A DNA stretch of 64,000 nt from Actinosynnema sp. ALI-1.44 (GTDB taxonomy: Bacteria; Actinomycetota; Actinomycetes; Mycobacteriales; Pseudonocardiaceae). Positions 1 to 64,000 of this stretch are shown here, piece after piece; the first letter of the stretch is position 1; the number at the start of each line of letters is the position of its first letter. The notes beneath the pieces are model-generated. The model saw nothing but the letters and a program-made list of their open reading frames with translations, ran no database searches and was not told where the DNA came from. The position numbers and the translations under genes are program-made. The DNA is taken from the NCBI RefSeq assembly GCF_001984155.1, contig NZ_MTQO01000050.1:434001-498000 (forward strand), in the 5' to 3' direction.

Positions 1-510
1 CTTGATGGTGTCGGCGGACGCCTTGCGCCGGGGTTTGGTGTTGACGTTGAGGTCCTGGCGGAGCCGGTCCAGTTCACCGCGCAGGTAGTCACGCGTCGCG
101 ACCTCGCCGACCGCCAGTCGCAACGCGGCCAGCTCACGTGCCAGGTATTCGGTGTCCGCTTTGGTCTGCGCGGCTCGTTTGCGGTCCTCTTCCAGCGAGA
201 TCCGGTCCCGGTCGTCCTGCCGGTTCTGCGCGAGCAGGATCAACGGCGCCGCGTACGCCGCCTGCGTCGAGAAGGCCAGGTTGAGCAGGATGAACGGGTA
301 CGGGTCCCATCGCAGCGACGCGGCCGCGAGGTTCAACGCGATCCACACGATCACGATCAGCGTCTGCCAGAACAGGAACTTGCCGGTGCCGAGGAACCGC
401 GCCAGCCGTTCGGAGAACCGGCCGAACGCCTCGGGGTCGATCTCGAACCGGAGGAACCGGCGCGGCCTGCCGGGCTGGTCGAGCCTGCGGCGGGTCAGCA
501 GTTCAGGCAT
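1..510 (-). CDS. DUF1003 family membrane protein (3' end beyond window)
   Basis: The first 170 codons of a DUF1003 protein are visible; no stop occurs before the window edge, so the C-terminus is missing. The ATG at 510 follows a basic N-terminus, then two hydrophobic segments (about residues 44-66 and 72-92) typical of DUF1003, then a charged, probably coiled-coil tail rich in Arg, Glu and Gln. The start overlaps the stop of the upstream MgtE-N/CBS gene by 8 nt (503-510), so translational coupling is likely. Function of DUF1003 is not established; its pairing with a magnesium-sensor-like protein hints at a membrane partner. Confidence in family is high, in role low. Confidence 0.9.
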   Translation of the reverse strand, partial: MPELLTRRRLDQPGRPRRFLRFEIDPEAFGRFSERLARFLGTGKFLFWQTLIVIVWIALNLAAASLRWDPYPFILLNLAFSTQAAYAAPLILLAQNRQDDRDRISLEEDRKRAAQTKADTEYLARELAALRLAVGEVATRDYLRGELDRLRQDLNVNTKPRRKASADTIK

Positions 511-1771
511 CGGTGGTGGCCTCCCACAACCCGTTCTCCCGCCAGCCTTCCGGCAGCAGGTGGTCCAGCACGTCGTCAACGGTGACCGCGCCGAGCAGGT
601 GCTCGGTCTCGTCCACGACCGGCGCGCAGACCAGGTTGTACGCGGCGAAGTACCTGGTCACCTCGCCCAGCGACGCGGTCGGCGGCAGCTTGGCCAGTTC
701 GGTGTCCAGCACGCCCGCGACCAGATCGGACGGCGGTTCACGCAGCAGGCGCTGGATGTGCACGCAGCCGAGGTACCGGCCGGTCGGCGTGGCCGACGGC
801 GGCCGGGTCACGAACACCAGGCTGGCCAGCGCGGGCGTCAGGTCGGGGTTGCGCACGCGCGCCAGCGCTTCCGCGATCGTCGCGTCCGGTGTCAGCACGA
901 TCGGCTCCGGCGTCATCAGACCACCGGCCGACTCGGCCGAGTACTCGAGCAGGCGCTTGACCGGTTCGGACTCCTCCGGCTCCATCAGCTCGAGCAGCCT
1001 GTTCTTGTCCATTTCGGACAGCTCGGCGAGCAGGTCGGCGGCGTCGTCGGGGTCCATCGCCTCCAGGATGTCGGCGGCGCGTTCGTCGTCGAGGTGCGCG
1101 AGCAGGTCCTTCTGGTCCACGTCACCGAGTTCCTCGATCACGTCGGCGAGCCGTTCGTCGTCGAGCGCGTCCGCGACCTCGTAGCGCCGTTTGACCGGAA
1201 GGCTGCGCAGCACGGCGGCGACGTCGGCCGCGCGCATCCCTTCGAAGGTGGTGAGAAGTTGTTGTGCGCCTTGGGGTTGCGCCTCCAACTCGACGACACC
1301 GGGGCCGCGCACGTCCTCCCACTTGACGATCCGCACCGGGCCCCGCCTGCCGAACCGCCCGGTGCGTTCCCGCAGCGCGACCCGGCCGAGCACCCAGTCA
1401 CGGGTGCGGGTCGGCTCCATGCCGATGTCGTCGACGACCGCGTTCGCCCCGCTGGCCTCGACGGTGACATGTGCGTCCAGCAGCTGGCCGACGACGAGGA
1501 CCTCGTTGGGGCGCTGGTGGAAATGCCGCAGGTTCACCGAGCCGGTCGACAGCGTCACCGCGTTCGCCTCGATCGACGTGACCCGCAGCATCGGCACGAA
1601 GATGCGCCGCCGTGTCGCCAGTTCGACGACGACACCGAGGACCCTCGGTGGCAGCCGGTCCGCGCGCAGACCCGCGACGACGTCGCGGACGCGGCCGATG
1701 CGCTCGCCGTCCGGCCCGAACACGGCAAGACCGGCCAGCTGACCCGCGAAAACGCGGTTGGTGGCACCCAC
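503..1771 (-). CDS. MgtE N-terminal domain / CBS-pair protein (soluble, PRC-barrel N-terminus)
   Basis: 422 aa from a GTG start. The N-terminal ~140 residues look like PRC-barrel halves (FAGQLAGLAVFGPDGERIG), followed by a MgtE intracellular N domain with superhelical DE-rich repeats (DDERLADVIEELGD, DDERAADILEAMDPDDAADL, about residues 170-270), then a CBS pair (about 285-405). The MgtE transmembrane domain is absent, so this is not a transporter by itself; by analogy with MgtE it may sense Mg2+ or nucleotide. M. tuberculosis has, as I recall, a similar protein just upstream of lpqY-sugABC, matching the order here. It is followed by an overlapping DUF1003 gene, its likely membrane partner. 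Confidence 0.9.
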   Translation of the reverse strand: MGATNRVFAGQLAGLAVFGPDGERIGRVRDVVAGLRADRLPPRVLGVVVELATRRRIFVPMLRVTSIEANAVTLSTGSVNLRHFHQRPNEVLVVGQLLDAHVTVEASGANAVVDDIGMEPTRTRDWVLGRVALRERTGRFGRRGPVRIVKWEDVRGPGVVELEAQPQGAQQLLTTFEGMRAADVAAVLRSLPVKRRYEVADALDDERLADVIEELGDVDQKDLLAHLDDERAADILEAMDPDDAADLLAELSEMDKNRLLELMEPEESEPVKRLLEYSAESAGGLMTPEPIVLTPDATIAEALARVRNPDLTPALASLVFVTRPPSATPTGRYLGCVHIQRLLREPPSDLVAGVLDTELAKLPPTASLGEVTRYFAAYNLVCAPVVDETEHLLGAVTVDDVLDHLLPEGWRENGLWEATTDA

Positions 1772-1867
1772 GCGATCAGGCTAGTCCGCACCCGGCAGGA
1801 ACGCCGGGCGCCCCACGCGCGTCTAGGGGATATGTCACGTGCGCAGGACCCGGTCACCGTGTGATGC

Positions 1868-2149
1868 GTGCTGGTCGAGGAGACCATCGGCCGCGGTGAG
1901 GGGCAACGGTGGGGACTGTACGAGGTCGGCGAGTACGACACGCGAGACGACGCGGTCGAAGCGACGGAGCGGTTGGCAGTGGAGTACCAGCCGCAGCACC
2001 CGGCGTTCGAGAAGCAACGCAAGATCTACGAGACCGGCGACGGCTCGTGGGCCGTCTGGCTGCGGGGTGCCACGACGGAGTTCCACTTCCGCCTCACGGT
2101 TGCCAAGCGCGTTACCGGACAACGAAAGCCCGATGACGAACAGGAATAG
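1868..2149 (+). CDS. Hypothetical protein, 93 aa
   Basis: Small acidic protein beginning at GTG 1868; an in-frame stop at 1862-1864 prevents any upstream extension. It contains an RWGLYEVGEYDTRDDAVEATERL segment-type alpha/beta pattern (first half) and a beta-rich second half with a GDGSWAVWL stretch, suggesting a small folded domain, but no known motif. It is divergent from the MgtE-N/CBS gene, leaving about 96 nt for both promoters. I recall similar short proteins in Pseudonocardiaceae but cannot name a family. Coding status is supported by balanced composition and strong third-position GC, not by a recognised domain. Confidence 0.6.
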   Translation: MLVEETIGRGEGQRWGLYEVGEYDTRDDAVEATERLAVEYQPQHPAFEKQRKIYETGDGSWAVWLRGATTEFHFRLTVAKRVTGQRKPDDEQE

Positions 2150-2293
2150 GCGACTGGAAACGCGGCGAAGGTCACAGGGCAATCACCGGAAAAAACCGAG
2201 TAATCACCCGGCGTGTCAGGTTGCTATGACCACGACCACAAATAGCTTGATCGATTTGTAATCTCGGGGGAGCAACGGGCAACCCTGGTCGTC

Positions 2294-2443
2294 ATGACCA
2301 AACGCATCCGGATCTTCCGCCGCCGTGCGGCCGACGATCTGCTGGAACGCAGCATGCGGACGTGCCCGGGCTGCCAGCGTGACGTGCACGTGTTCGCCGC
2401 GGGGTGCCGCCACTGCGGCCACGAGCTGGAAATCGCGAGCTGA
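2294..2443 (+). CDS. Small zinc-ribbon-like protein, 49 aa
   Basis: A short frame ATG 2294 to TGA 2441-2443. It has a basic N-terminal helix (KRIRIFRRRAADDLLERS) and two CxxC knuckles, CPGC at 24-27 and CRHC at 38-41, each followed by a GHE or QRD turn, the pattern of a minimal zinc ribbon. It lies 79 nt upstream of the acyl-CoA dehydrogenase. No strong Shine-Dalgarno sequence sits at the right distance (a GGGGGAG run is about 20 nt upstream), so translation might be weak or leaderless. Function unknown; nucleic-acid or protein binding is only a guess. Confidence 0.45.
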   Translation: MTKRIRIFRRRAADDLLERSMRTCPGCQRDVHVFAAGCRHCGHELEIAS

Positions 2444-2522
2444 GAGCCGCTTCACACTGCGGGAACCCGGGGAAGCGCGATACTGGCCGGTAACTGCCAT
2501 CGACGCCAACGGGAGCGAAACC

Positions 2523-3719
2523 ATGGCTCGCCTTGCCCAGACAGCCGGACTGACCGACATCCAGAGCGAGATCCTGGCGACGGTCCGGGGCTTCGTGGAC
2601 AAGGAAGTCATCCCGCACGCCCAAGCCCTCGAGCACGGTGACGAGTACCCGGCCGACATCGTCGAGGGCATGAAGGAAATGGGCCTCTTCGGCCTGACCA
2701 TCCCGGAGGAGTACGGCGGCCTCGGCGAGTCCCTGCTGACGTACGCGCTCGTGGTCGAGGAGATCGCCCGCGGCTGGATGAGCGTCTCCGGCGTGATCAA
2801 CACCCACTTCATCGTCGCGCACATGATCAAGCAGCACGGCACGGACGAGCAGAAGCAGCACTTCCTGCCGCGGATGGCGACCGGTGAGGTGCGCGGCGCG
2901 TTCTCCATGTCGGAGCCGGACCTCGGCTCGGACGTCGCGGCGATCAAGACCAAGGCCAAGCGCGACGGCGACGACTACGTGATCGACGGCCAGAAGATGT
3001 GGCTGACCAACGGTGGAACGTCCACTTTGATCGCCCTGCTGGCCAAGACCGACGAGGGCGCACCGAAAGCCCACCAGAACCTGACCGCGTTCCTGGTCGA
3101 GAAGCCCGCGGGCTTCGGCGAGGTCGCGCCCGGCCTGACGATCCCTGGGAAGATCGACAAAATGGGCTACAAGGGCGTGGACACAACGGAAGCGGTGTTC
3201 GACGGCTACCGCCTGCCCGCCGCGCGCGTGCTCGGTGAGGCACCGGGCAGGGGCTTCGCGCAGATGATGGACGGCGTCGAAGTCGGCCGCGTGAACGTGG
3301 CGGCGAGGGCGTGCGGGATCGCCATCCGCGCCTTCGAGCTGGCGATCGAGTACGCCCAGCAGCGCAAGACGTTCGGCAAGGCGATCGCCGAACACCAGGC
3401 GATCGCGTTCAAGCTGGCCGAGATGGCGACGAAGGTCGAAGCCGCGCACCTGATGATGGTGAACGCGGCACGGCTGAAGGACTCCGGCGCCCGCAACGAC
3501 GTGGAAGCGGGAATGGCCAAGCTGATCGCGTCCGAGTACTGCGCCGAGGTCACCCAGGAATCGTTCCGGATCCACGGCGGTTACGGCTACTCGAAGGAGT
3601 ACGAGATCGAGCGCCTGATGCGCGAGGCTCCGTTCCTGCTGATCGGTGAGGGCACCAGCGAGATCCAGAAGACCATCATCAGCCGAGGACTGCTGAGGGA
3701 GTACAAGTCCCGGGGCTGA
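2523..3719 (+). CDS. Acyl-CoA dehydrogenase
   Basis: 398 aa FAD enzyme that oxidises acyl-CoA to trans-2-enoyl-CoA in the cytoplasm. The three-domain ACAD layout is visible: an all-alpha N-domain, a central beta domain with the signature GAFSMSEPDLGSDVAA, and an alpha C-domain ending in RIHGGYGYSKEYEIERL and EGTSEIQ. The catalytic base is Glu376 in the GEGTSEIQ segment, where medium- and short-chain ACADs have theirs. ATG 2523 is chosen because it follows a GGAG-like box and aligns with the usual start; the frame is open further upstream but is non-coding there. No beta-oxidation partner is adjacent, so chain-length and substrate (fatty acid or branched amino-acid acyl) are unknown. Confidence 0.97.
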   Translation: MARLAQTAGLTDIQSEILATVRGFVDKEVIPHAQALEHGDEYPADIVEGMKEMGLFGLTIPEEYGGLGESLLTYALVVEEIARGWMSVSGVINTHFIVAHMIKQHGTDEQKQHFLPRMATGEVRGAFSMSEPDLGSDVAAIKTKAKRDGDDYVIDGQKMWLTNGGTSTLIALLAKTDEGAPKAHQNLTAFLVEKPAGFGEVAPGLTIPGKIDKMGYKGVDTTEAVFDGYRLPAARVLGEAPGRGFAQMMDGVEVGRVNVAARACGIAIRAFELAIEYAQQRKTFGKAIAEHQAIAFKLAEMATKVEAAHLMMVNAARLKDSGARNDVEAGMAKLIASEYCAEVTQESFRIHGGYGYSKEYEIERLMREAPFLLIGEGTSEIQKTIISRGLLREYKSRG

Positions 3720-3748
3720 AACCGGTTGTGCGGTGGGTCCTGGGCTCT

Positions 3749-4405
3749 TCAGTACTCGTCCCGCAACCGAACCCGGTTCCAAGTGGGCTCCTGCGGCCAA
3801 CCGTCCGGAGAGTCCTCCCAGACCTCCTTGCGGCCATATGGAGTGAGGTCGAGCAGGTTGTGGTCCGTGCGCAACCGGTCGACGCCGCGACCGTCCGTGT
3901 AGTAGGTGCGGAACACCTCGTCGCCGTCCCGCAGCAGCACACTCAGCCCGAACCCGCCGCCGAGCCCCAAGTCGTCGTAGAAAGCGTTGCCGTAGGCCGA
4001 GTACCACGGCAACCGCCAGCCGAACCGGGTCCGCACACCAGCGATCTGCTGGTGCGGCGCGGGAGACATCAGAACCAGCCGGGTGTCGCGGGCGTTGAGG
4101 TGCGTCTGGTCCTGTGCGAGGTTGTCGGTGAACGAGCCGCAACCGTCGCAGATGTGGTCGCTGCCCGGCTGCAGCATGAAGTGGTAGACGACCAGCTGCT
4201 GCTCGCCGTCGAACAGGTCGATCAGGTTTCCCGGTGCGCCGTCGTGGCTGGTGAACACGTAGTCGGGCGAGAGGCGCACCATCGGCAGCCTGCGTCGCTG
4301 CGCGGCCAGTGCGTCCAGCGCCCTGGTGTGCTCCTTCTCCTTGGCCAGCAAGGCTTCCCTGGCCTTCTGCCACTCCGCTGCCGTGACCACGGGTGGACGG
4401 TTCAT
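3749..4405 (-). CDS. DUF899 family (thioredoxin-like fold) protein
   Basis: 218 aa. The N-terminal helix (AEWQKAREALLAKEKEHTRALDAL), the VFTSHDGAPGNLIDLFDG segment and the CDGCGSFTDN motif are characteristic of DUF899, a thioredoxin-like family without proven function. The CxxC-like CDGC may be redox-active. The gene is divergent from an HxlR regulator, and two palindromes lie in the 77-nt intergenic region, one of them only 12 nt from this start codon, so repression by the HxlR protein is likely. HxlR regulators often respond to oxidants or electrophiles, which would fit a redox-type target, but that is inference. Confidence 0.93.
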   Translation of the reverse strand: MNRPPVVTAAEWQKAREALLAKEKEHTRALDALAAQRRRLPMVRLSPDYVFTSHDGAPGNLIDLFDGEQQLVVYHFMLQPGSDHICDGCGSFTDNLAQDQTHLNARDTRLVLMSPAPHQQIAGVRTRFGWRLPWYSAYGNAFYDDLGLGGGFGLSVLLRDGDEVFRTYYTDGRGVDRLRTDHNLLDLTPYGRKEVWEDSPDGWPQEPTWNRVRLRDEY

Positions 4406-4416
4406 CGTCGACTCCA

Positions 4417-4459
4417 GTTCCTTGAGGGAACCCTCACTCTATAAGTTCCTTCAGGGAAC
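4417..4459. promoter_or_regulatory. Two tandem HxlR operators (GTTCC-N5-GGAAC)
   Basis: Two near-identical dyads, GTTCCTTGAGGGAAC at 4417-4431 and GTTCCTTCAGGGAAC at 4445-4459, are spaced 28 bp start to start, close to three helical turns. Only the central base of each 15-mer differs. They lie between the divergent DUF899 and hxlR-type genes and probably bind the encoded HxlR dimer at both promoters. Confidence 0.75.
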
Positions 4460-4482
4460 CTGCAAGAGGTAGGCTCGATCCC

Positions 4483-4941
4483 ATGCAGCGGACCCAGTTC
4501 GGTGAGATGGCCTGTTCGATCGCCCGCACCCTCGACGTCATCGGCGAGCCGTGGTCGCCGCTCATCCTCCGCGACGTCTACGTCGGCTTCAGCCGCTTCG
4601 ACCAGATCCAGCAGGACCTCGGGATCTCCCGCAAGGTGCTCACCGAACGCCTCAAGTGGCTCGTCGCCAACGACGTGCTCGACCGGCGCCCGTACTCCGG
4701 CGGCCGGTTCGAGTACGTGCTCACCGACAAGGGGCTGGAGTTGGTCGAACTGCTGATGGTGATGGTCAAGTGGGGTGACCGGTGGACCGCCGGCACGGCC
4801 GGCCCTCCTGTGCTCTACCGGCACCACGCGTGCGGTGAGATCAGTCATGTCGAGCTGTCCTGCTCCGTCTGCCACAAGCCCATGACCCCGGCTGACATCG
4901 ACGTTCTGCCGGGCCCCGCGACGGCCGGGTTCGCGTCCTGA
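4483..4941 (+). CDS. HxlR family winged-helix transcriptional regulator
   Basis: 152 aa DNA-binding protein. Residues ~8-105 form the HxlR winged helix: MACSIARTLDVIGEPWSPLI, GFSRFDQIQQDLGISRKVLTERL, then the wing RRPYSGGRFEYVLTDKG. A cysteine at the N-terminal helix (MACS) matches the redox-sensing Cys of several HxlR proteins. The C-terminal tail adds HHACGE and CSVCHK cysteines, suggesting a small metal-binding ribbon found in a subset of the family. It is divergent from the DUF899 gene across a pair of palindromes, so it probably controls both that gene and itself. Confidence 0.95.
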   Translation: MQRTQFGEMACSIARTLDVIGEPWSPLILRDVYVGFSRFDQIQQDLGISRKVLTERLKWLVANDVLDRRPYSGGRFEYVLTDKGLELVELLMVMVKWGDRWTAGTAGPPVLYRHHACGEISHVELSCSVCHKPMTPADIDVLPGPATAGFAS

Positions 4942-4996
4942 TGTCCGGCTTGGCAGGATGGAAGCACTGCTGTGCGGCGTGGAAGAGGTGAATGTC

Positions 4997-5521
4997 GTGG
5001 CCGGTGGTTTCTCTGGGCAAGGGCGGCCCAATCCGGGGTTGCCCCGGTTGCCGACGCCGCCATCGGGCTGGCCGATCGGCTCCTACGACACCTACGAGGG
5101 CGCTCAACGCGCGGTCGAGCACCTGGCCGGTCAGGACTTCCCCGTCACCGAGGTGACCATCGTCGGGGTCGACCTGATGCTGGTCGAGCGCATCGTCGGC
5201 CGGTTGACGTGGGGAAAGGTGCTCGGCACCGGCGCGCTGTCCGGTGCGTGGTTCGGCCTGTTCGTCGGCATCCTGCTCGCGTACTTCTCCAACCAGGGCG
5301 TGTCACTCGTTCCGGTTCTTGTCGGGGTCGCCGCGGGCGTGCTGTTCGGCCTGACCTTCGCGGCCGTCAGCTACATGTCGACACGGGGGCGGCGTGACTT
5401 CGCGTCGGCGAGCCAGTTGGTGGCGGGCCGCTACGACGTGCTCTGCCAGCCGAGGAACGCCGAACGCGGCCGGGACCTGCTGGCGAAGCTGTCAATGCGC
5501 CCATCGGGTGGTACCCCGTAG
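4997..5521 (+). CDS. General stress protein 17M-like (YflT domain) membrane protein
   Basis: 174 aa from GTG 4997, chosen because AGAGG at 4984-4988 is well spaced; an ATG at 4958 would add 13 residues. The N-terminal ~70 residues (SYDTYEGAQRAVEHLAGQDF, VTEVTIVGVDLMLVE) form the YflT/general-stress-17M domain. Two glycine-rich hydrophobic segments follow (LGTGALSGAWFGLFVGILLAYF and VPVLVGVAAGVLFGLTFAAV), then a cytoplasmic tail. A protein of the same size and position precedes lpqY in M. tuberculosis, as I recall (Rv1234), which supports both identity and start. Role unknown; it is next to but separate from the sugar transporter operon. Confidence 0.87.
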   Translation: MAGGFSGQGRPNPGLPRLPTPPSGWPIGSYDTYEGAQRAVEHLAGQDFPVTEVTIVGVDLMLVERIVGRLTWGKVLGTGALSGAWFGLFVGILLAYFSNQGVSLVPVLVGVAAGVLFGLTFAAVSYMSTRGRRDFASASQLVAGRYDVLCQPRNAERGRDLLAKLSMRPSGGTP

Positions 5522-5712
5522 AAGCTTCACGCAATCGTTTCTGCAGACACTCCTCCAATCGCTTGCGAGGGGTGATCAAGCCGCCTAAGTTCAGTGGGCC
5601 CGAGCGCGTCACGGGTGAGGTTGGGCACACCGCGTTCGGGGGCACATCGAGGTGCCGGGCGCGCGGCTGAGGGGCATGCCCGGTTTCCTCGCAGGACGAG
5701 GAGGCAGGGTTC

Positions 5713-7032
5713 ATGCGCAGCGCCAGTCGCACCGCGCGGGGACGACGCCTTGTCGCGGCTCTGGGGGCGGCGATCATCGCCACGCCGCTCGTGGCCGCAT
5801 GCGGATCAGATTCGGGCATCACGATCAACGTGTACTACTCGCCCGAGCAGGTCTTCGACAAGGTCGTCGCGAAGTGCAACCAACAGGCAAACGGCCGATA
5901 CACCATCGCATACAACAAGCTGCCACGGGAAGGTGACGGGCAGCGCGAGCAGATGGTCCGCAGGCTGGCCGCGAACGACTCCGAAATGGACGTTCTCGGC
6001 CTCGACGTCGTGTGGGTCGCGGAGTTCGCCGAGGCGGGGTGGATTCTCGAGTGGACGGGACAGAACAAGGCCGAGGCGGAACGTGACGTCTTCCCCGGAC
6101 CGCTGAGCACCGCGCAGTGGAACGGAAAGCTGTACTCGGCGACGAAGAACACCAACGTGCAGCTGCTCTGGTACGACGACCGGCTCACGCCGACGCCGCC
6201 GAAGACGTTCGACGAGATGATCTCGGCGGCCGAGCAGCTCAAGAAGGACGGCAAGCCGTACCAGATCCTGTTGACGGCGGCCCAGTACGAGGGCCTGGTG
6301 GTCAACTACAACACCATCGTCAACTCCGCGGGCGGGCACATCCTGTCCGACGACGGCAAGAGCGTGGTGATGGACCAGGGCGCGGTCAAGGGCCTCGAGA
6401 TCCTCAAGCGGCTCGCGTCCGTCGGCGTCACGTCGTCGGATCTGACCTCGGCCAAGGAACAACAGGTCCAGCTCGGCTTCCAGCAGGCCAACAGCAAGGC
6501 CGCGTTCCAGCTCAACTGGCCGTTCGTCTACGCCAGCATCAAGTCCGACGCGCCGGACCGGTTCCAGCATCTCAAGTGGACGCAGTACCCGGGCGTGATC
6601 CCCGGTCAGCCGTCCAAGCCGACGATCGGTGGCTTCAACCTCGCGGTCAGCGCGTACTCGAAGCACCCGCAGGAGTCGTTCGAGGCGGCGCTGTGCCTGC
6701 GCAACGCCGACAACCAGAAGTTCCAGGCGATCAACGAGTCGCTGCCGCCGACCATCCAGTCGGTGTACGACGACCCGACGCCGGTCGACAGGGACAAGCC
6801 GGTCGACGAGAAGACGAACCCGACGATGGTGATGGCGTACCCGATGAAGGACGCCGTCTTCGAGTCGCTCAAGGCCTCCGAGTCGCGGCCGCTGACCCCG
6901 GCGTACCAGAACGCGTCGACGGTGATCTCGGCGATCCTGTCCCCGCCCGGCGACATCGATCCACCGGCCACGGCCGACCGCCTGCGCCGTGAACTGCAGG
7001 ATGCGCTCCAGTCGAAAGGGATCCTGCCGTGA
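5713..7032 (+). CDS. lpqY: LpqY-type trehalose-binding lipoprotein of ABC importer
   Basis: 439 aa extracellular solute-binding protein. A twin-Arg-like basic N-terminus and hydrophobic stretch end in the lipobox LVAAC with lipid-modified Cys30. The remainder has the family-1 sugar-binding fold (VYYSPEQVFDKVVAKCN, DVLGLDVVWVAEFAEAGW, LYSATKNTNVQLLWYDD). It heads an operon with two permeases and an ATPase in the order lpqY-sugA-sugB-sugC, which in mycobacteria recycles trehalose released during cell-envelope trehalose mycolate turnover. A good SD (GAGGAGGCAGGG) precedes ATG 5713. Trehalose as ligand is inferred from operon order; another disaccharide is possible. Confidence 0.9.
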   Translation: MRSASRTARGRRLVAALGAAIIATPLVAACGSDSGITINVYYSPEQVFDKVVAKCNQQANGRYTIAYNKLPREGDGQREQMVRRLAANDSEMDVLGLDVVWVAEFAEAGWILEWTGQNKAEAERDVFPGPLSTAQWNGKLYSATKNTNVQLLWYDDRLTPTPPKTFDEMISAAEQLKKDGKPYQILLTAAQYEGLVVNYNTIVNSAGGHILSDDGKSVVMDQGAVKGLEILKRLASVGVTSSDLTSAKEQQVQLGFQQANSKAAFQLNWPFVYASIKSDAPDRFQHLKWTQYPGVIPGQPSKPTIGGFNLAVSAYSKHPQESFEAALCLRNADNQKFQAINESLPPTIQSVYDDPTPVDRDKPVDEKTNPTMVMAYPMKDAVFESLKASESRPLTPAYQNASTVISAILSPPGDIDPPATADRLRRELQDALQSKGILP

Positions 7033-7958
7033 CCCACGCCGCGGTGAAACCCGCACCGGCCAAGGCGGCCAAGAAGCCGAAGCAGGAGCTCAGCGAAGGC
7101 AAACGGGCCGAGCGCAAACTCGGCCTGCTGCTCTGCGCGCCCGCCGCGCTCGTGATGATCGCCGTCACCGGCTGGCCGGTGATCTACTCGATCTGGCTGT
7201 CCATGCAGCGTTACGACCTGAGGTTCCCCAACCAGAGCGAGTTCGTCTTCCTGGACAACTACATCACCGTGCTCGGCAGCGGGTACTGGTGGGACGCGTT
7301 CGGGCTGACCATGCTGATCACGGTCGTGTCGGTGATCCTCGAACTGGTGCTGGGCATGTGCCTCGCGCTGATCATGCACCGCACGATCGTGGGCCGCGGT
7401 CTCGTCCGCACGGTTTCCCTGATCCCGTACGGCATCGTGACCGTGGTCGCCGCGTTCTCGTGGCGCTACGCGTGGGACGACAAGACCGGGTACCTCAGCG
7501 ACCTCGTGTCGGCGGGTGCCCTGACCGACAAGACGGCCGCGTTCTTCACGGTCGTGCTCGCCGAGGTGTGGAAGACCACGCCGTTCATGGCGTTGCTGCT
7601 GATGGCAGGCCTGGCGCTGGTGCCGGACGACCTGCTGAAGGCGGCGTCGATGGACGGCGCCGGGCCGTGGCAGCGGTTCACCAAGGTGATGGTGCCGGTG
7701 ATGAAGCCGGCGATCCTGGTGGCGCTGCTGTTCCGCACGCTCGACGCGTTCCGCATCTTCGACAACCTCTTCGTGCTCACGCCCGGCACGTCGTCGGTGT
7801 CGATCCAGACCTACAACAACCTGATCAAGGGGTTGAACCTCGGTATCGGCTCGACGATGTCGGTGCTGATCTTCATCACGGTCGCGATCATCGCGTTCGT
7901 CTTCATCAAGGTGTTCGGTACGGCCGCGCCTGGTTCCGACCCAGGAGGTAAGCGCTGA
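7029..7958 (+). CDS. sugA: Trehalose ABC transporter permease SugA
   Basis: 309 aa inner-membrane permease of the MalF class. After a Lys/Ala-rich cytoplasmic N-terminus there are six hydrophobic segments, and the EAA loop that docks on the ATPase reads [21 protein letters not shown] (near residues 198-218). GTG 7029 overlaps the lpqY stop in a GTGA box, and the stop overlaps the next ATG by 1 nt, so the four transporter genes are translationally coupled. It pairs with SugB to form the translocation channel. Confidence 0.92.
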
Positions 7959-8800
7959 TGGCCATGATGACGACCCGTACGCCGGGCCGGGTCGCCCGGT
8001 GGACACTGATCGACATCGTCGTGGTGGTCTACGCACTCGTACCGGTGCTGTGGATCCTGTCGCTGTCGCTGAAGACCAAGTCGGCGATCACCGACAAGAG
8101 CTTCATCCCGACCGAGTGGACGTTCCAGAACTACGTCGACATCTTCCAGACCACGGACTTCCTGCGGGCGCTGGTGAACTCGATCGGCATCGCGGTGATC
8201 GCGACGGTGATCGCGGTGGTCCTCGGCACGATGGCCGCGTACGCCATCGCCCGGCTGGACTTCCCCGGCAAGCGGGCGCTGGTCGGCGTCTCGCTGCTGA
8301 TCGCGATGTTCCCGCAGGTCTCGCTGGTGTCACCGCTGTTCGACATGGAGCGGGCACTCGGGCTGTTCGACACGTGGCCCGGCCTGATCCTGCCGTACAT
8401 CACGTTCGCGCTGCCGCTGTCGATCTACACCCTGTCGGCGTTCTTCCGCGAGATCCCGTGGGAGCTGGAGAAGGCGGCCAAGATGGACGGCGCGACGCCG
8501 GGGCAGGCGTTCCGCAAGGTGATCGCGCCGCTGGCGGCGCCCGGCGTGTTCACCACGGCCATCCTGGTGTTCATCTTCTGCTGGAACGACTTCCTCTTCG
8601 CGATCTCGCTGACGTCGACGAACGCGTCGCGCACGGTGCCCGCCGCGTTGCAGTTCTTCACCGGCGCCTCGTACTTCGAGGACCCGACCGGGACGGTGTC
8701 GGCCGCGGCCGTCGTGATCACCATCCCGATCATCCTGTTCGTGTTGTTCTTCCAGCGCCGCATCGTCGCGGGGCTGACCTCTGGTGCCGTAAAGGGTTGA
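7958..8800 (+). CDS. sugB: Trehalose ABC transporter permease SugB
   Basis: 280 aa permease of the MalG class with six predicted membrane segments and the EAA loop [20 protein letters not shown] (about residues 168-187). ATG 7958 follows CCAGGAGGT, a strong SD located inside the end of sugA, and overlaps the sugA stop by one base. It forms a heterodimeric channel with SugA, energised by SugC. The hydrophobic N-terminus lacks the long cytoplasmic extension present in SugA, as usual for MalG-type partners. Confidence 0.92.
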
Positions 8801-8802
8801 TG

Positions 8803-9984
8803 ATGGCTGAAATCGTGCTTGACAAGGTGACCAAGCGGTACCCGGACGGTGCGCTCGCGGTATCCGAAGCGGACTTCACCATCGCCGACGGCGAGTTCGT
8901 CATCCTGGTCGGCCCGTCCGGCTGCGGGAAGTCCACGACGCTGAACATGATCGCCGGGCTCGAGGACATCTCCGACGGTGAGCTGCGCATCGACGGCCAG
9001 CGCGTGAACGAGAAGGCGCCGAAGGACAGGGACATCGCGATGGTGTTCCAGTCGTACGCGCTGTACCCGCACATGAGCGTGCGGGAGAACATGGCGTTCC
9101 CGCTCCGGCTGGCCAAAGTGGACGACAAGATCGTCAGGCAGAAGGTCGAGCAGGCCGCGGCCACGCTCGACCTGACCCAGCACCTCGACCGCAAGCCGGG
9201 CAACCTGTCCGGTGGCCAGCGCCAGCGCGTCGCGATGGGCCGGGCGATCGTGCGCAGCCCCAAGGCGTTCCTGATGGACGAGCCGCTGTCCAACCTGGAC
9301 GCGAAGCTGCGCGTGCAGATGCGGACGTCGCTGTCCAAGCTGCAGAAGCAGCTCGGCACCACGACGGTGTACGTGACGCACGACCAGACCGAGGCGATGA
9401 CCCTCGGTGACCGGGTCGTGGTGCTGCGCGGCGGCATCGTGCAGCAGATCGGGTCGCCGCAGTTCCTGTACGAGCAGCCCGCGAACCTGTTCGTGGCGGG
9501 GTTCATCGGCTCGCCGTCGATGAACTTCCTGCCCGCGACGCTGGCCGACAACGAGGTCAACTCGCCGATCGGCAAGTTCGCGCTGACCGACCGGATCCGT
9601 GCGCTGGTCGAGAAGGCGGGCGCGTCCCGCGAGGTGATCCTCGGCATCCGGCCCGAGCACTTCGAAGACGCCCACCTGCTCGACGACTCGGCCAAAGCGG
9701 GCGGCGCGACCTTCGCCGCGACGGTGGACGTGCTCGAGTCGATGGGGTCGGACAAGTACGCCTACTTCACCGTGGAAGGCGACCAGGCCACGTCCCAGGA
9801 GTTGGAGGAGCTGGCGGCCGACTCGGGCTCCGCCGACGTACCCGACAGCGGTTCGCAGGTCGTGACCAGGCTTTCCGCGGCTTCGGACGCCCGCCAGGGC
9901 GAGTCGTTGGACGTCTGGTTCGACGCCGACAAGGTGCTGCTCTTCGACCCGTCGAACGGGAAGAACCTCACCTACGCCGGATGA
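8803..9984 (+). CDS. sugC: Trehalose ABC transporter ATPase SugC
   Basis: 393 aa MalK/MsmK-type ATPase. Walker A GPSGCGKST at 37-45, Q-loop FQSYALYPHM, signature LSGGQRQR, Walker B AFLMDEP and D-loop SNLDA are all intact; the C-terminal third is the TOBE regulatory domain. The N-terminus MAEIVLD is identical to what I recall for mycobacterial SugC. Two ATGs occur in a row (8800 and 8803); 8803 is better spaced from AAAGGG. The gene closes the lpqY-sugABC operon. The TOBE tail (residues ~330-370) carries an extra acidic Ser/Asp-rich stretch of unknown meaning. Confidence 0.93.
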   Translation: MAEIVLDKVTKRYPDGALAVSEADFTIADGEFVILVGPSGCGKSTTLNMIAGLEDISDGELRIDGQRVNEKAPKDRDIAMVFQSYALYPHMSVRENMAFPLRLAKVDDKIVRQKVEQAAATLDLTQHLDRKPGNLSGGQRQRVAMGRAIVRSPKAFLMDEPLSNLDAKLRVQMRTSLSKLQKQLGTTTVYVTHDQTEAMTLGDRVVVLRGGIVQQIGSPQFLYEQPANLFVAGFIGSPSMNFLPATLADNEVNSPIGKFALTDRIRALVEKAGASREVILGIRPEHFEDAHLLDDSAKAGGATFAATVDVLESMGSDKYAYFTVEGDQATSQELEELAADSGSADVPDSGSQVVTRLSAASDARQGESLDVWFDADKVLLFDPSNGKNLTYAG

Positions 9985-10001
9985 CATCACGAAATCGCCG
10001 T

Positions 10002-10034
10002 GCTTGCATGCTGTCTTGATGGTAGCATGCAAGC
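10002..10034. promoter_or_regulatory. Toxin-antitoxin operator: perfect 11-bp inverted repeat
   Basis: GCTTGCATGCT (10002-10012) and AGCATGCAAGC (10024-10034) are exact reverse complements separated by 11 nt. The right arm ends at the base before the antitoxin ATG (10035), so a bound repressor would cover the translation start. There is no room for a normal SD, suggesting a leaderless transcript. This is the expected place for autoregulation by a ribbon-helix-helix antitoxin alone or with its toxin. Confidence 0.8.
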
Positions 10035-10364
10035 ATGGCGCAAGTGAGCTGGCGAGCAGAAGACGCATTAGTGGATCGGGTCCGCAAGGCTGCTGCGGCG
10101 CAACGGCGCAGCATGAACGACTTCATGACCCTGGTGCTGGAGGCCGCGACCAATCCGGACCTGGTCAGTGATGAAGCGGCCCGGGTCAGGGAACGTCTTG
10201 CGCGGGTGGACCTCTTGGCCGTGACCATGCCTGTCTATGTGGATGAGCATGGTCATGAGCGGTACCGGGTGCGCCCGTCGCGGGAGGAATTCGAGAAGGC
10301 CAGGAAGGCGGCAGGTAAGGGAACTCCGCTGTCCGACATTGTCAGCGAGGAGCGGGGCGAGTGA
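10035..10364 (+). CDS. VapB-type antitoxin (ribbon-helix-helix)
   Basis: 109 aa. The first ~45 residues (VSWRAEDALVDRVRKAAAAQ, RRSMNDFMTLVLEAATNPD) fit a ribbon-helix-helix DNA-binding domain: a short beta strand, then two helices with the usual NDF turn. The C-terminal region (PSREEFEKARKAAGKGTPLS) is charged and probably becomes ordered on the toxin's active site. The stop overlaps the toxin GTG start (GTGA, 10361-10364). A perfect inverted repeat abuts the start codon. It is longer than typical VapB (70-90 aa), with a central linker of ~30 residues. Confidence 0.85.
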   Translation: MAQVSWRAEDALVDRVRKAAAAQRRSMNDFMTLVLEAATNPDLVSDEAARVRERLARVDLLAVTMPVYVDEHGHERYRVRPSREEFEKARKAAGKGTPLSDIVSEERGE

Positions 10365-10798
10365 CTGTGTACGCCGATTCGTCGGCGCTGGTGAAGATCT
10401 ACGTCGATGAGCCGGATTGCGAGGTGATTCGGACTGTCCCCTTCATGGTCGTGTCGCAACTGGCTCGGGTGGAGGTGCCGTCGGCGCTCTGGCACAAGAT
10501 GCGGCTCGGCGACATCAACGACAAGCAAGCCGAATTGCTGGTTGCCGGTTTCGAGGCCGACTACCACGGTACCGAGGACGAGGACTCCAAGTTCGGCGTA
10601 GTCGGCGTGGACAAAGTGATCACGGAGGCGGCGGCCCGGTTGGCCCGTCGGCATGGGATGCGATCGCTTGACGCGATCCAGCTCGCTTCCGCGATACTCG
10701 CTGCCGAGGCGGACCCGGACATCAGCGTGTTCGCGGCGTGGGGCAAGAAGCTGCGTGCCGCGGCGGAGAAGGAGGGATTCGCGTTGCTTCCCGGGTAG
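10361..10798 (+). CDS. VapC-type PIN-domain ribonuclease toxin
   Basis: 145 aa PIN-domain protein. Conserved acidic residues expected to bind Mg2+ are seen at Asp6 (YADSSALVKIYVDE), Glu38 (ARVEVPSALW), Asp104 (RSLDAIQLASAI) and around Asp118-Asp120 (ADPDISVFAAW). Such toxins cleave tRNA or rRNA until neutralised by the antitoxin. The start overlaps the antitoxin stop by 4 nt. All catalytic residues are present, so the toxin looks functional. The pair is embedded between sugC and corA in what is otherwise a conserved chromosomal neighbourhood. Confidence 0.9.
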   Translation: MTVYADSSALVKIYVDEPDCEVIRTVPFMVVSQLARVEVPSALWHKMRLGDINDKQAELLVAGFEADYHGTEDEDSKFGVVGVDKVITEAAARLARRHGMRSLDAIQLASAILAAEADPDISVFAAWGKKLRAAAEKEGFALLPG

Positions 10799-10881
10799 CG
10801 GCCCTGACCAGGTGAAACCACTCGTTCGGCCCCTGAAACCGGCACTGTGTGAATGTCATCCTGTACTCGGGGTGATCGATC

Positions 10882-11865
10882 ATGGCCGAGAATGTCACTG
10901 TCGGTTGGCAGGTCGGTGCCGATGTCACCGATTGGCAGTTGACGGTCGAATCACGGGCACGGCGGGTTCGGGCGGATCTGGCTGCGTTGCCGCCGGTCCC
11001 GGCGAGTGAGGTCGCGCGTAAGGCAGCCGACGTTTCGCTGGAGATCGTGGATGCCGCGCTGCGGAGTGCGGACAACAAGTGGTGGCGTTCCGGGGCTTCC
11101 TGGTGGTCGGGCTGGCACATCGAACGCGCGTGGCGTGCGCTGCACGAGGCCGAGATCTACCTGGCCGCAGCGGATCCTGATCTGCCGTCGAAACTGCCTG
11201 GGCTGCGGGCCCGGGTGCGGATGTACCTCGAAGAGGGCGACCCGCGCCGTGCCGCCATGGAACGGGAGAACCCCGACCGTGCGACGGTCGTGGACGCGAT
11301 GCGAGCGGCCTTCGACGCGTCGGACGACGCACACGCCGCCGCGAGGGCGTTGCGCAACAAGCTGATCGTCATCAGCCTGGCCTTGTTCGTCCTCAACTTC
11401 ACCTTGGGGTTGGTCGGACTGATCAAACCCGGCCTCGTCCCGATGTGCATGCCGCCGAACATGGCTGTACACCAACCGTTGTGCCCGACGGGGACCGGTG
11501 CGGCGAGCGGGTGGGACGTCTGGATGGTCCAGCTCTTCGGTGCGCTGGGTGCGACGATTTCCGTTGTGCTACTACTGATCCGGCGCAGACCGGACCTGTC
11601 GCCGTACGTCCTCGTCGGATACCAGGCGCTGGTGAAGATCCTGCTGGGTGCCACGTTGTCCGCGGTCGGGCTGCTCGCGTTGGGCGCGGGGCTGGTCAGC
11701 GGGATCGTGTACGTCGGGTCGCAGGCCGCCCTGCTGCTCTGGGCTGTGCTTTTCGGGTACGCACAACAGGTCGGTACACGGCTGCTCGACAACTACGCGG
11801 ACCGGCTGATGGACGAGGTACGTCCGTCGCCCGAGCGCGTCAGCACCTCCGGAGGGAAACGCTAG
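10882..11865 (+). CDS. Hypothetical membrane protein with soluble N-terminal half
   Basis: 327 aa, not recognised. Residues 1-165 are soluble and helical, with repeated Ala/Arg/Glu helices (SLEIVDAALRSADNKWWRSG, WHIERAWRALHEAEIYLAAA). Four hydrophobic segments follow: ~168-190, ~218-240, ~252-275 and ~278-300. A short loop between the first two has two cysteines (MCMPPN, LCPTG) that may form a disulphide outside. The WHIERAWRALHEAE pattern recalls membrane proteins with an effector-like N-domain, but no function can be assigned. It ends 26 nt inside the convergent gene at 11840. Confidence 0.7.
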   Translation: MAENVTVGWQVGADVTDWQLTVESRARRVRADLAALPPVPASEVARKAADVSLEIVDAALRSADNKWWRSGASWWSGWHIERAWRALHEAEIYLAAADPDLPSKLPGLRARVRMYLEEGDPRRAAMERENPDRATVVDAMRAAFDASDDAHAAARALRNKLIVISLALFVLNFTLGLVGLIKPGLVPMCMPPNMAVHQPLCPTGTGAASGWDVWMVQLFGALGATISVVLLLIRRRPDLSPYVLVGYQALVKILLGATLSAVGLLALGAGLVSGIVYVGSQAALLLWAVLFGYAQQVGTRLLDNYADRLMDEVRPSPERVSTSGGKR

Positions 11866-12772
11866 GGAGGTCGGCCCGCTTCGCGATCCACTGGTCCACG
11901 CCGGCCACCAGCGCCGGGGCCTGGATGGCGTGCCGGTGCAGGGCCGCCGCGGCGATGAGGTCCTTGTCCGAGCGGTCCATCGCACCGGTCAGGTGTTCCA
12001 GGCACGGGCGGACCAGGGAATCGGCTGACGGCCGGTCGAACTCGGGGTGCAGGTCCTCCAGGATGGCGCTGTACGCGGCGACCTCGCGGGCCACCACGGC
12101 CGACGGGACGCCGAGCGTGCCTGCGTGGCCCCACGCCCAGAACGCGAACTTCACCCAGTCCGCGCGGTCGGGCAACGTTCCGAAGCTCCACGAGTGCCCG
12201 GTGATCACACGGCAGCGGTAGTGCCACCAGGCGGCCACGTTCTCCGCCGGTTTGCCGCGCTCGATCCAGGCGACCCGCTCGTCCGGGGAGAGCGTGAGCG
12301 CGTGCTTCAGGCTTTGCTTGACCGCGTCCCAGGCGCCCCAGTCGTGGTCCGGGTACAGCATCTGGAACCGGGACTGCACGTTGTGGATCTCACCGCCGGA
12401 CCGGCGCACCATCACCATGATCTTCGAGACCGGCTGGAAGTACTCCACGTGCTCCTGATCGGGTTGCCGGGGCGGTAGTTCGACCATCTCGACGCCACGC
12501 CGAGCGAGTTCACCGCTCAGGGCGGTCCAACGCAGCGGGGGATCGAGGCGGTGCGCCTGCGCGGTGAAGTGCGTTCCCCAGACGCCGTGACCGCTTTCCC
12601 TCTTGTCCCAGAAGATCTCCAGGATGCCATAGCCCCACCAGAAGGAGAGGCCGTTGACGTTCACGTGGTCGCACTCGCCGAAGACGCGGTGCACGACCGA
12701 CGGGTCCAGATCGGCGTCGACGCCGTGCACCGCGCCGGTTTCCACGATCCCGGCGAGGAAGTCGATGGTCAT
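11840..12772 (-). CDS. Hypothetical protein, 310 aa
   Basis: Unrecognised soluble protein, last of a three-gene operon (metallophosphoesterase, ParB-like, this gene), starting 6 nt after the ParB-like stop. It is rich in Trp and His (LSFWWGYGILEIFWDK, HGVWGTHFTAQAHRL, AAWWHYRCRVITGHSWSFG), with a beta-rich N-terminal ~130 residues and a helical C-terminal half. The N-domain could be ligand- or nucleic-acid-binding. The 3' end overlaps the convergent membrane-protein gene by 26 nt. The constant operon order suggests joint function with the ParB-like protein, but nothing in the sequence says which. Confidence 0.7.
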   Translation of the reverse strand: MTIDFLAGIVETGAVHGVDADLDPSVVHRVFGECDHVNVNGLSFWWGYGILEIFWDKRESGHGVWGTHFTAQAHRLDPPLRWTALSGELARRGVEMVELPPRQPDQEHVEYFQPVSKIMVMVRRSGGEIHNVQSRFQMLYPDHDWGAWDAVKQSLKHALTLSPDERVAWIERGKPAENVAAWWHYRCRVITGHSWSFGTLPDRADWVKFAFWAWGHAGTLGVPSAVVAREVAAYSAILEDLHPEFDRPSADSLVRPCLEHLTGAMDRSDKDLIAAAALHRHAIQAPALVAGVDQWIAKRADLPSVSLRRC

Positions 12773-12778
12773 CGCTCG

Positions 12779-13612
12779 CTATCCCTTGCGCAGCGCGGTG
12801 ATCACGTCGTCGTCCCAGCGGTGGGTGCGCATCAGCCGGTAGCGCTGCTCGCTCACCGCCAGATACGCTTCGGCCTCGGTGCGGTCGCCGATCAGCCCGG
12901 CCTGCCGCAGCATGCCGACCACCGGCTCGAACTCCTCGGCGTAGAACCGGGCCGCGACCTCGGTCCGGTTGAGGAACCGGCATTCGTCCTGCATCAGCCG
13001 GAAGCCCCACGCCTCGACGGTTTCGCTCAGGATCGTGTAGTTCCACGAGTCGGTGACGACCATCGCCGCGCGGGCCGCGCCCGCGAGCGGCACCCGTTCC
13101 AGGAACAGCCGCCGGTCATTCTTGACGATCAGGTCGCCGCGGAAGCGGATGCCGTTCGCCGAGATCTTGGTCCTGACCTCCGTGACGTAGGCCTCGATCG
13201 TGGCCTGCCCCAGTGCGTGCGCCACGGACACCCGGTGGTGCCCGTCGGACACGAAGTGCAGGTCGCCGACGCGGTACACCTCGATCGGCGGGATCGGCTC
13301 ACCCCGGCGCTGCGCGCGGGCCAGGCGCTCCCAGCGCTCCCGCAGCCTGCCGGACATCGGCCGGAACCGGCGGTCGAAGTCCCTGGTGCGGTCCACGCTG
13401 CCGACGATCGAGTCCAGCCGGATCACCTGCGGGCCGAGCCTGCGTTCGCCGGTCCGCCCGAGCGCGTCGACCACCTCGTCGAACGGCAGCATGATGTTGA
13501 CGTCGTCGGGTTCGCGGCGTAGCCACGCCGCCAGGCGGGACAGCACCTGGCGGCGGCGTGCCCGCAGGAAGTCGTTCTCCGCGTCGGCTTGCGGGAACCC
13601 CGTGTCACCCAT
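12779..13612 (-). CDS. ParB-like nuclease-domain protein
   Basis: 277 aa. A ParB/sulfiredoxin-like domain is visible around residues 95-150: a PPIEVYRVGDLHFVSDGHHR stretch, with the DGHHRVSVAHALG motif that in this fold binds or hydrolyses nucleotide (CTP in ParB, ATP in sulfiredoxin-like DNA-modification proteins). No helix-turn-helix like that of chromosome-partition ParB follows, so it is not the segregation ParB. ATG 13612 overlaps the metallophosphoesterase stop by 8 nt, as coupled genes do. The C-terminal half is unassigned. Role unknown; nuclease or nucleotide-switch activity are both possible. Confidence 0.85.
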   Translation of the reverse strand: MGDTGFPQADAENDFLRARRRQVLSRLAAWLRREPDDVNIMLPFDEVVDALGRTGERRLGPQVIRLDSIVGSVDRTRDFDRRFRPMSGRLRERWERLARAQRRGEPIPPIEVYRVGDLHFVSDGHHRVSVAHALGQATIEAYVTEVRTKISANGIRFRGDLIVKNDRRLFLERVPLAGAARAAMVVTDSWNYTILSETVEAWGFRLMQDECRFLNRTEVAARFYAEEFEPVVGMLRQAGLIGDRTEAEAYLAVSEQRYRLMRTHRWDDDVITALRKG

Positions 13613-14279
13613 CGGCACCGTCACCTCCCGGTGTGATGTCCAGGATCCGGTAGCCGACCGTGTTGACGACCCTGGTCTCCTCCAGCCGCTGTTCGGTGAG
13701 GTGTTCACCATGCGGATGGATGTGTCCGTGCAGCAGCCACGCCGGACGCATCCGGCGCACCGCGTCGTGCAGGCAGGCGAAGCCGCGGTGTGGCGGATCC
13801 TCCCGGTCTCCGACTCCCAGCGGTGGCGCGTGCGTCAGCAGTACGTCCACGCCTCGCCCATCTCGACGGTACCGGCGGTGAGCGGTGCGGGCGAGTGATC
13901 TCACCCGCCGCGACTGCTGTCTCTCCGTCCACTGGTTCGGGCCGCCGCTGTAGCGGATGGACCCGCCGAGACCGGCGATCCGCAGCCCGGCGACGTCCAC
14001 CACCCGCCCGTCGGTGTCCACCCAGCCCTGCGGGCCGGGCCACCGCGCCGGGAACCCGTCGCGCGTCCAGAGCCCGCGCCTGCGGGCGAAGCCGCCCAGG
14101 TCGGCGTCGTGGTTGCCGGGGACGAGGACACAGGGCAGTTCGAGGGCGTTGGCGAGGTACTCGAGGTAGTCGAACGGCAGGTCGCCCGCGGCGAGCACGA
14201 GGTCGACCGAGTGCCTGCGGACCTGGTCGGTCCACAGCGACTCGACGACCTCGTCGGACACGGTCAACACCCTCGGCAC
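13605..14279 (-). CDS. Metallophosphoesterase
   Basis: 224 aa calcineurin-like phosphoesterase. Visible motifs: LVLAAGDLPFDYLEYL (GD), VLVPGNHDADLGG (GNHD), LLTHAPPLG (H) and LLHGHIHPHG (GHxH). The usual first DxH motif is not obvious because the N-terminus chosen here starts directly with VPRVLTVSDEV, where VSDE takes its place. GTG 14277-14279 is selected because the reading frame upstream crosses a repeat and lacks family similarity. It is first gene of an operon with the ParB-like protein (8-nt overlap). Likely acts on a phosphodiester or nucleotide; substrate unknown. Confidence 0.85.
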   Translation of the reverse strand: MPRVLTVSDEVVESLWTDQVRRHSVDLVLAAGDLPFDYLEYLANALELPCVLVPGNHDADLGGFARRRGLWTRDGFPARWPGPQGWVDTDGRVVDVAGLRIAGLGGSIRYSGGPNQWTERQQSRRVRSLARTAHRRYRRDGRGVDVLLTHAPPLGVGDREDPPHRGFACLHDAVRRMRPAWLLHGHIHPHGEHLTEQRLEETRVVNTVGYRILDITPGGDGADG

Positions 14280-14293
14280 GTGCCGAGCATAGG

Positions 14294-14340
14294 ACGAATG
14301 CCGCCTTGGTCGCGTTTCGCGCACCGAAGGCCGCATTCGT
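14294..14340. repeat. Inverted repeat upstream of metallophosphoesterase
   Basis: ACGAATGCCGCCTTGG (14294-14309) and CGAAGGCCGCATTCGT (14325-14340) are inverted copies matching at 14 of 16 positions, with a 15-nt loop. I recall GAATGCGGCCTTC-type inverted repeats scattered between genes in Pseudonocardiaceae. It lies between the small membrane-protein gene and the metallophosphoesterase and could act as a terminator for the first or a processing hairpin. Confidence 0.6.
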
Positions 14341-14359
14341 TGGTCGCGGAAACGCGGCG

Positions 14360-14509
14360 CTAGCGGGTGAGCAGTTCGGACTGCGGGGCTTGCATCGAGT
14401 GCGCGCGTGCGCCCTCGGGGTTGTCCGCGATGGACAGCGTGATCAGGACCAGCCACGCGACGATCACGGTGACGAGCCAGAACATCGGGTTGAACCAGAA
14501 CCTGGACAT
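14360..14509 (-). CDS. Small single-pass membrane protein, 49 aa
   Basis: ATG 14509 to TAG 14360. Residues ~6-27 (NPMFWLVTVIVAWLVLITLS) are one hydrophobic helix, followed by a short polar tail ending SELLTR. It follows corA by 73 nt on the same strand, and its start shares the 14-nt box TGGAGGCCACCATG with the corA start, so a real SD is present. Too short for domain recognition; an accessory subunit of CorA is a possible but unproven role. Confidence 0.6.
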   Translation of the reverse strand: MSRFWFNPMFWLVTVIVAWLVLITLSIADNPEGARAHSMQAPQSELLTR

Positions 14510-14582
14510 GGTGGCCTCCATCAGGGTGTCAGGAGGTGGGCAGGGGCGGGGACCGAGTTGGCGGCCGGGCTTCGTCGCCCGG

Positions 14583-15662
14583 CTAGAGCCATCGGTTCCT
14601 GCGCAGCACCCGGTAGAGCCACGTGCACACCGCGACGATCAGCACCAGTACCAACGGATATCCGAACTTCCAGCGCAGTTCGGGCATGAAGTCGAAGTTC
14701 ATCCCGTACACGCCGACCACCATCGTCGGGATCGAGATGATCGCGGCCCACGCGGTGATCTTGCGGATGTCGGTGTTCTGCTGGAGCGTGATCTTGGCAA
14801 GGGTGGCGTCGATCAGGGTGTTCAGCATCTCGTCGAACGTCGTTACCCGTTCGGTCACCGTCGTGAGGTGGTCGTCCACGTCGCGGAAGTACGAACGGAT
14901 CTGCTCGGGAACCAGTGGTGTGTAGCCCTCTGCCAAGCGCCGCAACGGGTTCGCCAACGGGGTGACCGCGCGGCGCAGTTCGAGCACCTCGCGCTTCATC
15001 AGGTAGATCTGCTCGGCGCTGACCACCGTGCGCGGCTGGAAGATGGTGGTCTCCATCTCCTCGATGTCGTTCTCGAACCGCTCGGACACGTCGAGGTAGC
15101 TGTCCACGACCCGGTCGGCGATCGCGTGCAGCACCGCGGCCGGGCCCGCTTTGAGCCGGTCCGGCTCCTTGTCCAGCTCGGCCCGCAGCGAGGCCAGCCC
15201 GGAGTGGTTGCCGTGCCGGACCGTGACGATGAAGTCCTTGCCGAGGAACGCCATCAGCTCGCCGGTCTCCACGATCTCGTTGGCCGTGGTCGGCGACGAG
15301 TGCTCGACGAAGCGAACCGTCTTGAGCACCATGAACAGCGTTTCGTCGTAGCGTTCGAGCTTGGGGCGCTGGTGCGCCTGCACCGCGTCCTCGACGGCCA
15401 GCTCGTGCAGGCCGAACGTCTCCGCGATGCCCGTGATCTGGTCGCTGTCCGGCTCGTGCAGTCCGATCCAGACGAAACCGTCATTGTGCTTGCGCACCTC
15501 GGCGATCGCGTCCGCGTGCGTCCAACGGCCGGGGACGCGGCTGCCGTCGCGGTAGATCCCGCAGTTCACGACGTAGGCGGAAACCGGCACCGGCAACGGC
15601 GGTCGCGGGGTGCCGCGGTCCGGCTTTCCGCGCAGACCGCTCAGCGGGCGGATCGTAGCCAT
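14583..15662 (-). CDS. corA: CorA magnesium/cobalt transporter
   Basis: 359 aa. CorA hallmark: the C-terminal GMN motif at 320-322 (VYGMNFDFMPEL) between two transmembrane helices, and a long alpha-beta cytoplasmic N-domain (DAIAEVRKHNDGFVWIGL, LAVEDAVQAHQRPKLERYD). It forms a pentameric channel for Mg2+. ATG 15662 is preceded by TGGAGGCC, an excellent SD; an upstream in-frame ATG at 15677 is less likely. corA lies downstream of lpqY-sugABC in M. tuberculosis too (Rv1239c, as I recall); here five accessory genes intervene. The MgtE-N/CBS gene on the other side of the operon makes this a magnesium-flavoured neighbourhood. Confidence 0.95.
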   Translation of the reverse strand: MATIRPLSGLRGKPDRGTPRPPLPVPVSAYVVNCGIYRDGSRVPGRWTHADAIAEVRKHNDGFVWIGLHEPDSDQITGIAETFGLHELAVEDAVQAHQRPKLERYDETLFMVLKTVRFVEHSSPTTANEIVETGELMAFLGKDFIVTVRHGNHSGLASLRAELDKEPDRLKAGPAAVLHAIADRVVDSYLDVSERFENDIEEMETTIFQPRTVVSAEQIYLMKREVLELRRAVTPLANPLRRLAEGYTPLVPEQIRSYFRDVDDHLTTVTERVTTFDEMLNTLIDATLAKITLQQNTDIRKITAWAAIISIPTMVVGVYGMNFDFMPELRWKFGYPLVLVLIVAVCTWLYRVLRRNRWL

Positions 15663-15886
15663 GGTGGCCTCCAACATGGTCGTGCTCGGGCGTGCGACGT
15701 GCCGGAGGGACCCAAGTCCAACCCCGGCCACTGCGAGCGTCCCGGCCGGTACCGCGGGGCCTAGCTGGTGAGGCCGACCCTGCCGGTGGGGACGCTGTTG
15801 GTACTCGGCGCGCTATCTGTGCCACTCACAGCTGTCCTCACCTCCCTGGGTCGGGTCGTGCGAGCGGTGGAGTCGCTCACACACCA

Positions 15887-15912
15887 GTTGCACAGAATAC
15901 TCCCTGTGCAAC
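15887..15912. promoter_or_regulatory. 26-bp dyad between corA and maoC-like genes
   Basis: GTTGCACAG (15887-15895) and CTGTGCAAC (15904-15912) are perfect inverted repeats around an 8-nt centre, 48 nt before the MaoC-type start and 225 nt upstream of corA. The rest of the 298-nt intergenic region (15663-15960) shows no gene; I looked for a Mg2+ riboswitch fold in the corA leader and did not see one. The dyad resembles a dimeric repressor operator. Confidence 0.55.
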
Positions 15913-15960
15913 CACACTGTCGTCCTCGCCCATCGGCAGCGTTACACGGAGGTAGTTCAA

Positions 15961-16464
15961 GTGCAGTTCGGTCGCTACTTCGAAGAGTTCGAGATCGGCG
16001 CGGTGTACAAGCACTGGCCTGGCAAAACGGTGACCGAGTACGACGATCACCTGTTCTGCCTGATCACCATGAACCACCACCCGCTGCACATGGACGCGCA
16101 CTACGCGGCGGAGACAACCGACTTCGGCAAGAACGTGGTGGTCGGCAACTACATCTACTCGCTGCTGCTCGGCATGTCGGTGCCCGACGTGTCCGGCAAG
16201 GCGATCGCCAACCTGGAAGTGGAATCGCTCAAACACGTCAAACCGACCTTCCACGGTGACACGATCTACGGTGAGACCGAGGTGCTGGACAAGACACCGT
16301 CGAAGTCCAAGGACGACCGTGGGGTGGTCTACGTGGAGACTCGTGGGTACAAACAGGACGGGACGATCGTGTGCGTCTTCCGCCGCAAGGTGATGGTTCC
16401 CAAACGCTCGTACGGCCAGGCGCGGGGTGGCGAGCAGCCGGGTCGGCCGGAGCCCGTGGCCTGA
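15961..16464 (+). CDS. MaoC family (R)-hydratase/dehydratase
   Basis: 167 aa hot-dog-fold protein. The segment MNHHPLHMDAHYA (about 36-48) fits the hydratase-2 motif with catalytic Asp/His, and NVVVGNYIYSLLLGM follows as the substrate-pocket helix. The fold hydrates or dehydrates enoyl- or mesaconyl-type CoA thioesters. GTG 15961 is the only sensible start. The next gene overlaps the stop by one base, forming a two-gene operon with a DUF2332 protein. Substrate cannot be read from sequence. Confidence 0.93.
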   Translation: MQFGRYFEEFEIGAVYKHWPGKTVTEYDDHLFCLITMNHHPLHMDAHYAAETTDFGKNVVVGNYIYSLLLGMSVPDVSGKAIANLEVESLKHVKPTFHGDTIYGETEVLDKTPSKSKDDRGVVYVETRGYKQDGTIVCVFRRKVMVPKRSYGQARGGEQPGRPEPVA

Positions 16465-17570
16465 TGGCCTCGCTTGAGCTGGCCAAGGCGCGGCTGACCA
16501 ACTTCGCCACGCACGAGGCCGCCGGGATCTCGCCGCTGTACGAGTTACTGGCCGGCCGGGCGAAGGACGACGACGAGGTGGCCGCGCTGCTGGCCGCCGC
16601 GCCGGAGAACTTCGCGCACGGCACGCTGTTCTTCGCCGCCGCGCAACGCCTCGTCCAGGCGGAGCCGTGGATCGAGCTGGCCAGCTACTACCTGACCATG
16701 GGCGGCAGCTTCGGACCGGACGAGCGCGTCTGGACGTTGTTCCGCGAGTTCGTGCTCGACCGCGCGGACAAGATGCGGGAGCTGATCTCCACGCGGACCA
16801 CGCAGACCAACGAGGTGCGCAGGGCGGCCCCGATGTTCCCGGCCATCGCCATGGCGGCCAAGGAGGCCGCCAAGGTCAGCAAGGGACCGATCGGGCTGCT
16901 CGACGTCGGCGCCAGCGCGGGCCTGCTGCTCGGCGTCGACCGCTACGGCTTCCGCTACCAGAACGAGGCGGGCGAGCAGGTCAACGCGGGCCCCGCGAAG
17001 ACGCCGCTGGTGCTGACCTGCGCCGTGTCGGGGCAGCCGTTGCCCAAGCTGCCGAAGAAGATCGCCGTCGGCGCCAAGGTGGGGCTCGACCGCAGGCCGA
17101 TCGACCTGCGCGACGAGGAGGAACTCGCCTGGCTGGAGGCCTGCGTCTGGGCCGACCAGCCGGAACGGTCCCGCACGCTGCGCGTCGCCGCCGAGATGCA
17201 GGAGAAGGACCGGCCGGTGCTGGTTGCCGGGGACGCGGTCGACGACCTCGCGACGGCTGCCGGCCACGTGCCCGCGGAGCTGCCTCTCGTCGTCATGACG
17301 AGCCACGTGCTGCCGTACATGTCGGATGATCGGAGGCAGGAGTTCGTGGCCGCTGTGGCCGCGCTGGCGGCCACCAGACCCCTCTGGTGGGTCAGCCAGG
17401 AGCACTACCTCGCCGCGATGACCTACCTGGTGCCCGGTCGCACGGAGCTCGAGGACCACCCCAAGGACAACTGGGGCCTGCTCGGTCTCGTCACGTGGGA
17501 GGCAGGCAAGCCGGACGCGCGCCTGCTCGGCCGGACCGGCGCACACGGCCAAAGCCTGTCCTGGCTGTGA
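16464..17570 (+). CDS. DUF2332 domain-containing protein
   Basis: 368 aa. Begins at ATG 16464, overlapping the MaoC stop as TGATG. Family features: the N-terminal helix SLELAKARLTNFATHEAAG, the APENFAHGTLFFAAAQRLVQ segment, IGLLDVGASAGLLLGVDRYG (a Rossmann-like glycine-rich turn, residues ~150-170) and LPLVVMTSHVLPYM. The DVGASAG turn resembles an S-adenosylmethionine site, but no methyltransferase activity is known for DUF2332 to my knowledge. Convergent with a NUDIX gene that ends 10 nt downstream. Confidence 0.9.
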   Translation: MASLELAKARLTNFATHEAAGISPLYELLAGRAKDDDEVAALLAAAPENFAHGTLFFAAAQRLVQAEPWIELASYYLTMGGSFGPDERVWTLFREFVLDRADKMRELISTRTTQTNEVRRAAPMFPAIAMAAKEAAKVSKGPIGLLDVGASAGLLLGVDRYGFRYQNEAGEQVNAGPAKTPLVLTCAVSGQPLPKLPKKIAVGAKVGLDRRPIDLRDEEELAWLEACVWADQPERSRTLRVAAEMQEKDRPVLVAGDAVDDLATAAGHVPAELPLVVMTSHVLPYMSDDRRQEFVAAVAALAATRPLWWVSQEHYLAAMTYLVPGRTELEDHPKDNWGLLGLVTWEAGKPDARLLGRTGAHGQSLSWL

Positions 17571-17579
17571 CAGCGAAAC

Positions 17580-17984
17580 CTATGCGCGAGGCAGCATGGA
17601 CCAGTCCCGAAGTGTGGGAGCAAGGTCGACGCTGAGCAAATTCGTCCGTTCGAGTGTGGTGAACGTCGCCAGGTCGACCCATGCGGCCTCGGCGGCGTCG
17701 TCACCCGCCCGCAGAACGCCCCCGGTGACCTGGCATTCGTAGTCGAAGATCTCGTACAAACCGCTCGCGGCCGGGCGGGTGACGGTGCCGACCAAACGGC
17801 CGAGCGAAACGCTCAAACCGGTCTCTTCGCGCAGCTCACGGGCCACGGCGGCCGCGTCGGACTCACCGGGTTCGACCCGTCCGCCGGGGATGGACCACAG
17901 GCCCTGACCAGGGGCGTTCGCACGTTTAACCATCAGAAGACGGCCATATGTGTCGTGCGTCACCCCTCCGACGCACCTGATCAT
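17580..17984 (-). CDS. NUDIX hydrolase
   Basis: 134 aa. A complete Nudix box is present: [20 protein letters not shown] followed by ETGL (about residues 33-57), fitting G-x5-E-x7-REUxEExGU. The box coordinates Mg2+ and hydrolyses a nucleoside diphosphate linked to another moiety. The strand order [21 protein letters not shown] is typical of MutT-like members. ATG 17984 is chosen (GCAGG 6 nt upstream); GTG codons just upstream would add about 9 residues. Monocistronic, convergent with DUF2332. Substrate unknown. Confidence 0.93.
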
Positions 17985-18148
17985 ACGAACCTGCCCACCC
18001 TGCACGACCACGCAGCGTAGCGTGATCGGGCCGGGCCTCTGAGCGCCTGCTCCGAGTGCTGTACAACTCTCGTCAGGTGACCGCCTCGTGCGGTACAACG
18101 GTTTTCAACAGGCGCCACTGGGTGCGAAGAAGGACGGGGTTGGTCGTC

Positions 18149-18313
18149 GTGAACACGAAGAAAATTCTCGTGTTGACCGGAGTCGCTTTGCTCGTGTTCT
18201 TCCTGGTAACTCAACCGACGCAGTCGGCGGGCATCGTGACCAACATCATCGACACGCTGAAGGAAGCCGCGGAGGCCGTAATTACCTTCGTCCGCACTGT
18301 CTTCAGCGGGTAA
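18149..18313 (+). CDS. Small membrane or secreted protein, 54 aa
   Basis: GTG 18149, preceded by AAGGACGGGG, gives a 54-aa protein: a short Asn-Thr-Lys-Lys N-terminus, a hydrophobic helix (ILVLTGVALLVFFLVTQ), then an amphipathic C-terminal helix (IVTNIIDTLKEAAEAVITFV). It could be a signal-anchored small membrane protein. I recall similar 50-55 aa proteins beside PH-domain genes in related actinomycetes. It is 18 nt upstream of the PH-domain gene and probably cotranscribed. No function is known. Confidence 0.7.
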   Translation: MNTKKILVLTGVALLVFFLVTQPTQSAGIVTNIIDTLKEAAEAVITFVRTVFSG

Positions 18314-18331
18314 TCGCGAGATACTGGACAC

Positions 18332-18892
18332 ATGTTCGCGCCCAGGGACCCAGACGAGTACCTCCTCGACTCCGAACGAAGAGTGATCCGGGTTCGCCGG
18401 CATTGGGCGGTGCTGGCGTGGGATGTCTTCGAGGCGGCGGCGTTGCTCGCTGTCGCCGTGATGATCTCCTACATCCTGCCGCCGTCGATGTGGCTGTTTC
18501 AGAACGTGCTCTGGTACGCGGCGCTGATCGTGCTGCTCCGGTTCGCCTACCTGGTGCTCGAGTGGTGGGTGGAGCGGATCGTCGTGACCGACAAACGGTT
18601 CATGATGACCACAGGCGTGTTCACGACGAAGGTCCTGATGATGCCGATCGGCAAGGTGACGGACCTCACGTACGAACGTTCGTGGGTGGGCAGGCTGTTC
18701 GGCTACGGCACGATGGTCGTCGAGTCGGCTGGTCAGATCCAGGCGCTCAACAAGATCAACTACCTGCCGAAGCCGGAGCAGGTCTACGACGCCATCTCGG
18801 AACTGGTGTTCGGTGACAAGAAGGCACAGGCCGAGCGGTTCTCGATGATCAAGGCCAAGAAGGCGGCCTTGGGCAAGAAGGCCGCGGGCTAG
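18332..18892 (+). CDS. Bacterial PH-domain membrane protein
   Basis: 186 aa. Two hydrophobic segments (residues ~27-47 and ~52-75) lie between a basic N-terminus (DSERRVIRVRRHWAVLAWD) and a cytoplasmic bacterial PH domain (bPH2) at ~80-160: RIVVTDKRFMMTTGVFTTKV, MPIGKVTDLTYERSW, YGTMVVESAGQIQALNKINY. The tail is Lys-rich. Such proteins are widespread actinobacterial membrane proteins without settled function. Likely in one transcript with the preceding 54-aa gene. Confidence 0.9.
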   Translation: MFAPRDPDEYLLDSERRVIRVRRHWAVLAWDVFEAAALLAVAVMISYILPPSMWLFQNVLWYAALIVLLRFAYLVLEWWVERIVVTDKRFMMTTGVFTTKVLMMPIGKVTDLTYERSWVGRLFGYGTMVVESAGQIQALNKINYLPKPEQVYDAISELVFGDKKAQAERFSMIKAKKAALGKKAAG

Positions 18893-18930
18893 CGGTCGGC
18901 CGTTGGCCAGGCGCCTGTGCGGAGAGAGCC

Positions 18931-19836
18931 ATGCCATGCAGCACACTGGATGGCATGGTGATCGACCTGCACACGCACTCGTCCGTATCGGACGGCACGG
19001 ACACGCCGACAGAACTGATCACCACGGCGGCCGAGTCCGGGTTGTCCGTGGTCGCGTTGACCGACCACGACACCACTGCGGGCTGGGCCGAAGCGGCGGC
19101 GGCGCTGCCGGACGGCCTGTCACTGGTCCGGGGTGCCGAGCTGTCCTGCGAATCCCCGAACGGGCTCGGTGGCGTGGTCACCGTGCACCTGCTGGCATAC
19201 CTCTTCGACCCCGACGCGCCCGTGATCGTGGCCGAGCAGTCCCGGCTGCGCGCTGAACGGCGCGAGCGCCTGCACAAGATGGCCAAGCGCATGGCCGCCG
19301 ACGGCTACCCCGTCGACGCGGACGACCTGCTCGCCTCGCTCCCGGCGGACTCGCCCGCCGGTCGTCCGCACTTGGCCATGGCGTTGGTCCAAGCGGGTGT
19401 CGTCGAATCGGTCGACGAGGCGTTCCGGGTGTTCCTCAACTCACGCGGCCGGTTCATGGTCAGCAGACGGGACACCCCCGTGCACACCGCCATCCAGATG
19501 ATCGCCGACGCGGGTGGCGTGACCGTCCTCGCGCACGCCTTCGCCCGGCACCGCGGCCCGACCCTCACCGCCGACGTGATCAAGGAGCTGGCCGCGGCCG
19601 GGCTGAGCGGCCTGGAGGTCGACCACCCCGACCACACCCCGTCCGCCCGCGCGGAACTGGCCGAGCTGGCAGGCGACCTGCGCCTGGTCAAGACCGGCTC
19701 GAGCGACTACCACGGCACGAACAAGACGATCAGGATCGGCCAGGAGTCGACATCGCCCGAGGCGCTCGCGGAACTCGTCGCCCGCACGTCCGGCGTCGTT
19801 CCCGTGCTGCACGGAAAAGTCATGTCCAGCGGCTGA
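18931..19836 (+). CDS. PHP-domain phosphoesterase
   Basis: 301 aa. The PHP metal-binding motif DLHTHSSVSDGTDTP starts at residue 11, followed by ALTDHDTTAGW and RGAELSC, and C-terminally by VLAHAF, GLEVDHPDHT and TGSSDYHG, the histidine/aspartate set of a trinuclear metal centre. Related actinobacterial enzymes hydrolyse 3',5'-nucleotide bisphosphate or 5'-nucleotides (TrpH/YciV type). ATG 18931 has a GGAGAG SD; ATG 18955 (start MVIDLHTH) is the alternative and fits family length better. The 3' end overlaps the convergent regulator gene by 17 nt. Confidence 0.92.
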   Translation: MPCSTLDGMVIDLHTHSSVSDGTDTPTELITTAAESGLSVVALTDHDTTAGWAEAAAALPDGLSLVRGAELSCESPNGLGGVVTVHLLAYLFDPDAPVIVAEQSRLRAERRERLHKMAKRMAADGYPVDADDLLASLPADSPAGRPHLAMALVQAGVVESVDEAFRVFLNSRGRFMVSRRDTPVHTAIQMIADAGGVTVLAHAFARHRGPTLTADVIKELAAAGLSGLEVDHPDHTPSARAELAELAGDLRLVKTGSSDYHGTNKTIRIGQESTSPEALAELVARTSGVVPVLHGKVMSSG

Positions 19837-21511
19837 GCAACCGGGTGGCCAGCTCGACCAGGCCGTGGTCGAGACGGCGGAAGTACGTGGCGCGGCTGAG
19901 GTGCAGCTGGTTGGCGACGCCGACGTGGTCACGTCGTCTGCGCAGGTAGTACGCGTGCAGGATGTGCCCGGCCTGTGAGGTCGTCTGGTTCCGCGCGCCC
20001 GCCAGTTCCGTGATGGCGGTGGTCAGGAAGTCGTGCAGGACCTCCGGAGTACCGGTGATCACGACCAACGGGCTGCGCGCGAGTTTCACGGAATCGCCGA
20101 CGTGGTCGAGCGCCTTGCGGATCTCCGCCGCGCACCACCGGACGTCCGCGGGCACGGGCGGCGCGACGCCCGCCGCGGCGAGCCCGTCCAGCCAGCCCGT
20201 GACGCGGTCCCACGTAACGAAGTCCTGCGTGAATATCTCCGAATCCCGGCCGCAGTCGTAGGGATCACGGCGGGCGGCACCCGGGTGGTCGAACCCGAAC
20301 CGGCGGGACAACGCCTGGTACTGCGGCGACGGCGTGGCTATCACGAGCCCGCCGTGCTGCACGCCGACCGTGAGGACGTGCCGCAGGAGCGCGGCGTGTG
20401 CGGCCGGTTGGCGCGGGTCGCAGACGGCCATGCCGACGAACGCGCCGTCGACGAGACTTCCGGTGTGCTGCTGGGTGATCGGTTCGATCACCGCCATCGT
20501 GTCGTCGGTGATCCGCGGGGTGAAGCTCATCCCGACGGGGTGGCCGTCCGGCCCGCACACCAGGTTGAACCCGTCGGCGGCGTGCGTCAGCCAGTCGTCG
20601 AGCATCCGGTTGGTCCTCGCCGGGTTGAGCCCGCCCTGCCGGGCCCATTCCCGCACGAACACGGCGATCTCGTCGTACTCGTCGGGGGAAGCCTTGCGGA
20701 CGCGGGGGTCCTGGTTCGACGGCGGGAACAGCGACTGCCGGACAAGGGGATCATCGGTGAGGAACAGCGATTGCTCCGTGAGCGCCTGGCGGATCTCGCT
20801 GTCGGTCGCGGCGGCGAGCAGCCGCCGGGTGCGGACTGCCGCCTTGGTGATGGCCGTCCGGTGCGCCACCGGTTCGCGCCAGCGGTACCGCAGATCCAGC
20901 AGCGTCCGGAACGGCTCGATCACCGCGAGGCCGGTCGTGGTCGCGGTGACCAGGCACGAGTCGGCCAGGTCGGCGAACCAGTCGTGGTCACGCGGGAGCT
21001 CGGCCAGTTCGGTCAGCAGCTCCTCGTCGGCCCGGCCGACGACGGCCAGGTCCGCGAGTGCTTCGGCGAACCGGGGTTCGAGCCGCATCTCGCGCAGTGC
21101 CCGGTCGGCGACCGCGCCTGGCACGTCCGGCGGGACCTCGCGCAACGCCCGGCACAGACTGCCGACCACCAAGGGCAGCCCGCCGGACAACACCGTGACG
21201 ATGTCGTGGTCGACGCCGAGCCGCGCGGCCAGTTCCGCCACCTCGGGCGCAGTCCAGCGCGGCACATCGATGACGACCCCATGCGCAGGTTTGCGGCTCG
21301 CCAGAACGGCAGGCGGGTCGTTCGGGCCGACGTCGGCGGGGTCGTCGAGGAAGGTCACTGTCTGTGACAAACAGTGGTCCGCGGCCAGTGCGGAGAGGAT
21401 GGTGGACTTGCCGACCCCGATCGGGCCGACCAGGTTGATCACGCGCGTTCCGGCTGCCAGCAAAGACTTGACCTGGTCGGACACGGACGCCTGGCTCGTG
21501 CTCAGCTCCAC
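19820..21511 (-). CDS. P-loop ATPase / GNAT-like / HTH fusion protein, putative regulator
   Basis: 563 aa with an unusual architecture. Walker A GPIGVGKST is at 29-37 and a probable Walker B-like hydrophobic-Asp stretch (VVIDVPRW) near 80, followed by an alpha-helical AAA+/STAND-like region to ~260. Residues ~285-400 look like a GNAT acetyltransferase fold (GPDGHPVGMSFTPRI, GAFVGMAVCDPRQPAAHAAL, YQALSRRFGFDHPG). The C-terminus (about 515-560) has a helix-turn-helix, RDHVGVANQLHLSRATYFRRL. An ATP-driven transcription factor with a ligand-like GNAT module is the simplest reading. The 310-nt upstream gap contains a strong hairpin. Confidence 0.8.
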   Translation of the reverse strand: MELSTSQASVSDQVKSLLAAGTRVINLVGPIGVGKSTILSALAADHCLSQTVTFLDDPADVGPNDPPAVLASRKPAHGVVIDVPRWTAPEVAELAARLGVDHDIVTVLSGGLPLVVGSLCRALREVPPDVPGAVADRALREMRLEPRFAEALADLAVVGRADEELLTELAELPRDHDWFADLADSCLVTATTTGLAVIEPFRTLLDLRYRWREPVAHRTAITKAAVRTRRLLAAATDSEIRQALTEQSLFLTDDPLVRQSLFPPSNQDPRVRKASPDEYDEIAVFVREWARQGGLNPARTNRMLDDWLTHAADGFNLVCGPDGHPVGMSFTPRITDDTMAVIEPITQQHTGSLVDGAFVGMAVCDPRQPAAHAALLRHVLTVGVQHGGLVIATPSPQYQALSRRFGFDHPGAARRDPYDCGRDSEIFTQDFVTWDRVTGWLDGLAAAGVAPPVPADVRWCAAEIRKALDHVGDSVKLARSPLVVITGTPEVLHDFLTTAITELAGARNQTTSQAGHILHAYYLRRRRDHVGVANQLHLSRATYFRRLDHGLVELATRLLSRWT

Positions 21512-21583
21512 GCCAGGATGTAATCCGCACCGGTGAATTGGTTACTGGCCCGGCGCATGCTCCACTCGAATGGCCTAACGGGT

Positions 21584-21629
21584 GACCCGTCCGCGTTCTA
21601 CCCGCTCACCCCCGGGACGCGGACGGGTC
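21584..21629 (+). other. Long hairpin in the marC upstream region
   Basis: GACCCGTCCGCGT (21584-21596) and ACGCGGACGGGTC (21617-21629) are perfect 13-bp inverted repeats with a 20-nt loop. A smaller dyad, CGGGTGACCCG, overlaps the left arm (21579-21589) and would compete with it. The site lies in the 310-nt gap 21512-21821 between divergent genes, in which I see no other gene. In the marC direction it would form a strong RNA stem about 190 nt before the start; terminator, attenuator or operator are all possible. Confidence 0.6.
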
Positions 21630-21821
21630 GCCGTTGTCCGCCAGACCCGGGTACTGGGGGTTGACCAAGGTTCTGCGAACGATTGCCGAACACCGACGAC
21701 GATAGGCGCGCCGCCGGCCGGTGGCGTCTCATCGCAGTCTCAACCCGCTCGCGGCGGCTTTCGGCGCGGCCGTGAACAGGGAGAACGTGCTGATCGGCTG
21801 CCGTCCTGTTTGGATGTGCGG

Positions 21822-22451
21822 GTGGCACTGGCTGACTACTTCGACGCGCGGATGTTCACCGCGACCACCATCACCCTGGTGGTGATCATGGACCCACCGG
21901 GCACCATCCCGGTCTTCCTCAGCCTGGTCGGCCGCAAGACGCGAGCGGCGCGGGCCAGGGCGGCCCGGCAGGCCGTGCTCGTCTCGCTCGCGGTGATCTC
22001 GCTGTTCGCGATCGGCGGGCAGGCGATCCTGTCGTACCTGCACATCGGGATCCCGGCGTTGCAGGGCGCGGGCGGCTTGCTGTTGCTGATCATCGCGCTG
22101 GACCTGTTGCACGGCAGCGGCCACACGGAGGCGCAGGAGGTCGAGGACGTCAACATCGCGCTGGTCCCGCTCGGCACACCGTTGCTGGCCGGACCCGGTG
22201 CCATCGCGGCGACGATCGTGTTCGTCCGGCAGGCGGAAGGCAACACCGGGTCGTACGTGGCGCTGGGGTTGGCGATCCTCGCCGTGCACTTCCTGCTGTG
22301 GATCTGCCTGCGGTTCTCCGGCGTGGTGATCAGGCTGATCAAGGAAAGCGGCATCACGTTGCTGGCGAAGATCGCCGGTCTGCTGCTGGCGGCGATCGCG
22401 GTCCAGCTGCTGGCCGACTCCGTCCGCGGTTTTGTCAGTGGCTCAGGGTAA
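21822..22451 (+). CDS. MarC/NAAT family integral membrane protein
   Basis: 209 aa with six hydrophobic segments. Family signatures: FTATTITLVVIMDPPGTIPV near the N-terminus, ALVPLGTPLLAGPGAIAATI in the middle and a C-terminal LLAKIAGLLLAAIAVQLLADS helix. MarC proteins (UPF0056) have no confirmed substrate despite the old antibiotic-resistance name. GTG 21822 gives the normal length; GTG 21816 would add two residues, ATG 21852 would remove the first helix's flank. It ends 10 nt before the RecB-like nuclease start. Confidence 0.92.
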   Translation: MALADYFDARMFTATTITLVVIMDPPGTIPVFLSLVGRKTRAARARAARQAVLVSLAVISLFAIGGQAILSYLHIGIPALQGAGGLLLLIIALDLLHGSGHTEAQEVEDVNIALVPLGTPLLAGPGAIAATIVFVRQAEGNTGSYVALGLAILAVHFLLWICLRFSGVVIRLIKESGITLLAKIAGLLLAAIAVQLLADSVRGFVSGSG

Positions 22452-22461
22452 CTTTGAGAAC

Positions 22462-23295
22462 GTGCAAGGGCAGCTCGGATTCGACAGCATGCCGAAGAAG
22501 CTCGTGCGGGTCACGCCGTCGAAGCTGGCCACGTGGGTGGATTGCCCGCGTCGCTACCGGATGACGTACGTGGACCGCCCGGCTCCGCAGCGCGGCGGCG
22601 CGTACGCGCACTCGACGCTGGGTGCCGTCGTGCACAACGCGTTGCGGGCGTTCTTCGACTTACCACTGGAAAAGCGCACGGTCGAAGCCGGCGCGGCGCT
22701 GGTGACGACGCATTGGAAGGACGACGGTTTCGCCGACGGGGCGCAAGCCGCCGTCTACCGCGACCGCGCCCGCGAATGGGTGGCCCGCTACCTGTCGGAG
22801 ACGGACGTGACCGTCGACCCGATCGGCCTGGAGCGCTGGGTCTCGGCGCCTGCGGGGACGATCGTGGCGGAAGGACGAGTCGACCGCATCGACGACCGCG
22901 ACGGCGAACTGGTGATCATCGACTACAAAACGGGTCGAAGCGCGCTGACGACGGACGACGCCCGAGGCTCGCAGGCGCTCGCGATGTACGCGATAGCGAC
23001 AACGCGAACGCTGCGCCGCAAATGCCGCCGAGTGGAACTTCACCACCTGCCAACAGGTGATGTCGCAGTGTGGGAGCACACAGACGAATCGCTGGCGCGC
23101 CACCAGGCCCGAGCGGAGGAGACAGCGGAGGAACTGCAGCTCGCCACCGACACACTCGACGCAGGCGGCGACCGGGACGTCCTGTTCCCGCCGCAAGTGG
23201 GAAGGCAATGCTCATGGTGCGACTTCCGTCGCCACTGCCCGGAAGGCCAAGCCGCGGGCCCGCCGACAGCCCCGTGGGGGATGCTGGCACCGTGA
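22462..23295 (+). CDS. RecB-family PD-(D/E)XK exonuclease with predicted Fe-S cluster
   Basis: 277 aa. The nuclease core is seen as EGRVDRIDDRDGELVIIDYKTG (Asp in GRVD, Asp-Lys in IDYKTG; residues ~143-166), and an N-terminal RVTPSKLATWVDCPRRY. Four cysteines, one in DCPRR and three in QCSWCDFRRHCPEG at the end, match the 4Fe-4S staple of AddB/Cas4-type nucleases. Many actinobacteria carry this stand-alone gene; it is presumed to work in DNA repair. GTG 22462 is chosen; upstream GTG 22438 is possible and would overlap marC. The next gene overlaps by GTGA. Confidence 0.92.
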   Translation: MQGQLGFDSMPKKLVRVTPSKLATWVDCPRRYRMTYVDRPAPQRGGAYAHSTLGAVVHNALRAFFDLPLEKRTVEAGAALVTTHWKDDGFADGAQAAVYRDRAREWVARYLSETDVTVDPIGLERWVSAPAGTIVAEGRVDRIDDRDGELVIIDYKTGRSALTTDDARGSQALAMYAIATTRTLRRKCRRVELHHLPTGDVAVWEHTDESLARHQARAEETAEELQLATDTLDAGGDRDVLFPPQVGRQCSWCDFRRHCPEGQAAGPPTAPWGMLAP

Positions 23296-23951
23296 CGCCG
23301 GACCAGCCGACGGACGAACTGCCCACCTCCGGCGCGACCGAGGAACTGCCCGCCCCGAACCGGACGCGGGAAGGCAAGCGCGCCGCCGCCAACACGGAGC
23401 AGCTGCCCGTCGAAGGTCCGACGCGGCAGCGGGTTTCCCGCAACCGCGCACGACTGGGTCAGGGGTCGGTCGGCGCGGTGCAGGCGACGGAGGAGTTGCC
23501 CGCACCGGGCTCGGCGCGTGGGGCTGGTGCGCGCAAGTCGATGCGGGAGGCCAAGCATCCGGGTTCCGGTCACAGCTTGCCGCAGGTGACTGAGGAGTTG
23601 TCCGCAGCGGATCCGCCGCAGCGTCCCACGGATGATTTCTCGGTTCCAGGCCCGGAGGCCGTGCGGAAGGACAAGCCCCGCAAGGGCCGGTTCTGGCGTG
23701 AGCTGAGCGGTGCCCTGGCGGCTGGGCTTGTGCTCCTTGCCGTCGCTGTTCTGGTTCTGCAGGTCATCTCGTGGAGCAACGGGGTTCCCGGGCTTGGTGT
23801 CATCGAGCTCGTCGGGCACCTCGTCGCCGCTGGTCTTGCTGTCTACGCGCAACGGGTGATCGATCGCAGGCCCGGCCGACCCGCGTTGGCCGCGGGTTTT
23901 GGCTTAGCCCTTGTCGTTGTGGCGGTGCTTGTTCTGTTCTGGTGGATCTGA
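23292..23951 (+). CDS. Repeat-containing membrane protein
   Basis: 219 aa starting at GTG 23292, overlapping the nuclease stop by 4 nt. The N-terminal ~125 residues are disordered and carry at least five degenerate copies of a [TD]-[ED]-[EQD]-L-[PS] module: TDELPT, TEELPAP, TEQLPV, TEELPAP, TEELSA, ending with a related TDDFSVP. Basic linkers separate the copies. Then come three hydrophobic segments (~140-165, ~170-190, ~198-218). The repeats look like docking motifs or phosphorylation targets facing the cytoplasm. No known family. Confidence 0.75.
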   Translation: MTPDQPTDELPTSGATEELPAPNRTREGKRAAANTEQLPVEGPTRQRVSRNRARLGQGSVGAVQATEELPAPGSARGAGARKSMREAKHPGSGHSLPQVTEELSAADPPQRPTDDFSVPGPEAVRKDKPRKGRFWRELSGALAAGLVLLAVAVLVLQVISWSNGVPGLGVIELVGHLVAAGLAVYAQRVIDRRPGRPALAAGFGLALVVVAVLVLFWWI

Positions 23952-23953
23952 CG

Positions 23954-24427
23954 TCAGGTCAGGTCGCGTTCGAAACAGAGTGAGATCGGCGAGCCGATGT
24001 AGTTGCCGTACAACGGGATCTCGCGGTAGCCCTCGCGGCGGTAGAAGCGGATGGCGTCGGGCTGTTCCGTTCCTGTCTCCAGGCGGACGGTGTGCCACTG
24101 GCGTTCCACCGCGGCTGCTTCCAGTGCGCGCAGCATGCCGGTCGCGACGCCGGTGCCGCGCATGTGCGGGGCGACGTACATGCGCTTGATCTCCGCTGAA
24201 GTGGCGTCGAGCCTGCGCAGGGCGCCGCAGGCGATGGCTTGGCCGGTGTTCGCGTCGAGTGCGACCAGGAAGACGTCGACGTCCGCCGCCGTCGGCAGCG
24301 GGCCGGGTTCGTGGTCGTCGGTGCCGTAGCGGGCGTCGAGTTCGGCACGCTGCCGGAGCCGGAGGTCCTCGCCCGCCGGGTCGTCCCACGGCCTGGCCTC
24401 GATCGTCCACCGCTGTGCGTCGAGCAT
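23954..24427 (-). CDS. GNAT family N-acetyltransferase
   Basis: 157 aa. Acetyl-CoA-binding motif A is clear: RMYVAPHMRGTGVATGML (about 83-100), followed by LETGTEQPDAIRFYRREGY, the usual beta5-alpha4 end. ATG 24427 is preceded by GGGAGGAG at ideal spacing. It is divergent from a TetR regulator, with a 25-bp near-perfect palindrome in the 63-nt gap, so repression by that TetR is likely. The acetylated substrate is unknown; the gene's 3' end lies 3 nt from the convergent repeat-protein stop. Confidence 0.9.
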   Translation of the reverse strand: MLDAQRWTIEARPWDDPAGEDLRLRQRAELDARYGTDDHEPGPLPTAADVDVFLVALDANTGQAIACGALRRLDATSAEIKRMYVAPHMRGTGVATGMLRALEAAAVERQWHTVRLETGTEQPDAIRFYRREGYREIPLYGNYIGSPISLCFERDLT

Positions 24428-24443
24428 CGCCCGCTCCTCCCAT

Positions 24444-24468
24444 AACATCTGTTACGGTAACAGTTGTT
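24444..24468. promoter_or_regulatory. TetR operator palindrome
   Basis: A 25-bp dyad between the divergent GNAT and TetR genes. Its core CTGTTACGGTAACAG (24449-24463) is a perfect 15-bp palindrome centred on G24456; the flanks AACAT and TTGTT extend it with one mismatch per arm. The operator sits 23 nt upstream of the TetR start and 17 nt upstream of the GNAT start. Confidence 0.8.
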
Positions 24469-24490
24469 ACGAGTAGGAGGGGTGCGATCC

Positions 24491-25099
24491 ATGTCACGAA
24501 CAGCCGACATGCCCGCCCAACAGGCGCAGCTGTCCCACGCGGTCTGGAACGTACTGGCCGAGCAGGGCATCGAACGCCTCACGATCCGCGCTGTCGCCGC
24601 GGCGGCGGGCTGCACCACCGGGCTCGTCATGCACCGGTTCCCCAACCGCCGGGCGTTGTTGCTGCACGCGCGTCAACTCCTGCACGAACGGACCCGTGAA
24701 CGCGCCGAGAACCTCGAAGCTGAAGCGTCCACCGCGCGAGCCGCGTTGCGCGCGGTCCTCGCGCAAGGAATGGCGCTCGACGACCGGACCGCGGCCGAAA
24801 GCGTTGTGTGGGTGGGGTTCCTGGCCGCCGCAGTCGGTGACGACGAGCTGACCGGCCTGCATCGCACCAACAACAAGTCCTGGCGTGAACGGATCACCCG
24901 GCTCGTCGAATCGGTCGAGCCGAACTGGCCACGAGAGCGCGTCACGACCACGGCGTACGCCCTGATCGCGATGGTGGAAGGGGCCGCGGCCTTCGGCTCG
25001 ACCGATCCGGCCGCCTACCCGCCCGCCACCCAACAGGCCATGCTCGACGCGACCCTCGCCGCGTTCGGGCTGATCAGGCCAGCCACATCCGCCACGTAG
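24491..25099 (+). CDS. TetR family transcriptional regulator
   Basis: 202 aa. The N-terminal HTH reads LSHAVWNVLAEQGIERLTIR, AVAAAAGCTTGLVMHRFPNR, RALLLHAR; the remainder is the all-helical ligand-binding domain (VVWVGFLAAAVGDDELTGLH). ATG 24491 follows TAGGAGGGG. Divergent from a GNAT acetyltransferase with a palindrome between them, it probably represses both. The 3' end overlaps the convergent hydrolase gene by 26 nt. Confidence 0.93.
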   Translation: MSRTADMPAQQAQLSHAVWNVLAEQGIERLTIRAVAAAAGCTTGLVMHRFPNRRALLLHARQLLHERTRERAENLEAEASTARAALRAVLAQGMALDDRTAAESVVWVGFLAAAVGDDELTGLHRTNNKSWRERITRLVESVEPNWPRERVTTTAYALIAMVEGAAAFGSTDPAAYPPATQQAMLDATLAAFGLIRPATSAT

Positions 25100-25940
25100 A
25101 CAGCAGAACCCCCAGCAGCGCCCCGGGATTCTCCATCGCGGGCGAGTGCCGGGCGCCGGGGATCACAGCGAAGTCGGCGTCGACCCGTTCGGCCATGTCC
25201 CGTTGTGCCGCGATCGGCCAGGCGTCGTCCTCGGCGCCACACGCCACCAGGCACGGTGTGCCCGTGGTTTCCAGCTGACGCGCGAGGCTGTCCACGAGAT
25301 CGGGCTCGGTCCGCAGCCCCACAGCCATCCCCAGCAGGCACTCGACGCCGCTGCGGCGGAACCGCGCGTCGAGGAACGAGCGCAGCTCCTCCGGCAGTTT
25401 CCGCCACGCTGGGTCGTTCTCGTACAGCGCGCGCCGGAAGGTCGCCAACGCCTCGACACCCTGCTCACGCAGGACGGGTTCGGCCAGGTCGAGCATCTTG
25501 CGCCGCGGCCCGACCGGCAGTTCGCCTGGGCCGCTGCTGATCAGGGTCAAACCCCGCACCGGAGCGCCGGACAGCACGGCTCCCCTGGCGACCAGGCCGC
25601 CGTAGGAATGGCCGACCAACAGGATTGGCCGTCCGTCAGCAGCGAGTTTCCCGACGAGCTCGGCCACCAGGCCGCCGAGCGACGCGGGCAGGTACGCGTC
25701 GAGCTCCTTCGGCCCGGCCGACTCGTACTGGCCGGGCAGGTCGATCGCGATCGGTTCGACTCCCGCTTCGGCTATCGGGTCGAGCAGCGGCGTGAAGTCC
25801 TCTTTGGACCCGGTGTAACCGGGCACCAGCAAGGCGATGGGGGCGTTCGGCACCGGACGGCGCAACGCGGCCAGCGGACCGTAGCGGCCGGGGAGGTCGA
25901 CGCGGTCGGCGTGGTGCGGGTCGATCTGGGAGCCGGTCAT
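25074..25940 (-). CDS. Alpha/beta hydrolase
   Basis: 288 aa. Oxyanion/N-terminal strand ALLVPGYTGSKEDF, nucleophile elbow GHSYGG (110-115, Ser112), acid in CGAEDDAWPI and catalytic His in GARHSPAMENP. Its start overlaps the stop of the propeller-protein gene by ATGA (25937-25940), and that gene lies upstream on the same strand, so the two are cotranscribed. Ester, lactone or thioester substrates are all possible. M. tuberculosis has hydrolases near the equivalent locus, but orthology is not claimed. Confidence 0.92.
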   Translation of the reverse strand: MTGSQIDPHHADRVDLPGRYGPLAALRRPVPNAPIALLVPGYTGSKEDFTPLLDPIAEAGVEPIAIDLPGQYESAGPKELDAYLPASLGGLVAELVGKLAADGRPILLVGHSYGGLVARGAVLSGAPVRGLTLISSGPGELPVGPRRKMLDLAEPVLREQGVEALATFRRALYENDPAWRKLPEELRSFLDARFRRSGVECLLGMAVGLRTEPDLVDSLARQLETTGTPCLVACGAEDDAWPIAAQRDMAERVDADFAVIPGARHSPAMENPGALLGVLLSTWRMWLA

Positions 25941-27274
25941 CGCAGCGCGACCAATGTCGGGCCGCGCTGTTCCAGGACCATCGGGCCCAGCGTGGCCATC
26001 TGCACCGGTCCGGTGTGGTCGCCGCGGTTCACCGGCGTCCTGGCCACGCGTGCGCCGGTCACTTGATCGGTCACCAGGTACTCGTCCTTTACCGGTAGCA
26101 GCAGGTAACCGGCGAACACCGCGCCGGCGCCCAGCGTGTTCTCCTTCGTCCACAGTGGCCGGAGGTCGGCCGTCGACAGCGCGATGGTCCTGCTGCCGGT
26201 GAACCAGAACACCGCGTCGGTGCCCTTGGTGACCGGGACGACGCCGCGCGGCGGGTCCCCGGCGAAGTCGGCGTCCGGCACGTCGACCGGGTACTCGCCG
26301 ACCTTGTTGCCCTGGCCGTCGTAGACCAGGACCCGGCTCGGGTTCGGCAGCGCGACCGCGGTGTAGGTCTCGTTCAGCGCGATCACCCTGGCGCGACTGC
26401 CGCCGATGGTGATGCTGAAGTCGACCTGCGGCTCGTCGCTCTCGTTCTCCTTGCCGGTCGGCTTGTAGACAGTCAGCCGGTCGTCGCCCGTCACGGTGGG
26501 GTCCGACTTGGCCGGGCAGCGTTCGATGACACCGATCCGGCCCTGCGTCACGGCGATCGAGCCGTAGGTGCAGCCGACCCGCGGCTGCTTGTCCGGGTTG
26601 ACGATGTCGGGGACCTCGCCGTACTCCATGGTCTGCACGAGATCGCTGCGCCAGGTGTTAATCAGGCGCTTGCCGGTCGTGGTCACCAACGACCCGTCCG
26701 ACAGAAGCTGGGTGTCCAGTTCGGCGTCGCCGTTGCGCTGGTGGGCGCGTTCGCCGGTGGTCGACTTGAGCGACGTCACCTCGCTGCACGTGCCGTTGTG
26801 GGCCGGGTCGCTCGACGGCAGCGACGTGGAAGTCCTGCGGTAGACCGCGATCGCCTCGTTCCACTCCGCGCCGACTGTGCACAGTGGAATGTCGCGGGCG
26901 TAGCGCCAGCGCTGCTTGCCCGTGTACGGGTTGCGGCCGACGACTTCGTTGCCGTCACCGGTGACCACGGACGGTCCGACGGCGACGGGGGCCTGCGTGG
27001 CGCCGCTCGGCGCCCGCCACGCCTCGCCGAACGACGGCGGCAGCGTGCTGGGCGCCTGCGGGGTCTCCAGATCGTCCGGCGCGGTCTGCGACGACGTCGC
27101 GGCGAAGTCGCCGGACGTGCCGATCAGGACCCACCCGGCGACCACCACCACGACGATCACCAGGACCGCGAGGAAGTCCCTGCGGCGGTGGAACGACGTG
27201 CGCGGCGGCCGCGGTGGCTCGTCGGGAACCGGCCCGTCCAGCACGTCTTCCCCGTGCTCGGCGGTCTCCGACAC
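25937..27274 (-). CDS. Membrane-anchored PQQ-like beta-propeller protein
   Basis: 445 aa. A short Pro/Glu-rich cytoplasmic N-terminus, one transmembrane helix (about 31-50, FLAVLVIVVVVVAGWVLIG) and a large extracytoplasmic domain with beta-propeller repeats (VTGDGNEVVGRNPYTGKQRW, VFWFTGSRTIALSTADLRPL). Proteins of this type follow the rhlE helicase gene in actinobacteria (Rv3212-like, from memory); the same adjacency is seen here, with the helicase 45 nt upstream. Probably a cell-surface scaffold. Two cysteines (PLCTVGAEW, NGTCSEV) may pair by disulphide. Confidence 0.85.
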   Translation of the reverse strand: MSETAEHGEDVLDGPVPDEPPRPPRTSFHRRRDFLAVLVIVVVVVAGWVLIGTSGDFAATSSQTAPDDLETPQAPSTLPPSFGEAWRAPSGATQAPVAVGPSVVTGDGNEVVGRNPYTGKQRWRYARDIPLCTVGAEWNEAIAVYRRTSTSLPSSDPAHNGTCSEVTSLKSTTGERAHQRNGDAELDTQLLSDGSLVTTTGKRLINTWRSDLVQTMEYGEVPDIVNPDKQPRVGCTYGSIAVTQGRIGVIERCPAKSDPTVTGDDRLTVYKPTGKENESDEPQVDFSITIGGSRARVIALNETYTAVALPNPSRVLVYDGQGNKVGEYPVDVPDADFAGDPPRGVVPVTKGTDAVFWFTGSRTIALSTADLRPLWTKENTLGAGAVFAGYLLLPVKDEYLVTDQVTGARVARTPVNRGDHTGPVQMATLGPMVLEQRGPTLVALR

Positions 27275-27319
27275 GTCGTCCTCCTCGTGATCGCTCGCGA
27301 AGTCCCTACTCCACGCTAC

Positions 27320-28855
27320 TCACGAGGTTTCGCCGGCGTCACGTGCCACCTCGACACCGGCGCGCCGGCGTGTGCGTTGGCGGCGTGGCTTGTCCGCGGC
27401 CTTCGACTCGGTGGTGTCCGGCGTGGCCGGAGTCTCCTCCGCGGCGCCGGTCACCTCCTGGCCCGCGCGGCGGCGCCTGCGCTGGCGCTGCCTCGGCGGC
27501 CGTTCGTCGCCGCTGTCACTCGCCGGTGCCTCCTTGGCCCGCGGCGAGGCCGAACGGGTCCGCGAACCGGAACCGGAACCGCCACGGCGGCGCTTCTTCT
27601 TGCCTCCGGTCAGGTCCTCCTCCTGCTCGGCGTCCAGGCCCGCGCGGGTCTGCATGGCCTCGGGCAGCCTGCCCGTGGCGTCCGCCGGAACGCCGAGGTC
27701 GGCGAACAGGTGCTCGGAGGTGGAGTACGTCTCGACCGGCTCGGGCATGTCGAGCTTGAGCGCGTCGCTGATGGTCTTCCAGCGGTACTCCTCGTCCCAG
27801 TCGACCAGGGTGACCGCCACACCGGTGCGCCCGGCCCGGCCGGTGCGGCCGATCCGGTGGACGTAGGTCTTCTCGTCCTCGGGGCACTGGAAGTTGATCA
27901 CGTGCGTGACGTCGTCGATGTCGATACCGCGCGCCGCGACATCGGTCGCGACCAGCACGTCCACCTTGCCGGACCGGAACGCGCGCAGCGCCTTCTCCCT
28001 GGCGCCCTGGCCGAGGTCACCGTGCACGGCCGCCGCGGCGAAACCGCGTTCGGCCAGGTCGTCGGCGACTTTCTGGGCGGTCCGCTTGGTCCGCGCGAAG
28101 ATCATCGTCAGGCCGCGGCCCTCGGACTGCAGGGCGCGCGCGACGATCTCCTCCTTGTCCAGCGAGTGCGCGCGGTAGACGAACTGGCGGGTGCGCTCGT
28201 GGATGGCGCCCTGGTCGTTCTCCTCGGCGCGGATGTGCGTCGGCTGGGACAGGAACGTGCGGGCCAGCGTGATGATCGGGCCCGGCATCGTGGCCGAGAA
28301 CAGCATCGTCTGCCGCTCGTCGGGCACCATCCCGAGGATCCGCTCGATATCCGGCAGGAAGCCGAGGTCCAGCATCTCGTCCGCTTCGTCCAGCACCAAC
28401 GAGCGGACCTTGCCGAGGACCAGGTGGCGCTGTTCGGCCAGGTCGAGCAGGCGGCCGGGCGTGCCGACGACCACGTCGACGCCCTTGCGCAACGCGGAGA
28501 TCTGCTGCTCGTACGGGCGTCCGCCGTAGATGGCCAGCAGCCGGACGCCCAGGTGTTTGCCCGCGTCGGTCAGGTCGTGCGCGACCTGGAGACACAGCTC
28601 ACGGGTCGGGACGACCACGAGCATCTGCGGGGTGCCGTCGCCGGGCGTGTTGAGCCGGTGCAGCAGCGGGACGCCGAAGCCGAGGGTCTTGCCCATACCG
28701 GTCCTGGCCTGACCGATGATGTCCTCACCGGCCATCGCCAGCGGGAGCGTCAGCTCCTGGATCGCGAAGGTCCGCTCGATGCCCGCGGCCGAGAGCGCCT
28801 TGACGATCTCCTCGCGGACGCCGAACTCGGCGAACGTCGGCGAGTCGGTGCGCAC
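27320..28855 (-). CDS. rhlE: DEAD-box ATP-dependent RNA helicase (RhlE-type)
   Basis: 511 aa as drawn. All core motifs are present: Q motif (FAIQELTLPL), I ARTGMGKT, Ia PTRELCLQ, II DEAD (VLDEADEML), III SAT, V ATDVAARGID, VI HRIGRTGRAG. The C-tail is basic and Arg-rich (KKKRRRGGSGSGSRTRS), an RNA-binding extension. The GTG at 28855 lacks a good SD. The frame stays open upstream to a stop at 28976-28978, and a CTG at 28960 sits 8 nt after AGAGAGG, so the true protein may be 35 residues longer from a non-AUG start. Role: RNA remodelling, often cold- or stress-related. Confidence 0.95.
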   Translation of the reverse strand: MRTDSPTFAEFGVREEIVKALSAAGIERTFAIQELTLPLAMAGEDIIGQARTGMGKTLGFGVPLLHRLNTPGDGTPQMLVVVPTRELCLQVAHDLTDAGKHLGVRLLAIYGGRPYEQQISALRKGVDVVVGTPGRLLDLAEQRHLVLGKVRSLVLDEADEMLDLGFLPDIERILGMVPDERQTMLFSATMPGPIITLARTFLSQPTHIRAEENDQGAIHERTRQFVYRAHSLDKEEIVARALQSEGRGLTMIFARTKRTAQKVADDLAERGFAAAAVHGDLGQGAREKALRAFRSGKVDVLVATDVAARGIDIDDVTHVINFQCPEDEKTYVHRIGRTGRAGRTGVAVTLVDWDEEYRWKTISDALKLDMPEPVETYSTSEHLFADLGVPADATGRLPEAMQTRAGLDAEQEEDLTGGKKKRRRGGSGSGSRTRSASPRAKEAPASDSGDERPPRQRQRRRRRAGQEVTGAAEETPATPDTTESKAADKPRRQRTRRRAGVEVARDAGETS

Positions 28856-29074
28856 GTGGGCACCGGCCTGCAGCGGGTGGGACGTGTCAGTGTCGGGAAC
28901 GCCGGCTTCGCTGTGTTCCAGTGCCAGCGGATCCAGATTCTCGTTGTGGGGTGAACTCAGGGTGATCGCCTCTCTTTACCAGTGCGCACTGCCCTGGTTG
29001 GGCCGCTCGACCGCTGCCGGGCGCTGGGTGGCGTCGGCGCGGGAGGGCCAGCGTGGCGTGCACACACCCTCCGT

Positions 29075-29134
29075 GTGACGGCTCTTGGCCGTCACTGTCT
29101 TTCAAACGTCGCCTCACGGCGTTGGGATACGCCG
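29075..29134 (-). other. Structured leader region upstream of the DEAD-box helicase
   Basis: The 328-nt gap 28856-29183 between the helicase and the divergent ferritin-like gene holds the helicase's possible N-terminal extension (28856-28960) and two perfect stems: GTGACGGC/GCCGTCAC (29075-29082 / 29088-29095, loop TCTTG) and CGGCGT/ACGCCG (29117-29122 / 29129-29134). They would fold in the helicase 5' UTR; DEAD-box mRNAs are often self-regulated. No other gene is seen here. Confidence 0.4.
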
Positions 29135-29183
29135 GGCGTCACACCCAGTCTACCTGGGCAGTCCTGCCGTTACGCTCACCGCC

Positions 29184-29855
29184 ATGAGCGAGGCTGAATC
29201 CGTGGTGGACTCCGCACGGCTGCAGGACGGAGTTGTCGATCTACTGGGGGTGCTGGCCTACGGCGAGCTTTCCGCGTTCGACCGGCTGTCGGAGGACGCC
29301 CGCAGCGCGCCGACCCTGGCCGGGCGCGCGGCGCTCGCGGTGATGGCGGCGGCCGAGATCGGGCACTACAGCAAGATCGAGCACTACCTCACCCGGCACG
29401 GTGTGCGGCCGACCGAGGCGATGGAGCCGTTCATCCAGCACTTCGAGGCCTTCCACGCCTCGACGCCGCCGCGCAGCTGGCACGAGTCGCTGGTGAAGGC
29501 CTACGTGTTCGACGGCCTGGCGGCCGACCTGTACAGCCAGCTGGCGCACTGGCTGGACGACTCGACCAAGGACCTCGTGCTGGGTGTGCTCGCCGACACA
29601 GGCCACTCGGCGTTCGCCGAGCGCGAAGTCCGCGCGGCCTGCGAGGCGGACCGGGCGCTGCGTGACAAGCTGACCCTGTGGGGCAGGAGGCTGCTGGGCG
29701 AGGGATTGACGCAGGCCCAGTACATCGTGGCCGAGCGCGACGGCCTGACGGAGCTGATCGTGACGGGATCCGGCGACCTCGCCGGGATCGCGGCGCTGTT
29801 CCGTCGGCTGCAGCAGGCGCACGGCAAGCGGATGACAGCCCTCGGACTCGGATAA
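29184..29855 (+). CDS. Ferritin-like fold protein (MiaE-like)
   Basis: 223 aa, all-helical. Helix pairs with carboxylate/His ligands in di-iron spacing are visible: [37 protein letters not shown] (ExxH), [18 protein letters not shown] and [15 protein letters not shown] (ExxH-like). It belongs to the actinobacterial MiaE_2 ferritin-like family found beside rhlE (Rv3210c-like, from memory). Di-iron hydroxylase or electron storage roles are possible. ATG 29184 is the clear start. Divergent from the helicase. Confidence 0.87.
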
Positions 29856-29899
29856 CCTTGCCTCGTCACCAAGTGCGGGGAACAAAGCTGGAGGTCAGC

Positions 29900-30130
29900 G
29901 TGGAGGTCAAGATCGGCGTGGTGGACAGCCCGAGGGAGCTGCTCCTCACGAGCAACCTGTCGCCCGACGAGGTTGAGGCGCTGGTGGCCGACGCGCTGAA
30001 GAACCCCGCGGGCCAGCTGACCCTCGTCGACGACAAGGGTCGTCGCTACATCATCCCGGCGGCGCGCGTGGCGTACGTCGAGATCGGCACCGCCGACACT
30101 CGCAAGGTCGGCTTCTCCGTCAAGGCCTGA
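29900..30130 (+). CDS. DUF3107 small protein
   Basis: 76 aa from GTG 29900, preceded by a GGAGGTC box. The sequence EVKIGVVDSPRELLLTSNLS followed by LVDDKGRRYIIPAARVAYVE is DUF3107, a very conserved actinobacterial protein of unknown function (equivalent to M. tuberculosis TB9.4, Rv3208A, as I recall). The neighbouring ferritin-like and helicase genes repeat that species' order. It is followed by a strong bidirectional terminator at 30139-30184. Confidence 0.93.
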   Translation: MEVKIGVVDSPRELLLTSNLSPDEVEALVADALKNPAGQLTLVDDKGRRYIIPAARVAYVEIGTADTRKVGFSVKA

Positions 30131-30138
30131 CCTTGGCT

Positions 30139-30184
30139 CTCGTGAGTGGTCAGCCGGGTGGGAACTCGGCTAACCACTCACGAG
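30139..30184. terminator. Bidirectional hairpin terminator
   Basis: CTCGTGAGTGGT (30139-30150) pairs perfectly with ACCACTCACGAG (30173-30184); an inner AGCCG/CGGCT (30152-30156 / 30167-30171) extends the stem after a one-base bulge. It separates the convergent DUF3107 and DUF4873 genes, and the DUF4873 stop codon lies inside it (30170-30172). Confidence 0.85.
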
Positions 30185-30484
30185 GTCTGTCGCGAATGGG
30201 GGCCTGCTTGTGCCCATCACCCGGTATCGGTTCCACGGGTCCGGGTCGGACAGTTCGGCGACGGCCTCGCCGTGCGGGGTTCGCACAGTCGCCTTGATCT
30301 TCTTGCCGCTCGCGAGCTCGGTCAGGTCCTGGTTCTGCTTGATGCGGCCGTACCAGCGGTAGTAGCCGTCGATCGGTTGGAAGTAGCCGCGCAGTTCGAG
30401 CTCGACCGCCAGCTCCTTGTCGTCGATCAGCAGGGTGGCCGGGCCGGTGTAGCCCTCTTCGTCGTGTTCGTGACCGTCGCTCAT
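30170..30484 (-). CDS. DUF4873 domain protein
   Basis: 104 aa from ATG 30484, which overlaps the upstream TetR stop (ATGA, 30481-30484). Family pattern: TGPATLLIDDKELAVELELR, GYFQPIDGYYRWYGRI, then VRTPHGEAVAELSDPDPWNR. DUF4873 occurs next to flavin monooxygenases and oxygenases in actinobacteria. Here it is cotranscribed with a TetR gene that is divergent from a di-iron oxygenase, so the three look like one regulated module. Acidic His-rich N-terminus (SDGHEHDEEG) may bind metal. Function unknown. Confidence 0.85.
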   Translation of the reverse strand: MSDGHEHDEEGYTGPATLLIDDKELAVELELRGYFQPIDGYYRWYGRIKQNQDLTELASGKKIKATVRTPHGEAVAELSDPDPWNRYRVMGTSRPPFATDLVSG

Positions 30485-31182
30485 CGGGCTCTCCTCAGCT
30501 GGACCACTTTGTTGATCTCGATCGGCTTGTCCGGGTCGATCTGGATGTCGTGCTGGCGCAGGAAGCCGTCGATGGCCGACCAGATGATCGTGGTCAGGTA
30601 CTCCACGAGCGCGTCGCGCGTCATCGACCTGCGGTCCAGCCACCACTCACCGGTCGTCTGCACCATCCCGACGATCGAGTACGCCCACGGTTCCGCCGCG
30701 CCCGAGTCGAGCCCCAGTGCGCGCATGTAGTCGCCGAGCAGGCTCGTCAGGGCCGCCGCGATCATCTCCTTGTCCTCGCGGACGGGGTCGGAGTCGACCG
30801 GCCTGCCGTTGAAGGCCTTGCGGGCCAGCATCCGGTAGAGGTTCGGGTGGTCCTCGATCACGCTGAAGAAGGCGTCGAGGCTCTTGCGGATCCTCGGCAC
30901 GGGGGCTTCCTCGCGGTTGATCGCCGGGATCAGCCGTTCGAACAGGATCTCCGTACCGCGCTGGCCGAGCGCGACGAACAGGTCCGCCTTGTCGGTGAAG
31001 TGCCGGTAGAGCACCGGTTTGGTCACGCCCGCCGCCGCGGCGACGTGTTCCATCGCGAGGTCGGGACCGTGTTCGTCGAGTGCTTTCAGTGCCGCTTCCA
31101 CGAACTCCGCGCGACGGGCGGCGCGGTGTTCGCGCCAGCGCTCACGCCGTGCGTCGCCGTCTCTCTTGACACCTTCGCCCAT
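30481..31182 (-). CDS. TetR family transcriptional regulator
   Basis: 233 aa. HTH: EFVEAALKALDEHGPDLAME, HVAAAAGVTKPVLYRHFTDK. The N-terminal 20 residues are Arg/Glu-rich (RRERWREHRAARRAE), giving extra DNA contacts. The C-terminal domain resembles TetR_C regulators of the Rv3208 type, consistent with the DUF3107/helicase neighbourhood. It is divergent from a di-iron oxygenase; GTAAC half-sites fill the gap, so autoregulation and control of the oxygenase are likely. DUF4873 overlaps its stop. Confidence 0.93.
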   Translation of the reverse strand: MGEGVKRDGDARRERWREHRAARRAEFVEAALKALDEHGPDLAMEHVAAAAGVTKPVLYRHFTDKADLFVALGQRGTEILFERLIPAINREEAPVPRIRKSLDAFFSVIEDHPNLYRMLARKAFNGRPVDSDPVREDKEMIAAALTSLLGDYMRALGLDSGAAEPWAYSIVGMVQTTGEWWLDRRSMTRDALVEYLTTIIWSAIDGFLRQHDIQIDPDKPIEINKVVQLRRAR

Positions 31183-31202
31183 GCGCCTGCATGCTACCAG
31201 AG

Positions 31203-31223
31203 GTAACTGTTACTTCAGGTAAC
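31203..31223. promoter_or_regulatory. Overlapping GTAAC/GTTAC operators
   Basis: In the 59-nt gap between the divergent TetR and di-iron oxygenase genes, GTAACTGTTAC (31203-31213) is a perfect palindrome and its right half forms a second dyad, GTTAC-N5-GTAAC (31209-31223). Three half-sites at close spacing suggest cooperative binding of two TetR dimers. Confidence 0.7.
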
Positions 31224-31241
31224 ACTAAAGGGGTGTCAACG

Positions 31242-32153
31242 ATGAGCCGCGTGGTGCGAGTTGCCGAGGGATCCGACCGCGAGAAGACCGCCGAGCGGCT
31301 GCTGAACTCGTCGGCCGACAAGTTCTACGACCCCCAGGTCGACATCGACTGGAACGCCCCGCTCAACGAAGGCATGTACTACACGCCGGACCACCGCGTC
31401 TCGCTGTACGGCACCCATCTGTGGGACCGGTTGACCCCCGAGCAGCGCATCGAGCTGAGCAAGCACGAGGTCGCCAGCGTCGCCAGCAACGGCATCTGGT
31501 TCGAGGTGCTGCTGATGCAGATGCTGCTCAAGGACGTCTACCGGATCGACCCGACCACCCGGCACGCCCAGTACGCGCTGACCGAGATCGCCGACGAATG
31601 CCGTCACTCGACGATGTTCGCCCGCTTCGTCGAGCGGGTCGGCGCACCCGCGTACGGGCCACCCGCGATCCTCAAGAAACTGGGCAAACTGCTGCCCGTG
31701 ATCGGCTACGGCCCCGCGCTGTACGGCTCGATCCTGGTCGCCGAGGAGATACTGGACCGCATCCAGCGCGAGAGCATGGCGGACCCCAACGTGCAGTCGC
31801 TCGTGCGCATGGTCAACAAGATCCACGTGCTCGAAGAGGCGCGGCACGTCACGTTCGCGCGCCAGGAAGTCGTGCGCGGCATGAAGGAACTGCGCCGCTG
31901 GGAACTGCCGTACCAGCAGTTGCTCATCGCGGCCGTCTCCCACGGCATCACCAGCAGTCTGATCAACCCGCGCGTGTACAAGTCCGTCGGACTCGACCCG
32001 AGGGAAGCGGCCAAGGTCGCGCGGAACAACCCCTACTTCCAGGAGACGCTGCACTGGGCGGGGGAGCGGATCATGAAGTTCCTCGACGAGGCCGGACTGG
32101 TCGGCGGGCCGGGTATGGCGTTCTGGAAGGCGTCCTTCCTGGTCAAACGCTGA
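31242..32153 (+). CDS. AurF-like di-iron oxygenase
   Basis: 303 aa. Ligand motifs of the AurF/CmlI di-iron family: LSKHEVASVASNGIWFEVLL (E), LTEIADECRHSTMFARF (ExxxH-type) and HVLEEARHVTFARQEV (EExxH). Relatives oxidise aryl-amines to nitro groups or hydroxylate lipids and acyl chains. ATG 31242 follows AAAGGGGTG. A GTG at 31233 would add three residues. It is divergent from a TetR/DUF4873 pair. There is no biosynthetic cluster around it, so a lipid or housekeeping substrate is as likely as a natural-product one. Confidence 0.9.
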   Translation: MSRVVRVAEGSDREKTAERLLNSSADKFYDPQVDIDWNAPLNEGMYYTPDHRVSLYGTHLWDRLTPEQRIELSKHEVASVASNGIWFEVLLMQMLLKDVYRIDPTTRHAQYALTEIADECRHSTMFARFVERVGAPAYGPPAILKKLGKLLPVIGYGPALYGSILVAEEILDRIQRESMADPNVQSLVRMVNKIHVLEEARHVTFARQEVVRGMKELRRWELPYQQLLIAAVSHGITSSLINPRVYKSVGLDPREAAKVARNNPYFQETLHWAGERIMKFLDEAGLVGGPGMAFWKASFLVKR

Positions 32154-32190
32154 CCGTGCGCCCCGGCCGCGGATCGGGGGCCGATCGGGA

Positions 32191-32817
32191 TCAGTGCGGC
32201 TGCAGCGGGTAACCGCCACCGATGCCGCGCCACGCCAGCGTCGAGATCAGCTTCACGGCCTCGTGCTTGGCGATCGGCCGGTTGCTCGCCAGCCACGACT
32301 GGGCCGCGACCTGGCTGGCACCGACGAGGCCGACGGCCAGCAGCCGCGCCCGCTCCTCGTCCATGCCCGCGTCCGCGGTGATGGTCGCCGTGATCGCGTC
32401 CACACAGGCCTTGGTCGCGCGCTCGATCGTCTCGTGCACGACCGGCTCGCCGCGAATGTCCGACTGGAACACCAACCGGAACGCCTCACCCTCGCTGTCG
32501 ACGAAGTCGAAGTACGCCCCGACGGCCGCCTGCACGCGCAGCTTGTTGTCGGTGGTCGAGTCCAGCGCACCCGTCACGCCCGCGATCAGCTGGTCGGCGT
32601 GGGTCTGCAGCAGTGCCATGTACAGCTCGAGCTTGCCGGGGAAGTGCTGGTAGAGCACCGGTTTGCTGACCCCGGCCCGCTCGGCGATCTCGTCCATGGC
32701 GGCGGCGTGGTAGCCGTTTGCGGCGAACACGTCCTGTGCCGCGGCGAGCAGTTGCGCGCGCCGGGCAGTCCTGGGCAGCCGGGCGCTCTTGGTGCCCTGC
32801 TGGATCGTTTCCGACAT
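32191..32817 (-). CDS. TetR family transcriptional regulator
   Basis: 208 aa. HTH: RRAQLLAAAQDVFAANGYHA, AAMDEIAERAGVSKPVLYQH; the following FPGKLELYMALLQTHADQL is typical of the large TetR_C_33-like group. ATG 32817 has a GAGG SD. It is divergent from an alpha/beta hydrolase across 107 nt and convergent with the di-iron oxygenase. In mycobacteria a TetR gene sits near the moeZ/DUF3152 pair, which fits this position. Target genes cannot be read; a weak interrupted dyad around its own start is the only candidate operator. Confidence 0.92.
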   Translation of the reverse strand: MSETIQQGTKSARLPRTARRAQLLAAAQDVFAANGYHAAAMDEIAERAGVSKPVLYQHFPGKLELYMALLQTHADQLIAGVTGALDSTTDNKLRVQAAVGAYFDFVDSEGEAFRLVFQSDIRGEPVVHETIERATKACVDAITATITADAGMDEERARLLAVGLVGASQVAAQSWLASNRPIAKHEAVKLISTLAWRGIGGGYPLQPH

Positions 32818-32924
32818 ACGGCCTCCTCGCTTCTCCCCAACCTTACTCGCCGGTATGTCCGTCGGGCGGGTGTCTCGGCATTCGAGCCCGCATAACCACT
32901 CTGAACTGCGGGCACACTGGAAAA

Positions 32925-33902
32925 ATGAACCTGACCAGTGAGCGCGCCCCGCTGACCAGAGTCCCGCTGTCCGACGCGCCGCGTCCGCCACTGGACACCA
33001 CGCAGCTGCCGTGGCCCGGCGAGTACGTCGAGGCCGGTGGTGTCCGGCTGCACATCCGCAGGACGCCGGGCCCGTCCGACGAGACGGCGGTGTTCGTGCA
33101 CGGCCTCGGCGGATCGTCGATGAACTGGACCGACCTGGCCGGGCAGTTGTCGCTGCACGCGCAGGGCATCGCCGTCGACATGCCGGGAGCGGGTCGGTCC
33201 GAACCACCCACCGGGTACACCTTCGACCTGGCCGACCAGGCCGAGACGCTGGCCGCGTTCGTGCGTGGTCTTGGTCACGGACCGGTGCACCTGTTCGGCA
33301 ACTCGCTCGGCGGGGCGACCGCGATGATCCTCGCGGCCCGCCACCCCGATCTGGTGAAGACGCTGACGCTGGTCTCGCCCGCGGTCCCGGACCTGCGGCC
33401 GTTCCCGAGCCGGATGTCCGACCGGCGGATCCCGTTCGCGATGATGCCGATCATCGGCGCGCGGTTCAGACGCCAACTGGCCATGCTGACGCCCATGCAG
33501 CGCGCGCAACAACTGGTGAACCTGTGTTTCGCGGACCCGTCGATGGTCCCGCCGCACCGGCTGCACGAGACCGCGAACGAGTTCGTCGAACGATCGAAGA
33601 TCACGTGGGCGGCGCAGGCGCTGATGAGCCTGACGCTGGGCCTGTTCCGGGCCTGGCTGGTGCCGCCGTCGCAGTCGCTGTGGCGGATCGTGCCCCGGAT
33701 TTCCGCGCCCACGCTGGTGATCTGGGGCGCGGAGGACAAGCTGGTGACTGTCCGTAAGGCGCCTCGAACCGCGCGGCTGCTGCCCCGCGGACGCCTGCTT
33801 GTCCTGCCCCGCACCGGACACGTCGCGCAAATGGAACGGCCAGAGACCGTGGCGCGGGCCACGTTGGGGCTCTGGGAAGCACAACGGGAGGGGGCCTGGT
33901 AA
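32925..33902 (+). CDS. Alpha/beta hydrolase (lipase/esterase-like)
   Basis: 325 aa. FVHGLGGSSMNW (HG oxyanion), nucleophile elbow GNSLGG at 125-130 with Ser127 (Asn replaces the usual His before Ser), acid in IWGAEDKLVT and catalytic His in LPRTGHVAQMERPE. The Met/Pro-rich lid region between ~150 and 230 (MMPIIGARFRRQLAMLTPM) suggests a hydrophobic substrate. ATG 32925 is preceded only by a weak ACTGG box. Likely followed by the DUF3152 gene as a separate unit 52 nt later. Confidence 0.92.
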   Translation: MNLTSERAPLTRVPLSDAPRPPLDTTQLPWPGEYVEAGGVRLHIRRTPGPSDETAVFVHGLGGSSMNWTDLAGQLSLHAQGIAVDMPGAGRSEPPTGYTFDLADQAETLAAFVRGLGHGPVHLFGNSLGGATAMILAARHPDLVKTLTLVSPAVPDLRPFPSRMSDRRIPFAMMPIIGARFRRQLAMLTPMQRAQQLVNLCFADPSMVPPHRLHETANEFVERSKITWAAQALMSLTLGLFRAWLVPPSQSLWRIVPRISAPTLVIWGAEDKLVTVRKAPRTARLLPRGRLLVLPRTGHVAQMERPETVARATLGLWEAQREGAW

Positions 33903-33954
33903 CCCAGCCGGTTGCGCCATCGTTATCGGAGAGTGATGTGGCACCCTGTAGGTC

Positions 33955-35055
33955 GTGAGCCGGATGACGCAAGGAGGAGACGTCTCGCCGCCCAAGAAGT
34001 CACGTTCCGGAGCATCACGCGCGTCCACGCGGGGACCCCATGGACGTCGCACGACTGATGACCGGTACGAGCGTGGCACGCGACGCGCGTCCGGCGAACC
34101 ACTGGCAGCGGCGTGGAAACCGGACGCCGAGAACGCCGAGGAGTCGTATCGGCGCATCCCGCCGGTCCGCAAGCGCGGCATCCTGGCCGTCTACGGCTGG
34201 CGGCTGTACGCGATCCCGATCCTCCTGGTGATCACCGCGCTCGTGGTGTGGGACACCACCAACACCGAGCCGACCGGCAAGACGCAGCAGGTGGGCAACA
34301 CCGCGGCGGCGATCGGCGGCACCAACGAGGTCCCCACGGACACCCCGGACGCCACCGAGAAGCCGGTCACCCCGATCGACGCCAAGATCCCCACGGCGGA
34401 ACTGCCACCGGGCCGTGACTTCACCCAGGCAGGCCCCGAGACGTTCCGCGTGGTCCCCGGCACCGGACCCAAGGTCGGCCAGGGCACGCAGAAGACGTAC
34501 ACGTACTCGATCGAGATCGAGAACGGCATCACCGCGACGGACGTCGGTGGCGGGGACGACGCGTTCGCCGGACTGGTCGACTCCACCCTGGCCGACCCGC
34601 GTGGCTGGACAAGCGATCCACGCATCGCGGTGCAGCGCGTGACAGACAAGCCTCTCGTGCGCATCTCGCTGACCACGCCGGAGACGACGCACAAGCTGTG
34701 CGGGCGAACCATCCCGTATGAGTCGTCGTGCCGGTTGTCCCGTGACGGTCGCGTCGTCATCAACCTCGCCCGATGGGTGCGTGGGGCGTTGGCCTTCAAC
34801 GGTGACATGGGGCTCTACCGGGTCTACGCCATCAACCATGAGGTTGGTCACGCGTTCGGCCGCGGTCACGAGGGCTGTGCGCAGAACGACGGGCTCGCGC
34901 CGGTGATGATGCAGCAGTCGTTCGGCGTGAACAACAACTACGTTGCCCAGCTCAACGACGCGGTGCCGGGCACGCGAGACCCGGTGAAGGCGGACGGGAA
35001 GGTCTGCAAGACCAATCCGTACCCCAACCCGCAGGGTAAGCCGCCCGGTTCCTGA
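33955..35055 (+). CDS. DUF3152 membrane-anchored zincin-like protein
   Basis: 366 aa. A 75-residue basic, disordered N-terminus, one transmembrane helix (about 79-97, LYAIPILLVITALVVW), a Thr/Pro-rich linker, then the DUF3152 domain with the metalloprotease motif HEVGHAFGRGH at 295-305 (HExxHxxGxxH, three zinc ligands). It is predicted to be an extracytoplasmic metallopeptidase. DUF3152 directly before moeZ is a conserved actinobacterial pair (Rv3207c/Rv3206c in M. tuberculosis, as I recall). Start GTG 33955; ATG 33964 is also possible. Confidence 0.92.
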   Translation: MSRMTQGGDVSPPKKSRSGASRASTRGPHGRRTTDDRYERGTRRASGEPLAAAWKPDAENAEESYRRIPPVRKRGILAVYGWRLYAIPILLVITALVVWDTTNTEPTGKTQQVGNTAAAIGGTNEVPTDTPDATEKPVTPIDAKIPTAELPPGRDFTQAGPETFRVVPGTGPKVGQGTQKTYTYSIEIENGITATDVGGGDDAFAGLVDSTLADPRGWTSDPRIAVQRVTDKPLVRISLTTPETTHKLCGRTIPYESSCRLSRDGRVVINLARWVRGALAFNGDMGLYRVYAINHEVGHAFGRGHEGCAQNDGLAPVMMQQSFGVNNNYVAQLNDAVPGTRDPVKADGKVCKTNPYPNPQGKPPGS

Positions 35056-35130
35056 TCCCGCAATGTGGGCATCGCGGAAGCATCCGGCCCCCGGCGGTGT
35101 TGGATTGGAGCGGACGCTTAGGAGGAGTCG

Positions 35131-36312
35131 ATGCCAGGTAGTTCGCTGCCGCCGCTGGTGGAGCCCGCCGCGGAGCTGACCAAGGACGAGGTGGCCCGCT
35201 ACAGCAGGCACCTGATCATCCCAGATGTTGGAGTCGACGGTCAGAAGCGGCTGAAGAACGCTCGTGTGCTCGTCGTCGGCGCGGGTGGCCTCGGCAGCCC
35301 CGCGCTGCTGTACTTGGCCGCCGCCGGTGTCGGCACGCTCGGAGTCGTCGACTTCGACGTGGTGGACGAGTCGAACCTGCAGCGCCAGGTGATCCACGGC
35401 GTGTCGGACGTCGGCAAGCCGAAGGCGGTCTCGGCGCGCGAGTCGATCGCGGAGATCAACCCGTTCGTCAAGGTGAACCTGCACGAGGCGCACCTGAACT
35501 CGGAGAACGCACTCGAGATCTTCCGCGACTACGACCTGATCCTGGACGGCACGGACAACTTCGCCACCCGGTATCTGGTGAACGACGCCGCGGTGCTGCT
35601 GGGCAAGCCGTACGTGTGGGGTTCGATCTTCCGCTTCGAAGGCCAGGTCAGCGTCTTCTGGGAGGACGCGCCCAACGGCAAGGGCCTCAACTACCGGGAC
35701 CTCTACCCGGAGCCGCCGCCACCCGGGATGGTCCCGTCGTGCGCGGAGGGCGGCGTGCTCGGTGTGCTGTGCGCGTCGATCGGTTCGGTCATGGTGACCG
35801 AGGCGATCAAGCTGCTGACGGGCATCGGCGAGCCGCTGCTCGGCAGGCTGATGGTCTACGACGCACTCGAGATGAGCTACCGGACCATCAAGATCCGCAA
35901 GGACCCGGAGAGCCCGAAGATCACCGAGCTGATCGACTACGAGGCGTTCTGCGGAGTCGTGTCCGACGACGCGCAGAAGGCGGCCGCCGGGTCGACCATC
36001 ACCCCGCGTGAGCTGAAGGAGAAGTTCGACCGGGGCGACAACTTCGCGCTCATCGACGTCCGCGAGCAGCACGAGTACGAGATCGTGTCGATCCCGGGCG
36101 CCGTCCTGATCCCGAAGGACCGGATCCTGTCCGGCGAGGCGCTGGCGCAACTGCCCCAGGACAAGCCGATCGTGCTGCACTGCAAGTCGGGCGCCCGCTC
36201 GGCGGAAGCCCTTGCCGCGCTGCACAAGGCGGGATTCGCCGACGCTGTGCACGTGGGCAGCGGCGTGCTCGGCTGGGCGCGGGACGTCGACCCGAGCCTG
36301 CCGACGTACTGA
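35131..36312 (+). CDS. moeZ: Adenylyltransferase/sulfurtransferase MoeZ
   Basis: 393 aa. The N-terminal ThiF/MoeB domain has the nucleotide loop GAGGLGS at 50-56 and VVDFDVVDESNLQRQ; it adenylates the C-terminal glycine of sulfur carriers (MoaD, CysO, ThiS). The C-terminal rhodanese domain has active-site Cys351 in CKSGARS and transfers sulfur to form the thiocarboxylate. The pair supports molybdopterin, cysteine and thiamine synthesis; a molybdenum nitrate reductase lies 1.6 kb downstream, though not in one operon. Preceded by AGGAG. Followed by a 12-bp stem terminator. Confidence 0.96.
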   Translation: MPGSSLPPLVEPAAELTKDEVARYSRHLIIPDVGVDGQKRLKNARVLVVGAGGLGSPALLYLAAAGVGTLGVVDFDVVDESNLQRQVIHGVSDVGKPKAVSARESIAEINPFVKVNLHEAHLNSENALEIFRDYDLILDGTDNFATRYLVNDAAVLLGKPYVWGSIFRFEGQVSVFWEDAPNGKGLNYRDLYPEPPPPGMVPSCAEGGVLGVLCASIGSVMVTEAIKLLTGIGEPLLGRLMVYDALEMSYRTIKIRKDPESPKITELIDYEAFCGVVSDDAQKAAAGSTITPRELKEKFDRGDNFALIDVREQHEYEIVSIPGAVLIPKDRILSGEALAQLPQDKPIVLHCKSGARSAEALAALHKAGFADAVHVGSGVLGWARDVDPSLPTY

Positions 36313-36326
36313 GGTTTTCTCCGGTG

Positions 36327-36354
36327 ACGGCCCCACGGTTCGCCGTGGGGCCGT
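36327..36354. terminator. Bidirectional TTCG-loop terminator
   Basis: ACGGCCCCACGG (36327-36338) pairs perfectly with CCGTGGGGCCGT (36343-36354) around the very stable TTCG tetraloop, followed by TTT. It ends moeZ on the plus strand and abuts the stop codon of the convergent MarR gene (36356). Confidence 0.9.
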
Positions 36355-36355
36355 T

Positions 36356-36847
36356 TCACGTGTCGCCCAAGGAGCTCAGCAGGCCGCGCAGCGAACCGGC
36401 CAAGTGATCCCGTTCATCCGCGGGCAGTGCTGAGAGCAGGCGGGTCTCATTCGCCACGTGGGCCGCGAGGATGTCGTCGACCAGTGCTCTGCCCTCGCCG
36501 GTCAGGCGGACGCGGACCGAGCGGCGGTCTTGTTCGTCGGGGACGCGCTCGACGAAGCCCCGGGCTGTCAGGCGGTCGATCCGGTTGGTGATCGCGCCGG
36601 ACGTCACCATCGCCGTCCGGATGAGCGCACCGGCCGTCAGCTCGTAGGGCGATCCTGACCTGCGGAGCGCCGCCAGGACGTCGAACTCCCAGCTCTCCAG
36701 GCCGTGTCCGGCGAAGAACTCCTTGAGCTCGCGGTCGAGTACGCGGGACAGCCGGGAGATCCGGCCGACGATGCCCATCGGCCACGGGTCGATGTCGGGG
36801 CGCTCGGTCCGCCACTGGGCCAGGATCTCGTCCACCGCGTCGCGCAT
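36356..36847 (-). CDS. MarR family transcriptional regulator
   Basis: 163 aa. Winged helix with LESWEFDVLAALRRSGSPYE, LTAGALIRTAMVTSGAITNR (recognition helix) and the wing DEQDRRSVRVRLTGEGR, framed by dimerisation helices. The N-terminal block (ILAQWRTERPDIDPWPMGIV, GRISRLSRVLDRELKEFFAG) is common in actinobacterial MarR proteins that control efflux or metabolism. It is divergent from the TIGR02569 gene, with 158 nt between them; no clear palindrome was seen there. Confidence 0.94.
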   Translation of the reverse strand: MRDAVDEILAQWRTERPDIDPWPMGIVGRISRLSRVLDRELKEFFAGHGLESWEFDVLAALRRSGSPYELTAGALIRTAMVTSGAITNRIDRLTARGFVERVPDEQDRRSVRVRLTGEGRALVDDILAAHVANETRLLSALPADERDHLAGSLRGLLSSLGDT

Positions 36848-37005
36848 CGGCCACCAACTGTCTCAACGTTCACCTACTTGACGGGAAGGCTACCTCCGGG
36901 CGGCCCGTTGTACGCGGTACACCGGCGTCGCCATTCCCACGCCCCCGACACGAATGGCGTGGCGGGGAGCCTCAATCGGGGCGGGACGCGGTAGCGTGCC
37001 TGCCG

Positions 37006-37800
37006 ATGGGTACTCCGAAGCCGCCACCACCTCACGTCCGTGCCGCGTTCGGCGCACGGGACGCGGAGCCGGAGTTGATCGACGCCGGTCCGATGTGGCG
37101 ATGCGGGGACGGCGCCTTCAAGCCGGCCAACAGCCCAGCCGAAGCGGCATGGGTCGCGAAGGCGCTGGGCGAACTGCACGTGCCCGGTCTGCGGATCGGG
37201 CGGCCGTTACGAAGCACCGACGGCCGCTGGGTCGTCGGTGGCTGGGCGGCCTACCGCTTCATCGAGGGCCACGCCGAGCCACGGCACGACGAGGTCATCG
37301 CCGTCTCGCTCACGCTGCACGAGGCGTTGAAGAACCTGCCGCGTCCCCGCTTCATCGACGCCAGGCAGGACGTGTTCGCCGTCGCCGACCGGGTCGCCGG
37401 TGGCGAGCTCGACATGCCGTTGAAAGCCGACCGCGGCGGTGAGCTCTTCGAGGAGCTCAGCACCAAGCGCAAGCCGACCAAGCTGACCAAACAGGTCGTC
37501 CACGGCGACCTGTTCGGCAACGTGCTGTTCGTCGGCGAGGCCGACCCCGGCCTGATCGACTTCCGGCCGTACTGGCGCCCGACGGAGTGGGCGGCGGCCG
37601 TGGTCGTCGTCGACTCCCTGGCGTGGGGCGGTGCCGACGACGGCATCATCGGCCGGTGGGCGCATCTGGCCGAATGGCCGCAGACGCTGCTGCAGGCGTT
37701 GCTGTTCCGGCTGGCCGTGCACGCTCTGCACCCGAAGTCCACTGTCGAGTCGTTGAAGGGCCTCACCCGGGTCGCCGAGCAGGTCGACCAGCTGCTCTGA
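37006..37800 (+). CDS. TIGR02569 family kinase-like protein
   Basis: 264 aa. Matches the actinobacterial TIGR02569 pattern: a GDGAFKPANSPAEAAWVAKAL segment, GGWAAYRFIEGHAEP, VVHGDLFGNVLF (the phosphotransferase catalytic HGD) and GLIDFRPYWRPTEWAAAVVV (the metal-binding Asp, IDF). This is a degenerate aminoglycoside-phosphotransferase/choline-kinase fold; the substrate is unknown. It occurs near moeZ in related genomes. ATG 37006 is the only convincing start. Confidence 0.9.
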   Translation: MGTPKPPPPHVRAAFGARDAEPELIDAGPMWRCGDGAFKPANSPAEAAWVAKALGELHVPGLRIGRPLRSTDGRWVVGGWAAYRFIEGHAEPRHDEVIAVSLTLHEALKNLPRPRFIDARQDVFAVADRVAGGELDMPLKADRGGELFEELSTKRKPTKLTKQVVHGDLFGNVLFVGEADPGLIDFRPYWRPTEWAAAVVVVDSLAWGGADDGIIGRWAHLAEWPQTLLQALLFRLAVHALHPKSTVESLKGLTRVAEQVDQLL

Positions 37801-37862
37801 GTGCGGCCGACCGGACCGGCTCGCCACCCTCACGGTGGAAAAAGGTCCGCTGAGCAGCCAAC

Positions 37863-37899
37863 GTCGCATAGTCGAAACATGGCCGCATCAAGAGGTAAC
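37863..37899 (+). promoter_or_regulatory. Possible GlnR box upstream of the nitrate operon
   Basis: GTCGC-N6-GAAAC (37863-37878) fits the actinobacterial GlnR half-sites GTnAC-N6-GAAAC with one mismatch, and GTAAC follows at 37895-37899, 21 nt after GAAAC. It lies 48 nt before the nitrate reductase start, in a 125-nt intergenic region. Nitrate assimilation is a standard GlnR target in Amycolatopsis and relatives. Confidence 0.4.
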
Positions 37900-37925
37900 A
37901 ACGGCTCCTTAGCGTCTTGCGCGTG

Positions 37926-39950
37926 ATGGCCGAGACGCATTGCCCTTACTGCGCGCTGCAGTGCGCGATGACACTGGACGGCGCCCAAGTCACGCCACGC
38001 GAGTTCCCCACGAACCGGGGTGGGTTGTGCCAGAAGGGCTGGACGTCCGGCGCGTTGCTCACCAGTCCTGTCAGGTTGACCACGCCGTTGTTGCACGGCC
38101 GCCCAGTGAGCTGGGACGCGGCCCTCGATCACATCGCCGAACGGATCGAGCGCATCCAACTCGACCATGGACGCGACGGCATGGCCGTCTTCGGCGGTGG
38201 GGGGCTCACGAACGAGAAGGCCTACGCGCTGGGCAAGTTCGCCCGTGTCGCCCTGCGGACCTCGCAGATCGACTACAACGGCCGGTTCTGCATGTCGTCG
38301 GCCGCGGCGGCGGGCACCAAGGCGTTCGGCGTGGACCGCGGGCTGCCCTTTCCCGTCACGGATCTCGACGCCGCCGACGTCATCCTCCTGGTGGGCGCCA
38401 ACCCGGCGGAGACGATGCCGCCGTTCATGCAGCACATCAAGGCCGGTCTGATCGTCGTCGATCCGCGCCGCACCGCCACCGCCGAGCGGGCCGCACTCCA
38501 CTTGCGCCCCGCACCCGGCACCGACTTGGCTCTCGCACTCGGAATTCTGCATTCAGCCTTCAGCGAGGGATATGTAGAACACGATTACATTGAACGCAGA
38601 ACTCAGAACTTCGAGGACGCGTGGCGGATTGCGGCGGCGTGGTGGCCGGAGCGCGTGGAGCGCGTCACCGGAGTCGCGGCGACAGACCAGCGCACAGTGG
38701 CGCGAATGCTGCATGAGGCCAAGAACGCCTACATCCTCACCGCACGCGGTGCGGAACAGCATGCGAGCGGCACGGACACGGTCAGCGCGTGGATCAACCT
38801 GGCGCTCGCGTTCGGCCTGCCCGGCACGCCCGGCAACGGCTACGGATGCCTGACCGGACAGGGAAACGGCCAGGGTGGCAGGGAACACGGCCAGAAGGCC
38901 GACCAACTCCCGGGATACCGCAAGATCGACGACCCAGCGGCACGCGAGCACGTTGCGAGGGTGTGGGGCGTCGACCCGCGTTCCCTACCCGGGCCCGGCC
39001 GATCGGCATACGAACTGCTCGACGCGCTGGGCCGCCCCGACGGACCGAAGGGTCTGCTTGTCTTCGGCAGCAACCCGGTCGTCTCCGCGCCGCGCGCGAC
39101 ACACGTGACCGAGCGGCTGAAAGCCCTTGACCTGCTTGTCGTCGCGGACTTCGTGCCGAACGAGACCACGGAGCTCGCCGACGTCGTCCTGCCGGTGACC
39201 CAGTGGGCCGAGGAGGAAGGGACCCTGACCAACCTCGAAGGCCGGGTGCTACACCGCAGGCCCGCGCTGTCGCCGCCGCCCGGTGTCCGCTCGGACCTGG
39301 GAGTGCTGCGGGAACTCGCGATCAGGCTGGGCGCGCCGGCGAAGATGTTCCCCACCATCGCCGAGGAGGTGTTCGACGAGCTCGCCGAGGCCTCCGCCGG
39401 TGGGATCGCCGACTACTCGGGCATCACCTACGCCAGGCTGCGTGACGGCGAAGCGCTGCACTGGCCGGTGCCCGACCGCCGCCACCCCGGCACACCAAGG
39501 CTTTTCACCGAGCGGTTCGGGCACGCGGACGGCCGGGCCCGGTTCGCCCCTGTCGACCACAAAGGACCGGCTGAGCCTACTGACGACGAGTTCCCGCTGA
39601 TGGCGACGACCGGGCGGGTGCTGGCGCACTACCAGTCCGGTGCCCAGACCCGACGGATCGACGAGCTCGTCGGCGCCGTGCCGGAGTCCTATGTAGAGGT
39701 ACATCCGGACACCGCCGCACGAGCCGGTCTCGCCGACGGCGACATGGCCACAGTCGAGTCGCGGCGCGGCGAGGTCTCCGCCCGAGTCCGGTGTGTGGTG
39801 TCGATGCGACCGGACACCGTGTTCCTTCCCTTCCACTTTCCGGGTGTGCACAGTGCGAACCGGTTGACCAATCCGGCACTCGACCCGGCGAGCCGGATGC
39901 CCGAGTTCAAAGTCTGCGCGGTTCGTCTACTCCATGGGGGCATCGAATGA
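37926..39950 (+). CDS. nasA: Assimilatory nitrate reductase catalytic subunit
   Basis: 674 aa molybdopterin oxidoreductase reducing nitrate to nitrite in the cytoplasm. N-terminal [4Fe-4S] ligands are Cys6, Cys9, Cys13 and Cys35 (CPYCALQC ... GGLCQKG). Mo-bis-MGD domains follow: FGGGGLTNEKAYALGKF, ILLVGANPAETMPP, GCLTGQGNGQGGREHGQKAD, and the C-terminal molydop-binding domain (MATTGRVLAHYQSGAQTRR, FHFPGVHSANRLTNPALDP). There is no C-terminal BFD domain; that function is in the next gene. ATG 37926 is chosen; TTG 37917 and GTG 37923 are in-frame alternatives, and no SD is obvious. First gene of a seven-gene operon. Confidence 0.95.
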   Translation: MAETHCPYCALQCAMTLDGAQVTPREFPTNRGGLCQKGWTSGALLTSPVRLTTPLLHGRPVSWDAALDHIAERIERIQLDHGRDGMAVFGGGGLTNEKAYALGKFARVALRTSQIDYNGRFCMSSAAAAGTKAFGVDRGLPFPVTDLDAADVILLVGANPAETMPPFMQHIKAGLIVVDPRRTATAERAALHLRPAPGTDLALALGILHSAFSEGYVEHDYIERRTQNFEDAWRIAAAWWPERVERVTGVAATDQRTVARMLHEAKNAYILTARGAEQHASGTDTVSAWINLALAFGLPGTPGNGYGCLTGQGNGQGGREHGQKADQLPGYRKIDDPAAREHVARVWGVDPRSLPGPGRSAYELLDALGRPDGPKGLLVFGSNPVVSAPRATHVTERLKALDLLVVADFVPNETTELADVVLPVTQWAEEEGTLTNLEGRVLHRRPALSPPPGVRSDLGVLRELAIRLGAPAKMFPTIAEEVFDELAEASAGGIADYSGITYARLRDGEALHWPVPDRRHPGTPRLFTERFGHADGRARFAPVDHKGPAEPTDDEFPLMATTGRVLAHYQSGAQTRRIDELVGAVPESYVEVHPDTAARAGLADGDMATVESRRGEVSARVRCVVSMRPDTVFLPFHFPGVHSANRLTNPALDPASRMPEFKVCAVRLLHGGIE

Positions 39951-41371
39951 TCCCACGTCAGGTGGTCGTGGCCGGGTACGGGATGGCCGGTGCCCGATTG
40001 GCCGAGGAAATACTCAGGCGTGACAAGGAACGTGGACACATAGCACTGACAGTTCTCGGTGCGGAACCACACATTGCCTACAATCGTGTGTTGCTGTCCG
40101 GCGTCGTCGCGGGGACCATGAAACCGGAAAACGTTACGTTGCACGGTGACGAATGGCGCGAGAAAGTCCGGCTCGGCATGAGTGTCACGGGGATCGACCG
40201 GGGCGCGCGCAAAGTCACGCTCTCCGACGGCAGCACGATCGGCTACGACGTCCTGGTCCTGGCCACCGGCAGTCGCGCGTGGATCCCGCCTGTGCCCGGT
40301 CTGCACCCGCAAGCCCCTGGCGTGCACACCTTTCGGACACTCGACGACTGCGCGGGGATCCTCGGTGCGGCCCGGCCAGGTGCGCCGGTGGCCGTGCTCG
40401 GTGGCGGACTGCTGGGAATCGAGGCCGCGCGCGGGCTCGCGGCCAGGGGCTGTCAGGTGACCGTGGTGCACCCCGTCGGGCACCTGATGGAACGCCAGCT
40501 CGACGAGGCGGCAGGCAGAGTGCTCGCTGCGCAACTGTCCACATTGGGTGTCGAGGTCCGGGTCGGCGCGAAGGTCACCGGCTACGCACCCGGTGACGGC
40601 CTGAAGCTCGACGACGGACTGGTTCCCGCGGACATGGTCGTGGTGACCGCCGGTGTGAAGGCGGAGACCGACCTGGCCACCGCGGCCGGGCTGGACGTCG
40701 ACCGGGGCGTCCTGGTCGACGACTGCCTGCGCACCAGCGATCCGCGGATCCACGCGATCGGCGACTGCGCGCAGCACCCGGGCACGACGGCCGGGCTCGT
40801 GCAGTCGGCCTGGGACCAGGCCGAGGTCCTCGCGGACCTGCTGACCGGGACGAACGTGGCGAAGCGGTACCGGGGGACGCCCGTCGTCACCCGGCTCAAG
40901 GCCAGGGACGTCGACCTGGCGGCACTGGGCGACGTGCACGCCGACGTGCACACCGCGGACGCGGAAGTCCTGTGCCTCAGCGATCCGACGCGCGGCCGGT
41001 ACACGAAACTGGTGATCAGACAGGACCGTGTGGCAGGGGCGATCATGATCGGCGCGCCGGACGCGGCGGCCACGATCACCCAACTCTACGACAGCCGCGT
41101 GCCCGTGCCGTCCGACCGGCTGGCCGTCCTGTTGGGACGCGCCTTGCCGACCTCGGCGACGGCCGCGGCGAGCCCGGCCGAGCTGCCCGCCAACACTGTG
41201 GTGTGCCGGTGCAACTCGGTGACGAAGGCCCAACTGATCACGGCGTGGCGATCCGGCGCCACCGACGTACGCGGACTGGCGTCGGCCACGAGGGCGACGA
41301 CCGGGTGCGGCAGCTGCCGCGACGCGGTGTGCGGCATAGCCGATTGGCTCTCCGACAAGACACAGGGATGA
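39947..41371 (+). CDS. Nitrate reductase electron-transfer flavoprotein with BFD [2Fe-2S] domain
   Basis: 474 aa. An N-terminal FAD domain (VVVAGYGMAGARLAEEIL), a second NAD(P)-binding fold (VAVLGGGLLGIEAARGLAA) and a C-terminal bacterioferritin-associated-ferredoxin-like domain with cysteines in VCRCNSV and TGCGSCRDAVC. It resembles the N-terminal half of NirB and is expected to pass electrons from NAD(P)H to the catalytic subunit (NasC role). ATG 39947 overlaps the nasA stop by ATGA, and the stop overlaps the transporter start by ATGA. The order matches the nas operon described for Amycolatopsis mediterranei (nasACKBDEF, from memory). Confidence 0.92.
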   Translation: MIPRQVVVAGYGMAGARLAEEILRRDKERGHIALTVLGAEPHIAYNRVLLSGVVAGTMKPENVTLHGDEWREKVRLGMSVTGIDRGARKVTLSDGSTIGYDVLVLATGSRAWIPPVPGLHPQAPGVHTFRTLDDCAGILGAARPGAPVAVLGGGLLGIEAARGLAARGCQVTVVHPVGHLMERQLDEAAGRVLAAQLSTLGVEVRVGAKVTGYAPGDGLKLDDGLVPADMVVVTAGVKAETDLATAAGLDVDRGVLVDDCLRTSDPRIHAIGDCAQHPGTTAGLVQSAWDQAEVLADLLTGTNVAKRYRGTPVVTRLKARDVDLAALGDVHADVHTADAEVLCLSDPTRGRYTKLVIRQDRVAGAIMIGAPDAAATITQLYDSRVPVPSDRLAVLLGRALPTSATAAASPAELPANTVVCRCNSVTKAQLITAWRSGATDVRGLASATRATTGCGSCRDAVCGIADWLSDKTQG

Positions 41372-42720
41372 ACATGAAGCGTATCGGTGGACGGTGGATC
41401 GACAAGTGGGATCCGGAGGACGAGGAGTTCTGGGCGAACGGCGGCAAGCGGGTCGCCACCCGCAACCTGTGGTTCTCGGTCTTCGCCGAGCACCTGGGTT
41501 TCTCGATCTGGACACTGTGGTCGGTCATGGTCCTGTTCATGGGCCCGCAGTACGGCCTTTCCGCCGCGGACAAGTTCCTGCTGGTGTGCACACCGACGGT
41601 GGTCGGCGCCCTGATCCGGATCCCGTACACGTTCGCGCCCGCCAAGTTCGGCGGTCGCAACTGGACGGTGTTCTCGGCGGGTCTGCTGCTGATCCCGACC
41701 GTCCTCGCGGCGGCCGTGATGCAACCGGGGACATCGCTGGGGACGTTCATGCTCGTCGCCGCGCTCGGCGGAGTCGGCGGCGGCAACTTCGCGTCCTCCA
41801 TGGCCAACATCAACGCCTTCTACCCGGAACGCAGCAAGGGCTGGGCGCTCGGCCTCAACGCGGGCGGCGGGAACATCGGCGTGGCGGCCATCCAGCTGAT
41901 CGGCCTGCTCGTGATCGGCACCGCGGGTGCGGGCGCGCCGCGGATCGTGCTGTACATCTACGTGCCGTTGCTGATCCTCGCGGCCATCGGCGCGTTGCTG
42001 TTCATGGACAACCTCGGCACGATGAGCGGCGACACCAAGGCACTGCGTGAGGTGGTCAAGGATCCGCAGTCGTGGGTGATGTCGTTCCTGTACATCGGCA
42101 CGTTCGGCTCGTTCATCGGCTACAGCTTCGCTTTCGGTCTCGTGCTGCAGAACCAGTTCGGCCGTACGCCGATGCAGGCCGCGTCGCTGACGTTCCTCGG
42201 CCCGCTGGTCGGTTCGCTGATCCGGCCGGTCGGCGGCTGGCTGTCCGACCGGGTCGGCGGCGCGAAAGTGACACTGTGGACGTTCCTCGCGCTCGCCGTC
42301 GGCACGACTGTCACGATCGTCGCGTCGAACGCGGACTCGTTGCCGTTGTTCGTCGCCGCGTTCATCTCGCTGTTCTTCTTCTCCGGACTGGGCAACGGGT
42401 CGACGTACAAGATGATCCCGGCGATCTTCCACGCCAAGGCGCAGTCCGCGATCGAGGCCGGAGCCGAGAAGCAGGAGGCGCTGCTGCGGGCCCGGCGGCT
42501 GTCCGGTGCCCTGATCGGCCTCGCCGGTGCGATCGGGGCGCTGGGCGGGCTGTTCATCAACCTGGCGTTCCGCGAGTCCTTCATGACCGCGAAGACCGGC
42601 GTTCCCGCGTTCGTGGCGTTCCTGGCCTTCTACGGCGTCTGCTTCGCCGTCACGTGGGCGGTCTACCTGCGCAAACCGTCGCCCGTCAAGAGTGGGGAGC
42701 ACGTCCTCGCAGGTCTGTGA
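41368..42720 (+). CDS. narK: NarK-type nitrate/nitrite MFS transporter
   Basis: 450 aa with 12 hydrophobic segments of the major facilitator superfamily. NarK/NNP signatures: GVGGGNFASSMANINAFYP in the fifth helix region, GLNAGGGNIGVAAIQLIG, and LGNGSTYKMIPAIF, which hold the nitrate-binding Arg/Gly environment. The N-terminal ~40 residues (GRWIDKWDPEDEEFWANGGK) are cytoplasmic and typical of actinobacterial NarK2-like members. Two ATGs at 41368 and 41374; the first overlaps the previous stop. It imports nitrate for the reductases encoded on either side. Confidence 0.95.
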   Translation: MNMKRIGGRWIDKWDPEDEEFWANGGKRVATRNLWFSVFAEHLGFSIWTLWSVMVLFMGPQYGLSAADKFLLVCTPTVVGALIRIPYTFAPAKFGGRNWTVFSAGLLLIPTVLAAAVMQPGTSLGTFMLVAALGGVGGGNFASSMANINAFYPERSKGWALGLNAGGGNIGVAAIQLIGLLVIGTAGAGAPRIVLYIYVPLLILAAIGALLFMDNLGTMSGDTKALREVVKDPQSWVMSFLYIGTFGSFIGYSFAFGLVLQNQFGRTPMQAASLTFLGPLVGSLIRPVGGWLSDRVGGAKVTLWTFLALAVGTTVTIVASNADSLPLFVAAFISLFFFSGLGNGSTYKMIPAIFHAKAQSAIEAGAEKQEALLRARRLSGALIGLAGAIGALGGLFINLAFRESFMTAKTGVPAFVAFLAFYGVCFAVTWAVYLRKPSPVKSGEHVLAGL

Positions 42721-42739
42721 CCTGCACGGGGAGGTTCCT

Positions 42740-42755
42740 TTAACGCGTCGGAAAC
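42740..42755 (+). promoter_or_regulatory. Possible GlnR box upstream of nirB
   Basis: TTAAC-N6-GAAAC at 42740-42755 matches the GlnR pattern GTnAC-N6-GAAAC with one mismatch, and a GAACC half-site follows after another 6 nt (42762-42766). It lies in the only sizeable gap (104 nt) inside the operon, 69 nt before the nirB start, suggesting an internal nitrogen-controlled promoter. Confidence 0.5.
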
Positions 42756-42824
42756 ACCGGTGAACCCGGTTCGACACGCTCACGATCCAGCATGGGACGT
42801 GCCAACCAGGGAGGGCCAACTTCT

Positions 42825-45314
42825 ATGACGCGGACTCTGGTCATCGTCGGTTACGGAATGGTCGGTCACCGTCTGGCGCAAGCCATGCGCGACCGTGACG
42901 TGGCCGGTGCGTGGCGAATCGTAGTGCTCGCGGAGGAAACGCGGCCGGCTTACGACCGGGTCGCCTTGTCCTCCTATGTGGACACATGGGATGCCGGTGA
43001 CCTGACACTGCCCGGTGTCGAGGGTGTGGACATCAGGCTCGGCGAGACCGCGCTGGAGATCGACCGGGCCACCCGGGAGATCATCACCAGCAGGGGCGAG
43101 CGCGTCGACTACGACGCGCTCGTCCTCGCCACCGGCTCGAAACCGTTCGTGCCACCGGTTCCCGGTCGTGACCTGCCGGGGTGTTTCGTCTACCGCACGA
43201 TCGACGACCTGGACGCGATCCGCGCGGCCGTCGAGTCGGCCGGGCGCACCGGCAGGCGCGCGGGCATGGTCCTCGGCGGCGGCCTGCTCGGCCTGGAGGC
43301 GGCCAACGCGCTGCGGGGGATGGGACTTTCCCCGCACGTGGTCGAACTCGCGCCGCGGCTGATGCCGATCCAGGTCGACGACGGCGGTGCGGGCCTGCTG
43401 CGCGACCTGGTCCAGAAGCTGGACCTGACAGTCCACACGGGAACGTCCGCCGAGGTGATCGAGCGCGACGGGCGGCGGATGGTCGTCAAGCTGACCAATG
43501 GCGTCGAGCTCGACGTGGACGTGGTGGTGTTCTCCGCGGGCATCCGGCCTCGTGACGACCTGGCCAGGGCCATGGGCCTGACGGTCGGAGCGCGCGGTGG
43601 TGTCGTCGTGGACGAAGGCTGCCGCACGGACGACGAGAACATCTACGCCATCGGCGAATGCGCGTGCGTCGACGGAATGGTCTACGGCCTTGTGGCGCCC
43701 GGGTACGCCATGGCCGAGGTCGTGGCCGATCGCTTGCTCGGCGGGACGGCCACGTTCCCCGGTGCGGACACGTCCACCAAGCTGAAGCTGCTCGGTGTGG
43801 ACGTGGCCAGCTTCGGCGACGCGCACGCCACCACCGAAGGCGCGCTCGAAGTCGTGTTCAACAACGCCGTGGCCGGTACGTACGCCAAGGTCGTGGTGTC
43901 CGACGACGCCAAGACACTGCTGGGCGGCGTTCTGGTCGGCGACGCGAGCACGTACACCGTGCTGCGCCCGATGGTCGGCCGCGCGATCTCCGGCGACCCG
44001 GCCGCACTCATCGCGCCGGCGGGGACCGACATCGCGATGGGCTCGTTGCCCGACGACGCCCAGGTCTGTTCGTGCAACGCGGTGACCAAGGCCACGATCA
44101 AGGGTGCGATCGCCGAAGGCTGCGCGGATGTGCCCGGGCTCAAGAGCCGCACCAAGGCGGGCACCACCTGCGGCTCGTGCGTGCCGATGCTCAAGCAGTT
44201 GCTCGCCGAAGCCGGTGTCGTGCAGTCGAAGGCCCTGTGCGAGCACTTCGAGTACAGCCGCGCGGAGCTGTTCGAGATCGTCGCGGGCTCCGGCGCGCGC
44301 ACGTTCACCGAGCTGATCACCAAGCACGGCACGGGTTCCGGCTGCGACATCTGCAAACCGGTGGTCGCGTCCATCCTCGCCTCACTCGGCACCGGACACG
44401 TGCTGGACGGTGAACAGGCTTCGCTGCAGGACACCAACGACCACTTCCTGGCCAACCTGCAGCGCAACGGGACGTACTCGGTCGTGCCGAGGATCCCCGG
44501 CGGCGAGATCACCCCGGCCAAGCTGATGGTGATCGCCGAGGTCGCCAGGGACTACGGGCTGTACACCAAGATCACCGGCGGGCAGCGGATCGACCTGTTC
44601 GGTGCCACCGTCGACCAGCTCCCGCACATCTGGCGGCGGCTGGTGGACGCGGGCATGGAGTCCGGCCACGCGTACGGCAAAGCGTTGCGCACCGTGAAAT
44701 CCTGCGTCGGCACGACCTGGTGCCGTTACGGCGTGCAGGACTCGGTCGCCCTGGCCATCCAGCTGGAGCTGCGGTACCGGGGATTGCGGTCGCCGCACAA
44801 GCTCAAGTCGGCGGTCTCCGGCTGCGCGAGGGAATGCGCCGAGGCGCGCGGCAAGGACTTCGGTGTGATCGCCACCGAGCACGGCTGGAACCTCTACGTC
44901 GGCGGGAACGGCGGGTTCAAGCCGCGCCACGCGGATCTGCTCGCCTCCGATGTGGACACCGAAACGCTGATCAGGCTGATCGACCGGTTCCTGATGTTCT
45001 ACGTCCGCACCGCCGACCGGTTGCAGCGCACGTCCGCGTGGATCGAGGCGATGGACGGTGGACTGGACCACCTGCGGGAGGTCGTGGTGGATGACAGCCT
45101 CGGCATCTGCGCCGACCTGGAAGCCGCGATGCGCCAGCACGTCGGCTCGTACGCCGACGAATGGCGTGGCGTGCTGGAAGACCCGGAGAAACTAGCCAGG
45201 TTCACCTCGTTCGTCAACGCGCCCGGCACACCCGACCCGACGATCTCGTTCCGTGCGGAGCGTGGCCAGCGGGTCCCCGTCCAGTTGGGCATTCCGGAGG
45301 TGGTCTCCCGATGA
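42825..45314 (+). CDS. nirB: Nitrite reductase [NAD(P)H] large subunit
   Basis: 829 aa. Order of domains: FAD/NAD(P) oxidoreductase (VIVGYGMVGHRLAQAM, GMVLGGGLLGLEAANAL), BFD-like [2Fe-2S] (VCSCNAVTK ... TCGSC), a second small Cys motif (GCDICKP), ferredoxin-like half and the siroheme/[4Fe-4S] domain with ligands Cys627, Cys633, Cys667 and Cys671 (CVGTTWC, CARECAE). It reduces nitrite to ammonium using six electrons from NAD(P)H. ATG 42825 is preceded by GGGAGGG. The nirD start overlaps its stop by ATGA. Confidence 0.96.
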   Translation: MTRTLVIVGYGMVGHRLAQAMRDRDVAGAWRIVVLAEETRPAYDRVALSSYVDTWDAGDLTLPGVEGVDIRLGETALEIDRATREIITSRGERVDYDALVLATGSKPFVPPVPGRDLPGCFVYRTIDDLDAIRAAVESAGRTGRRAGMVLGGGLLGLEAANALRGMGLSPHVVELAPRLMPIQVDDGGAGLLRDLVQKLDLTVHTGTSAEVIERDGRRMVVKLTNGVELDVDVVVFSAGIRPRDDLARAMGLTVGARGGVVVDEGCRTDDENIYAIGECACVDGMVYGLVAPGYAMAEVVADRLLGGTATFPGADTSTKLKLLGVDVASFGDAHATTEGALEVVFNNAVAGTYAKVVVSDDAKTLLGGVLVGDASTYTVLRPMVGRAISGDPAALIAPAGTDIAMGSLPDDAQVCSCNAVTKATIKGAIAEGCADVPGLKSRTKAGTTCGSCVPMLKQLLAEAGVVQSKALCEHFEYSRAELFEIVAGSGARTFTELITKHGTGSGCDICKPVVASILASLGTGHVLDGEQASLQDTNDHFLANLQRNGTYSVVPRIPGGEITPAKLMVIAEVARDYGLYTKITGGQRIDLFGATVDQLPHIWRRLVDAGMESGHAYGKALRTVKSCVGTTWCRYGVQDSVALAIQLELRYRGLRSPHKLKSAVSGCARECAEARGKDFGVIATEHGWNLYVGGNGGFKPRHADLLASDVDTETLIRLIDRFLMFYVRTADRLQRTSAWIEAMDGGLDHLREVVVDDSLGICADLEAAMRQHVGSYADEWRGVLEDPEKLARFTSFVNAPGTPDPTISFRAERGQRVPVQLGIPEVVSR

Positions 45315-45631
45315 GTGTCGAGTTCCCGCTCGCCAGCCTGCTGCCCAACCGTGGCGTGGCCGCGTTGTTGCCCGGCGACGTCCAGGTCGCGGTGTTCCGC
45401 ACCAGCGACGACCAGGTCTACGCACTGTCCAACATCGACCCGTTCTCCCGCGCTGCGGTGATCTCGCGCGGCATCGTCGGTGACCGTGGTGGGGTGCCCG
45501 TCGCCGTCTCGCCGATGCACAAGAACGCCTTCGACCTGCGTACCGGGGTGTGCGTGGACGACCCGGAGGTGTCGCTGAAAGTGTTCCCGGTGCGCGTGGA
45601 CGCGGGCGTGGTCATGGTCGGGGCGCCGTGA
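45311..45631 (+). CDS. nirD: Nitrite reductase small subunit
   Basis: 106 aa with a Rieske-like beta fold (VAVFRTSDDQVYALSNIDPF, VPVAVSPMHKNAFDLRTGVC). The Cys/His ligands of a true Rieske centre are absent, as in other NirD subunits, so it is structural or regulatory for NirB rather than a redox carrier. The start overlaps the nirB stop (ATGA) and the stop overlaps the next gene's GTG (GTGA), consistent with stoichiometric translation. Confidence 0.94.
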   Translation: MSVEFPLASLLPNRGVAALLPGDVQVAVFRTSDDQVYALSNIDPFSRAAVISRGIVGDRGGVPVAVSPMHKNAFDLRTGVCVDDPEVSLKVFPVRVDAGVVMVGAP

Positions 45632-46764
45632 CGCTCATGGTAGAGACCGAGGTTCCGCCGCTGGCCGGGTACACGGTCGGTGTGACGGCGGCCCGTCGTG
45701 CGGACGAGCTCACGGTGTTGCTGGAACGACGTGGTGCCAATGTCATGCAGGGCGCGGCGATCCGGATCGTGCCGCTGCCGGACGACATGCGGCTGCGGGC
45801 GTCGACCGAGGACATGATCGCGGACCCGGTGGACTTCGTCGTGGTCACGACGGCGATCGGCTTCCGCGGCTGGGTGGAGGCGGCCGAGGGGTGGGGCCTC
45901 AGCCCGGCACTGCTTGACGTGCTCGCGCAGGCGGACGTGTTCGCCCGTGGCCCCAAGGCCAAGGGCGCCGTCCGCGCGGCCGGTCTGGTGGAGAGCTGGT
46001 CGCCAGCGTCGGAAAGCAACTCGGAAGTGCTCGAACACCTGCTCGAGTCCGGTGTGGACGGCAAGCGCGTGGCGGTCCAGTTGCACGGCGAACCCCTGCC
46101 GCACTTCGTCGGCAGCCTGCGGGCGGCGGGTGCGGAGGTCGTCCAGGTCCCGGTGTACCGCTGGACCCTGCCTGCCGACGTCGGCCCGCTCGAGCGCTTG
46201 CTCGACGCGGTGCTGGTCGGGCAGGTCGACGCGTTGACGTTCACCAGCGCACCCGCGGCGGCGAGTGTCCTCGCCATGGCCGAGAGGCAAGGACGCACGG
46301 AAGCGCTGCTGAACGCCTTGCGTGGGCCGGTTCTGCCGGTGTGCGTCGGATCGGTGACGGCCGGGCCGTTGCTGGCCGCCGGAATCCCGGTCGCCCAGCC
46401 GGACCGGCCGCGGATCGGTGCACTGGCCAGAACGGTCACGACCGAACTGCCCGCGCGTGCGACCCGGCTGCGGATCGGTGACCGCGCACTGGAACTGCGT
46501 GGACAGGCGGTCGTGGTCGGCGGTGTGTTGCGAGTCGTACCGCCCGCGCCAATGGCCGTCCTGCGAGCGTTGACCGCGTCACCTGGGCGTGTGCTGTCCC
46601 GGCCTGCTCTGGTCGGTGTGCTGCGCAGGCATTCCGGGCGGGACGAGAGCGTGGACGCGCACGCGGTGGAGACAGCGATCGCCCGGTTGCGGTCCGCGCT
46701 GGGGGATTCGTCGCTCGTGCAGACGGTTGTCAAGCGTGGCTACCGGTTGGCGATCCCGGTATGA
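45628..46764 (+). CDS. Uroporphyrinogen-III synthase fused to a winged-helix domain
   Basis: 378 aa. Residues ~10-260 are a HemD-type uroporphyrinogen-III synthase (YTVGVTAARRADELTVLLER, FVVVTTAIGFRGWVEAAEGW, DALTFTSAPAAASVLAMAER, LPVCVGSVTAGPLLAAGIPV), which cyclises hydroxymethylbilane. Residues ~285-378 are an OmpR-type DNA-binding winged helix (LRALTASPGRVLSRPALVGV, SVDAHAVETAIARLRSALGD, VVKRGYRLAIPV). The enzyme supplies siroheme for NirB; the winged helix suggests it also regulates, perhaps the operon itself. Start GTG 45628 (GTGA overlap); ATG 45637 is possible. Confidence 0.92.
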   Translation: MTLMVETEVPPLAGYTVGVTAARRADELTVLLERRGANVMQGAAIRIVPLPDDMRLRASTEDMIADPVDFVVVTTAIGFRGWVEAAEGWGLSPALLDVLAQADVFARGPKAKGAVRAAGLVESWSPASESNSEVLEHLLESGVDGKRVAVQLHGEPLPHFVGSLRAAGAEVVQVPVYRWTLPADVGPLERLLDAVLVGQVDALTFTSAPAAASVLAMAERQGRTEALLNALRGPVLPVCVGSVTAGPLLAAGIPVAQPDRPRIGALARTVTTELPARATRLRIGDRALELRGQAVVVGGVLRVVPPAPMAVLRALTASPGRVLSRPALVGVLRRHSGRDESVDAHAVETAIARLRSALGDSSLVQTVVKRGYRLAIPV

Positions 46765-47423
46765 CGTTGGTCCTGGTCGCGCACGGCACTCGTGACCCAG
46801 CCGGTCGTGAGGTAGTGCACTCGCTGGCCGCTCAGGTGCGCGCTCGTCTGTCCGATGTGGATGTGCGGGTGGCTTTCGCTGACGTCTGTTCGCCTGGCGT
46901 GACCGATGTGCTGCGGACGGTCGACGGGCCCGCGGTGCTGGTCCCCGCTTTTCTTGCCTCCGGGTATCACGTCAGGATCGACATCCCCGCGCAGGTCGAA
47001 GCGTCGGGGCATCCGGCAGCGGTGGTGACGCGACCGCTTGGGCCGTCCCTCGTGACTGTGGCGTATGAGCGTCTCGTCGAAGCCGGGTGGAGCGGCGAAC
47101 CGATCGCCTTCGCGGCAGCGGGTTCGTCGGATCCGCGTGCATTGGCCGACATTCACCGTGCGGCAGGGATGTTGAGGGCGCTCGCCGGGGTTGACGTCGA
47201 GGTCGGGTATGTGACGACCGCTCGGCCGAGGATCACGGATCTGGTTCGTGGCCGGAGATTCGCGATCGCTTCGTGGCTGTTGGCTCCCGGGTTGTTCCAC
47301 CGGCTTCTGCGCGACTCTTCGGCGGGCATTGTCGCGGAACCGATCGGTGCTCACGAGCGTGTCGTCGATCTCGTCGAGCGCCGGTACCGTGGCGCACTTC
47401 TGCCAGTAACACTCGGCGGGTAG
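46761..47423 (+). CDS. Sirohydrochlorin chelatase (CbiX/SirB-like)
   Basis: 220 aa. The metal-binding VAHGTRDPAGREVVHSLA (catalytic His8) opens the chain; a second half-domain repeats the fold (IAFAAAGSSDPRALADIHRA). Such enzymes insert Fe2+ into sirohydrochlorin to make siroheme for nitrite reductase, or Co2+ for cobalamin. The context of nirBD and a HemD fusion favours iron. ATG 46761 overlaps the previous stop. It closes the operon. The SAM-dependent uroporphyrinogen methyltransferase needed between the two steps is not in the window. Confidence 0.93.
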   Translation: MTLVLVAHGTRDPAGREVVHSLAAQVRARLSDVDVRVAFADVCSPGVTDVLRTVDGPAVLVPAFLASGYHVRIDIPAQVEASGHPAAVVTRPLGPSLVTVAYERLVEAGWSGEPIAFAAAGSSDPRALADIHRAAGMLRALAGVDVEVGYVTTARPRITDLVRGRRFAIASWLLAPGLFHRLLRDSSAGIVAEPIGAHERVVDLVERRYRGALLPVTLGG

Positions 47424-47502
47424 CCATCGATCTTGTGGCGGAAGGCGTTTCACGCGAAGTGCTGACTGGGGGAAAGGGAATCACGGGCGGAGTAAGCCGA
47501 CT

Positions 47503-47526
47503 GCGTCGATTGACGCAACCGGTTGC
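47503..47526. promoter_or_regulatory. Adjacent palindromes after the nitrate operon
   Basis: GCGTC-GATT-GACGC (47503-47516) is a small hairpin and GCAACCGGTTGC (47515-47526) is a perfect 12-bp palindrome overlapping it by two bases. A TTGACG (-35-like) lies at 47510-47515. The region (47424-47572) separates the chelatase from the secreted-paralogue array and probably holds the terminator of one and promoter/operator of the other. Confidence 0.45.
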
Positions 47527-47572
47527 TCCGTAGGGCCTCCAGAAGGAAATTTCGACCGTCGAAGGGGAATCG

Positions 47573-48556
47573 GTGATCAGACCCGCACGTGTGCTCGTCA
47601 GTGCGATCGCCTTGTTCAGCTTTGTTCTTCCAACGGCTGCTGAAGCACAAGCAGCCTGCACCTGGCAACGGGCTGAGCTGCCCGCGCCAGAGGGACACAC
47701 CAAGCCCGTGGTGAAGGGGATCGGCGGCGAGTACGTGGTCGCCGAGACGACCACAGCGTCCTCGACGCACAACGTGGTTCGTTGGCACAAAGGTGTGGCC
47801 ACAGTTCTCGGTTCACCTGCGCAGGACCCGACGTACTACATGACGCCGATCGACGTGAGTGCCAACGGAACGGTCCTGGCAACGTGGACGAAGGTGGGCT
47901 CGCCATGGGAAAGCCACCCGTATGTCACCCTGCTGGACGGGACGCACAAGTTCCTCCCCGAACCGGGACCGGGAGCGCCGCCGGGGGCGGGGCCGTGGAC
48001 GACGGCTAAGGCCATCAACGCCCACGGTGATGTCGTCGGCGACGTCGGCATGTACGACGACAACAAACTGGTCCTGTGGAAGGGCTCGGACTACTCCACG
48101 GCCAACGTTCTCGGTGCGGGTCACCCCATGGGCATCGACGACTCCGGCTTCATACTGAAGGCACCGGGAATCAAGGTGAAGCCGGGGCAGATCGCGAAGC
48201 CGCTGAAGAAGCCCGAAGGTGCGACGTCGATCTACGTCCACGGCTACGACAACGGTACGGCCATCGGAAACGCCAAGATCGGTACCGCTGAGAAGATGAC
48301 GGTGTGGAACGACGACGGGTCCGTTCGCTACGTCGTCTCCGGCGGTCTGGGGCGTTCCGCCAACGCCAAGGGCATGGCTGTAGGCGGCACGGGTTGGAAT
48401 GGCAACGACCCGACGTTGTGGCGTGACGGCCAGTCCGCCGAGCTGCCGACTCCGCCTCCGGTCGGTTCGACGACCTTCGTCACCGACCGGGACACGCTGG
48501 TCGGAAGCTACTCGGTCGGCAACGACGTCTTTGCCGCCGAGTGGACCTGCTCGTAG
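47573..48556 (+). CDS. Secreted propeller-like protein, paralogue 1
   Basis: 327 aa. Signal peptide (RPARVLVSAIALFSFVLPTA, cleavage after AEA-QA about residue 26), then a mature chain opening with ACTWQRAELPAPEGH and closing AAEWTCS; the first and last cysteines probably form a disulphide. Short repeats such as DVSANGTVLA, AINAHGDVVGD and GIDDSGFIL resemble HAF/NHL-type beta-propeller blades. GTG 47573 has a GAAGGGG SD. It is the first of three tandem copies. Extracellular ligand unknown. Confidence 0.8.
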   Translation: MIRPARVLVSAIALFSFVLPTAAEAQAACTWQRAELPAPEGHTKPVVKGIGGEYVVAETTTASSTHNVVRWHKGVATVLGSPAQDPTYYMTPIDVSANGTVLATWTKVGSPWESHPYVTLLDGTHKFLPEPGPGAPPGAGPWTTAKAINAHGDVVGDVGMYDDNKLVLWKGSDYSTANVLGAGHPMGIDDSGFILKAPGIKVKPGQIAKPLKKPEGATSIYVHGYDNGTAIGNAKIGTAEKMTVWNDDGSVRYVVSGGLGRSANAKGMAVGGTGWNGNDPTLWRDGQSAELPTPPPVGSTTFVTDRDTLVGSYSVGNDVFAAEWTCS

Positions 48557-48578
48557 GGTGACCCCTTGAACAGGCTGG

Positions 48579-48609
48579 ACGGCTCGGCAGCATCCCGCTG
48601 CCGGGCCGT
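48579..48609 (+). terminator. Hairpin between paralogues 1 and 2
   Basis: A 13-bp stem: ACGGC-T-CGGCAGC (48579-48591) pairs with GCTGCCG-G-GCCGT (48597-48609), the central T-G being a G-U wobble in RNA, with loop ATCCC. No T-run follows. It may be an intrinsic terminator or an attenuator lowering expression of paralogues 2 and 3. Confidence 0.6.
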
Positions 48610-48641
48610 CCCGGCCCCACGACAGTCCAATGGGGGACTCT

Positions 48642-49595
48642 GTGATCAGATCCGTACGCGTACTGGTCGGCTCGGTCGCGCTGGTCGGCCTGCTGTTCCC
48701 GGCGACCGCCCAAGCACAGGCGGCCTGCACGTGGCAGCGGACCGAACTGCCGGTGCCCGCCGGGCACGGCAATCCCGCTGTGAAGGGCGTCGGTGGCGAA
48801 TACACCGTCGCGCAGACGATGGCAACCCCGACGCCCGGAATCGCCCGCTGGCACAAGGGTGTACCGACCTTGGTCGGGTCGCCGACGCAGGACCCGGCCT
48901 TCTACGGCGCTCCGCGCGACGTCAGCGCCAACGGGACGATACTGGCCGAACTCGTGCCGACGGCTGGTCCGCCTGTGGGTGAGCCGTATGTGACACTGCT
49001 TGACGGAACCCACAAGTCCCTGGGAACTCCGGCTCCCGGGCAGCAGAAGGTCGCTGTCGGCATCAACGCCAGCGGTGACGTCGTGGGTTACACGTCCATC
49101 GACGGCGTCCAACGGCTCGTCCTGTGGAGTGCTTCGGACTACTCCAAGCCGCAGATCCTCGGCGCGGGCGACCCGGTCGGCATCGACGACGACGGCTTCA
49201 TCCTGGCGAAGCCGGGAATCAGGTATAAGCCGGGCGTGATCGCCAAGCCGCTGAAGAAGCCCGCAGGTGCCACGCAGATCCAGGTGCACGGCTACGACAA
49301 CAACACGGCGGCCGGTTTGGCCGTCATCGGCGACACCTTCTACGCGACGGTGTGGAACGCGGACGGGTCCGTCCGATTCGTGCTGACCGCCGGTAAGGGG
49401 CAGTCGGCCAACAGCCAGGGGTCCGTCCTCAACGGTGGTCCGATCCACAAGCTGTGGCGTGCCGGTCAGGCCGCCGATCTGCCTGTTCCGGGGCCCGCGA
49501 ACCACACGCAGGCGTTCGTGACCGAACGGGACACCATCGTCGGCAACTACCGCGACGACCTCGACGGCTACGCCGCTGAGTGGACCTGTTCCTAG
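48642..49595 (+). CDS. Secreted propeller-like protein, paralogue 2
   Basis: 317 aa. The signal peptide (RSVRVLVGSVALVGLLFPAT then AQAQA) is nearly identical to that of paralogue 3, and the mature part begins ACTWQRTELPVPAGH and ends AAEWTCS. GTG 48642 is chosen by matching paralogue 1 and because GGGGGA precedes it; ATG 48630 would add four residues. Blade-like repeats DVSANGTILA, INASGDVVGY, GIDDDGFILA and a lysine-rich linker KPGVIAKPLKKPAGATQ are shared with its neighbours. Probably exported; function unknown. Confidence 0.8.
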   Translation: MIRSVRVLVGSVALVGLLFPATAQAQAACTWQRTELPVPAGHGNPAVKGVGGEYTVAQTMATPTPGIARWHKGVPTLVGSPTQDPAFYGAPRDVSANGTILAELVPTAGPPVGEPYVTLLDGTHKSLGTPAPGQQKVAVGINASGDVVGYTSIDGVQRLVLWSASDYSKPQILGAGDPVGIDDDGFILAKPGIRYKPGVIAKPLKKPAGATQIQVHGYDNNTAAGLAVIGDTFYATVWNADGSVRFVLTAGKGQSANSQGSVLNGGPIHKLWRAGQAADLPVPGPANHTQAFVTERDTIVGNYRDDLDGYAAEWTCS

Positions 49596-49617
49596 TCAGA
49601 AAACCAAGGGGGATTTC

Positions 49618-50577
49618 TTGCTCAGATCCGTACGTGTGCTGGTTGGCTCGGTCGCATTGGTCGGCCTGCTTTTCCCAGCGACAGCCCAGGCACAGCAGGC
49701 CTGCACGTGGCAGCGCAGCGAGCTGCCCGTGCCAGCCGGGCATTCCGGTCCCGATGTGAAGGGGATCGGCGGTGAGTATTCGGTCGCGCTGACGGGATCG
49801 AATCCGGTGCCCGGCATCGTCCGTTGGCGCAACGCGCAACCGACGGTGCTCAGCCTGCCGACAACGGAACCGGGGCTCTACGGCACACCCATCGACGTCA
49901 GCGCGAACGGAACCGTCGTGGCCGTGTTGCGTTCGCTGAACGGTCCGGTGCTGAACAAGCCGTACGTCACCAAGGTGGACGGGACACACAAGTTCCTCGC
50001 CGACCCGGCTCCGGGCAAGCCAGGAAACCCTGTCGCCATCAACAGCCAGGGTGTCGTCGTCGGGCACGCCGACGTCGACGGTGCGCTGCGGCTGGTCCTG
50101 TGGAACGGACCGGACTACAGCAGTGCCACAGTGCTGGGTACGGGTGTGGCCATGGGCATCGACGACGACGGCTTCATCCTGGCGAGGCCGGGGATCAGGT
50201 ACAAGCCGGGCGTGATCGCGCAGCCGTTGAAGAAGCCCGTTGGTGCGACGTCGATCGACGTGCTCGGCTACGACAACGGCACGGCGGTCGGTTCTGCCGT
50301 GACCGGCATGGTGTACCAAGGCGTGGTGTGGAACGCCGACGGCACTGTGCGTTACGTGCTGCCCGGTGGCACGGTGCGTTCGGCGAACAGCCAAGGCACC
50401 GCGATCGGCGACGGGGTCTCGGGCGCCAAGCTGTGGCGTGCCGGTCAGCCCGCCGATCTGCCCGTCCCAGGACCATGGATGGCCGGGAACTTCGTCACCG
50501 GGCGGGACACCCTGATCGGGACCTACTTGGACATCGAGGGCGGCAACGTCCACGCCGCCGAGTGGACCTGCTCGTAA
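49618..50577 (+). CDS. Secreted propeller-like protein, paralogue 3
   Basis: 319 aa from a TTG start (49618) with AAGGGGGA at good distance; no ATG/GTG lies between it and the signal-peptide core, and paralogue alignment fixes the start. Signal peptide RSVRVLVGSVALVGLLFPAT matches paralogue 2. Mature chain ACTWQRSELPVPAGH ... AAEWTCS. Only 22 nt separate it from paralogue 2, so these two are cotranscribed. The TTG start may lower its output relative to the others. Confidence 0.8.
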   Translation: MLRSVRVLVGSVALVGLLFPATAQAQQACTWQRSELPVPAGHSGPDVKGIGGEYSVALTGSNPVPGIVRWRNAQPTVLSLPTTEPGLYGTPIDVSANGTVVAVLRSLNGPVLNKPYVTKVDGTHKFLADPAPGKPGNPVAINSQGVVVGHADVDGALRLVLWNGPDYSSATVLGTGVAMGIDDDGFILARPGIRYKPGVIAQPLKKPVGATSIDVLGYDNGTAVGSAVTGMVYQGVVWNADGTVRYVLPGGTVRSANSQGTAIGDGVSGAKLWRAGQPADLPVPGPWMAGNFVTGRDTLIGTYLDIEGGNVHAAEWTCS

Positions 50578-50581
50578 GCCG

Positions 50582-50908
50582 CTAGAACAGGCTGGGCGGC
50601 TCGGCGTCTTCCTGCTGAGCCGCCTCAGCCCAGCGGTACTGGCGCATGTTCACGCGGTTGCCGTCCGCGAGGACGCCTTCCGCGCGCAGCCGCTCCAGTT
50701 GCTCCTCCTGCAAGTGTGACGCCGGGGTGCCGTCCGCGCGCAGGATCCGGTGCCACGGCAGGTCGTGGCCGTCCTCGGCCAGGATCCGGCCGACCAGGCG
50801 GGGCGACGGCGCGCCCGCGACGGCCGCGATGTCCCCGTAGGAGGCCACTGAGCCCGGAGGGACGCTTTCGACAACTTCACGCACGCGCTCGTGCAGCTTC
50901 TCGTCCAT
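50582..50908 (-). CDS. Alkyltransferase-like protein (MGMT family, no active-site Cys)
   Basis: 108 aa. The MGMT DNA-binding fold is clear (VVESVPPGSVASYGDIAAVA, GAPSPRLVGRIL), but the active-site PCHR is replaced by PWHR at 51-54, the hallmark of Atl proteins. Such proteins bind O6-alkylguanine and recruit nucleotide excision repair without transferring the alkyl group. The stop is 4 nt from the convergent paralogue 3 stop, and the response-regulator gene ends just upstream (50910), so the two share a transcript. Confidence 0.92.
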   Translation of the reverse strand: MDEKLHERVREVVESVPPGSVASYGDIAAVAGAPSPRLVGRILAEDGHDLPWHRILRADGTPASHLQEEQLERLRAEGVLADGNRVNMRQYRWAEAAQQEDAEPPSLF

Positions 50909-50909
50909 G

Positions 50910-51563
50910 TCAGCCGTTCAGGTCGTTCAGGTAGGCCAGGACCGCCAGCACACGCCGGTTGTCGTCCTCCGACGGCGGCAGCATCAGCTTGCTGAAGATG
51001 TTGTTGGTGTGCTTGCTGATCGCCTTCTCGGTGACGAACATCCGGGCGGCGATCGCCGCGTTGGAGCGGCCCTCGGCCATCAGCGACAGCACTTCCCGTT
51101 CCCTCGGCGTCAACGTGCCCAGCGGTTCGTCGCGTTCCCTGCGGGCCAGCAGCTGGGAGATCACGTCCGGGTCCATCGCCGTTCCGCCCGCCGCCACCCG
51201 GCGCACCGCGTCGACGAACTGGCCGACCTCGGACACCCGGTCCTTCAACAGGTAGCCGACGCCCCCGGCCCGGTCGGACAGCAGTTCCCGTGCGTAGAGC
51301 TGCTCGACGTACTGCGACAGCACCAGGATCGGCAGCCCGGGGACCTGTTTGCGGGCCTCGATCGATGCCCGCAGGCCCTCGTCGGTGAAGGTCGGCGGCA
51401 TCCGGACGTCGACGACCGCGACGTCGGGCTTGTGCTTCACCAGCGCTTCCAGCAGTGCGGGACCGCTGTCCACGGCTTCGACCACCTCGAAGTCGTGCGC
51501 GGCCAGCAACCGGATCAGCCCGTCGCGCAGCAGGGCAAGATCCTCCCCAAGGACAACTCGCAC
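50910..51563 (-). CDS. NarL/LuxR-family response regulator
   Basis: 217 aa. Receiver domain with acidic pocket Glu7-Asp8, phosphoacceptor Asp52 (VAVVDVRMPP) and Lys107 (GYLLKDRV); LuxR HTH at ~150-195 (LTPREREVLSLMAEGRSNAA, FVTEKAISKHTNNIFSKL). No histidine kinase is adjacent, so it is an orphan; in such actinobacterial regulators the cognate kinase is usually elsewhere. The stop is 1 nt from the next gene's ATG, so coupling with the alkyltransferase-like gene is likely but may be coincidental. Confidence 0.94.
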   Translation of the reverse strand: MRVVLGEDLALLRDGLIRLLAAHDFEVVEAVDSGPALLEALVKHKPDVAVVDVRMPPTFTDEGLRASIEARKQVPGLPILVLSQYVEQLYARELLSDRAGGVGYLLKDRVSEVGQFVDAVRRVAAGGTAMDPDVISQLLARRERDEPLGTLTPREREVLSLMAEGRSNAAIAARMFVTEKAISKHTNNIFSKLMLPPSEDDNRRVLAVLAYLNDLNG

Positions 51564-51594
51564 GAGCAGACCCTACCGTGCGCGCACACAGCCG

Positions 51595-52362
51595 CTAGCG
51601 GCCGAGGAAGTCCATGATGAGCCCGGCGGTCTGGACCGGCTGCTCGAAGTACAGCATGTGGCCGCAGTCGAGCTCGGCCGTGGTCAGGTTGTCCCGCAGT
51701 GTGATCTTGCACGCCTGGACGAACGCGGGCCGGACGAACGGTGAGCGCAGCGCCGAGACGAGCAGCGTCGGCGTGTCCGGCGGCGGGAGCTGCGCGGCCC
51801 TGGTCATCTCGCTCCATGCCGTCGTCGTCGCCGGGTAGCTGTACCGGGGCAGCCAGCTTCCGCCCAGCTGCACGAAGTTCTCGTGCAGCTCCTCCTCCAC
51901 GTCGAACAGCCCCACCTCGGCCCACTTCTCCCGCAGCCACATGGCCGCCTGTTCGGCGCTGTGCGACACGTGCGGCCACGGCGGCATGGTGTCCATGACG
52001 AACTGCGGGTCGAGGCCGATCGCCGGGTCGAGCAGGACCAGCTTCGTCACCCGCTGCGGCGCCAGCCTGGCGAGGTGGATCGCCGCCGCGGCGCCGAAGG
52101 AGTGGCCGACGACCGGCAGCCCGGTCACCTTCAGGCTGTCCAAAACGGACAGCAGGTCGGCCGCGTGCTGCTCGAGGGTCCACGGCGGGTAGTGCGTCGA
52201 GTTCCCGTGCCCGCGCAGATCCGGTGCTATCACGCGGAAACCGTCGAAGAAGTACTCGGCGAGGCGCTTGAAGTGTCCACCGTGGCCGGTCACGCCGTGC
52301 AGCATCAGCACCGGCTTCCCGTCGTCGGGACCGAACTGGCGCACGTGCAACGTCGGGCTCAC
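51595..52362 (-). CDS. Alpha/beta hydrolase
   Basis: 255 aa. Oxyanion HGVTGHGGHFKRLAEY, DLRGHGNS, nucleophile elbow GHSFG at 86-90 (Ser88), and catalytic His in LDCGHMLYFEQP near the C-terminus. The cap domain is short. It resembles epoxide-hydrolase or lactonase-like members. It lies 31 nt upstream of the response regulator on the same strand. ATG-equivalent start GTG 52362 opens with MSPTLHVRQFGPDDG. Substrate unknown. Confidence 0.9.
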   Translation of the reverse strand: MSPTLHVRQFGPDDGKPVLMLHGVTGHGGHFKRLAEYFFDGFRVIAPDLRGHGNSTHYPPWTLEQHAADLLSVLDSLKVTGLPVVGHSFGAAAAIHLARLAPQRVTKLVLLDPAIGLDPQFVMDTMPPWPHVSHSAEQAAMWLREKWAEVGLFDVEEELHENFVQLGGSWLPRYSYPATTTAWSEMTRAAQLPPPDTPTLLVSALRSPFVRPAFVQACKITLRDNLTTAELDCGHMLYFEQPVQTAGLIMDFLGR

Positions 52363-52473
52363 CGCACCATGATCCCACGTCGCCGGATGATCCCTTTTTT
52401 CGGTTGTTTCCGAATTCGTGCCGGAGCCATTACGGTGGGGAGCGGACCGTTGCAGGGTATGGAGGTCGCCCCG

Positions 52474-54003
52474 ATGTCCAGGAAGCTCGCCCTCACCAGC
52501 ACATTAATCATGGTCGCCCTGTTCCTGCCGGTCCCGGCCGGGGCGGCCGAGATGCGCCAGCAGACCGCCATTCCGGCATATTGGGGACCGGATACGCCGG
52601 ACGGCATGGAGATCTTCAACCGATTGGCGCAAAACCGGCCGACGAATGGGATCACGGTGCTCAACGGCAGTCGCAGCATGCCGGAGCTGCCGTTCAACCC
52701 CGCCTGGGCCACCGCGATCGGCAAGCTGGCCGGATCGGGCACGAAAACGCTGGTCTACGTCGACACCGGCTATCTGGGGGTCGACTTCGGGCACGGCAGT
52801 CATCGGACCAGGGCAGGCGGGACTTCGATTCCGGAGTGGCTGGAGCAAATCCGCCGTGACGTCGACGACTGGTACGACGCATACGGCGCGAGCGGACTGG
52901 GCGGCATCTTTCTCGACCAGACGATTCTGATCTGCGGCCCCGGCGACGAGTACGCGAAACTCTACGCGGAGATTCGCGACCACATCCGGGCGAAGCACCC
53001 CGGCGCGTACATCGTGATCAATCCAGGTGCCCCGGCCGAACGGTGTTACGAGAACGTGGCGGACACCATGGTCTCGTTCGAAGGCGACTTCGACACCTAC
53101 ATGGCGCACACTTCGCCGGACTGGCAACGTGATCACTCCGAACCACGCAAGTTCTGGCACCTCGTGCACAACGTGCCGACCGTCGACGACATGAAAGCCG
53201 TGGTCACGCGCAGCAAGAGCAACAACGCGGGATTCGTCTACACGACCGAACGCCGGATGGATCCGTACCCGTGGGGCGGACTGGCGTCCTACTGGGACGC
53301 CCAACTGGTCGCGGCGTCCGGGATCGCCGACACGACACCGCCGCATCCGCCGGTCGGGCTCAGCGCGACGACCCGTTCGGACCAGGTCGCGTCCCGCGTA
53401 CGGCTGTCGTGGCAGACACCGGCCGACGACGTGGCGGTGGCCGGATACGAGGTGTACGCCAATCGCGTCAAGATCGCCGAAACGTACAACAACACATATC
53501 AGCTGACCGGCCTGCCGCACGGCAAGCCATACGAGTTCGCGATCAAAGCGCGTGATGCCGCGGGCAATCTCTCGGCCGAGAGCGCGCCATTGATGATCAC
53601 GACGCCGTCGGCTGGTCCACCGTTGTCGGACGCCGCCGCCTGCCTGAGTGCCGACGTCGCGGAATACCGGGTGAGTTTCGGTGCGCTGTTCGGCCACCAC
53701 CGGGTGTTCGTCGACTCCGACGACAACCCGTCGACCGGATGGCACCTGCCGCCCGGACTGCCAGCCGGGATCGACCTCTTGATCGAGAACTCGTTTCTGT
53801 ACCGGTATACCGGCCCCGGCTGGGCGTGGGAACGAGTAGCGGATGTACGACCTCTGGTAGAGGAATTCGGAGGTACTTTCGTATGGCGTGTCCCGGTGGC
53901 CGGTCCGGCCCGGCAGACCGTCGTGTTCAGCGGTTTCACCGCCGAGGACCCGCCGGACGAGTACAGCCCGGTGATTACCGCCGAGCGGGTTGCGTCCTGT
54001 TGA
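52474..54003 (+). CDS. Secreted spherulin-4 (GH135-type) glycosidase with Fn3 domain
   Basis: 509 aa. Signal peptide ~1-24; ATG 52474 follows GGAGGT at ideal spacing. Residues ~30-280 match spherulin-4 (TAIPAYWGPDTPDGMEIFNR, ITVLNGSRSMPELPF, KTLVYVDTGYLG, GLGGIFLDQT, TMVSFEGDFDTYM). Fungal Sph3, a GH135 enzyme, cleaves galactosaminogalactan. The catalytic-region Asp in LDQ and the Glu in FEG are present, but the residue after Asp is Gln where I recall Glu in Sph3. A fibronectin type III domain (~290-385) and a C-terminal beta domain with two Cys follow. It opens the exopolysaccharide locus. Confidence 0.88.
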   Translation: MSRKLALTSTLIMVALFLPVPAGAAEMRQQTAIPAYWGPDTPDGMEIFNRLAQNRPTNGITVLNGSRSMPELPFNPAWATAIGKLAGSGTKTLVYVDTGYLGVDFGHGSHRTRAGGTSIPEWLEQIRRDVDDWYDAYGASGLGGIFLDQTILICGPGDEYAKLYAEIRDHIRAKHPGAYIVINPGAPAERCYENVADTMVSFEGDFDTYMAHTSPDWQRDHSEPRKFWHLVHNVPTVDDMKAVVTRSKSNNAGFVYTTERRMDPYPWGGLASYWDAQLVAASGIADTTPPHPPVGLSATTRSDQVASRVRLSWQTPADDVAVAGYEVYANRVKIAETYNNTYQLTGLPHGKPYEFAIKARDAAGNLSAESAPLMITTPSAGPPLSDAAACLSADVAEYRVSFGALFGHHRVFVDSDDNPSTGWHLPPGLPAGIDLLIENSFLYRYTGPGWAWERVADVRPLVEEFGGTFVWRVPVAGPARQTVVFSGFTAEDPPDEYSPVITAERVASC

Positions 54004-54097
54004 TTCACTCGGCAGGACCAAGGGAAAACTGCTAACGACTCCTCGGTCGGCGCCGACGAACTCCATGGCCGGTGTCAAAAATCCCTGAGGAGTGAGC

Positions 54098-55399
54098 GTG
54101 ACTGTTCACATGCCGGATTTACGCAGAATCGGCATCGTTGGAATGGGCTATGTCGGCTTGACGCTGGCGGCCGCGATGGCCCGCAAGGGCTTCGAAGTGC
54201 ACGGGGTCGACACCGACCCGTTCGTACTCGAATCGCTGTCCCAGGGAAAGCCGCACATCTTCGAGCCCGGTGTGACCGAGACGTTCACCGAACTGATCGG
54301 CAAGAACATCTTCATCGCCCGTGAACTGCCCGATGACGGCGTCGACGCGGCGATCATCTGCGTGTCCACGCCCGTCGACGAAACGACCCATGAACCCAGG
54401 TTGAAGAACCTGGCCGCGGCGGCCGAACACGTGGCCGACCGGTGCGCGCCGACCACGTTGGTCGTTGTCCGCAGCACGGTCCCGGTCGGTGCGAGCCGTG
54501 CCGTCGTGCTGCCGCCGCTGGTCGAGAAGTGGGGCAGCGCACGGCTGGTGATGGCGCCGGAGCGCACGATCCAGGGCCAGGCCCTGCGTGAGCTGGTCGA
54601 ACTGCCGCAGGTCGTCGGCGGACTCGACGACGAGAGCCGCGAGCTCGGTGTGCGGCTGTTCGGCGGGCTGTCGGCCCAGGTGGTCCCCGTGTCCACTGTG
54701 GAAACCGCTGAGCTGGTGAAGCTCACCAACAACTGCCACACCGACGTGATCTACTCGTTCGGCAACGAGGTGGCGATGCTCACCGAGCGGCTCGGTCTCG
54801 ACCCGCTCGAGGTGATCAGGGCGACCAACCTCGACTACCCGAGGCCCGACATCGCCAAGCCCGGCTACGTCGGCGGCGGGTGCCTGTCGAAGGACCCGTA
54901 CATCATGATCACCAGCGGCGAGCGCAACGGCTACGTACCGAAGCTCATCGCGGCCGCCCGAACGCTCAACGAGGAAACGCCGGTGCACGTCGCGCACCGG
55001 GTGGTCGAGCTGATGTCCGGTAGCCGGACGCTGCTGGTGCTCGGCTGGGCCTACAAAGGTCATCCGCCTACAGACGACATGCGCGGCACGCCGATCGTGT
55101 CGATGATGCCGGTGTTCTCGGCGGCGGGGATCCACGTCCTCGGGCACGACCCGCTCGTCCTGCCCCGCGTGATCAGGGAGTACGGCGGTGAACCGGTCGA
55201 CGTCGCCGAAGGCTTCCAGCGGGCCGACGCGGTGCTGGTGATCACCGACCACCCCGACTACAAGGCGATCGACGTCGACGAGGTGCTGCCCGGCGGGAAC
55301 GTCCGGCTGGTCTACGACTCGTGGCGGATCCTAAACGCGGACAAGGTCACCGCCAACGGCGTGCGGTACGCGGCGCTGGGCTACGAGGTGCCGGCATGA
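54098..55399 (+). CDS. Nucleotide-sugar dehydrogenase (UDP-ManNAc/UDP-Glc type)
   Basis: 433 aa. NAD-binding GMGYVGLTLAAAMARKGFEV near the N-terminus, the helix VETAELVKLTNNCHTDVIYS, catalytic Cys262 in YVGGGCLSKDP and the C-terminal LGWAYKGHPPTDDMRGTPIV. These enzymes oxidise the C6 of a UDP-sugar to a uronic acid in two steps. Similarity looks closest to WecC/CapL-type UDP-HexNAc dehydrogenases, so a HexNAc-uronate is expected in the polymer or its cap. GTG 54098 with GAGGAG; GTG 54092 is alternative. The epimerase start overlaps its stop (ATGA). Confidence 0.93.
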   Translation: MTVHMPDLRRIGIVGMGYVGLTLAAAMARKGFEVHGVDTDPFVLESLSQGKPHIFEPGVTETFTELIGKNIFIARELPDDGVDAAIICVSTPVDETTHEPRLKNLAAAAEHVADRCAPTTLVVVRSTVPVGASRAVVLPPLVEKWGSARLVMAPERTIQGQALRELVELPQVVGGLDDESRELGVRLFGGLSAQVVPVSTVETAELVKLTNNCHTDVIYSFGNEVAMLTERLGLDPLEVIRATNLDYPRPDIAKPGYVGGGCLSKDPYIMITSGERNGYVPKLIAAARTLNEETPVHVAHRVVELMSGSRTLLVLGWAYKGHPPTDDMRGTPIVSMMPVFSAAGIHVLGHDPLVLPRVIREYGGEPVDVAEGFQRADAVLVITDHPDYKAIDVDEVLPGGNVRLVYDSWRILNADKVTANGVRYAALGYEVPA

Positions 55400-56334
55400 G
55401 GGCGCTCGTGCTCGGCGGCGCCGGGTTCATCGGCGTGCACCTGACCAGGCGCCTGCTCGCCGAAGGGCACGAGGTCACCGTGGTCGACGACTTCTCCCGT
55501 GGCCGCAACGACCCCGACCTGGCCGCGCTCGACGTGCCGGTGATCTCGGCCGACCTCACCGACCACGAGTCGTTCGACCGGATCCCGCACGGCTGGGACC
55601 AGGTGTACCTGCTGGCCGCGGTGGTCGGCGTGCGCAACGTGGAGAAGGACCCCGGCCGGGTCGTGCACGTCAACACCATGGTCGTGCTGAACGCTTTGGA
55701 CTGGATCAGGCCGGAGGAGAAGCTGTTCTTCGCCTCGACCAGCGAGGTGTACGCCGGTGGTGTGAGTGCGGGCATCGTGCAGGTCCCGACGCCGGAGACG
55801 GTGCCGGTGATGATCGAGGACGTGACCGCGCCGAGGTTCGCCTACGCGGCGAGCAAGCTGCTCGGCGAGGAAGCGGTCGTCCACATGGGACGGGCCAAGG
55901 GCCTGTCGTTCGTGATCGGCCGGTTCCACAACGTCTACGGGCCGAGGATGGGCGCGGACCACGTGATCCCCGAGCTCTCCCTGCGGGCCGCCCGCCGCGA
56001 GGACCCGTTCAAGGTCTACGGCACCGACCAGTACCGGGCGTTCTGCTACGTCGACGACGCCGTGTCGGCCATGCTGCTGTCGATGGACAAGGTCACCGGC
56101 GAGATCGTGCACATCGGCAACGACGAGGAGACCAACATCGGCGACCTGACCAAGCTGGTGTTGCGGATCGCCGACCACGACCCGGTGCTCGACGTCGAGA
56201 GCGCACCGGCCGGATCGGTCGCGAGGCGCTGTCCGGACTTGGCGAAGCTGCGCGCGCTCACCGGGTACGAACCCGCTGTGTCATTGGAAGAGGGAGTCAG
56301 GCGGACGTTCGAATGGTATCGCGGGAACGCGTGA
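55396..56334 (+). CDS. NAD-dependent sugar epimerase/dehydratase (extended SDR)
   Basis: 312 aa. Rossmann GGAGFIGVHLTRRL, catalytic Ser/Tyr/Lys as STSEVY and YAASK, and VYGPRMGADHVIPEL plus QYRAFCYVDDAVSAM typical of UDP-glucose 4-epimerase/dTDP-glucose dehydratase-like extended SDRs. A C4 epimerase making UDP-GalNAc from UDP-GlcNAc (as Uge3 and PelX do) would fit the locus, but 4,6-dehydratase activity cannot be ruled out. It overlaps its neighbours by 4 nt on both sides. Confidence 0.9.
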   Translation: MRALVLGGAGFIGVHLTRRLLAEGHEVTVVDDFSRGRNDPDLAALDVPVISADLTDHESFDRIPHGWDQVYLLAAVVGVRNVEKDPGRVVHVNTMVVLNALDWIRPEEKLFFASTSEVYAGGVSAGIVQVPTPETVPVMIEDVTAPRFAYAASKLLGEEAVVHMGRAKGLSFVIGRFHNVYGPRMGADHVIPELSLRAARREDPFKVYGTDQYRAFCYVDDAVSAMLLSMDKVTGEIVHIGNDEETNIGDLTKLVLRIADHDPVLDVESAPAGSVARRCPDLAKLRALTGYEPAVSLEEGVRRTFEWYRGNA

Positions 56335-57041
56335 CCCATCCGCGTGGCGGGCCGGTCGCGTTCTACTACGGAACCGACGAGATCGACCGGCTCGCCGCGT
56401 TCGATCGCGTGGTGCTGCAGGGCGAGGCGTACTCCGAACAGGACATCGCCTCGCTCGTGGTACGGGGTGTGCGGCCGTTGTGCTACCTGTCGCTGACCGA
56501 GGACACCGGGCCACCTGCGGAGTGGCAGCGCACGCAGAGCAACCCGGACTGGGGTGGGCACTTCGTCCACGTCGGACACCCCGGGTGGAGCGAGCACGTG
56601 CTGGGCAAGGCCGGTGAGATGCGCAGGCGGGGGTTTCGGGGGTTCTTCCTCGACACGCTGAACATCGAGCTGACGTTCCCCGACGACCTGCCGCACCTGC
56701 TGACGCTGGTCGCGGCGATCAGGGAGTCGACCTACCCGGACTACCTGCTGGCCAACCGGGGTTTCGGCCTGTTGCCGCAGCTGGCCGAACTGGTCGACGG
56801 CGTGCTGTTCGAGTCCTTCACGTCCCGGTGGGTCGACGACGGCTACGCGCCGTGGCCACCGGACGTGCTCGACGTGCACGCCCGATACGCGGAGATGTTG
56901 CTGGGACTGGACGTGGAGGTGTTCGCGCTCGACTACGCGGACACTCCACGGCTGGCCCAGTACGCCCAGCAAAGAGCAGCCAGATTCGGAATGCCCTGTT
57001 TCGTGAGCACCCGTGATCTGGGAACACTGCCCGCCGCATGA
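56331..57041 (+). CDS. GH114/GH166-like galactosaminidase-type glycoside hydrolase
   Basis: 236 aa TIM-barrel protein without a signal peptide as drawn. PelA-hydrolase/TM1410 features: an opening GGPVAFYYGTDEIDRLAAFD strand, LCYLSLTED, GFRGFFLDTLN with the probable catalytic Asp108, LLANRGFGLLPQLAELVDGV and FESFTSR with Glu161. Members hydrolyse alpha-1,4-galactosamine polymers. GTG 56331 overlaps the epimerase stop; ATG 56313 would overlap more. Lack of a signal peptide is odd for a polymer hydrolase: it may act inside, or leave by another route. Confidence 0.87.
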   Translation: MTHPRGGPVAFYYGTDEIDRLAAFDRVVLQGEAYSEQDIASLVVRGVRPLCYLSLTEDTGPPAEWQRTQSNPDWGGHFVHVGHPGWSEHVLGKAGEMRRRGFRGFFLDTLNIELTFPDDLPHLLTLVAAIRESTYPDYLLANRGFGLLPQLAELVDGVLFESFTSRWVDDGYAPWPPDVLDVHARYAEMLLGLDVEVFALDYADTPRLAQYAQQRAARFGMPCFVSTRDLGTLPAA

Positions 57042-57055
57042 GGCGGCGGGCAGTG
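57025..57055. terminator. Bidirectional terminator between the two EPS half-operons
   Basis: CACTGCCCGCCGC (57025-57037) and GCGGCGGGCAGTG (57043-57055) form a perfect 13-bp stem with loop ATGAG. The hydrolase stop codon (57039-57041) lies in the loop. It separates the convergent plus- and minus-strand transcripts, whose genes end 20 nt apart. Confidence 0.88.
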
Positions 57056-57061
57056 CGGTGT

Positions 57062-57928
57062 TCACCAGAGCGCGCGGATAGAGGAACGCAGGTCGTGGTG
57101 CGGTCGCCAGTTCAGGGTGGTGGTGATCCGGGAGATGTCGGCGGCGATCCACGTGACGGCGCCGGATCGGTGCACCGGCGGGTCGGCCTCGGAGATCTCG
57201 CCGGTGTACCCGGCCACTTCGGCGAGCACCTTCACCGCGTCCCTGATCAGCACGGGCACGCCGCTGCCCACGTTCATCACCGGGTACCGAACCTCGTCGG
57301 CGAGTGTCACCGCGGCGATCGCGCGGGCGACGTCCCGCACGTCGACGAAGTCCCGGTACGAGTCCAACGGGCCGAGCAGGATCTTGTCGTCGCCGTGGTG
57401 CAACGCCGTGCGGATGTTCGCCGCCGCGCGACCGAGCACGGTGTCCGCGCCGATCCCTGGCCCGATCGGGTTGAACACGCGCAGCGACACAGCGTCTACA
57501 TCGGCTGCGACGACCATGTTGGTGCTGGCGAGTTTCGTGATGCCGTAGGTCGCGACGGGGACGGTCGGGCTGTCCTCGGACACGGGCGTGCCGACGGGGA
57601 CCACGCCGTACTCGCCTGCCGAGCCGAGCACGACCAGCCGCGCCGACGGCACCGCCGCGGTGATCGCGTCCACCAGGTGCGCGGTCGTGAGCACGTTGGC
57701 CGACACCAGGTCCGCGGCGGAGCCGGATAACAGTCCCGTGCAGTTGACCACGACCTCCGGCTTGATCTCCCGCAGCAGCGTCATCAGTTTGCCGACGTCG
57801 TCGTTGACCAGGTCGTGCCGCAGCGCGGAACGGCGGCCGACCTGGACCAGGTCGACCTGGCCGGTCAGTTCGGCGACCACCTTGCCGCCGAGGAAACCAC
57901 TGCCACCGAAGAGCAGCACCCGCTTCAT
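57062..57928 (-). CDS. NAD-dependent epimerase/reductase (SDR)
   Basis: 288 aa. Rossmann motif GGSGFLGGKVVAEL, Ser in LGSAGEYGVV, catalytic YGITK and IGPGIGADTVLGRAAANI. Its length and TKL(A)STNMV segment fit dTDP-4-dehydrorhamnose reductase/GDP-mannose 4,6-dehydratase-like SDRs; the product is uncertain. ATG 57928 shares one base with the stop of the nucleotidyltransferase upstream (TGATG), so the two are coupled. Together they probably make an activated sugar precursor. It is the last gene of the minus-strand half of the exopolysaccharide locus. Confidence 0.9.
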   Translation of the reverse strand: MKRVLLFGGSGFLGGKVVAELTGQVDLVQVGRRSALRHDLVNDDVGKLMTLLREIKPEVVVNCTGLLSGSAADLVSANVLTTAHLVDAITAAVPSARLVVLGSAGEYGVVPVGTPVSEDSPTVPVATYGITKLASTNMVVAADVDAVSLRVFNPIGPGIGADTVLGRAAANIRTALHHGDDKILLGPLDSYRDFVDVRDVARAIAAVTLADEVRYPVMNVGSGVPVLIRDAVKVLAEVAGYTGEISEADPPVHRSGAVTWIAADISRITTTLNWRPHHDLRSSIRALW

Positions 57929-58647
57929 CAAGCCACCGATCCGGGGACGAGCAGCGGGCGCAGCCGTTCGAACTCGCGGTTGGCCTCGTCGTAGTCGTCC
58001 GGCCGCCCGATGTCCAGCCAGTACCCGTCGAAGTCGTAGGCCGCGGGGGGTTCGTCCTTGGCCAGCAGGTCGAGCACGAGCTCGTCGAGTCCGAAGGGGA
58101 CGTTGCGCGGGTAGGGGGCGAGCGTCTTGCGGGACATCGCGTAGACGCCCATGCTCACGCCGTAGGAGAGGGTCGGCTTCTCCACGAACCGCACGATCCG
58201 GCCGTCGGCCGTCTCCAGCGTGCCGAAGTCGATCTTCACCTGCCGCTGGTAGGTGGCGATGGTCAGCGGCGCGCCGGTCTGGGTGTGGTGGTGCAGCAGC
58301 CCGACGTAGTCCAGATCCGTGAGCACGTCCCCGTTCATCACCAGGAAGTTCTCCGGCAGTAAGTCGAGGAAGTTGAGCAACGGCCCGATCGTCGACAGCG
58401 GCGACTCCTCCTGGGAGTAGTCGACCGAGATGCCCCACCGCGAGCCGTCGCCGACGAAGGCCTGGATCAACGACCCGAGGTGGCCGATCGCCAGTGTGGC
58501 GCGGGTGAAGCCCTGTGAGCGCAGCTGTTGCATGATGATGTCGAGGATGGCGTACTCCTCACCGATCGGCACCAGCGGTTTCGGCAGCGCCGTCGTGTAA
58601 GGCCGCAGTCGTACTCCCCGCCCCCCAGCGAGTATCACCGCGTGCAT
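57928..58647 (-). CDS. Sugar-1-phosphate nucleotidyltransferase
   Basis: 239 aa. The nucleotide-binding signature [20 protein letters not shown] opens the protein; [12 protein letters not shown] holds the metal-binding Asp and [19 protein letters not shown] the sugar pocket. It joins a sugar-1-phosphate to NTP, probably UTP, GTP or dTTP (mannose-1-P guanylyltransferase and glucose-1-P thymidylyltransferase relatives share these features). It ends with a coupled overlap to the SDR gene and lies 18 nt after the 12-TM protein gene stop on its other side. Confidence 0.93.
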
Positions 58648-58665
58648 GGTGTTGCCTCCTTCTTC

Positions 58666-59991
58666 TCAACGGTAGCGCCGGACCTCGCCCGCGGTCGCCA
58701 GCGAGGTCAGCAGGAAAAGCACGAGCAAGGCGGCACAGCCCGTGAGGAAAACCGGGATCTCGTGACCGGGTGCGAAGTGGTTGACGAGCACGTTGGCACT
58801 GATGACGACGGGCATGATCGCCAGCGGCCAGCGCAGGCCTTCGTAGCGCATCAACACGAACCCGAGGAAGAACACGCCACCGAGCAGCACGTGCGCGTCC
58901 ACGAGCAGCGCGCCCCGGGCGGTGAGCAGGCCGAACCGGGCGAGGACGCCGAGCACGACCAGCGCGACGCAGGCCAGGATCACCAGGCACCAGGCCAGTT
59001 CCCTGACCAGCAGCCGCTGGGTGGCCCGCCGGAACCGCGTGACGTCCTTGGCCGAGTCCAGTTCGTCCAGCGCCTGCTCGGAATACCGGTGCGCCCGCCA
59101 CTCCACGGCGCCCATCCCGAGCACCAGCGGCGCGACGGCCAGTCCGAGATCCAGATCGGCCAACACGAACCGCGCGTCCGTGTTCAACATGAACGCCGCG
59201 CACAAGGCCGAGTACGCCACACTGGGCGCGGACAGCCTGAGCAACAAGGACATGCGCGGCGGTTTGCGGGTGTCCGGCTTTGCCCGGCCCGTCTCGTGCC
59301 ACGAGGCGGCCAGGATCAGCGCAATGGACAGTGCGCCGCAGCCGAGTGCCACGGGCAGCACGTCGAGAACGAGATGCGCCGCACCGCCGGCGCACGCGGG
59401 AACCATCAGCAACGCCAGGCGTGCCTCCCGCTTGTGGATCACGAGCACGCACGACGAGACCTGGAATCCCATCTGTGCCAGGCAGAACATCCACAGCCGG
59501 GTGTCGATCAGCAACGACCCGGCCGCGACGACCCCGAGCCCGACACCGCCGGACAGCCGCAACGACCGCCCGGCGGCGCGGTCGAGACCGTGGCCGAGCA
59601 GGCGGTAGGCGACCAGGCTCATGCCCATCGCCCACCACCAGCCGATCGCGGTGGTGAACACCAGGCCGCGGACCATGGTCATCGCGCCGAGCCAGTCGTA
59701 CGCCGCCGGGTAGGCCAGGCTCGGCAACAGGAAGAGCGGTCCGTGCGACAGTACCCGGAACGTTCTCCTGGTCCGTGGTTCGTCGTCGTGCGTCTCGACG
59801 TCACGAGGCAGACGCTTGTACACGACGACGGCGAGCGCGAAGACGTCCTTGACCCCGTAGCGCTCCTGCGCCACCTGGTCGGTGAAACCCTGGCTCTCCA
59901 GCACGGCGGCGATCTGCAGCTCGTCGACCGCCCGGCCGATCATCGGCGCGACCCGGTTCGCGAGCTCGTCCACCGCCTCGATCTCGGTCAT
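58666..59991 (-). CDS. Polytopic (about 12-TM) membrane protein, putative EPS translocator
   Basis: 441 aa. Residues 1-75 are cytoplasmic and acidic (ELANRVAPMIGRAVDELQIA, VTQ-like helix, GVKDVFALAVVVYKR), then about 12 hydrophobic segments, with one Arg/Asp-rich loop (EQALDELDSAKDVTRFRRAT) in the middle. The gene is wedged between the PelF-type glycosyltransferase (ATGA overlap at 59988-59991) and the nucleotidyltransferase, where Pel operons carry the 12-TM PelG. No clear PelG/Wzx sequence signature was seen, so exporter function rests on topology and context. It could be a glycosyltransferase partner or O-acyltransferase instead. Confidence 0.75.
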   Translation of the reverse strand: MTEIEAVDELANRVAPMIGRAVDELQIAAVLESQGFTDQVAQERYGVKDVFALAVVVYKRLPRDVETHDDEPRTRRTFRVLSHGPLFLLPSLAYPAAYDWLGAMTMVRGLVFTTAIGWWWAMGMSLVAYRLLGHGLDRAAGRSLRLSGGVGLGVVAAGSLLIDTRLWMFCLAQMGFQVSSCVLVIHKREARLALLMVPACAGGAAHLVLDVLPVALGCGALSIALILAASWHETGRAKPDTRKPPRMSLLLRLSAPSVAYSALCAAFMLNTDARFVLADLDLGLAVAPLVLGMGAVEWRAHRYSEQALDELDSAKDVTRFRRATQRLLVRELAWCLVILACVALVVLGVLARFGLLTARGALLVDAHVLLGGVFFLGFVLMRYEGLRWPLAIMPVVISANVLVNHFAPGHEIPVFLTGCAALLVLFLLTSLATAGEVRRYR

Positions 59992-61415
59992 CGCGTCACC
60001 AGCTCGGTGTAGATCGCCCGGTAGCTGTCGTTCCACTGCTGGAGGGTGAAGTTCTCCAGCACCCGCTGCCGGGCGACCCGGCCGAGCTTGCGCCGCAACG
60101 ACGTGTCGGTGAGCAGCTTGACGCACGCCCGCGCGACGGCCGTGTGATCGCGTGGCGGGACGACGAACCCGGCGTCGCCGACGGCCTCGGACACGCCGCC
60201 GACGTTCGTGCACACCTGGGGCCGCCCGGCCGACATCGACTCGACCACGGTGAACGGGAACCCCTCGGACACGCTGGTCAGCGCGACCAGGTGACCCGCG
60301 TGGTACGCGTCGATCTGCCGGGGCACACGGCCTTCGAACGTGGCCGACCCGGTCAGCCCCAACTGCTCGATCAGCTCGACGCAGCTGGCGTGGTACCCCT
60401 CGTTGACCGGGGTGACCGGGCCGAACATCCGCAGCACCGCGTCCGGGATCTCCTTGCGCACCAGGTGGAACGCCCTGATCAGGGTGTGCAGGTCCTTCAA
60501 CGGGTCGATCCGGCCGACGAACACGATTGTCGGCAGGTCCGGCTCGTGCTCGACCGGCGGGAAGTCCGCCGGGTCGATGCCGTTGTACATCGTGCGCATG
60601 CGGGCGGCGTCCGCGCCGTTGTGCAGCTGCCAGCGACGGTTGTAGCTGGAGTGCGGCGCGAGCATGTCCGCCGCGCGGTAGGCCGCGCCCGCCAGTGCGC
60701 GGAAGAAGCTGAGCAGCAACACCTTCACCGAGTGCGGGGTGGGTTCGTTGACGATGCCGAGATAGCGTTCCCGCAGGTACACGCCGTGCTCGGACATCAG
60801 GATCGGGGTGCCGTGCGTCCACTTCGCGGCCATCGCGACCAACGCGCTCAGCCCGTTCATCGACAGGTGGCAGATGTCGGCCTCGATCGGTGGGTACGAC
60901 AGCGGCCGCAGCATGTGTTCCAACAGGTCCGACGCGGTCAGCGCGTCACGCAGGCTGAGCGGTTCCGTCCACGTCGTCATCAGCCGGTCGATGGCCTCGT
61001 TGGACACCATCGCCTTGCTCAGGTCCGCCTTCCTGGCGTACTCGAACATCGCGGGCAGCGCGTCCAGCAGCGCGTCGGGGTTGCCCGGCGGTCGCAGCGC
61101 TTCGATGAACGCCGCGTGGATCGCGCCGAAACCGCGTCTTTTCCGTCGTTTCCGCTGTTGCGGGCCCCATAACGGAAGGTTCACGACCCGCGCCAGGTTG
61201 TCCGGTGTCGGCCAGGTGCTGCGCTCGGACCCGTCGACGGTCAACGCGACCGCTGTGAACTCGTGTTCGGGCATGCCGTTGATCAGCTGGTCGCACCACA
61301 GGCTGACACCGCCGGGGTGGAACGGGTAGGCGCCTTCGGAGATCAACGCGACCCGAAGACTTGGCCGGGCCGCCCCGGTGGGCTTGGTCAGGGTGAGGCG
61401 CTCGGGTGCGATCAT
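59988..61415 (-). CDS. pelF: PelF-type GT4 glycosyltransferase
   Basis: 475 aa. N-terminal PelF domain (DUF3492): SLRVALISEGAYPFHPGGVS followed by LWCDQLINGM and a long helical insert. The C-terminal GT-B half has FVGRIDPLKDLHTLI and the GT4 EX7E signature Glu384-Glu392 (SEGFPFTVVES), binding UDP-sugar. PelF polymerises UDP-GlcNAc/UDP-GalNAc into Pel in the cytoplasm. ATG 61415 overlaps the upstream deacetylase stop (ATGA), and its stop overlaps the membrane-protein start, so three genes are translationally linked. Symbol given by family, not tested function. Confidence 0.9.
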   Translation of the reverse strand: MIAPERLTLTKPTGAARPSLRVALISEGAYPFHPGGVSLWCDQLINGMPEHEFTAVALTVDGSERSTWPTPDNLARVVNLPLWGPQQRKRRKRRGFGAIHAAFIEALRPPGNPDALLDALPAMFEYARKADLSKAMVSNEAIDRLMTTWTEPLSLRDALTASDLLEHMLRPLSYPPIEADICHLSMNGLSALVAMAAKWTHGTPILMSEHGVYLRERYLGIVNEPTPHSVKVLLLSFFRALAGAAYRAADMLAPHSSYNRRWQLHNGADAARMRTMYNGIDPADFPPVEHEPDLPTIVFVGRIDPLKDLHTLIRAFHLVRKEIPDAVLRMFGPVTPVNEGYHASCVELIEQLGLTGSATFEGRVPRQIDAYHAGHLVALTSVSEGFPFTVVESMSAGRPQVCTNVGGVSEAVGDAGFVVPPRDHTAVARACVKLLTDTSLRRKLGRVARQRVLENFTLQQWNDSYRAIYTELVTR

Positions 61416-63460
61416 GACCGTGGGCTCGCAGTCACGGTGACGGACTGGCCCGCGTTCACGCCGAGCCGTGAGATCGCGTCGCTGCCGTAGATCTCGGCCT
61501 CGTCCGGTCCTTTCTGGTCCTCGTCGGTCGCCTCCCTCGTCTGGATCCCGGTGACGAACAGCGATCCGTCGTTCTTCGCGGTGTAGGTCACGGCGTTCGT
61601 CAGCCGGTTCCACACGGCGTCCTCGGTGAGCTGGCCGAAGTGGGACGTGCGGTGCTCCACGTAGTTCGCCAGCGTGACCCAGTCGGTGTTCTTCAACGGG
61701 ACCCGGTAGTACGCGGTGTACCCGGCGAGAACCGCCTCGATCCAGTCGAACGCGAGGCTCTTGCCGTTCGCGTACTGGTGGAGGTTGCCCTGGTGCAGCG
61801 TGTGGACGTATGCGGAGCCGCTCATCACGTGCTGCAGCGCGACTTCAGCCTCGCCCTTGACGATCGCCTCGTAGCTGTGCGCGCCGTATTCGGCGTTGTA
61901 CAGAGCTTTCTGCTCGTCCGGGGTGACGGCCTCGAACGCGATGTTGGTCGGCCAGTCCGGGACGACGAACACGTCCCGCTGCAACGGGTGGTGGATGCCG
62001 CAGTTGAAGCAGGACGGCCGGTGGCCCGCGAAGGACATGTTGCCCTGGACGTAACGCACACCGAGGTCGCTCGCCGCCTTGAGCAGTTCCTTGTTGGACC
62101 CGGCCAACCCGTGGTCGGTCGGCGGGTCGGGGGACTCCGGGTCCGGGTTGTACACGCCGAGCCCGGAGTACTCGGGGGTTTTCAGCACCGAGTGCGGGAC
62201 CTTCAGCCCGCCGGTGGCCGCGTCCAGGAGGTTGCGCTGGATCTCGGTGTGGTTGCGTTCGTAGGGGGTGTCGTTCATCTGCGGGTGTGTGCTGGTGTGG
62301 TTGATCCACCGGAACTCACCGGCCAGGCACTTGGTGTAGCTGCTCAGCGGCTCGGTGGTGTCGTCGGAGCAGTGCGCGGGGGCCCGTGCGTCGAACTTGC
62401 TGGCGTTGTAGGGCAGGTTGAGCGTGAAGTCCTTCGCCAGCGGGTGGGCCTGGCGTACTTTCTTCTGCTGGTCGGCGACTTCCGCGGCCTCGGCGCCGGT
62501 CAGCCGGTACACGTCCTTGGTGCCGTCCGGGTGCAGCCGCAACGTGCTGCTGAACCAGTCGTCGACGTCCACGCCGAACCAGTGCCGTTGTTCGCCGAGG
62601 AAGACGCCCCGGGTCGCCCACCGCACGAGCCCGAGACCGAGCAGCTTCGTCGACACGGCGTCTGGGCCGACCGAGAACGTCAACGCGGCCCGTTCCCTGC
62701 CGTCGTGGGTGCTGAACACACCGACCACGTCCTGCCCGACGGTCAGGAACGGAGTCGCCTCGCAGCCCAGTCTCGCCCGGTACAGGTAGGACTGGACGAT
62801 CGGGATCTTGGCGTCGGCGACCAGGTAGTCGAACACCTGGTTGCCCGCCCCGGTCACCGTGGCCAGCTCAGGCGTCGTGCCGACGGCGCCCTCGCCGGCC
62901 GGGCGTAAGCAGTAGTCCTCAGGGGACTGACCGGGGAACGTGTTCAACGAGACCTGCCGGACCTGGAACTCGCGTTCGTACTTCCATAACGCGTCCCACT
63001 CCTGTGGTTCGAGCGCGGGCTGGTAGTTGCCGTTGTTCGGGTAGAGCAACGCGTTGTTGGTCAACAGGATCGCGTTGTACCGGCCCACGCCGTCCGTCCG
63101 CACCAACCGGGTGGTGTCCAGCCGTTCGGTGCGGGCGAGCAGGACGTCGTACGGCGTGCCGATGCCGTCCAGCACTGATTTCCACGCGGCCAGGCCGAAG
63201 TCGTCCGTGTCGGTCGCCACCACCAACAGCCGCAGCGCGACGCGCGATCCCGGCCCCGAGTCCGTGTTCTTGGCGCGGATCGGGACGCGTTGCCTGCGGG
63301 GCAGCGGTGGTTGGTCCGGCATCCCCGGCTGTGCGGACACACCCGTGGGGCCTGGTGCCTCGAGCCCGGACGGGCTGGTCAGCGTGACGGCGACCAGTCC
63401 GAGCGCGACGACGATCAACAGCGGGATCGGAAGGCTCCGACCCAGCACGCGTGGATTCAT
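61412..63460 (-). CDS. CE18/Agd3-like polysaccharide deacetylase, copy 1
   Basis: 682 aa. An uncleaved or lipid-free signal anchor (~13-30) leads to an N-terminal beta domain (~70-280, CBM87-like position) and a NodB-like deacetylase domain with metal motif DVDDW (298-302) and HTSTH (388-392), then VVPDWPTNIAFEA and AYVHTLHQGN (about 551-559). In Aspergillus fumigatus Agd3 removes acetyl groups from GalNAc in galactosaminogalactan, giving a cationic adhesive polymer. ATG 63460. A second copy ends 6 nt upstream. The substrate here is predicted, not shown. Confidence 0.85.
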   Translation of the reverse strand: MNPRVLGRSLPIPLLIVVALGLVAVTLTSPSGLEAPGPTGVSAQPGMPDQPPLPRRQRVPIRAKNTDSGPGSRVALRLLVVATDTDDFGLAAWKSVLDGIGTPYDVLLARTERLDTTRLVRTDGVGRYNAILLTNNALLYPNNGNYQPALEPQEWDALWKYEREFQVRQVSLNTFPGQSPEDYCLRPAGEGAVGTTPELATVTGAGNQVFDYLVADAKIPIVQSYLYRARLGCEATPFLTVGQDVVGVFSTHDGRERAALTFSVGPDAVSTKLLGLGLVRWATRGVFLGEQRHWFGVDVDDWFSSTLRLHPDGTKDVYRLTGAEAAEVADQQKKVRQAHPLAKDFTLNLPYNASKFDARAPAHCSDDTTEPLSSYTKCLAGEFRWINHTSTHPQMNDTPYERNHTEIQRNLLDAATGGLKVPHSVLKTPEYSGLGVYNPDPESPDPPTDHGLAGSNKELLKAASDLGVRYVQGNMSFAGHRPSCFNCGIHHPLQRDVFVVPDWPTNIAFEAVTPDEQKALYNAEYGAHSYEAIVKGEAEVALQHVMSGSAYVHTLHQGNLHQYANGKSLAFDWIEAVLAGYTAYYRVPLKNTDWVTLANYVEHRTSHFGQLTEDAVWNRLTNAVTYTAKNDGSLFVTGIQTREATDEDQKGPDEAEIYGSDAISRLGVNAGQSVTVTASPRS

Positions 63461-63466
63461 GCCTGC

Positions 63467-64000
63467 CTACCTCGGCTGGGCGAGCAACGTCTGTCCCAGC
63501 CCGGGGCGCACGCCCAGTTGGGTGATCAGGTCGGTGCCGTACCGCTCGGACGGAACGAGCAGGGCGCCCGCACCGGTGATGAACAACGAGCCGGTGGTGT
63601 CGGCCTTGACCGTGACGACATTGGTCACCTTGTCCCACACCACGTCCGGTCCGGCCTTGATCTCGTTGTGGTGCGCGGAGCGGGCCTTCGAGTAGTTCGC
63701 CACCCAGGTCCAGTCCGGGCCCTTGAGCGGCACGTTGTAGTAGCCGCTGTACTGCCGGACGACCTCTTCGACCCAGTCGAACGCGAGGCTCTTGCCCGGT
63801 GCGTAGTGGTGTGCGTTGCCCTGGTGGAACGTGTGCACGTACACGGACCCGGACAGGACGTGTTCGAGGCCGACCTCCGCCTCCAGCGCGAGGATCTCCG
63901 CGTACGTCAGGTTCCTCGGGTGGGTCGGGAACTGGCCGTTCGGGCCGTACAGGCTGTTGTACAGGTACGTTTGCTCGTCGGGAGTGGTGACCTGGTAGCC
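63467..64000 (-). CDS. CE18/Agd3-like deacetylase, copy 2 (C-terminal part only)
   Basis: The last 177 codons of a second, divergent paralogue; the N-terminus is beyond the window. Alignable segments with copy 1: VTTPDEQTYLYNSLYG (vs VTPDEQKALYNAEYG), SGSVYVHTFHQGNAHHYAPG (vs SGSAYVHTLHQGN), KSLAFDWVEEVVRQY and DVVWDKVTNVVTVKA. The intact shared core shows it is not a fragment left by deletion. The metal motif cannot be checked here. Stop TAG at 63467-63469, 7 nt before the copy 1 start. Confidence 0.85.
   Translation of the reverse strand, partial: GYQVTTPDEQTYLYNSLYGPNGQFPTHPRNLTYAEILALEAEVGLEHVLSGSVYVHTFHQGNAHHYAPGKSLAFDWVEEVVRQYSGYYNVPLKGPDWTWVANYSKARSAHHNEIKAGPDVVWDKVTNVVTVKADTTGSLFITGAGALLVPSERYGTDLITQLGVRPGLGQTLLAQPR

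Follow-up and report, generated by a model that had tools for sequence, protein, structure and literature searches.

The galactosaminogalactan (GAG) cluster of Aspergillus fumigatus consists of Uge3 (a C4-epimerase), Gtb3, Sph3 (GH135), Ega3 (GH114) and Agd3. Bacterial agd3 operons were described by Bamford in 2020 (PMC7229062); as set out in the main text of that paper, they carry a CE18/CBM87 deacetylase adjoining a cytoplasmic glycosyltransferase (GT) and a multi-spanning membrane protein, as well as GH114-like genes and, in some Actinobacteria, spherulin-4. According to the accessible parts of two further papers (PMC7112168, PMC13254593), the Gram-positive pelDEADAFG operon contains PelD, PelG, PelF, which is described as UDP-GalNAc-polymerising, a PelA-hydrolase-like protein and an anchored three-domain deacetylase, PelADA, classed as CE26/CBM114.

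The window analysed here is a stretch of 64,000 nucleotides from Actinosynnema sp. ALI-1.44, in which an earlier note had seen an exopolysaccharide locus combining Pel and GAG parts. The observation itself was confirmed, ten genes being verified from position 52474 onward by Pfam, NCBIfam and PDB sequence comparison (Table 1), and the interpretation was partly supported. We consider it probable, though far from settled, that this exopolysaccharide locus is of the synthase type and belongs with the bacterial agd3 (CE18) operons, and that it makes, exports, deacetylates and trims an amino-sugar polymer. Loci of this general kind were already known in outline; new here are two locus classes, a changed deacetylase active site in a large subclass and added sugar-modifying genes.

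Gene content of the locus

Table 1. Genes of the locus, with window positions, strand and basis of assignment.
Feature	Position	Strand	Basis
Secreted spherulin-4 (GH135-type) glycoside hydrolase, FN3, further C-terminal region	52474..54003	+	Pfam, PDB, signal peptide by reading
NDP-sugar (UDP-glucose/UDP-HexNAc type) 6-dehydrogenase	54092..55399; start possibly 54110	+	TIGR03026, PDB
SDR1, extended SDR, UXS-like	55396..56334	+	PDB 4lk3
GH166-like (PelA hydrolase-like) protein, signal-less	56313..57041	+	PDB PelA 5tcb
SDR2, RMD-like	57062..57928	-	PDB 2pk3
Putative sugar-1-phosphate nucleotidyltransferase	57928..58647	-	Pfam NTP_transferase, PDB
Multi-TM membrane protein, putative export partner of PelF-like enzyme	58666..59991	-	Pairing; no Pfam/NCBIfam family
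PelF-family GT4, putative polymerase	59988..61415	-	NCBIfam PelF
CE18/CBM87 (Agd3-type) polysaccharide deacetylase 1, N-terminal anchor by reading	61412..63460	-	K427, CM3 D502
CE18 deacetylase 2 (694 aa), C-terminal part in window	63467..64000; start at window-equivalent 65551 (L007:13467-15551)	-	Pfam, K439, CM3 D512

Five pairs of neighbouring genes overlap by 1-22 bases. The glycosyltransferase had been recognized as a PelF-domain GT4 and indeed scored 166 bits with the NCBIfam PelF model (cut-off 100). For comparison we used 80 related loci, the best 80 of at least 579 PelF relatives ranked by similarity to the PelF of the window (hereafter, the best 80); some are near-copies and, being chosen in this way, the set does not represent the full range of such loci. 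Residues R302, K307, E384 and E392 of the PelF-like enzyme are invariant in 81 of 81 rows from the best 80.

The adjoining membrane protein has roughly the 12 transmembrane segments announced for it (11 hydrophobic segments as an alignment average, very short ones included), and its N terminus is a conserved soluble stretch of ~85 residues. A relationship to PelG, whose place it was said to occupy, was not found by profile comparison. In a sequence-level comparison with a three-member PelG alignment, hhalign returned a probability of 0.25%, while the positive control, the profile of the PelF-like enzyme against the PelF next to a PelG (locus L128), matched with E 3.6e-52; the candidate identity with PelG was therefore rejected at the profile level. 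No family matched the protein in searches of Pfam and NCBIfam. Neither PelG nor PelD, both present in the pelDEADAFG operon, was detected for this genome at the sequence level: there were 0 matches to PF16933 (PelG) genome-wide at E <= 1, and no PelD_GGDEF match above cut-off (best E 0.23). The membrane protein occurs in 78 of the 80 loci in the best 80. When 60 relatives were surveyed by tblastn, as had been proposed for PelF and CE18 neighbourhoods, all 16 other membrane-protein loci adjoined homologues of the CE18-like, PelF-like, nucleotidyltransferase and SDR2 genes, so the gene grouping is not due to chance. This constant pairing with the PelF-like enzyme makes the protein a putative export partner.

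A sugar dehydrogenase and a nucleotidyltransferase are present, as reported earlier. The former scored 300 bits with TIGR03026 (cut-off 190), with 4r16, a hypothetical UDP-ManNAcA dehydrogenase (E 3.5e-47), and CalS8 (E 3.2e-45) among its PDB relatives; the latter scored 129 bits with Pfam NTP_transferase and matched mannose-1-phosphate guanyltransferase beta in the PDB (E 1e-29), a distant relative on which its putative assignment is based. The two "sugar epimerases" do belong to Pfam Epimerase (PF01370, 164 bits for SDR1 and 110 bits for SDR2), but neither has a C4-epimerase as its nearest solved relative. SDR1, whose gene shares 4 bases with the dehydrogenase gene, is closest to the UDP-glucuronic acid decarboxylase (UXS) 4lk3 (E 2e-36), with which its TSE, YxxxK and RAFxYVxD motifs align; SDR2 is closest to the GDP-6-deoxy-D-lyxo-4-hexulose reductase (RMD) 2pk3 (E 3.6e-22). 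Judged by these distant relatives, SDR1 looks like a UDP-glucuronate decarboxylase and SDR2 like a 4-keto-sugar reductase, so that neither the C4-epimerase nor the uronate of the earlier note is shown. The dehydrogenase, the nucleotidyltransferase and the RMD-like SDR have no counterpart in the A. fumigatus list.

The spherulin-4 protein, likewise recognized earlier, is a counterpart of Sph3 and of the spherulin-4 found in some actinobacterial agd3 operons (Pfam Spherulin4 PF12138, 117 bits, cut-off 30.2; fn3, 34 bits; PDB 5c5g, E 3.4e-4), and its acidic pair D148/E203 is kept in 27 of 27 rows from the best 80. The second hydrolase had been called GH114/GH166-like, and the GH166 part of that name held. 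Its best solved relative is PelA (5tcb, E 1.3e-17), and D114/E167 align with a PelA residue pair 58 apart and are conserved in 78 of 78 rows from the best 80; we call it GH166-like on this similarity and aligned Asp/Glu pair, without formal CAZy assignment. GH114 was rejected, since the protein is nearer to PelA, its Pfam GH114 score of 24.6 lies under the cut-off of 27 and the genome search gave no PF03537 match at E <= 0.001. Having no hydrophobic leader, the protein is probably cytosolic. Of the GAG activities all said to be matched, GT4, GH135 and the CE18 family have counterparts, while neither a C4-epimerase nor a GH114 enzyme was identified in the locus. With the bacterial agd3 operons the locus has in common the deacetylase, the GT, the multi-spanning membrane protein, GH114-like genes and, for some Actinobacteria, spherulin-4; its own hydrolase is GH166-like.

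CE18 deacetylases and two classes of related loci

Both CE18-like proteins noted earlier exceed the Pfam cut-offs for Agd3 CBM87 and Agd3_CE (32.6 and 28.4 bits for deacetylase 2). Agd3_CE scores higher (85 and 93 bits) on a frame adjoining PelG in two genomes of the phylum, so this model alone cannot separate CE18 from PelADA-type enzymes. A provisional placement in CE18 draws on CBM87 being above its cut-off, where PelADA is classed as CE26/CBM114, and on Agd3 being the first PDB relative. With the pelDEADAFG operon the locus has in common PelF, a PelA-hydrolase-like protein and an anchored three-domain deacetylase. Human heparan sulfate N-deacetylase NDST1, an animal enzyme whose substrate is heparosan, stands at 17% identity.

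The Agd3 fold across domains and the CM1, CM2 and CM4 residues are present in the locus proteins, but the CM3 arginine of Agd3 is absent from both, Asp taking its place. Metal and acid/base residues are retained in 86 of 87 CE18 rows from the best 80, the remaining row being incomplete; one incomplete row (L101) entered neither the residue counts nor the tree.

The best 80 sort into two classes. In the class of the window, which has the dehydrogenase (n = 45) and occurs in Actinomycetota and Deinococcota, CM3 is Asp or Cys in 45 of 45 loci, and CE18 carries an invariant Lys (K427 and K439 in the window). The other class, mostly from Streptomyces and relatives, retains the CM3 Arg and frequently has a LegB-like SDR, GH114 and spherulin-4; CE18 with Arg, GH114 and spherulin-4 occur together in 14 of 26 loci. 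Of the 26 Arg-type loci, 15 have a true GH114 family member, upon which the idea that GH and spherulin exclude each other was dropped. A rule of exactly one secreted hydrolase per locus also fails, as 4 of the 45 dehydrogenase loci have the signal-less kind alone (GH subfamilies split by BLAST).

In a CE18 tree made by a quick method, with a midpoint root and long branches flagged, residue and gene-content differences divide two clades by a single branch. Their covariation thus points to one event, and on these sequences the class split is one old event. The passages of PMC7229062 covered make no class division, whereas precursor genes, hydrolases and active-site residues give two classes here; no report of the classes or of the Lys/Asp change was recognized in licence-limited literature, covered mostly at the level of titles and abstract beginnings.

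Canonical CE4 enzymes have an activating Arg at the MT3 place. By alignment and CE4 spacing, the invariant Lys apparently sits at this place, and the base-activating basic residue may have shifted to it from CM3. Tentatively, and with more doubt than conviction, we propose that the class of the window makes a hitherto unseen cationic polymer with an amino-sugar backbone and a second, C6-processed sugar, and that a single ancient step remodelled its CE18 active site: three residues around the catalytic base changed from His/Val/Arg to Asp/Lys/Asp, or the other way round, the activating positive charge moving between the Agd3 and CE4 positions.

Proposed pathway and alternatives

The PelF-like enzyme would act in the cytosol, polymerising a nucleotide-activated amino sugar, and the multi-TM protein, as the constant pairing suggests, would then take over the chain and export it. 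Outside the cell, the two anchored CE18 enzymes, by family and fold, would strip N-acetyl groups to leave a cationic, adhesive polymer, which the secreted spherulin-4 protein would trim; the GH166-like enzyme may, at a guess, cleave chains that do not exit the cell. The dehydrogenase and SDR1, with the nucleotidyltransferase and SDR2, could make a second C6/C4-modified sugar nucleotide via a 4-keto intermediate, and because of this second sugar the polymer is probably other than plain GAG or Pel. The literature searched yielded no polymer chemistry for any locus of this subclass. Two sugars with one GT would require that enzyme to have dual specificity or another GT to be encoded elsewhere, which counts against this pathway. 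So do the Asp at the place of Agd3 R613, the covariation of residues and gene content amounting to one event, the Agd3_CE matches next to PelG, and the distance of the relatives behind the SDR and nucleotidyltransferase assignments.

A plain GAG/Pel-like polymer of alpha-1,4-GalNAc/GalN is an unlikely product; on this view one of the SDRs would be the UDP-GlcNAc C4-epimerase, and a uronate would come from the dehydrogenase. In its favour, the PelF, CE18, GH135- and GH166-type parts were confirmed, Pfam assigns both SDRs to Epimerase and the solved UDP-glucose 4-epimerase 4zrm is among the next-best relatives of SDR1 (117 bits vs 129 for UXS). However, the best solved relatives of both SDRs lie elsewhere, at 87 and 68 bits they score far below the galE cut-off of 262, and the two SDR1 proteins tested from the other class are LegB-like 4,6-dehydratases (456 and 443 bits, just below the cut-off of 475).

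Loss of the CM3 arginine from all 45 dehydrogenase loci of the best 80 raises another possibility, that the subclass CE18 proteins, rather than deacetylating GalNAc polymers, are binding proteins or act on another substrate; R613 is integral for Agd3 activity (PMC7229062, main text). We regard this as improbable in view of the retained metal and acid/base residues, the gained Lys and the activity, reported in the accessible part of PMC12022489, of P. aeruginosa PelA without the corresponding Arg. CM3 does not strictly define CE18, since it is kept in most, not all, bacterial homologues (PMC7229062, main text). Deacetylation, judged by family and fold, is probably their function. A cell-wall or protein glycan as the product would suit a single GT4 with a second-sugar cassette too, and galactosamine-containing wall polysaccharides of Streptomyces are cited in the main text of PMC7229062. 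This we find very improbable: ligase, Wzy and Wzx families were not recognized among the ten genes by Pfam and NCBIfam (one gene having no family), one relative (G007) has a broken copy of the locus and another (G005) has none at the same site, and both precedents, PelF and Agd3, concern free polymers.

The locus combines, in a soil actinomycete, parts common to bacterial Pel and fungal GAG biofilm polymers. The two CE18 locus classes are a sharper experimental target than "Pel plus GAG parts", since they differ jointly in precursor genes, hydrolases and active site and so give testable predictions on polymer chemistry and deacetylation mechanism. The other class holds more counterparts of the fungal GAG cluster, although the class of the window is closer to Agd3 by Pfam score; both bear on the origin of the fungal cluster.

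Gene content of the locus

The window, G000:C47:434001-498000, comes from an 11.7 Mb genome and carries the probable exopolysaccharide locus. The locus genes in the table were all found to be real, and they are tightly packed in two convergent sets. Profiles for Spherulin4, NDP-sugar dehydrogenase, PelF, CBM87_Agd3 and Agd3_CE scored above the Pfam and NCBIfam cut-offs, in agreement with the spherulin-4, PelF, CE18-like and sugar dehydrogenase genes read earlier from the sequence. Elsewhere in the window, three tandem paralogous genes code for secreted proteins of ~320 aa, HAF-repeat-like by reading; stretches of 77-300 bases are 70-75% identical between their DNA sequences.

Features of the locus and its genome (window coordinates unless a contig is named)
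Feature	Position	Strand	Best or nearest solved relative
Three tandem paralogues	47573-50577
Spherulin-4		+
Dehydrogenase		+	hypothetical UDP-ManNAcA dehydrogenase and CalS8
SDR1	55396..56334	+	UDP-glucuronic acid decarboxylases, E 2e-36
GH (hydrolase)	56313..57041	+	PelA, E 1.3e-17
SDR2	57062..57928	-	GDP-6-deoxy-4-keto-hexose reductase, E 3.6e-22
Nucleotidyltransferase		-	mannose-1-phosphate guanyltransferase, E 1e-29
Membrane protein		-
PelF		-
CE18-1		-
CE18-2	completed at window-equivalent 65551 (sequence L007, beyond window end)	-
Third CE18 gene (L009)	G000:C21:21966-23729

The two SDR genes had been taken for sugar epimerases; their nearest solved relatives are instead a decarboxylase and a 4-keto reductase. 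These assignments, like those of the nucleotidyltransferase and the dehydrogenase, name nearest relatives and do not prove substrates.

The earlier note had also placed the roughly 12-TM protein where PelG would be. At the level of sequence profiles, hhalign gave a probability of 0.25% for the membrane protein against PelG of phylum relatives, while the locus PelF matched a PelF adjoining such a PelG with 100% probability. PelG exceeds the cut-off in 3 of 296 phylum genomes (6 at E <= 0.001), the window genome not being among them. The membrane protein is thus best taken as an unassigned partner with no link to PelG at profile level. Its 75 homologues gave only stray weak Pfam matches (best E 0.025).

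For the hydrolase, described before as GH114/GH166-like, the PelA (GH166) side held and the GH114 side did not, the score being under the GH114 cut-off. Its Asp and Glu align with D160 and E218, which lie 58 residues from each other in PelA. The PelA residue E218 is given in PMC7112168. The window GH has no hydrophobic leader.

Two classes of loci and the CE18 active site

Genome contigs were scanned once with the PelF alignment, and the best 80 of 579 relatives were taken as 80 loci, to which the locus counts below refer. The membrane protein is present in 78/80 (the exceptions sit on contig ends 4.9 and 8.1 kb long), CE18 in 77/80 and the nucleotidyltransferase in 66/80. The dehydrogenase is found in 45, always in company with the nucleotidyltransferase, SDR2 and membrane protein genes; a GH166-like gene joins them in 44. 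GH166-like genes are of two kinds, which occur together in 29 of the 45 dehydrogenase loci. The 39 of the window kind have no hydrophobic leader (0/39) and a chance lipobox pattern in 2; the 38 of the other kind have a leader in 29 and a lipobox pattern in 24. Three Kibdelosporangium-type loci of the set combine the signal-less kind with spherulin-4, as the window does. Kibdelosporangium-like loci also occur in L052 and L099, named Rhodococcus rhodnii NRRL B-16535, a strain probably mislabelled.

At CM3, the Agd3 active-site motif with Arg R613, dehydrogenase loci have Asp (40) or Cys (5) and never Arg. Among the 35 loci without dehydrogenase, CM3 has Arg in 26, Asp in three (L062, whose contig ends early, L072 and L085) and Val in two (Meiothermus); CE18 is missing in three and the column unreadable in one. 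Of the 26 Arg loci, 19 exceed 16 kb, 20 have spherulin-4, 15 GH114 and 14 both; four long ones lack the nucleotidyltransferase. By motif, SDR1 is LegB-like in 14/26, and two such Arg-class proteins tested scored 456 and 443 bits vs the LegB cut-off of 475. Related loci are carried by Deinococcota, namely by Meiothermus and by a Deinococcales bin (L082, L089, L092 and L097). Two of these loci retain only CE18, PelF, the membrane protein and hydrolases. A short contig labelled Melainabacteria (L106) holds CE18 and PelF.

R613, which coordinates the base, is integral to the activity of Agd3 (PMC7229062). Agd3 has Arg in this column, whereas a gap-free alignment puts Asp 502 (CE18-1) and Asp 512 (CE18-2) there. 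Of 87 CE18 rows, 86 retain both Asp, both metal His and the catalytic His; the remaining row is cut. Lys 427/439 (CE18-1/CE18-2), in the motif L-K-T-P/G-E-Y-S-G, is present in 58/58 D/C-type and 2/2 Val rows, and the column is Val, Ile or Leu in 26/26 Arg rows. This Lys lies 35 residues past the second metal His in 57/58 D/C-type rows; in the CE4 enzyme SpPgdA, the activating Arg of the canonical motif MT3 lies ~34 residues past it. Two positions before the catalytic Asp, Asp stands in 60/60 non-Arg rows and His in 24/26 Arg rows. Loss of this Arg has a published precedent in PelA (CE21), where His is proposed as its replacement (PMC12022489).

In the CE18 tree the Arg/non-Arg split is a single branch, which makes the change one old event, in either direction. 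Five Arg-type proteins tested fell under the Agd3 Pfam cut-offs and five others passed both, so that by Pfam the window class is closer to Agd3 in sequence despite the missing Arg. The third CE18 gene shares the Lys and the CM3 Asp; none of the frames read in the surrounding 18 kb stood out as PelF or as another gene of the locus.

Occurrence in relatives and precedents

A genome of the window's genus, G007, with a contamination of 8%, has a broken copy of the locus. Within the 20 kb read (L138, G007:C5:1086000-1105999), the dehydrogenase, SDR1 and GH have full-length matches, PelF and membrane genes were not found, and most of SDR2 is gone. By tblastn the CE18-1 match ends at about residue 94 and runs into the nucleotidyltransferase. 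CE18-2 and spherulin-4 are fragmented, for which sequencing errors may account. In G005, another relative, the flanking genes are separated by ~1.4 kb that holds no locus; this genome has its copy elsewhere. The locus appears to be dispensable.

Bamford 2020 (PMC7229062) reports that 45 bacterial species have agd3 homologues. Of the 35 placed in its tree, 30 lie within or near CAZyme operons, and every operon pairs a cytoplasmic GT with a multi-spanning membrane protein. GH114 is frequent, spherulin-4 occurs in some Actinobacteria, and the paper discusses transfer to fungi. Gram-positive pel operons, actinobacteria included, are described in Whitfield 2020 and Bundalovic-Torma 2020. The original finding as written is thus largely a rediscovery; what is added here is the split into classes, the corrected precursor genes and the change in the active site.
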